Below, piece by piece: positions 1-20,488 of a DNA stretch of 20,488 bases. The notes under the pieces were generated by a model. The model ran no database searches, was not told the origin of the DNA, and saw only the letters and a program-made list of their open reading frames with translations. Positions within the stretch are counted from its first letter, which is position 1. Every line of letters starts with the position of its first letter. A program made the position numbers and the translations under genes. The stretch is from Treponema sp. UBA4319 (GTDB lineage Bacteria > Spirochaetota > Spirochaetia > Treponematales > Treponemataceae), in NCBI GenBank assembly GCA_002393865.1, contig DGUD01000199.1:18477-38964 (forward strand), given 5' to 3'.

Positions 1-827
1 TGGCTCGAACCGATTCCTGCCGCAACCGCGTCGGAAACCTCGTCAAGGATTTTGCTGTCGGCAAGGTCAAGCGTCCTAAAGTTCAGGTGAATCGTCACTT
101 TTTTTGCAAGCCCGCAGTCAGCATTCTCGCTCTTTACCACCGTAGGAACCAGCACCGCCTGATCCCTGCCCGGCACGCGCTGCGTGGTAAGCGTGGTAAT
201 GGTGTTCACCAGATCCGCAGCGGCAAGCAGGACATTTCCTTTATGCGCATCATCGCGCTCAATGCTAAGCTGCACGCCGGATCCGTAGGAGCTCATGACA
301 CCGTAATTGAGCGAGAAGACGCCCAAATCCTTGTCTGCTGCATTGTGTATACCGACAATGCTGTCAACATCGTCAAGGATGTTTGTCTCCAGCAGCTTCC
401 GTGCGCCGGCTCCGATTTCCTCTCCTTCCTGAAAAATAATTTTGACCGTCCCCCGGATTTCTTTCTTCAGGTCTTTCAGCACCTTTGCCGCGCCAAGCAT
501 AAAGGTGGCATGAGTATCATGACCACACGCATGCATCACGCCGGGGTTCTGGGAGGCAAAGTCCACCCCCGCCGCCTCGGTGATGGGCAGCGCGTCTATG
601 TCCCCGCGCAAGGCAATGGTCTTGCCGCCAGAGTCGCCCTGTATCGTGGCGACAATATCGCTCACACCCGTCGTCTCGTAGGGAATGTGCCATTCGTCAA
701 GATGCTTCTTTATGAATGCCGCCGTCTCAAATTCCTGGCTTGAAAGCTCCGGATGGCGATGAAAATGCTTCCGCGTCTCGACCAGGAAATCATAATTGTC
801 TTCCACAATCTTCTTAAAATCTGCCAT
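1..827 (-). CDS. M20-family amidohydrolase / N-acyl amino acid deacylase (3' end outside window)
   Basis: At least 275 residues are visible; the C-terminus lies beyond base 1. M20 metal-ligand motifs are in order: a HRHPELSSQE segment near residue 23, GDIDALP, MHACGHD (metal His/Asp with adjacent Cys), and QEGEEIGAGA with the catalytic Glu pair. This is the IAA-amino-acid hydrolase / N-acetyl-amino-acid deacetylase branch, cytosolic, hydrolysing N-acyl amino acids. The dimerisation (lid) domain begins near residue 180, but the usual GGH motif reads DDAHKGN. The start is the ATG read at 827-825, preceded by GGAGG seven bases away; it overlaps the end of the upstream small gene, so translation is probably coupled. 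It is the last visible gene of a unit headed by an amino-acid-binding lipoprotein, and by position it should act on what that importer delivers. Relatives (YxeP, SndA/SndB) deacylate sulfur amino acids in Bacillus; that substrate is inference here. Confidence 0.88.
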   Translation of the reverse strand, partial: MADFKKIVEDNYDFLVETRKHFHRHPELSSQEFETAAFIKKHLDEWHIPYETTGVSDIVATIQGDSGGKTIALRGDIDALPITEAAGVDFASQNPGVMHACGHDTHATFMLGAAKVLKDLKKEIRGTVKIIFQEGEEIGAGARKLLETNILDDVDSIVGIHNAADKDLGVFSLNYGVMSSYGSGVQLSIERDDAHKGNVLLAAADLVNTITTLTTQRVPGRDQAVLVPTVVKSENADCGLAKKVTIHLNFRTLDLADSKILDEVSDAVAAGIGSS

Positions 828-1197
828 GTGCTGCCTCCGAAAATTCCACAGTGTAGTCTACCGAATACAACGCCTTCAATGCCTCAAGCGACGTCTGCAC
901 GATGTGCTTCAGCTTTTCCCCCTGCCCGGCAGCCGCATATTCAAGGCGCAGCTGTATGCTGGCAGTATCTGGGATGATGTTCGCCTTTGTGCCGGCATCA
1001 AAGCCGACGGGATACAGCGCCACGTTGTCGAACGAATCGAATTCATACCAAAGCCGCGCAGTGACGGTGTGGATGAATTCAAAGCCCGCCGTAACCGGAT
1101 TATGCGTCTTGAAGGGAACAGAGCTGTGCCCTCCCAGCCCCTGCAAGGCAACTGATGCCGTAATGCGCTCGCTGCGCTCAGGATTTTTTTCCGCCAT
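814..1197 (-). CDS. Orphan M20 peptidase dimerisation-domain protein
   Basis: 127 residues that match only the M20 dimerisation (lid) domain: GLGGHSSVPF near residue 20 and GTKANIIPD in the middle. There is no N-terminal or C-terminal metal-binding domain, so it cannot be an active peptidase alone. The ATG at 1197 is preferred because GGGAG lies about eight bases upstream; an in-frame ATG at 1203 would sit too close to it. The gene follows the binding lipoprotein by about 14 bases and overlaps the next M20 start, so it is embedded in the operon with normal translation signals. Either it is the remnant of a second M20 gene that lost both catalytic halves, or a deliberately separate lid subunit that pairs with the downstream enzyme, whose own lid motif is unusual. 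The ORF is intact, which slightly favours function. Confidence 0.65.
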   Translation of the reverse strand: MAEKNPERSERITASVALQGLGGHSSVPFKTHNPVTAGFEFIHTVTARLWYEFDSFDNVALYPVGFDAGTKANIIPDTASIQLRLEYAAAGQGEKLKHIVQTSLEALKALYSVDYTVEFSEAAHGRF

Positions 1198-1211
1198 ACC
1201 CATGCTCCCTC

Positions 1212-2126
1212 TTATTTGTCGTACGCCTTTGCCACATCGGCAGCGATTTTAGCTTTTTGCTCGCGCAGGAATTCCGCGCTCAGCGTCTCCTCCGCTTCGG
1301 TTATGTTGAAGTAGTCTTTGCGGAGCTTGCGGAGACTTCCCTCCTCCACAAGCTTCAGCAGCACAGCGTCAAATTCTTCCTGCAGCTTCTCTTCTCCTTT
1401 GGGGAACACATAGTACAGCCCCGAAGGCGCGTCCTCTTTATTGGCAAAGCGGGCATACTCTTCGTGCGGCACGTTCAGGACGACAAGGTCTTGCAGCCCG
1501 GAGCTTTCGACCTTCTTGTCAAGCGCATACTTCGTAAAGAAGAAGAAATCAATCTGCCGGTTCGATACCTGCAAGTCGTACTCCGACTCGTCGGCATAGA
1601 TTATATTGATGGGATTGTCGGGATGGGCGGCATTCCAGTTCTCGTACGCGTCCGCATTGAAGCTTGCGGGCGTGGCAAGGGTCGAATGCCCGCCAAAGTC
1701 GAACACCGACTTTATGGGGCTGTCCTTGCGGACAACAATCCCGCTCCCGCCGTAATCATAGGGATATGAAAAAAGATACTTTTCTGCCCGCGCCCGGTTG
1801 TAGCCAAGGTGGTTCACCCCAAGCTGGTACATCCCGCTGTCAAGCCCCGTAAAGATAGAGGCGAATTCGGTGACAACGAATTTCGGCTCGTACTGGGGGA
1901 GCTGCTCAAACACCAGCCGGATGACATCGATGTCGTAGCCGCCGGAATTCCCGTTGTCGTCCACGGTAATCCACGGGTTCGGGCCGGTGCTGGAAGCTAT
2001 CGTGATGACACGCTTCTTGCCGTTATCCCCCTGGGCCGCGGCATCCTTTTTCCCTCCGCAAGAAACAAGCGTCCCTGCCGCAAGCGCAAGCGATGCCACC
2101 GCCACAATGCTCATAATTGTCTTCAT
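1212..2126 (-). CDS. Amino-acid-type ABC transporter substrate-binding lipoprotein
   Basis: 304 residues. A signal peptide ends in a lipobox LVSC with the lipidated Cys at about residue 23, followed by a charged linker, so it should be an envelope-anchored periplasmic lipoprotein. The rest reads as a family-3 solute-binding protein (type 2 periplasmic fold, as in cystine and polar amino acid importers): the start of lobe 1 contains NSGGYDIDVIRLVFEQL, and later come GYNRARAEKYLFSYPY, a segment giving S-x-F-D-F-G-G, and the final EGSLRKLRKDYF. The ATG at 2126 is chosen because AAGGAG lies six bases upstream; an upstream in-frame ATG at 2147 is less well placed. No permease or ATPase is next to it, so those would be encoded elsewhere or beyond base 1. 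A promoter, a CCTA-N9-TAGG operator and an attenuator-like terminator precede it. The ligand is unknown; a sulfur amino acid or N-acyl derivative fits the context. Confidence 0.85.
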   Translation of the reverse strand: MKTIMSIVAVASLALAAGTLVSCGGKKDAAAQGDNGKKRVITIASSTGPNPWITVDDNGNSGGYDIDVIRLVFEQLPQYEPKFVVTEFASIFTGLDSGMYQLGVNHLGYNRARAEKYLFSYPYDYGGSGIVVRKDSPIKSVFDFGGHSTLATPASFNADAYENWNAAHPDNPINIIYADESEYDLQVSNRQIDFFFFTKYALDKKVESSGLQDLVVLNVPHEEYARFANKEDAPSGLYYVFPKGEEKLQEEFDAVLLKLVEEGSLRKLRKDYFNITEAEETLSAEFLREQKAKIAADVAKAYDK

Positions 2127-2160
2127 AGGAATCTCCTTCATTCTCAAGTAAAATCAAGTA

Positions 2161-2225
2161 AAATAAAAAAGCCCCAGGAGAGGATGAAAATTCCGCGCGG
2201 ACAATTCCATCTTTTCCTAGGGCTT
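2161..2225 (-). terminator. Intrinsic terminator in the leader of the binding-lipoprotein gene (attenuator candidate)
   Basis: On the minus strand two arms of about 27 bases (roughly 2225-2198 and 2197-2170) form a long imperfect stem starting AAGCCC and closing GGGGCTT, followed at once by a T-rich run TTTTTTATTT. It lies between the promoter and the start codon of the same gene, 35 bases before the ATG, so it would stop its own transcript. The first arm also overlaps a small upstream hairpin (CCCG/CGGG, 2226-2237, clamped by GGC/GCC), which could act as a competing fold. Confidence 0.65.
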
Positions 2226-2250
2226 CCCGATGTCGGGTCGGCCATATCTA

Positions 2251-2273
2251 AAACCTAGCATTCCCGTAGGTTT
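2251..2273. promoter_or_regulatory. CCTA-N9-TAGG operator, probable Rrf2 site, upstream of the binding-lipoprotein gene
   Basis: A perfect 7-bp dyad AAACCTA/TAGGTTT separated by nine bases; the 17-bp core is 2254-2270. It sits just downstream of the minus-strand -10 region, over the expected transcription start, which suits repression. The same core recurs at 3012, 3048, 12883 and 12924 and nowhere else that I could find in the window. Confidence 0.65.
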
Positions 2274-2276
2274 ACA

Positions 2277-2308
2277 ATACTACTACCCCAAATACTTTTT
2301 TTTGTCAA
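2277..2308 (-). promoter_or_regulatory. Probable promoter of the binding-lipoprotein / M20 unit
   Basis: A perfect -35 TTGACA is read on the minus strand at 2308-2303. The -10 is weaker: TAGTAT at 2282-2277 (spacer 20) or TAGTAG at 2285-2280 (spacer 17). The operator dyad begins four bases after the TAGTAT. The predicted leader is about 140 nt. Confidence 0.5.
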
Positions 2309-2411
2309 GTTGCCTCGAAAAAATTTTTGCCACAGAAAGCCCTTCCTGCCCGCCACATTTTTATTGCATGCACAGAGCAAAGAGACCGATATTAGAGAAG
2401 AGAAAAGCACT

Positions 2412-2903
2412 ATGTCCGTAGAAAACGTAAAAAAATTTTTTTCGCAGTTCGGGATGGAAACAAGAATCCGTGAGCTTTCAGAATCCAGCGCCACCGTGGA
2501 GCTGGCGGCGGCGGCATTGGGAACGGAAAGCGCGCGCATCGCAAAAACGATTTCGTTTATCGTGGACGGGCAGGCAATCCTGATTGTTTGCGCCGGCGAC
2601 GTAAAAATCGACAACGCGAAGTACCGGAAACTTTTTGGCTGCAAGGCAAAGATGATTCCCTTTGAGCTGGTGGAGGAATACACCGGCCATGCACCCGGCG
2701 GCGTGTGCCCCTTTGCCGTTAGGGAAGGGGTCAAAACTTACCTGGACGAATCTCTCAGGCGATTCAAGACGGTATTCCCCGCCTGCGGAAGCTCCAACAG
2801 CGCAATAGAGCTGAGCATCCCGGAGCTGGAACGCTACTCGGCCTGCGCACAGTGGGTGGACGTGTGCAAGGGCGCACGCCACACGGACGCAGGAAACAGC
2901 TGA
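2412..2903 (+). CDS. YbaK/ProX-type aminoacyl-tRNA deacylase
   Basis: 163 residues. It belongs to the YbaK/EbsC/ProX editing family, which hydrolyses mischarged tRNAs such as Cys-tRNA(Pro) or Ala-tRNA(Pro) in the cytosol. Family marks are the KTISFIVDG strand, the conserved Lys region around KYRKLFGCKAKMIPFELVEEYTG, the HAPGGVCPF loop, then YLDESLRRF and the PACGSSNSAIELS loop near the C-terminus. Length is typical (about 155-165). The ATG at 2412 starts the recognisable domain; the Shine-Dalgarno is weak (GAAGAG-like), and upstream in-frame codons to 2310 look non-coding. It lies alone between the divergent lipoprotein promoter and the nitrogenase-like operon. No convincing promoter was seen. 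It may simply be a housekeeping neighbour, although Cys-tRNA editing would fit changing cysteine pools. Confidence 0.85.
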   Translation: MSVENVKKFFSQFGMETRIRELSESSATVELAAAALGTESARIAKTISFIVDGQAILIVCAGDVKIDNAKYRKLFGCKAKMIPFELVEEYTGHAPGGVCPFAVREGVKTYLDESLRRFKTVFPACGSSNSAIELSIPELERYSACAQWVDVCKGARHTDAGNS

Positions 2904-2908
2904 GTCCA

Positions 2909-2928
2909 GGCCGCGCGCCCTCGCGGCC
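2909..2928 (+). terminator. GC-rich hairpin after the YbaK gene
   Basis: A 7-bp stem GGCCGCG/CGCGGCC with a 6-base loop begins six bases after the stop codon. A T run appears only about 17 bases later (2945-2950), so termination efficiency is uncertain. Confidence 0.4.
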
Positions 2929-3011
2929 CTATTCCTCCGGCACATTTTTTCGCCCATCCTCTCATATCCCTGCAAGCCCTTCCCCCGGAAAGGAAAAATT
3001 TCGCCGTATTT

Positions 3012-3028
3012 CCCATTGACACGCTAGG
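3012..3028. promoter_or_regulatory. Operator-like site 1 of the nitrogenase-like operon
   Basis: CCCATTGACACGCTAGG matches the core seen at 12883-12899 at 12 of 17 positions, including the right half-site CTAGG. It contains the -35 hexamer, as the first site in the 12.9-kb divergent promoter also does. It is the weakest of the five copies. Confidence 0.45.
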
Positions 3029-3044
3029 AAATTTATCGTATAAA
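3016..3044 (+). promoter_or_regulatory. Sigma-70-type promoter of the nitrogenase-like operon
   Basis: TTGACA (3016-3021), a 17-base spacer and TATAAA (3039-3044). No sigma-54 GG-N10-GC element is seen, unlike classical nif promoters. The -10 lies between two operator-like sites, so the expected start near 3051 falls inside site 2; the leader is then about 45 nt. Confidence 0.7.
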
Positions 3045-3047
3045 TAA

Positions 3048-3064
3048 CCTATCAAACAACTAGG
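3048..3064. promoter_or_regulatory. Operator site 2 of the nitrogenase-like operon
   Basis: CCTATCAAACAACTAGG, a CCTA-N9-TAGG dyad extended to AACCTA/TAGGTT. It covers the predicted transcription start, a position expected for a repressor. Its centre is 36 bp from site 1. Confidence 0.65.
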
Positions 3065-3094
3065 TTTATATTTTACTGTGTAAGGAGCCTTTTG

Positions 3095-3544
3095 ATGGCT
3101 TACAGAATTGCGGTGGCGTCTTCGGACGGTGTACATGTTGACCGCCACTTTGGCGGTGCGGAAGAGTTCTCAATCTATGCGGTGGACGATGGCGGCAGCT
3201 TCTCGTTCCTAGAGAGGCGCGCTGCCCCTGCCGGAAACAGCGGCGGGGATGCGGCGGACTGCGCCGGACAGGGCGGTGGCTGCGAGGCATCCCCCTGCGG
3301 GAACTCAGGTGGCGGATGTGCGGCGGGTGCTTGTGGCAGCGGAGGCGGGGCTTCCGTAAAGGTGCAGCTCATTGCCGATTGCCGCGCCGTCGTCTGCGCA
3401 AGAATCGGATTCAACGTGCAGAAGCAGCTGGAGCGCAAGGCGATTGCCAGCTTTGACGTGGAATGCCCGGTCGATGAGGCGCTGGAGAAAATCGCGAAGT
3501 ATTTTTTCAGCATGGACAACCATATCCGCTTCGGCAAAGCGTGA
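3095..3544 (+). CDS. NifX / NifB-C-terminal-like iron-molybdenum-cofactor-binding domain protein with Cys/Gly-rich insert
   Basis: 149 residues. The fold is that of the dinitrogenase cofactor-binding family (NifX, NafY, NifB C-terminus): it starts MAYRIAVASSDG, has DRHFGGAEEFSIY with the family His at residue 18, and later DCRAVVCARIG followed by a helix and DVECPVDEALEKI. Such proteins carry cofactor precursors such as NifB-co to the acceptor enzyme. Odd is an insert at about residues 50-86, almost only Gly, Ala, Ser and Cys, with Cys at 56, 63, 68, 75 and 80; three more Cys (96, 101, 124) lie in the domain. The insert could bind a metal or cluster. The ATG at 3095 has AAGGAG seven bases upstream; a TTG just before it is not needed. 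It is the first gene of the operon and is followed 25 bases later by the D subunit, so it probably helps to mature that enzyme. Confidence 0.8.
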   Translation: MAYRIAVASSDGVHVDRHFGGAEEFSIYAVDDGGSFSFLERRAAPAGNSGGDAADCAGQGGGCEASPCGNSGGGCAAGACGSGGGASVKVQLIADCRAVVCARIGFNVQKQLERKAIASFDVECPVDEALEKIAKYFFSMDNHIRFGKA

Positions 3545-3569
3545 GCCAGTGATTCAAGGGGGAATGTGC

Positions 3570-5021
3570 ATGGCAGTTCAGTATTCAGGAGTCCGGGAAA
3601 GCCGGGCAGGCCGCGTGAACGACGCGGGAATCTCAAGCCGCATCGCGGAGGAGCAGTTCAGGAAAGGCTGCCTCAAGCGGGCGGACAGGAGCTTTGCGCA
3701 AGGCCTGCAGTGCCAGCAAATCAACAGCATGGCGTGCCTGATGAGCTTGGAGGACTCCGTGTTCGTGAGCCATTCTCCGCAGGGCTGCGTCGGCTGCACC
3801 ATCATGGCGGTGGATATGTACCGCGTGGGGCAGGCACACCGCGGCATCAAGACCATCAGGAACCCGCGCATCATCGTGACGAACCTTGACCAGAAAAGCG
3901 TGGTCTTTGGCGGCGAGCAGAAACTACGAGAATCGGTGGCAAAGGCTGTGGAGCGCTACAAGCCAAAGCTTGTCTTTGTCTACGCGTCGTGCGCATCTGG
4001 AATCATCGGCGACGACATCGACGCTATCTGCGCAAGCATGGGCACGGAATACCCCGGCACCGTCATCATTCCCATACACTGCGAGGGCTTTAAGTCAAAA
4101 ATCTGCGCAAGCGGTTTTGACGCGGCATTCCTTGCGATAAACAAGTACATCCTCAAGAAAGAGAAAAAACCGGTGGTACCGAACCTTGTGAACCTCTTCG
4201 CCCCCACGACGGTAAGCTATGCCGATCAGGTGGAGATGGAGCGGATGCTCGCGCTCATCGGCGCAGAGGTGAACTACATTCCCTTCTACAGCTCGCTTGA
4301 GAAAATACGGCGCATTCCGCAGGCGGTGGCAAGCACATCCATCTGCAAGGTATTCGCCGACGAATTCATGAAGACGCTCGAAGAAGATTACGGCATTCCC
4401 TACTCGCACACAGTCATGCCCATAGGCATACGCAACACGGACAAATGGTACCGCGGCATCGCAAAGGTGCTGGGCAAAGAGAAGGAAGTGGAGGAAATCA
4501 TCGCGCGCGAGCATGAGCGCATAGAGCCGCTGGTCGCAAAGATTCGCGCCAAGCTTGAGGGCAAGCGCGTGTTCATCTGCGGCGGTACCGGGCGGAGCTT
4601 TGCGGCGGCAGCGCTGATTGACGACTTTGGCATGAAGCTGGTCGGGCTGGAGACGCCCACCTATGATGACGACGCGCAGGTAGACGTGGAATACCTGAAC
4701 GGCATCCACAAGGACTTTGTGATTGACGTGGCGAACATGCAGCCCTTTGAGCAGGTGAACCTTATCAAGAAGCTCAAGCCGGACGCCTTTATCGGTGTGC
4801 CGGACTGGGCCGCAAAGCTCGGCATTCCCACCACGCACGTGCTTGACGGCAAGCGCCCCACGATGGGCTACGACGGGCTCCTGTATCTTGGCAACAAAAT
4901 TGCCGACCAGCTGAGCAATCCCGGATTCAACAAGAAACTGGCAGCGCACGTAAAGCTGCCCTACAAGGAAAGCTGGTACGAAGAGGATGCCTTCAAGTAT
5001 ATCACAGGAGGCCAGGCATGA
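3570..5021 (+). CDS. Nitrogenase-like component 1, alpha (D) subunit
   Basis: 483 residues, nitrogenase component 1 family. By hand alignment to NifD the three P-cluster cysteines are present: Cys48, Cys73 (SPQGC) and Cys141 (ASCASGIIGDD). Cys259, exactly 18 residues before the Pro of DYGIP as in NifD Cys275, and His423, 13 residues before the Gly of GYDG as in NifD His442, match the FeMo-cofactor ligands. The NifD residues Arg96, Gln191 and His195, important for N2 reduction, fall on Val81, Cys179 and Phe183, so this is unlikely to fix nitrogen. It should form a D2K2 complex with the next gene and take electrons from a NifH-like reductase not encoded here. The ATG at 3570 is chosen because AGGGGG lies seven bases upstream; ATG 3564 is too close, and in-frame codons back to 3372 overlap the previous gene. 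A C-S bond-cleaving role, as in methylthio-alkane reductase, is inferred from the neighbours. Confidence 0.9.
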   Translation: MAVQYSGVRESRAGRVNDAGISSRIAEEQFRKGCLKRADRSFAQGLQCQQINSMACLMSLEDSVFVSHSPQGCVGCTIMAVDMYRVGQAHRGIKTIRNPRIIVTNLDQKSVVFGGEQKLRESVAKAVERYKPKLVFVYASCASGIIGDDIDAICASMGTEYPGTVIIPIHCEGFKSKICASGFDAAFLAINKYILKKEKKPVVPNLVNLFAPTTVSYADQVEMERMLALIGAEVNYIPFYSSLEKIRRIPQAVASTSICKVFADEFMKTLEEDYGIPYSHTVMPIGIRNTDKWYRGIAKVLGKEKEVEEIIAREHERIEPLVAKIRAKLEGKRVFICGGTGRSFAAAALIDDFGMKLVGLETPTYDDDAQVDVEYLNGIHKDFVIDVANMQPFEQVNLIKKLKPDAFIGVPDWAAKLGIPTTHVLDGKRPTMGYDGLLYLGNKIADQLSNPGFNKKLAAHVKLPYKESWYEEDAFKYITGGQA

Positions 5022-6307
5022 GTTTTGTCACAGAGAATCCGAGGGGAGGCTGCGTCCTTGCCGGAGTAAATTCGGTGCTGGCGGCGATTGACCGCGTCTG
5101 TCCCATCCTGCATTCAGGGCCAGGCTGCTGCATGCAGACGACCGCCGCCGAGCAGGGGCAGAGCGGGCACAAGCACGCATGCTTCGTGAGCGGCGTCTCG
5201 CTCCCCTCAAGCAACATGCTGGAGCGGGAAGTCGTCTTTGGCGGCACAAACAAACTGCGCAGCACCATACGCGGCGCCACGGAAATCATAGACGCGGACG
5301 CATACTTTGTGCTCACCGGCTGCACGGCAGGCATCATCGGTGACGACATCGCGAGCGTAACGGACGAGTTCCGCGCGGAAGGCTACAAGGTATATCCGAT
5401 TGAGACGCCCGGCTTCGCGGGGGATTCCAGCCTCGGCTACGAGACGGTGTGGAACACCTTCATTGACAAGGTGATTCAGCAGCCGCAGAAAAAGAATCCC
5501 AAGCTGGTGAACGTATTCGGCATTGTGCCTTACCACGACCCGTTCTGGAGCGGCACACTGGAAGAAATAGAGCGCATCCTTACGCGGCTTGGGCTCACGG
5601 TGAACACGTTTTTTACGCGGCATCAGGGGCTTGACGTGGTGGAGCACTGCGCCGAGGCGGAGCTGAACATCATCGTGAACCCGTGGCTGTTCAAGGGGCC
5701 TGCAAAAAAATTCCAGGAGAAATTCGGCGTGCCGTCGCTGCGCTTTCCCTTTGTGCCTGTCGGCGCCACGGATACGACGCGTTTTGTGCGCGAGGTGGCC
5801 GCAGCGCTCCGGCTGGACAGCGCGCTCGTGGAGAAAGTCATCGCCGACGAGGAAGATTACGTCTATTCCTACCTTGCGCAGTCAATCGGCGCACTTAGCT
5901 GGAAGCGCTTTGCCGTCGCCGGGGACGCATCTGCGGTAGCAGGCATCACGCGCTATCTCGCCAACGACTACAGCTTCAGCCCGGTGCTGGCCATTGTCAC
6001 GGAGCAGATTTTCCGCCCGGAGGACAAAGAGCGTATCGTGCAGTCGCTGTCCACGCTGGAATACGCCGCAGCGCCGCGCATCGTGTTCGCGGCAGACCAG
6101 TGGGAAATAAATCAGGCGATACGCAGGGAAGCTGAGGAAATCACGCTGCTTGTGGGAAGCACGAATGAAAAGGAAGTCGCGCTGGAGAAAGGCATCCAGT
6201 ACCTGAACGCGACATTCCCGATGAACGAGAGGCTCGTGTTCAACCGCACATACTGCGGCTACCGCGGCAGCCTCACGCTCACCGAGGACTTGTACGACAA
6301 CTTGTAA
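5018..6307 (+). CDS. Nitrogenase-like component 1, beta (K) subunit
   Basis: 429 residues, shorter than NifK (about 520) because it lacks the long N-terminal extension. The three P-cluster cysteines are at Cys12 (NPRGGC), Cys37 (HSGPGC) and Cys102 (TGCTAGIIGDD). The 12-to-37 spacing of 25 equals NifK Cys70-Cys95. The family core VVFGGTNKLR follows. No cofactor ligands are expected in this subunit. ATG overlaps the D stop codon (ATGA) with AGGAGG six bases upstream, so synthesis is translationally coupled and probably 1:1. With D it forms the catalytic component carrying the P-cluster at the interface. NifN or BchB-type scaffold relatives were considered, but the intact cluster ligands in both chains and the transporter/sulfur-enzyme context favour an enzyme. 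Confidence 0.9.
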   Translation: MSFVTENPRGGCVLAGVNSVLAAIDRVCPILHSGPGCCMQTTAAEQGQSGHKHACFVSGVSLPSSNMLEREVVFGGTNKLRSTIRGATEIIDADAYFVLTGCTAGIIGDDIASVTDEFRAEGYKVYPIETPGFAGDSSLGYETVWNTFIDKVIQQPQKKNPKLVNVFGIVPYHDPFWSGTLEEIERILTRLGLTVNTFFTRHQGLDVVEHCAEAELNIIVNPWLFKGPAKKFQEKFGVPSLRFPFVPVGATDTTRFVREVAAALRLDSALVEKVIADEEDYVYSYLAQSIGALSWKRFAVAGDASAVAGITRYLANDYSFSPVLAIVTEQIFRPEDKERIVQSLSTLEYAAAPRIVFAADQWEINQAIRREAEEITLLVGSTNEKEVALEKGIQYLNATFPMNERLVFNRTYCGYRGSLTLTEDLYDNL

Positions 6308-6344
6308 GCAAGGAACTTTCTGAATTCATCCTGAGGAGGTATAT

Positions 6345-7421
6345 ATGAAAAAAATGAAAGGAATCGGACTGGCAATAGTTTTTACCGCAGCGCTGGCAAG
6401 CGGAGCGCTCTTTCCGTCCTGCAAGGGCAAGCAGGAGGAATTCTGCTTTAAGATAGGAACCGCGAATTCCAGCCTCTGTCCTGCCCCGCTCCACGTGGCA
6501 ATCGACCTCGGTCTGTTTGAAGAAGAATTCAGCAAGGCCGGGCTGAAATACGAGACCATCGAGATAGACCTGATGCAGGCGACAGCCCTTGTGGTGGCAA
6601 AGAAAATCGACGCGACGCTGGGGCTTGCCGGCAGCCTGCTCCCGCAGCTGGACAACGGGCTGGAAGTAAGCTTTCTGAGCGGCGTGCACACAGGCTGCAC
6701 AAAATTCTATGTAAAGGCAGACTCTCCCTACCACAGCATTGCCGACCTGAAGGGCAAGACCATCGGGCTGTGCGGCGTGCAGGATTCATCGACGGTGGTG
6801 TTCCAGCGGAAATTCCACGAACTGGGCTACACGGCTTTCGGCGCGGACGCGGACTTTACGATTGCCGTCTACGGGCTTACCGATTTGCCGCTCGCGCTCG
6901 AGAACGGCGCCGTGGACGCGGTGGGGCTGCACGACCCCGTCGGCTACATCGCGGAGCGCGATTACGGCTTCAGGAAAATCCTCGACACCACCGAGGACGA
7001 AGTCTTCAGCCAGGAGTACTGCTGCCTTACCTATGTCTCAAGCGAGATAGCGAAGAAGTACCCCGAGCACACAAAGGCGTTTGTCCGCGCCATGCTCAAG
7101 GCGAGCGCCTACGTGCAGGCGAACCCGGACAAGACGGCGCAGCTCCAGATAGACAACGGGCGCATTGCGGGCGACAGCGCACAGAACGCGACGCTCCTTG
7201 CCTCGTACAACTACACGCCGTCGGTGGGGCTTGCCCGCAAGACCCTGTACAACTCCATCGATCAGGTGGTCGACATGGGCATCATGCAGAACGTCAGCGA
7301 CAAGGACGCGTTCGTCAGCGAGCATTTCGTGGTCTTTGACGACGTGCCTGACTCCTACGTCTACAACAACAGCGACGGGACATATTCGGAATCAAAGGTG
7401 GGCTCGCTGCGAAAGCACTAG
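6345..7421 (+). CDS. SsuA/TauA/NMT1-type ABC substrate-binding lipoprotein
   Basis: 358 residues. A signal peptide ends in a relaxed lipobox FPSC (Cys26), so this should be a lipoprotein outside the inner membrane. The mature part follows the NMT1/SsuA pattern: FKIGTANSSLCPAPLHVAIDLGLFEEEFSKAGL, a strand and helix ending in LVVAKKIDATLGLAGSLLPQL, SIADLKGKTIGLCG, then ALENGAVDAVGLHDPVG. This family binds alkanesulfonates, taurine, nitrate or thiamine precursors. AGGAGG lies five bases before the ATG, and the gene starts 37 bases after K. Placed directly behind the nitrogenase-like subunits, it probably captures the organic (sulfur) compound they reduce. Two extra Cys pairs or singles (CC near residue 227, C125) are of unknown meaning. 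A strong hairpin follows and may keep this transcript abundant relative to the permease. Confidence 0.88.
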   Translation: MKKMKGIGLAIVFTAALASGALFPSCKGKQEEFCFKIGTANSSLCPAPLHVAIDLGLFEEEFSKAGLKYETIEIDLMQATALVVAKKIDATLGLAGSLLPQLDNGLEVSFLSGVHTGCTKFYVKADSPYHSIADLKGKTIGLCGVQDSSTVVFQRKFHELGYTAFGADADFTIAVYGLTDLPLALENGAVDAVGLHDPVGYIAERDYGFRKILDTTEDEVFSQEYCCLTYVSSEIAKKYPEHTKAFVRAMLKASAYVQANPDKTAQLQIDNGRIAGDSAQNATLLASYNYTPSVGLARKTLYNSIDQVVDMGIMQNVSDKDAFVSEHFVVFDDVPDSYVYNNSDGTYSESKVGSLRKH

Positions 7422-7431
7422 CGCAGCCGCA

Positions 7432-7474
7432 GGGCACGGCGTGCAGCATCCGTAAGGATATGCGCGCCGTGCCC
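7432..7474 (+). other. Intercistronic hairpin between binding-protein and permease genes
   Basis: GGGCACGGCGTGC (7432-7444) pairs with GCGCGCCGTGCCC (7462-7474): 13 bp with one G-U pair, and the loop carries ATCC/GGAT. No T run follows, so it is not a terminator. Such structures often protect the 3' end of a binding-protein mRNA. Confidence 0.7.
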
Positions 7475-7494
7475 TGGTACCCAAGGAAGATACT

Positions 7495-8457
7495 ATGAAC
7501 AAGAAACTGAAAACCGTCGGAACCTATGCGCTGCCGTTCCTTGCGGCATTGCTCTCCGTCGTCCTGTACTTTGCGCTCCCGGAAAGCGGGAAGCAGAAGA
7601 AAATGCCCGCCCCGTTTTATATCTGGTTCCTCGCCGCAGCGGTGTGCGCCCTTGTGATTGCCATCGTCGCAGGCTGCTTTGCGAAAGACTTCGGGAAAAA
7701 GCTATACGGCAAGCTCCCCTTCTACACGGGAATCATCACGTTCCTTGCGCTGCTGAACACGCTCGTCTCTAAGACGGCGCTGCTCCCGGTGCTCTACTTT
7801 CCGTCGCTGGACAAAATCTGCGGACTGCTGTGGACGCAGAAAGTATTCCTGCTGAAGAACCTGCTGTTCTCGCTGGGGCTGCTGGCGCAAGGATTCATAT
7901 ACGGCCTTGCCGTCGGATTCTTTACCGGGCTTGCGCTCGGCTACAACCGGCACGTGGGCTACTGGCTGAACCCGGTGACGAAATTCCTGGGGCCGGTTCC
8001 CACGACTGCATGGATACCGCTGGCGCTCAGCGTGTTCCCCACCACGCACGGGGCAAACGTATTCCTTATCGCCTTTGCGGTGTGGTTCCCGGTAACGCTC
8101 ATGACGGCAAGCGGCATACAGAGCGTGAGCAAAGTATTCTTTGAGGTGAGCGAGACGCTCGGCGCAAAGACACTCTTCAAGGTCTTCCGCGTAGCAGTCC
8201 CCGCAAGCCTGCCGCAGATTTTCCTCGGGCTCTTTTACGGCATCGTGTCCTCCTTCGCCACGCTGATGGCGGTGGAGATGAACGGCAACTCGCAGGGCAT
8301 CGGCTGGTACATCAACTGGCAGAAGTCCGTCATGCAGTATGACGGCGTGTACGCGGGGCTTATCATCATTGCCATCCTGTGCTCGTTCATCCTGACGCTG
8401 CTGTTCAAAATCCGCGACAAAGTCATGGTGTGGCAGAAGGGGGTAATCCGATGGTAG
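7495..8457 (+). CDS. SsuC/TauC-type ABC transporter permease
   Basis: 320 residues and strongly hydrophobic, with about seven to eight membrane segments; two lie at the N-terminus (residues 10-28 and 43-62) before the usual core. The cytoplasmic EAA loop that docks the ATPase reads ETLGAKTLFKVFRVAVPASLPQI, about residues 220-242. GPVPTTAWIPLALSVF earlier is typical of the binding-protein-dependent permeases of the nitrate/sulfonate/taurine group. It is larger than most SsuC proteins (about 260) because of the extra N-terminal pair of helices. AAGGAAG lies six bases before the ATG. Its stop codon overlaps the ATPase start, so both are made together. It forms the inner-membrane channel for the ligand bound by the preceding lipoprotein. 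Confidence 0.9.
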   Translation: MNKKLKTVGTYALPFLAALLSVVLYFALPESGKQKKMPAPFYIWFLAAAVCALVIAIVAGCFAKDFGKKLYGKLPFYTGIITFLALLNTLVSKTALLPVLYFPSLDKICGLLWTQKVFLLKNLLFSLGLLAQGFIYGLAVGFFTGLALGYNRHVGYWLNPVTKFLGPVPTTAWIPLALSVFPTTHGANVFLIAFAVWFPVTLMTASGIQSVSKVFFEVSETLGAKTLFKVFRVAVPASLPQIFLGLFYGIVSSFATLMAVEMNGNSQGIGWYINWQKSVMQYDGVYAGLIIIAILCSFILTLLFKIRDKVMVWQKGVIRW

Positions 8458-9215
8458 GGAACATCCAAATCAATCACGTCACCAAGAATTTCGACGAGGT
8501 GCGCGTGCTGAATGATTTTTCGCTCGACATTGAGCCGGGCAGCTTTGTCAGCCTTATCGGGCCATCCGGCTGCGGAAAATCGACGCTGCTCAGGATTATC
8601 GGCGGACTCGAAAAACAATACGACGGTTCCGTGAGCCTTGACGGGGAAAAAATCCTCCGGGCAGGAAGCGACAGAGGTTTCGCGTTCCAGGGGTCCAATC
8701 TCTTTCCGTGGCTTACCGTCAGGAACAATATCTCGTTCGGTCTGAAAGCCCGCAAGCTGTACAAGGAGCACAAGCAGGACGTGAACGACATCATCAGGCT
8801 TGTAGGGCTGGAAGGATTTGAAGATTCCTATCCCCACCAGATTTCGGGCGGCATGCAGCAGAGGGCATCATTGGCACGCGCGCTCGTGGGGCATCCGAAA
8901 GTCCTGCTGCTCGACGAGCCGCTCGGCGCGCTGGACGCATTCACCCGGATGAACCTGCAGGATGAGATTCTGCGCATAAAAAATGAGAACAACATGACCA
9001 TGATTATGGTGACGCATGATGTCGATGAGGCAATCTACATGAGCGACAAAGTTGTGGTGATGAGCGCACGGCCTTCAAAAGTGGAGGCCGTGATAGACAT
9101 TGACCTGCCGAAACCTCGCGTGCGCGTGCAGGACACATTCGCGCTGTACCGCAACAAGGTGCTTGAAATCCTTAACCTTGGCGGAAAACTGCACGAAGCA
9201 GAATACAATATTTAG
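8451..9215 (+). CDS. SsuB/TauB-type ABC transporter ATPase
   Basis: 254 residues. All ATPase motifs are in order: Walker A GPSGCGKST near residue 38, Q-loop FQGSNLFPW, signature ISGGMQQR (Ile instead of the usual Leu), Walker B VLLLDEP, D-loop and the switch His in MVTHD. The length and the C-terminal MSARPSKVEAVIDIDLPKPR segment are those of the nitrate/sulfonate/taurine importer ATPases. The ATG at 8451 overlaps the permease stop, with GGGGG about seven bases upstream; in-frame codons further upstream lie inside the permease. It energises import of the putative substrate of the nitrogenase-like enzyme. Confidence 0.92.
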   Translation: MVGNIQINHVTKNFDEVRVLNDFSLDIEPGSFVSLIGPSGCGKSTLLRIIGGLEKQYDGSVSLDGEKILRAGSDRGFAFQGSNLFPWLTVRNNISFGLKARKLYKEHKQDVNDIIRLVGLEGFEDSYPHQISGGMQQRASLARALVGHPKVLLLDEPLGALDAFTRMNLQDEILRIKNENNMTMIMVTHDVDEAIYMSDKVVVMSARPSKVEAVIDIDLPKPRVRVQDTFALYRNKVLEILNLGGKLHEAEYNI

Positions 9216-9257
9216 AGCAGCTTCAAAAGTCCCTGGCAACGTGTTGCCGCGGGCTCT
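9214..9257 (+). other. Weak hairpin between ATPase and PLP-enzyme genes
   Basis: A 14-base palindrome GGCAACGTGTTGCC (9235-9248) lies inside a loose outer stem AGAGC/GCTCT (9214-9218, 9253-9257). Only TTTA follows. It may be a partial terminator or a processing site; the next gene starts 28 bases later and is probably still in the operon. Confidence 0.3.
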
Positions 9258-9284
9258 TTAAAAGTGGCTCTTGAGGAGATACGA

Positions 9285-10457
9285 ATGGCACTAGCAGCAG
9301 AAACAAAATGCCTGCACCTTGATGCAGAGCTCTCAGCGGCGGCGGGCGCGGCACCTGCGAGGAAAGACTGCACGCATTACGGGGCAATAAGCTTTCCTAT
9401 TTATCAGACCGCGACGTATGCGCATCCGGGAGCAGGACAAAGCACGGGCTTTGACTACTCGCGGCTTCAGAATCCTACCCGCGAGCAGCTTGAAAAAGTC
9501 ATCTGCTCCCTGGAGAACGGCACGGACGCCCTTGCGCTGTCAAGCGGCATGGCAGCGATAAGCATCCTGATGGAGCTGTTCCGGCCGGGAGACCATCTGA
9601 TTGTTGACAGCGACCTTTACGGCGGAGCAATCAGGCTTTTCGACAATGTATCCGCAAAGAACGGCATCTCATTCACGCGGGCAAACTGCTCCGTTGAGGA
9701 TATAGAATCCTTGATACGGCCGGAAACAAAAGCGATATACATCGAGACGCCGACAAACCCCATGATGAACGTGACGGACATCGCCGCGACAGCAGGAATC
9801 GCACGGCGCCACGGTCTGCTGCTCATCGTGGACAACACGTTCATGTCGCCCTACTTCCAGAACCCGCTCAGCCTCGGAGCCGACGTCGTGATTCACTCCG
9901 GGACAAAGTACCTTGCAGGCCACAACGACACGCTCGCGGGATTCATCGTGACGAACAACGCAAACGTGCAGGAGCGGCTCCGTTTTCTCATAAAGACAAC
10001 CGGGGCAGGTCTTGCGCCGTTTGACTGCTGGCTTACCCTACGGGGAATAAAGACGCTCGCAGTCCGCATGGAAAAATCGCAGCAGAACGCCGGAAAAATC
10101 GCACGCTGGCTCTGCACGCAGCCATCCGTCACAAAGGTCATATATCCGGGGCTCGAAGACCATCCCGGTCACAGCATCATGAAACAGCAGGCGCGTGGAT
10201 TCGGGGCAATGATAACATTCCGGACAGAGACGACGGAAAAAGCGCTGTCAGTCCTGAGCCGCGTGAAACTGATACAGTACGCGGAAAGCCTTGGCGGCGT
10301 GGAGACGCTCATCACGTACCCGACGACCCAGACCCATGCGGATGTGCCGGAGGAGCTCCGCCTGAAAAACGGCATTACCCCCACGACTCTGCGGCTTTCC
10401 GTGGGCATAGAGAACACAGACGACTTAATCTGCGACCTTGCGCAGGCGCTCGGCTAA
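9285..10457 (+). CDS. Cys/Met metabolism PLP-dependent enzyme (cystathionine gamma-synthase / O-acylhomoserine sulfhydrylase type)
   Basis: 390 residues, fold-type I PLP enzyme. Marks: YSRLQNPTREQLE near residue 60, SSGMAAI, the ETPTNPMM loop, VDNTF (PLP Asp), and the Schiff-base Lys208 in SGTKYLAGH. GLAPFDCWLTLRGIKTLAVRME and the final TTLRLSVGIE are typical. The family includes MetB, MetC, MetZ/MetY and methionine gamma-lyase; motif reading cannot separate them. The length fits MetB/MetC/MetZ better than the longer MetY (about 430). The start ATG 9285 has GAGGAG six bases upstream, better than a GTG at 9264. As last gene of the operon it could fix sulfide or methanethiol released by the nitrogenase-like enzyme onto an activated homoserine, giving homocysteine or methionine; that role is inference. 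Confidence 0.9.
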   Translation: MALAAETKCLHLDAELSAAAGAAPARKDCTHYGAISFPIYQTATYAHPGAGQSTGFDYSRLQNPTREQLEKVICSLENGTDALALSSGMAAISILMELFRPGDHLIVDSDLYGGAIRLFDNVSAKNGISFTRANCSVEDIESLIRPETKAIYIETPTNPMMNVTDIAATAGIARRHGLLLIVDNTFMSPYFQNPLSLGADVVIHSGTKYLAGHNDTLAGFIVTNNANVQERLRFLIKTTGAGLAPFDCWLTLRGIKTLAVRMEKSQQNAGKIARWLCTQPSVTKVIYPGLEDHPGHSIMKQQARGFGAMITFRTETTEKALSVLSRVKLIQYAESLGGVETLITYPTTQTHADVPEELRLKNGITPTTLRLSVGIENTDDLICDLAQALG

Positions 10458-10463
10458 GAAAGC

Positions 10464-10496
10464 GCAGCCCCGCAAGCGCGACCTTGCGGGGGCTGC
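10464..10496. terminator. Bidirectional hairpin between convergent genes
   Basis: GCAGCCCCGCAAG pairs with CTTGCGGGGGCTGC (13 bp plus one bulged G) around a 6-base loop, exactly between the convergent stops of the PLP enzyme and the LolD-type ATPase. T runs are short on both strands (GCTTTCTT on minus), so it probably serves both operons with moderate strength. Confidence 0.65.
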
Positions 10497-10509
10497 ATGC
10501 GGCTTCCAT

Positions 10510-11154
10510 TCATATTCTGATTATTTCGTCGCATCTCTGCAGCGCATCCGCATCATGGCTGACCATGAGCACCGTCCTTCCTTCATCCGCGAGCGCCCTG
10601 AATATCTCCACGACAGCAGTGGCCTGTTCTTTCTCCAGGGAGCCTGTCGGCTCATCCGCAAGGATAATGCCGGGCTCGTTCATAAGCGCCCGCGCTATCA
10701 GCACGCGGTGGTTCTCTCCCCCGGAAAGCTCCGCCGGATAACAGTCCGCGAGGTGCCCGATGCCAAGGCTTTCCAGCAGCTGATCCGCCCGCTCCTCCGT
10801 TCGCGCCCGCTTTCTGCCGTCTCCCAGAAAAGCGGGCAGGCGGACATTGTCCCGTACCGTCAGATGCGCAAGAACGCTCTGCTCCTGCGATACAAAGCCG
10901 ATGTTCTGATTGCGGAATAAGGCACGGCGCCTGTCATCCAGCACAAAGATATCCGTGCCATCAATCAAGACCTGCCCCTCATCCGGCTCCTGCAATCCCG
11001 CGATTATGGAAAGGAGCGTGCTTTTCCCCGCCCCTGACTTGCCCGCAATCCCGAAGCACGAGCCGGACGGAACCGTAAAGCTAAAATCGCGGAGCACCGG
11101 GACGACTCCCCGTGGCGAAGGAAATGTTTTTGAGATACCGTTGACCCGTATCAT
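10510..11154 (-). CDS. LolD/MacB-type ABC transporter ATPase
   Basis: 214 residues. Walker A GKSGAGKST near residue 38, Q-loop VSQEQSVLAHLTV, signature LSGGENHR (usual form LSGGEQQR), Walker B IILADEPTG and switch His in MVSHD. The short length and the ADEPTGSL motif place it with ATPases that work with FtsX/MacB-type permeases, which move lipids, peptides or drugs or pull on envelope proteins rather than import small solutes. It is the last gene of a three-gene minus-strand unit, eight bases behind the FtsX-type permease. The His in the signature is uncommon and may be a subfamily mark. Confidence 0.9.
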   Translation of the reverse strand: MIRVNGISKTFPSPRGVVPVLRDFSFTVPSGSCFGIAGKSGAGKSTLLSIIAGLQEPDEGQVLIDGTDIFVLDDRRRALFRNQNIGFVSQEQSVLAHLTVRDNVRLPAFLGDGRKRARTEERADQLLESLGIGHLADCYPAELSGGENHRVLIARALMNEPGIILADEPTGSLEKEQATAVVEIFRALADEGRTVLMVSHDADALQRCDEIIRI

Positions 11155-11162
11155 CGCTCCTC

Positions 11163-12350
11163 CTACTTTGCTTCCGCGTACAGCTCAAGTTTTGAGATGC
11201 GCAGCGCCGCATGCGACGCGCTCAGGATACAGGAAGCCGTCACTATGACGAATGCAGCCAGCGCCAAAAGCACAAGCATCCCGATGCCCGGCATACAGAA
11301 TGGCATGGAGATTTTCCGGGATATAAGGATATTGAACGGAAGCAGGACAAGCGCGGAAAGCGATATGCCGCACAGCGAGCCGGAGATTCCAAAGACGAGC
11401 GCCTCGTACAGCACCAGAGAGCGGATTTTCGCTTTGTCTGCGCCCAGCACCCGCATGATGGAGAATTCCCGGCGCCGCTCATACAACGTAAGCGAGAACA
11501 CCAGTGCCAGAGAAAGCACGGTGACAAGGAGGAAGAGCACGCTCATCGCAGCGAGGAAGGCGGAGAACGAGGCTGTGCTCTCCGCAAGCGTGCGGATAAA
11601 TTTGTCCTGCCGGACAATCTGTATGCCGTCCACCGCCTGCCGTATCTTCATGGCGGCAGTATCAGCTTTTGCTCCGTCCGCCAGCCGCACAAAAATCGCG
11701 CTGGCCAGCGACTCCACATTCCCGTCGGAGAAAAAGCTGAATCCTTTTTCCTTCGCATCCTGAAAAATCGCACGGACAGTCGCCCCATCCGCAAAGATGG
11801 CATTGTCCATCCCGGAGCCGCTTTTCGCAAGCTTCGCGACGACGCGGTGTCTCTTTGAGAAAAAGGAGACGTAGCCGTTCTCCACAGAGACATTGCTTCC
11901 CGCAAAGACGGAGCCTTCTTCCCCGCTATATTTCTGCACCCACGGCTTTATGAGGAAATCGCTGTCAACGTCAAAGCCGATTATCTGCACGGGGAAGTCG
12001 CAACATGACTCGCTCAGGCTGCTCAGATAAAACTGGCTCGTCACCGCAGCGACGCCTTCCACGCCGCGCACCGTATCCTCAATGCCCTTGTCCATGTAAA
12101 AATAATTCGGCTCGCCGGAAAGCAGAACTCCCTCAAGGCTCCGTTCGTAGCCTTCAGGGACTATCATAAGGTCGGCGCCTATCCGCTCCCGCATGCCGGC
12201 AATTCCGTTCCTCAGGCTGACCGCAAGCAGAAAGCTGGCGAAAAGGACTGCCGCCGAAACGGCGACCAGCGCACCCAGCAGGAAAGCCCTGAGCGGCTTG
12301 CGGGCAATGCTCTTTGTTGCCAGCGACCATGAAGACAATGCGCTGCCCAT
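11163..12350 (-). CDS. FtsX/MacB-type ABC transporter permease
   Basis: 395 residues. One membrane helix near the N-terminus (about residues 20-45), an extracytoplasmic domain of about 220 residues, then three helices in the C-terminal third: the standard four-helix MacB/FtsX plan. GADLMIVPEGYE after helix 1 and REFSIMRVLGADKAKIRSLVLYEAL before the last helices are typical of this group. The outer domain contains a vicinal Cys pair in SESCCDFPV, which might bind metal or form a disulfide. The start at 12350 lies four bases after the DUF4418 stop; the Shine-Dalgarno is poor (AAGG 14 bases upstream), so coupling to the upstream gene is likely. Longer in-frame starts overlap DUF4418 and are rejected. 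Substrate unknown. Confidence 0.85.
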   Translation of the reverse strand: MGSALSSWSLATKSIARKPLRAFLLGALVAVSAAVLFASFLLAVSLRNGIAGMRERIGADLMIVPEGYERSLEGVLLSGEPNYFYMDKGIEDTVRGVEGVAAVTSQFYLSSLSESCCDFPVQIIGFDVDSDFLIKPWVQKYSGEEGSVFAGSNVSVENGYVSFFSKRHRVVAKLAKSGSGMDNAIFADGATVRAIFQDAKEKGFSFFSDGNVESLASAIFVRLADGAKADTAAMKIRQAVDGIQIVRQDKFIRTLAESTASFSAFLAAMSVLFLLVTVLSLALVFSLTLYERRREFSIMRVLGADKAKIRSLVLYEALVFGISGSLCGISLSALVLLPFNILISRKISMPFCMPGIGMLVLLALAAFVIVTASCILSASHAALRISKLELYAEAK

Positions 12351-12354
12351 ACGC

Positions 12355-12768
12355 TCAGCGCGCCTTGCCGGAACGCCTGCCACGGAAAAGCAGCACGGCA
12401 TCCGCAGCAGCAACCGCCAGCAGGAGGATTCCCAGCACAATGAGCGCAGGCTGCGTGACGGCGTGGCAGTGCATCCTGGAGCCGCCGCACACACCAATCA
12501 GCACCGTGGGGAACAGGATGATTCCTGCCGCATCCGCAATGATAGCGGCATCAAGCCCCAGCAAAAAAGATTCCGGGCGCGCAAAGAAGCGGAGCAGCGC
12601 AAATGCCGCGGCACACAGACCGGTAAAAAGCACAGCCCGCGCAGTCCAGTGGCATCGCATGACGGTCTCGCCAAGCGGGCAGACCTTGGCAAAGGTATAC
12701 GGAGCGACTGCGGCAAGCAGGGCAAGCGCCAGCAGCACAGCGGAAAACACAACGCGACTTTTCTTCAT
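12355..12768 (-). CDS. DUF4418 family membrane protein
   Basis: 137 residues with four hydrophobic helices (about 7-26, 45-62, 70-92, 106-128). Two Cys/His motifs stand at helix ends: CPLGETVMRCHWT (Cys30, Met37, Cys39, His40) and CGGSRMHCHAVT (Cys94, Met99, His100, Cys101, His102). These are the signature of DUF4418, a family of unknown function often found with FtsX-type permeases. The repeated M-x-C-H pattern on one membrane face suggests binding of a soft metal such as copper, or haem; this is inference. GGAGG lies five bases before the ATG. It is the first gene of the unit driven by the minus-strand half of the divergent promoter, hence probably under the Rrf2 regulator. Confidence 0.8.
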   Translation of the reverse strand: MKKSRVVFSAVLLALALLAAVAPYTFAKVCPLGETVMRCHWTARAVLFTGLCAAAFALLRFFARPESFLLGLDAAIIADAAGIILFPTVLIGVCGGSRMHCHAVTQPALIVLGILLLAVAAADAVLLFRGRRSGKAR

Positions 12769-12882
12769 ATAAACCTCCGAGTCAGTTTCAAAAGCTCTGG
12801 CTGACGCGCGCAGAAGAATGCGGCGCAGCAGCCAAAAACAGAACGGGTTCCCTGAGAATCGCGCTCTTCAGGAATCCTATTA

Positions 12883-12899
12883 CCTATTGATTTACTAGG
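12883..12899. promoter_or_regulatory. Operator core, left arm of the divergent promoter
   Basis: CCTATTGATTTACTAGG. It holds the plus-strand -35 (TTGATT) and lies over the start of the minus-strand transcript, so one protein bound here could block both directions. Confidence 0.65.
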
Positions 12900-12915
12900 C
12901 AATATATGGTATACT
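12887..12915 (+). promoter_or_regulatory. Promoter of the PatB-like lyase / Rrf2 unit
   Basis: TTGATT (12887-12892), spacer 17, TATACT (12910-12915). The leader to the lyase start is about 255 nt. The geometry relative to the operators repeats that of the nitrogenase-like promoter. Confidence 0.65.
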
Positions 12916-12936
12916 CTATTTATCCTAGTAAGTCAA
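12908..12936 (-). promoter_or_regulatory. Promoter of the DUF4418-FtsX-ABC unit
   Basis: Read on the minus strand: TTGACT (12936-12931), spacer 17, TATACC (12913-12908). It overlaps the plus-strand promoter almost base for base. The leader is about 130 nt and ends in GGAGG five bases before the DUF4418 ATG. Confidence 0.6.
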
Positions 12937-12940
12937 TAGG
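12924..12940. promoter_or_regulatory. Operator core, right arm of the divergent promoter
   Basis: CCTAGTAAGTCAATAGG; its complement differs from the left-arm core at one base. It covers the plus-strand start region and contains the minus-strand -35. Confidence 0.65.
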
Positions 12941-12947
12941 TAATAGG

Positions 12948-13176
12948 CCGGCGCGGAAAGCGCCAGTTTGCCCCGGAAACAGCAATTTCCGGACAGCTTC
13001 ACCACAACGGAACGAATCTGTTCCGCCCGCAAAAAGGGCAAGAGCCGTGCAACGAGGAACTGAGGTTTTCCGGCGCACGTACAGGAAACAGCCTTATTGC
13101 AGGGATATGCCAAGAAAAAACGCGCCGTGCCCGGAATGCGGCAGATATTCCGGCCAAGCGCACCGAGGAGACGGAT
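12948..13176 (+). other. Long structured leader of the PatB-like gene, no gene seen
   Basis: About 230 bases with several short hairpins in a row: GGCGC/GCGCC (12949-12963), CCGGAAA/TTTCCGG (about 12973-12992), GGAAC/GTTCC (about 13009-13024) and GCCC/GGGC. No T run and no known riboswitch consensus recognised. With the DUF4418 leader (12769-12875), where nothing definite is seen, this fills the 12769-13176 gap. Confidence 0.4.
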
Positions 13177-14355
13177 ATGGACTACAGTTTTGATACCATC
13201 ACAGACAGAAGGAACACCTTTGCCGCAAAATACGACCTTGCGCAAAAGCGCGGAAAACCAAGCGACGCCATAAGCCTGTGGATTGCGGACATGGATTTTC
13301 CCACGGCGCCATGCATCCGGCAGGCACTGGAAGAGCGCGCGCGGCACGGCATCTTCGGCTACAGCCGCCCGGACGCCCGCTATTACGCCGCCGTCAGCGC
13401 ATGGTTCAGCAAAAGGCATCATTTTGCCGTCGAAGAAGCATGGATTGTGAACACACCCGGCGTGGTCTTTGCCATCGCAACCGCCATCCGAGCCTTTACA
13501 AAAGAAGGCGACGGCGTGCTGATACAGAGGCCCGTCTACTACCCGTTCTCAAACACCATAACGGCGCAGAACCGCCGCGTCGTGAACAATCCGCTCGTAT
13601 TCAGGGACGGCCATTACGAGATTGACTTTGCCGATTTTGAGGCAAAAATACGGGACGAGCATATACAGGTATTCGTGCTCTGCTCGCCGCACAACCCCGG
13701 CGGGCGCGTCTGGAAACGGGCGGAGCTGGAGCAGATTGAGAGGATTTGCCGCGCATACGGCGTGCTGGTCATATCAGACGAGATTCACTGCGACATCACC
13801 TTTGGCGGCAACACACACACGATATACGCATCGCTCTCGGAAGAAGCGGCGCAGCATTCCATCATCTGCACCTCGCCAAGCAAGACATTCAACCTTGCCG
13901 GGCTCCAGTTCTCGAACATCATCATCCCGAACGAAAAAATCCGCGCGGCATTCCAGGACGAGATAGACCGCACCGGCTACGACGAGCCGAGCCTGATGGG
14001 GCTTGCCGCCGCCACCGCCGCCTATCAGGACGGAGAGGAATGGTTCGATAAGGCAAAGGACTACATCTACAGCAACATCCTGTTCACCGAAGACTACGTC
14101 CGCGCGCACTGCCCGAAAATCCGCGTGCACCGCCCGGAAGGCACATATCTTGTGTGGCTGGATTTCTCGGCATTCACAGAGCTGAGCGACCGGGAAATCT
14201 CCCTACGCGTCCTGAACAAGGCGAAGGTCTGGCTGGATTACGGCACGATGTTCGGCACAGAAGGAGCGAAATTCCAGCGCCTGAACGTCGCTACCCCGCG
14301 CCCGCTTCTTGAAAAGGCGCTCGCGCAGATATGCGCGGAATTCTGTAAGGATTAG
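13177..14355 (+). CDS. MalY/PatB-family C-S beta-lyase (cystalysin-like)
   Basis: 392 residues, fold-type I PLP enzyme of the MalY/PatB group. It starts MDYSFDTITDRRNT, with LWIADMDFPTAP (substrate Asp region), the segment WIVNTPGVV, PVYYPF, FCSPHNPGGRVW-type LCSPHNPGGRVW, SDEIHCDI (PLP Asp) and the Schiff-base Lys236 in SPSKTFNLAG; the C-terminal EGTYLVWLDF holds the carboxylate-binding region. It is close in layout to cystalysin of Treponema denticola (Lys238), an L-cysteine desulfhydrase that gives sulfide, pyruvate and ammonia; cystathionine beta-lyase is the other common activity. GAGGAG is six bases before the ATG. It is followed 11 bases later by the Rrf2 gene, so enzyme and regulator are co-transcribed from a promoter with two operators. 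It probably supplies or recycles reduced sulfur. Confidence 0.92.
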   Translation: MDYSFDTITDRRNTFAAKYDLAQKRGKPSDAISLWIADMDFPTAPCIRQALEERARHGIFGYSRPDARYYAAVSAWFSKRHHFAVEEAWIVNTPGVVFAIATAIRAFTKEGDGVLIQRPVYYPFSNTITAQNRRVVNNPLVFRDGHYEIDFADFEAKIRDEHIQVFVLCSPHNPGGRVWKRAELEQIERICRAYGVLVISDEIHCDITFGGNTHTIYASLSEEAAQHSIICTSPSKTFNLAGLQFSNIIIPNEKIRAAFQDEIDRTGYDEPSLMGLAAATAAYQDGEEWFDKAKDYIYSNILFTEDYVRAHCPKIRVHRPEGTYLVWLDFSAFTELSDREISLRVLNKAKVWLDYGTMFGTEGAKFQRLNVATPRPLLEKALAQICAEFCKD

Positions 14356-14366
14356 GAGGACAAGAG

Positions 14367-14792
14367 ATGTACAGGATTTCGACTCGCGGACAATATGCGC
14401 TCCTCATCATGACCGATCTTGCCGAGAACGACTGCGGGAAATGCATCTCGCTCAAGCTGCTGTCGCACAGGAGGAACCTGCCGATAAAATACCTTGAGCA
14501 GATTCTGCTCCAGCTTGGCAAGAACGGTTTTGTGAGCGGCTCGCGGGGAACAAACGGCGGCTACAAGCTGAACCGGGACGCATCCGAATACACGGTAGGT
14601 GAGATCCTGCGGGCCATGGAAGGAGATTTGTCGCCCCGCGGCAGCACGGAGAGCAATCACCTGAGCTCCGCCGGGAACGAATACTTCTGGAACGATTTTG
14701 AGCAGCGGATAAACGATTTTGTCGATTCGGTGACGCTGGAAGACCTTGTCCAGAAAAACACAGAATTCATCGGCTACGAATACTGCATCTGA
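14367..14792 (+). CDS. Rrf2-family transcriptional regulator (CymR-like, without Fe-S cysteines)
   Basis: 141 residues. The N-terminal winged helix is typical: YRISTRGQYALLIMTDLA, LPIKYLEQILLQLGKNGFV (recognition helix region), SGSRGTNGGYKL (wing) and YTVGEILRAMEGDL. Rrf2 members that sense Fe-S or NO (IscR, NsrR, RsrR) carry three Cys around residues 90-106; here Cys occur only at 23, 26 and 140, so a cluster is unlikely. This matches CymR, the cysteine-metabolism repressor that works with cysteine synthase. AGGAGG lies seven bases before the ATG. It is downstream of the lyase in the same unit, whose promoter holds two CCTA-N9-TAGG sites, so autoregulation is likely, along with control of the nitrogenase-like operon and the binding-lipoprotein unit that share the site. 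The effector is unknown. Confidence 0.9.
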   Translation: MYRISTRGQYALLIMTDLAENDCGKCISLKLLSHRRNLPIKYLEQILLQLGKNGFVSGSRGTNGGYKLNRDASEYTVGEILRAMEGDLSPRGSTESNHLSSAGNEYFWNDFEQRINDFVDSVTLEDLVQKNTEFIGYEYCI

Positions 14793-14825
14793 GCACACAC
14801 AGGGCGGCGCAAGGCTTCTGCATAG

Positions 14826-14880
14826 AAAAACAAAAATACGCGCCCGCGCACGCTTCGTTTTGCGAACGGCAGATGCGTGG
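14826..14880 (-). terminator. Probable terminator after the hybrid kinase gene
   Basis: On the minus strand CACGC...TTCG-CAAAA-CGAA...GCGTG forms a bulged stem (about 14878-14850), followed by a GC segment and then ATTTTTGTTTTT (14837-14826). It lies about 30 bases past the kinase stop, in the convergent gap with the Rrf2 gene. Confidence 0.4.
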
Positions 14881-14907
14881 GAAGCCGGAGGCGCGCAGAG
14901 CAGGGAC

Positions 14908-17900
14908 TCAGATGTCCTCCAGCAGCTTCAGCACGGCATTGGCGTCAACCTCGCGCACGGCTTTCTTTATCTCGGAAAAGCGTGCCGTGCAGCCTTCCGG
15001 GAGCGAGTGCCCGCTCAGCTCCGCGATGAGCGCGTCCGCGCTGCGGAAGTCGAACGCGGTGACAAGCTCGCGCAAAGCCGCAAGCGCCTCGCGGAATTCC
15101 TCCGCCGAAATCGCAGGCAGGGAAGCTGCGGCGCTGCCCGCGGCGGAAGGCTGAGCCACCCTGCCGCAGAGCGGTGCGAGCGTCACAAGGCAGGCGCGAT
15201 AGTCCGCAAGCATAGGGGGGCAGGAGCTGATGATGTCTGCGGAGGCGGAGCCATCGCCCCGCTGCGCCGCATTCCCGGCGGCCTCCATCACCCTCGCCTT
15301 CTCGGACAGGGCGTCCATGCCGATGAGCCGCGCAGAGCTTTTGAGCGCGTGCACCTGCACCGTGAAATTCTTCCAGTCGGCGGACAGGACATAGCCCTCT
15401 ATCTCCGCTGCCTTCGTCTCAATCGCATCGTAAAAATTCCGGACGGCATCAAGGAATACATCCTTGTCTCCGCAATTCCTGAGGGCAGCCTCAACGTCAA
15501 GCTTGAAGACATCGTTGAACATCGTGTTCACCGCGCAGGTGCTCTCGCGGCGCTCCACACCGTTCCATTCGCCCGGCTTCATATCGATAAAGCCGCTCTG
15601 CCCCTGCTGCAGCAGCAGCTCCTTCGGCAGGTAGGAGGAAATCATGGCCTCCAGATTCTTGTATTCAACCGGCTTGGACAGGTAATCGTCAAATCCGGCG
15701 GAAAGGTAGAGCTCCTTTGCGCCGCTCACCGCGTTTGCTGTCAGGGCAATGCACACCGTATGCCGGTTCTTTGAGAGCGGATCCGAGCGGAGCTTGCCCA
15801 GCATCTCGATGCCGTCCATTTTGGGCATCAGGTGGTCGATAAAGAGAAGATGGTAGAAATTGTTCTCCGCCATGATGATGCCCTCGGCCGCGCTCGCGGC
15901 GGTGTCTACCTGGATGCGGGTGCTCTTGAGGAGCCCCTTGATGACCACAAGGTTCATCGGCATGTCATCGACCACCAGAATACGCGCGGCCGGTGCCTGG
16001 AAGCTTTCCACATAATCGGATGAGCCGGAAGAGAGCGCCGCCATCGCCTCTTCCCGCGAGCCGATTTTTTCCCACTTGATGACCCGCTGCTCCACCGAGA
16101 AAGAAAAACTGGAGCCTTTGCCGTAGACGCTCTCCACGGACAAACGGGAGCCCATCTGCGACAGCAGGCTGTTCACGATGCTCATGCCGAGCCCCGTTCC
16201 CTCCACGGAACGGTTCCGCCGCTCCTCTATGCGCTCAAAGGGCATGAAGAGCTTGGGCATATCCTCCGGCTTGATACCGATGCCGGTGTCGGTCACCTTG
16301 ACAGTCATCATGATACGCCCGGCGTCCTTCCGCTCGTAGCCGAAGGAAATCATGACGGAACCGACACGCGTGTATTTGACGGCATTGGTCAGGATGTTCA
16401 CGATGCACTGCTTTATCCGGATTTCGTCGCCATAGAGCAGATGGGGCATATCGTGATCGACATCGACGATGAATTCAAGGCCCTTGTCCAGCGCGCGGAC
16501 TTCCAGCATGTTCCTGATGTCGGAAATCGTCTGGCGCAGGTCATACTCGGTGTTGATAATCTCCATCTTGCCGGCCTCGATTTTGGAGAAATCGAGGATA
16601 TCATTGATGATGGTAAGGAGGGAGCGGCCGCTTGACTGGATGTCGCGCGCATAGCCTTTGATGTTGTCCTCGCTGCTCTCGCGGAGAATCATCTCGTCAA
16701 GGCCGAGCACCGCGTTGATAGGCGTACGGATCTCATGGCTCATGTTGGACAGGAAGGCCGACTTGGACTCGCTGGCACGGCTCGCCTTCTCCACATAGGT
16801 GGTCAGGTCGCCGGTCATAGCCTTCATGAAGGTGAGCAGACGCACCGGCAGGGGAAGGACGCCGGAAGAATCCTCCTCCACGGCGGACAATTCCTCCAAT
16901 GCCGGATGCACGGCGTCCGCAGCCCCCTCGCGCATACCCACAGCGACGATGGAGCTGTTCAGCAGCGCGCCCTGCCCCTGATAGCGGTAGATTTCCCCGG
17001 AACCATAGCAGAACTGCAGCTCCGGCACAATTTTCTTAAAATAGTCTATCTCCAACTGGGCATCATCGTGCAGCACCATCGCGCGGTTGGCGCAGAGGAA
17101 CAAGTCCATGGCCTCCGGGTAAAAAGCCGCCATGCTGGCACAGTGCTGACGCGTGTCCGCAAGGATTTCCTTGGGGAGCGAGTAGGAGAACTGCGCGTAC
17201 TCGCCCTGGCGGATGTTGCCGATAAGAATCAGGCCGCCTTCCGGGGTGGCGTACATGGGAATCCGCGCGAGCGGCATGCCGTTCCGCTCCACCGTAAGGG
17301 GAAAATCGCCGGTATTCATAGGAAGAAAACTGTCGAACTGGACGCCGAAATACTTCCTGAACACCTCCGCAGGCGGCATGCCGTCTATGGCGGTGACCAG
17401 CGTGTCGTCCGCGACAGAATCGCCGTCCGCGACGGTCACCTGCATCGCCTTGCCGATCGGCTTCCAGCCAAAGATGTAGTCGGCGCGCAGCTGCAGCTGC
17501 TCCCCCGTATAGAGGACAAGCACGACTGCCTTCTCATATTTCTTCTTGTAAAACAAGCAGGGCACCTGCCGCTCCAGCCCGGCAGCCTCCATTCCCGGCC
17601 CGTAGGGGACATCGGCCTTGGTGCCGAACAGGGGAATCTGCTCCAGCCCCTCGCTCATCCGCTCCAGTATATCTGACACCGCCAGCTTCTCGCCGGCACA
17701 AAAAAAAGCCGCCCCCTTGACGGAAGGCGTGGCAAGGATGTCGCGCCGCGCCCTGAAAATCATGTCCTCGACGGAAAGCTCCGTGAGGTCATAGCTGAGC
17801 ACATGGACTTCCGAGCGCATGAAGAAGCGGAAGCCCAAGCGGATGACAGGCTCCCCGAAGACAAAGGTTCGCTCGGCACTCAGCCTGAGCGGGGCGGGCG

Positions 17901-18108
17901 CAAAGAGGGAGAACGCGACAATTTTGATATCTGGGAAGGCCTCCTGCACGGGGGCAAGCAGCTTGAGCACCTCCTTGCAGGAGAAGCGGTAGAATTGCAC
18001 CTGAAGGAATTTTGCCCGTGCCGAATAGACCTCCACGATGCTCTGAAGCTCGGCGACGATTCCCGTGATATCATCCTGTCCTACTACATCAAATGTCCTT
18101 TGAATCAT
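14908..18108 (-). CDS. FIST-sensor hybrid histidine kinase with receiver and HPt domains
   Basis: 1066 residues with no membrane helix or signal peptide, so cytosolic. Order: FIST N-terminal domain (about 15-200), FIST C-terminal domain (about 215-370, with FGWKPIGKAM and CYGSGEIY), dimerisation/phosphoacceptor region with SHEIRTP (His458), HATPase with NILTNAVKYT, DTGIGI and EGTGLGM (about 555-670), a receiver with VVDD and FIDHLMPKMDG (phospho-Asp758), an HPt domain with VHALKSSARLIG (His920), and a C-terminal helical tail (about 1000-1066). It is a full His-Asp-His relay without a DNA-binding output or a neighbouring response regulator, so the final partner lies elsewhere. FIST domains are thought to sense small molecules such as amino acids. 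GAGGAA precedes the ATG by about five bases. It is transcribed towards the Rrf2 gene and has no CCTA-N9-TAGG site, so membership of the sulfur regulon is not supported. Confidence 0.92.
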   Translation of the reverse strand: MIQRTFDVVGQDDITGIVAELQSIVEVYSARAKFLQVQFYRFSCKEVLKLLAPVQEAFPDIKIVAFSLFAPAPLRLSAERTFVFGEPVIRLGFRFFMRSEVHVLSYDLTELSVEDMIFRARRDILATPSVKGAAFFCAGEKLAVSDILERMSEGLEQIPLFGTKADVPYGPGMEAAGLERQVPCLFYKKKYEKAVVLVLYTGEQLQLRADYIFGWKPIGKAMQVTVADGDSVADDTLVTAIDGMPPAEVFRKYFGVQFDSFLPMNTGDFPLTVERNGMPLARIPMYATPEGGLILIGNIRQGEYAQFSYSLPKEILADTRQHCASMAAFYPEAMDLFLCANRAMVLHDDAQLEIDYFKKIVPELQFCYGSGEIYRYQGQGALLNSSIVAVGMREGAADAVHPALEELSAVEEDSSGVLPLPVRLLTFMKAMTGDLTTYVEKASRASESKSAFLSNMSHEIRTPINAVLGLDEMILRESSEDNIKGYARDIQSSGRSLLTIINDILDFSKIEAGKMEIINTEYDLRQTISDIRNMLEVRALDKGLEFIVDVDHDMPHLLYGDEIRIKQCIVNILTNAVKYTRVGSVMISFGYERKDAGRIMMTVKVTDTGIGIKPEDMPKLFMPFERIEERRNRSVEGTGLGMSIVNSLLSQMGSRLSVESVYGKGSSFSFSVEQRVIKWEKIGSREEAMAALSSGSSDYVESFQAPAARILVVDDMPMNLVVIKGLLKSTRIQVDTAASAAEGIIMAENNFYHLLFIDHLMPKMDGIEMLGKLRSDPLSKNRHTVCIALTANAVSGAKELYLSAGFDDYLSKPVEYKNLEAMISSYLPKELLLQQGQSGFIDMKPGEWNGVERRESTCAVNTMFNDVFKLDVEAALRNCGDKDVFLDAVRNFYDAIETKAAEIEGYVLSADWKNFTVQVHALKSSARLIGMDALSEKARVMEAAGNAAQRGDGSASADIISSCPPMLADYRACLVTLAPLCGRVAQPSAAGSAAASLPAISAEEFREALAALRELVTAFDFRSADALIAELSGHSLPEGCTARFSEIKKAVREVDANAVLKLLEDI

Positions 18109-18334
18109 TTCTTCCTCTCAGAAGCGGCTCCTGCCATTTTTGCCCGCAGCCCGGACGCTCCGCCTGCATCCCCATCCTTCCTGCACAAGCCCCAGGAAGC
18201 GCATCGCGCCACCGTGACACATGCGGGAAAAGCCGCAACCAGTCTGACTCCAGAAGCTTCCTTGTATAAAACCTGTCCGGAAACGGCACTTCCGGAGCAG
18301 GTCTCAAAAGCATGTTACTTTTGAAACAGTTTTT

Positions 18335-18343
18335 ATTATACCA
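18335..18343 (-). promoter_or_regulatory. Extended -10 promoter of the hybrid kinase gene
   Basis: On the minus strand TGGTATAAT fits the extended -10 form TG-N-TATAAT; no good -35 is seen. The leader would be about 220 nt. Confidence 0.5.
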
Positions 18344-18515
18344 CAGGAACAGACAACGTGCAGGAAAATTTTGCCGCGCGGAAAGCGATTTTCGGGCGGC
18401 GCGTCCCCCTGCTCCTCTATGCCCCGGAAGCACGGCACGGTACAGCTGAACTGTCCGGAAAGCCCTTGCTTTCCTAAGAGCGCTGGTCTCCAAGGAGTCC
18501 CGGAAAGCTCACCAA

Positions 18516-18544
18516 AGGAGCTGTTCCGAAGCTCTTTATATTTT
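18516..18544 (+). terminator. Possible terminator in the kinase-hydrolase gap
   Basis: AGGAGCT and AGCTCTT pair (one G-U) round a 7-base loop, followed by TATATTTT. No annotated plus-strand gene precedes it, so if real it would end an untranslated RNA. Confidence 0.3.
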
Positions 18545-18606
18545 AAGCTGGATTACACAATACGTCAAGAGCAGCTGCAAGCCCCCTCAGCCGCAGGGGG
18601 CTCTCA

Positions 18607-18682
18607 CTGCCGCATAAGGCGCCACCTGCCGCATAAAAGGCTCAGTGCGGTATAAAGAGCTCTCTGCCGCACACAAAGCGGC
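18607..18682 (+). repeat. Four degenerate 19-bp tandem repeats upstream of the hydrolase promoter
   Basis: Copies begin at 18607, 18626, 18645 and 18664 with a constant 19-bp step; the shared core is CTGCCGCATAAA (third copy GTGCGGTATAAA, fourth CTGCCGCACACA). A poorer fifth copy at 18684 runs into the -10 box. Iterated sites of this kind may bind a regulator. Confidence 0.55.
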
Positions 18683-18689
18683 GCTTCCG

Positions 18690-18698
18690 TGCTATAAT
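18690..18698 (+). promoter_or_regulatory. Extended -10 promoter of the alpha/beta hydrolase gene
   Basis: TGCTATAAT is a perfect extended -10; the -35 region lies in the fourth 19-bp repeat and is not consensus. The leader is about 215 nt (to 18920), with no recognised riboswitch or gene in it. Confidence 0.55.
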
Positions 18699-18920
18699 GG
18701 AAAGACCCGGCAGCTGTTGCTGTGGCAGCGACCGTATCCGGTAAAGCGGAAGCTCCTGCCAAGCCGCAGCAGGATGGCAGGAAGGCTGTGCAGCACGCGC
18801 GCGGAACGGGCACCGCATAGCAGCCTTGGCCCAAAAGCGCCGCTTTCCGGGCAGACAAAATCTGGAGCCAGTCTCAAAGGCCCGACCTTCTGAGGCTCAC
18901 GCTCCGAAAGGAGTTCGTAT

Positions 18921-19838
18921 ATGCCGACACTAATGCAGTGGATTACCGCATACCGGGTGAGGAAACAATTCGGAACGGGTGACAAAAAACGCGATGCCGG
19001 GCAGCAGACGCCGGAAGACATCGAGCGCACAGACGATATTCTCTACGGGGACGACAAGCGGCGCCGCAAATGGCAGCTTCTGGACGTGTACCGCCCCAAA
19101 GCGGCGGAAGGCAAGCTGCCGGTCATCGTGAGCGTACACGGCGGCGCGTGGGTGTACGGAGACAAGGAGGTCTACCAGTTCTACTGCATGCGCCTTGCCC
19201 AGCGCGGCTTTGCCGTCGTCAATTTCTCCTACCGCCTTGCCCCCGAGGCAAAATTCCCGGCATCGCTGGAAGACACGGAAAAGGTATTCCGCTGGATTGC
19301 CGCCAATGCGGAGACCTACGGTTTTGACACGGACAATGTCTTTGCCGTGGGGGATTCCGCGGGGGCACACCTGCTTGCGCTCTACGCGGAGGCGCGGACG
19401 GACAGCAGCCTGGGGGCGGAATTCCCCTTCCTACAGGACGGAGGAATCGCCGCGCCCCGGCTGCGGGGAATCGCCCTCAACTGCGGCAAATACAAGATGG
19501 ACAGCGAGCAGCAGCTGCAGATGGGGCTCCTGCTCAAAGCGCTCCTGCCCGGCGGCGGCACAGCGGAGGAGCTGGCGCGGATTGACACGAGCGCCCACGT
19601 GGGCAAAGACTTTCCCCCGGCATTCGTCATGACATGCCAGGGAGATTTTCTGCGGGAGCAGGCACCGCTCATGCTGGCGGCGCTGGAGGCGGCTGGCGTG
19701 CGGCATGAATTCCGCTGCTACGGCACGGAGCAAAAGCCGCTCTGGCACGTATTCCACTGCGACCCCGTGCTCCCCGAAGCCGTCACCTGCAACGACGATG
19801 AGTGCGCCTTCTTCCGATCGCTGATGGAGAAGCGCTGA
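18921..19838 (+). CDS. Alpha/beta hydrolase (hormone-sensitive-lipase / BD-FAE-like esterase)
   Basis: 305 residues, no signal peptide, probably cytosolic. SVHGGAWVYGDK near residue 72 gives the HGG oxyanion hole, FSYRLAPEAKFPASLED is the typical following helix region, the nucleophile elbow GDSAGAHL has Ser146, a candidate acid is the Asp of CQGDFLREQ, and the catalytic His is His276 (WHVF) or His279. It resembles carboxylesterases and feruloyl/acetyl-xylan-type esterases that remove acyl groups from sugars or small esters. The start has AAAGGAG seven bases upstream. It stands alone with its own promoter and terminator. The substrate cannot be read from the sequence. Confidence 0.88.
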   Translation: MPTLMQWITAYRVRKQFGTGDKKRDAGQQTPEDIERTDDILYGDDKRRRKWQLLDVYRPKAAEGKLPVIVSVHGGAWVYGDKEVYQFYCMRLAQRGFAVVNFSYRLAPEAKFPASLEDTEKVFRWIAANAETYGFDTDNVFAVGDSAGAHLLALYAEARTDSSLGAEFPFLQDGGIAAPRLRGIALNCGKYKMDSEQQLQMGLLLKALLPGGGTAEELARIDTSAHVGKDFPPAFVMTCQGDFLREQAPLMLAALEAAGVRHEFRCYGTEQKPLWHVFHCDPVLPEAVTCNDDECAFFRSLMEKR

Positions 19839-19870
19839 TAGGCGGCAGAGGCATCCGGCAGCGCTTTTTT
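19830..19870 (+). terminator. Intrinsic terminator of the hydrolase gene, overlapping its stop codon
   Basis: AAGCGCTG (19830-19837) pairs with CAGCGCTT (19859-19866), followed by a T6 run (19865-19870). The left arm includes most of the last codons and the TGA. A second overlapping hairpin GCGCTTTT/AAAAGCGC (19861-19887) could serve the opposite strand. Confidence 0.65.
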
Positions 19871-19985
19871 GCCCAGCGCAAAAGCGCCCGGCACGGAGCT
19901 TTTCAAAACGAGTACAATTCTTCGCATTATTGCAAAATAGCTAGTCTCGATATTTTCTGGTGAGCGCCGGAGCAGAACCTGTGCA

Positions 19986-20214
19986 GCACCGGATTTCCCG
20001 AGGGGGCTTTCTGCGCCCCCCCCTGCGCAAACCCCGGCACCGGACGGCAAGGGCATGGACTTTCGGGGAGCACCGGAGTTCCCGAGGGGCGCTTCCTACG
20101 CCGCCCTGCGCAACCCCCGGCACCGGACGGCAAGGGCATGGACTTTCGGGGAGCACCGGAGTTCCCGAGGGGGCTTTCTGCGCCCCCTGCGCAAACCCCG
20201 GCACCGGGCAGGGC
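19986..20214. repeat. Intergenic tandem repeat, period 83-84 bp, about 2.7 copies
   Basis: Units begin with GCACCGGA at 19986, 20070 and 20153; the third stops near 20214. Parts of copies 1 and 2 are identical over more than 50 bases. Each unit holds a GC hairpin: GGGGGC/GCCCCC in copies 1 and 3, GGGGCG with CGCC(G)CCC in copy 2. Periods of 84 and 83 break any reading frame, so it is not a coding repeat. Bases 19871-19985 between it and the terminator show nothing recognisable. Confidence 0.75.
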
Positions 20215-20307
20215 TTCAGCATGAGATGTATTTTATCTGAAGACGGACGCGGTAGTGGAAAATCATGTAAACTGTTTTAAGACGATTTTCTTTTTTATGC
20301 TACAAAA

Positions 20308-20443
20308 GCCAAGGATCCAACATAAAAAATGCGCGGAAGCGGAAAAACGCCCGGGCTGCCATTTGCAAAGCGAAGCGTGCAACAGGCAGTCCGGGTGTTT
20401 TTCCGCTGGGAGCGCATTTTTGTTTTCATGCTGAATCCCTGGG
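20308..20443. repeat. Long imperfect palindrome (about 135 bp) able to form a large hairpin
   Basis: Core arms 20324-20360 and 20385-20421 pair over about 36 positions with A6/T5 at the outside, GCGGAAAAACGCCCGGGCTGCC-like centre and a few G-U or mismatched positions; the 24-base loop itself has TTGCA/TGCAA. The symmetry continues outwards (CCAAGGATCCAACAT against ATGCTGAATCCCTGG, 11-12 of 15). It could be a bidirectional terminator, an RNA gene or a small mobile palindrome. No gene is seen from 20223 to the window end. Confidence 0.6.
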
Positions 20444-20488
20444 CGATTCGGCACTCTTCCCTACGTCAGGGCTGCGCGTCGTTGAAGC

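Follow-up and report, generated by a model that had tools for sequence, protein, structure and literature searches.

A nitrogenase-like enzyme encoded beside sulfur genes in a Treponema related to rumen species probably removes sulfur from organic compounds taken up by the cell

The window analyzed is a stretch of 20,488 nucleotides of contig DGUD01000199.1 from Treponema sp. UBA4319, a bacterium related to rumen Treponema, in which an uncharacterized nitrogenase relative lies beside the cysteine and methionine genes. Its features are as follows:

1212..2147, minus strand: polar amino-acid/cystine-type binding protein of a divergent importer-M20 unit (TIGR01096 67 bits, PRK11260, cystine SBP, 45 bits, both below cut-off)
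2252..2272, no strand: another exact copy of the operator, located between the gene of the divergent binding protein and a YbaK-like gene
3046..3066, no strand: inverted repeat resembling an operator, AACCTA-N9-TAGGTT, located 28 bp ahead of the NifX-like start and matching WACCTA-N9-TAGGTW exactly
3095..3544, plus strand: NifX2, cofactor-binding protein of the NifX/NafY type, carrying an insert rich in Cys and Gly (PF02579 57 bits; 8 Cys in 149 aa)
3570..5021, plus strand: D2, nitrogenase-like alpha subunit, 483 aa (PF00148 276 bits)
5018..6307, plus strand: K2, nitrogenase-like beta subunit, 429 aa (PF00148 248 bits)
6345..7421, plus strand: SBP2, SsuA/NMT1-type substrate-binding lipoprotein (PF09084 64.5 bits)
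7495..8457, plus strand: importer permease (PF00528 68.5 bits; best NCBIfam model SaoP, 112 bits, below cut-off)
8451..9215, plus strand: importer ATPase (PF00005 117 bits; best NCBIfam model SaoA, 268 bits, below cut-off)
9264..10457, plus strand: Cys/Met PLP enzyme, cystathionine gamma-lyase / homocysteine desulfhydrase-like (PF01053 483 bits)
about 10465..10497, no strand: GC-rich stem-loop between convergent genes, probable operon end (read by eye)
12881..12942, no strand: two operators, at 12881 and 12922, each with one mismatch, ahead of patB-rrf2
13177..14355, plus strand: PatB-family C-S lyase (TIGR04350 445.6 bits, over the cut-off of 340)
14367..14792, plus strand: Rrf2-family regulator, CymR-like (PF02082 102.6 bits; TIGR00738 99.3 bits, over the cut-off of 73.3)

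The genes at 3095-10457 make up a single operon, NifX-like, D, K, SsuABC-type importer and Cys/Met PLP genes being all on the plus strand and spaced by 25, -4, 37, 73, -7 and 48 bp; reading frames, families and short or overlapping junctions agree with the compact operon of the original prediction. Purine-rich ribosome-binding sites, read by eye, precede most starts. None precedes the GTG at 9264 of the PLP gene, for which the ATG at 9285 is the likelier start. Several more specific models were matched below their cut-offs: NifB C-terminal and NifX by NifX2, TIGR01728 (SsuA family) by SBP2 (77 bits vs. 163.5), PRK07671, the best NCBIfam model, by the PLP enzyme (453 bits vs. 594), CymR by the Rrf2 regulator (100.5 bits vs. 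195). PDB matches of SBP2, to THI5 and SsuA, are weak. A weaker stem was noticed beside the GC-rich stem-loop at about 10465-10497. No match was found in the window by an Rfam scan at gathering thresholds, and a promoter scan yielded one site vs. 3.0 expected.

The H gene, thought to be missing, resides on the same contig at positions 9975-10784 (G000:C90), 7.7 kb ahead of the window start, and its absence is thus an effect of the window edge. Upstream of the window the contig also carries CysK, NifB-like and NifX-like genes, together with another subunit pair, D1K1. D1K1 and D2K2 are the only DK pairs detected in this genome, which is 84% complete; no NifEN-type pair was seen in it, and one strong NifH match was found.

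The defining activity of methylthio-alkane reductase (MAR) is the release of methanethiol from thioethers. Both pairs match MAR best among solved structures: MarD is the best PDB match of D2 (249 bits vs. 111 for NifE), MarK that of K2 (256 bits). The 50 fold-search matches listed are all chains of MAR, nitrogenase, NifEN or DPOR, and identity to nitrogenases did not exceed 25% among the Foldseek matches listed. K lies after D in all 80 related loci kept by the scan. In the tree of D, D2 forms a clade of its own (100/99), separate from the nitrogenase/NifE group (100/100), and scores 179 bits with NifE, its best NCBIfam model, against a cut-off of 505. A true nitrogenase or NifEN is ruled out by clade and model scores. 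Neither a clade uniting D2 and the nitrogenase/NifE group (p-AU 0.258) nor one made up by all loop-I-His rows (p 0.109) was rejected by the AU test; with the first of these not rejected, kinship by itself does not make D2 a C-S enzyme.

A Cys270-type ligand is present in D2K2, and D and K have three P-cluster Cys each. Residues C48, C73, C141, C259 and H423 of D2 are kept in 177/177 and 201/201 rows, C12, C37 and C102 of K2 in 74/74. The system shares with MAR (MarBHDK of Rhodospirillum rubrum; PDB 9fmg, 9d9u) the Cys set of the P-cluster and the Cys that ligates the [Fe8S9C] cluster, and also D, K, H, a NifB-type maturase and the tie to Met/Cys synthesis. Unlike MAR, D2 has a loop I (FIGVPDWAA) devoid of Arg428-His429, the Arg-His proposed as MAR hallmark (PMC12552129, section 8), loop-I columns being without His in 176 of 177 D2 rows; Trp195 and His375 are missing as well, the clade is distinct, and the locus has a dedicated SsuABC importer. 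His423 lies instead near the nitrogenase-type position. It is two columns apart from NifD His442 in the MAFFT alignment, is paired with it by phmmer, and is equally spaced from the GYDG/GFDG motif; Arg342 falls at the NifD Arg359 site. D2 appears to bind its metal cluster in a different way than MAR, its nearest known relative, does. Fold, P-cluster Cys set, Cys275, a His442-type candidate ligand and NifH are shared with the Mo-, V- and Fe-nitrogenases NifDK, VnfDK and AnfDK, from which D2 differs by its separate clade and by Cys179 and Phe183 at the sites of active-site Gln191 and His195.

The MAR hallmark absent from D2 is kept by the neighboring D1. All 28 D1 rows have the MAR residues Arg428-His429, Trp195, Phe199, His375 and Cys270, and all 28 have Ile at the His194 site; D1 falls outside MarD's own subclade in the tree of D. 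One pair could be a NifEN-like scaffold for the other rather than a second enzyme, a role suggested by the single strong NifH of the genome, by the presence of D1 in 18 of 22 searched D2-bearing genomes and in 12 of 12 isolates (status by record title), and by the frequent location of both pairs within one operon in related loci. The pairs also occur apart (D1-type set at ≥60%, D2-type at ≥46% identity): D1-type is found without D2-type in 10/16 relatives, some with incomplete genomes (G015 99%, G048 95%), and D2 without D1 in 4 MAGs, which may be incomplete; the D2 locus of one of these MAGs (L072) also contains NifB and NifH. Both pairs, moreover, are nearer to catalytic MarDK than to NifEN, and the cluster found in MAR itself is the [Fe8S9C] precursor form (PMC12552129). 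A scaffold is an unlikely role for either pair.

Sulfur genes lie near D2 in 25/33 long loci vs. 2/20 hand-placed control windows; the remaining 8 loci, among them Butyrivibrio records, E. ruminantium and R. hungatei, have no nearby sulfur enzyme. Of the conserved neighborhood originally expected, the sulfur genes thus hold, while the SsuABC importer is not constant outside Treponema. The importer link is tight in Treponema and looser in Clostridia, in which polar amino-acid importers or NifS-NifU-CysE genes can adjoin D2K2. In Treponema the operator WACCTA-N9-TAGGTW is common to these genes, importers, PatB, MetY, CysK and the Rrf2 regulator, so that the tie of D and K to sulfur genes is borne out by neighborhood and shared operator alike. 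At ≤1 mismatch, 98 sites occur in loci of the own genus and Treponema totalling 568 kb, 15 of them not near a recognized gene, and none in 60 kb of control DNA. Clostridial loci show a weak operator or none (20 sites in 1.04 Mb vs. 1 in 340 kb of control), and the idea that Clostridia share it was discarded. Operators precede an rrf2 gene in locus L029 and, read by eye, in locus L207; the Rrf2 regulator at 14367-14792 is proposed as their reader.

D2K2 could alternatively be a Group IV-A (Nfa-type) nitrogenase reducing N2 with an L-cluster-like cofactor. The Cys/His pattern of D2 at nitrogenase-type positions fits, as does the clade with nitrogenases that was not rejected. According to PMC9147875, NfaDK of Endomicrobium proavitum is predicted to have all ligands, and the organism incorporates 15N2 without NifEN; cofactor ligands are likewise reported complete, and NifEN absent, for the group, which includes Paenibacillus and heliobacteria. 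NfaDK and D2 are compared here by description. The Cys/Met regulon in which D2 sits, its operator and sulfur neighbors, and the Cys179/Phe183 substitution all speak against N2 reduction, which we consider improbable. No Nfa appeared by name among the best 120 matches of each protein search. NifV exceeded the cut-off in 0/14 D2-bearing genomes, a weak test because 0/14 control genomes passed it either.

Release of sulfite from a sulfonate, as by isethionate reductase (Isr), would suit the importer: the IsrBHDK system of Rhodobacter capsulatus, described in 2024, likewise joins a nitrogenase-like enzyme to an SsuCAB importer for organic sulfur (PMC11423573). No PF01077 sulfite reductase was found in 13/14 D2-bearing genomes, however, making sulfite a dead end by known routes. 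IsrD keeps only Cys88 among these Cys, lacking the equivalents of Cys62 and Cys154 and both cofactor ligands, Cys275 and His442, and IsrB is not NifB-like (PMC11423573), whereas D2 has the equivalents of Cys62, Cys154 and Cys275. Rows with the Isr pattern, labelled from the residue pattern in PMC11423573 and not from an Isr reference sequence, form a clade other than that of D2. With all Cys present in D2, its identity as Isr is ruled out by the ligand pattern, and a sulfite-releasing activity is quite improbable.

We favor, with reasonable though far from full confidence, a role of D2K2 as the catalytic part of a nitrogenase-like organosulfur reductase that depends on ATP and feeds Cys/Met synthesis; rather than fix nitrogen, it would probably remove sulfur from organic molecules taken up by the cell. 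An [Fe8S9C]-type cluster would be made by the upstream NifB-like enzyme, and carried by NifX-like proteins. D2 (at Cys259 and His423) and, independently, the MAR-like D1K1 would each receive it, and one NifH-like protein would supply electrons to both pairs via P-cluster-type sites. The SsuABC-type importer would take up a small organosulfur compound, whose C-S bond we infer to be cleaved reductively by D2K2; CysK, MetY or the CGL-like enzyme would then assimilate the liberated sulfide or thiol. Cysteine/methionine shortage would switch the genes on, probably through the Rrf2 regulator next to patB. A bolder reading, speculative at this stage, is that D2K2 represents a new enzyme class, a nitrogenase-type desulfurase reducing an oxidized or alkylated sulfur compound fully to sulfide, in place of sulfite reductase in rumen anaerobes without one, and that the His ligand of its cluster has naturally moved out of the MAR loop and into that of nitrogenase.

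Nitrogenase-like organosulfur reductases are as a kind already published (MAR, isethionate reductase), and nitrogenase clusters break C-S bonds too (PMC12552129). A 2012 paper (PMC3464626) already noted nitrogenase-like genes with Cys275 next to O-acetylhomoserine sulfhydrylase or cysteine synthase, and further ones next to ABC transporters. The system, held to be undescribed, is hence partly foreshadowed by that work and by Isr (PMC11423573); no description of the D2 clade, its ligand switch or the regulon was found in the literature searched. The cluster His lies in different loops in MAR and nitrogenase, and its ancestral position was for this reason not inferable for the MAR authors (PMC12552129, section 12). 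D2 offers a direct test case for the ancestral ligand: its clade lies outside the nitrogenase group, its candidate His is invariant and sits in the nitrogenase loop, and the MAR loop has no His in 176 of 177 rows. The data suggest that nitrogenase-like enzymes provide some anaerobes of the gut and rumen with sulfur, possibly with release of thiols or hydrocarbons, and that labels such as 'NifE' or 'nitrogenase' in gut genomes should not be taken to mean nitrogen fixation.

The operon proposed from the window alone, in which a NifX-like gene, the nitrogenase-like D and K genes (D2K2), an SsuABC-type importer and a Cys/Met PLP enzyme run in one direction, was confirmed in gene content and in spacing, the intergenic gaps being, in order, 25, -4, 37, 73, -7 and 48 bp, and a stem-loop being discerned by eye 3' of the last gene. 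The window (G000:C90:18477-38964 in its own genome, G000) contains:

3-1203, - strand: M20 amidohydrolase, split into a frame (3-827) and, by eye, an M20-like fragment (814-1203), with a run of N directly beyond the window; the split may reflect an assembly error or duplication of a fragment
3095-10457, one direction: seven genes, NifX-like (3095-3544), D2 (3570-5021, + strand), K2 (5018-6307, + strand), the importer (three genes) and the PLP enzyme, which is cystathionine gamma-lyase-like (CGL)
10510-12497, - strand: MacB-type ABC exporter, recurrent near such clusters in Treponema and Clostridia
13177-14792: PatB-family C-S lyase and Rrf2 (CymR-like) regulator

The 18.5 kb preceding the window (L004) contain:

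O-acetylhomoserine sulfhydrylase-type gene
CysK, above the cysK cut-off
NifB-like radical-SAM protein without NifX domain, 235 bits, under the nifB cut-off of 344
NifX-like protein
NifH-like protein, 462 bits, above the nifH cut-off of 394
CysK-like protein, second copy, under the cut-off
D1K1, second DK pair
MATE gene
polar amino-acid importer

The H gene, held to be missing in the original prediction, thus resides upstream, its absence being a window-edge effect. The own genome (84% complete) has one strong NifH and two DK pairs only, D1K1 and D2K2. With 8 Cys in its 149 aa, the NifX-like protein of the window contains a Cys/Gly-rich insert that is perhaps a cluster-carrying segment; 46 of 48 scored relatives have 5-11 Cys.

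D2 relatives number 2102 at E<=1e-10 among 7995 scored in the protein database search; identity is 82-90% in the best 120, those named by organism being Lachnospiraceae, Clostridiales and Oscillospiraceae. In several public records D2 proteins go under the names 'nitrogen fixation protein NifE' and 'nitrogenase molybdenum-iron protein alpha chain'; with the NifE model, whose cut-off is 505 bits, the D2 of the window scores 179. A GTDB genome scan confirmed 421 relatives, the best 80 of which were retained and belong to Treponema/Spirochaetaceae, Lachnospiraceae, Ruminococcus, Butyrivibrio, Eubacterium, Ruminiclostridium hungatei and others, mostly from rumen and gut records. D2 is a minority trait: in the Lachnospiraceae-type family to which genome G102 belongs, 9 of the 250 genomes have it (at least 72% identity; two of the nine already known carriers), as do 4 of the 97 relatives of the own genome, that genome counted (at least 66%).

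K2 follows D2 in all of these best 80 loci. Many loci end at contig ends, and within this bound NifX-like proteins were found in 49/80, CysK in 33, D1 and Rrf2 in 30 each, NifH and SBP2 (SsuA/NMT1-type lipoprotein) in 21 each, NifB in 20, PatB in 15, CGL in 13, NifS in 11 and CysE in 10, the last two families each named from one representative. The order CysK-NifB-NifX-NifH-CysK-D1-K1-NifX-(Rrf2)-D2-K2 recurs on a single strand; K1-NifX-SsuABC-Rrf2-NifS-NifU-CysE-ThiF-D2-K2 occurs in Ruminococcus and clostridial MAGs. The predicted conservation of importer and sulfur enzymes beside homologues held in part: of 33 loci spanning 19 kb or more, 25 have sulfur enzymes near D2, versus 2 of 20 control windows, hand-placed in five carrier genomes, and SsuA-like proteins occur in 11/33 versus 0/20, but 8/33 loci have no sulfur enzyme of the tested set.

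According to PMC12552129, the cluster of methylthio-alkane reductase (MAR) is bound by Cys270 and by His429 of loop I, a loop specific to MarD, and the pair Arg428-His429 is put forward as a MAR hallmark. A loop-I His (RHxG or GHxx) is found in every listed row outside the D2, nitrogenase/NifE and Isr-pattern (isethionate reductase) groups. Arg411-His412, Trp180, Phe184, His360 and Cys255 are kept in 28/28 D1 rows, D1 having Ile at the MarD His194 site. Of 177 D2 rows, 176 have no His in the loop-I columns. D2 His423, present in 177/177 rows and in 201/201 of another row set, lies ten residues ahead of GYDG, as NifD His442 does ahead of GFDG, although MAFFT places the two residues two columns apart; judged from sequence, it is a candidate cluster ligand. 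D2 Arg342 occupies the NifD Arg359 site, and Cys179 stands where MarD has Trp195 and NifD Gln191. That D2K2 is a nitrogenase of the Nfa type (Group IV-A) seems very unlikely. In the literature nfaD is an outgroup nested beside nitrogenases (PMC9641968), and multi-DK-pair clusters are described along with Nfa (PMC9147875).

D1 was present in 18 of 22 D2-carrier genomes searched (22 of the 80 carriers), including 12/12 isolates (by record title), and was not found in four MAGs; D2K2 is therefore usually, not always, accompanied by D1K1. Among the 97 relatives, 16 carry D1-type genes (at least 60%; the count leaves out G022, where the match is partial), and ten of the 16 lack a D2-type gene (at least 46%), so D1K1 does not require D2K2. 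These ten genomes and the four MAGs argue against a scaffold role, one DK pair serving the other, which we regard as unlikely. Three loci (L115, L118, L123; genomes G024, G004, G058) carry an extra D gene, 47% identical to D1, adjoining a polar amino-acid importer, as if each DK cassette had a separate substrate. Another clade (support 100/98; L102, L111, L120, L141, L158-L166, L168, L173) unites 15 D proteins with loop I GHxx, mainly from clostridial genomes, two members being from the own order.

Exact WACCTA-N9-TAGGTW inverted repeats lie in the window at 3046, 28 bp ahead of the NifX-like start, and at 2252; one-mismatch sites precede patB-rrf2 (12881, 12922) and the upstream CysK (L004:7580). 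Own-genus and Treponema loci totalling 568 kb, a set that includes near relatives and whose counts are not independent, have 98 sites with at most one mismatch, versus none in a 60-kb control. Many are paired at 34-49 bp spacing, often with TTGAC within. Of the 98, 83 lie close to where a recognised gene begins, among them NifX2 (the window NifX-like type), SBP2, permease, amino-acid SBP, patB, rrf2, K1, nifH, nifB, cysK and metY, and 15 do not. Counted over whole genomes, exact sites number 3-18 in eight carriers of such D genes (3 in the own genome, of which 84% is covered) and 0-4 in five genomes lacking them; the reversed pattern, a control, gives 0-1. In Clostridia the motif does not stand out clearly (20 sites in 1.04 Mb vs. 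1 in 340 kb of control). Twelve stretches were also retrieved for sites lying beyond the locus, and the genes downstream were identified at all but L200, L203, L204 and L205: MetQ-like lipoproteins (L197, own genome; L201; L206 similar by eye), CysK (L199, L208), MetY (L202), M20 amidohydrolase (L198), and PatB together with rrf2, the latter by eye (L207). The operator, common to nitrogenase-like and Cys/Met genes, ties the former to cysteine/methionine supply; we infer that the Rrf2 protein reads it.

Sulfite/nitrite reductase (PF01077) was found in 1/14 D2-bearing genomes (R. hungatei) versus 11/14 controls, and NifV exceeded its cut-off in 0/14, control genomes being below it too. A sulfonate-to-sulfite route would thus be a dead end by known enzymes in carriers, which makes an Isr-like, sulfite-releasing D2K2 very unlikely. 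Isr is described with SsuCAB in PMC11423573. A step yielding sulfide or thiol, followed by CysK, MetY or CGL, fits carriers better. Published work also reports nitrogenase-like genes linked to OAH sulfhydrylase, cysteine synthase or ABC transporters (PMC3464626), the MAR structure (PMC12552129) and, in a termite spirochaete, Group-IV nifDK adjoining cysteine synthase (PMC13067680); in the open literature searched, which takes in few subscription journals, no paper was found on D2 proteins as a clade, on their putative ligand switch or on this regulon. D2K2 is, with some reserve, probably a reductase of organosulfur compounds: the NifB-like enzyme would make its [Fe8S9C]-type cluster, the shared NifH would feed it, the imported compound would be cleaved at its C-S bond, and the freed sulfide or thiol would enter cysteine and methionine.
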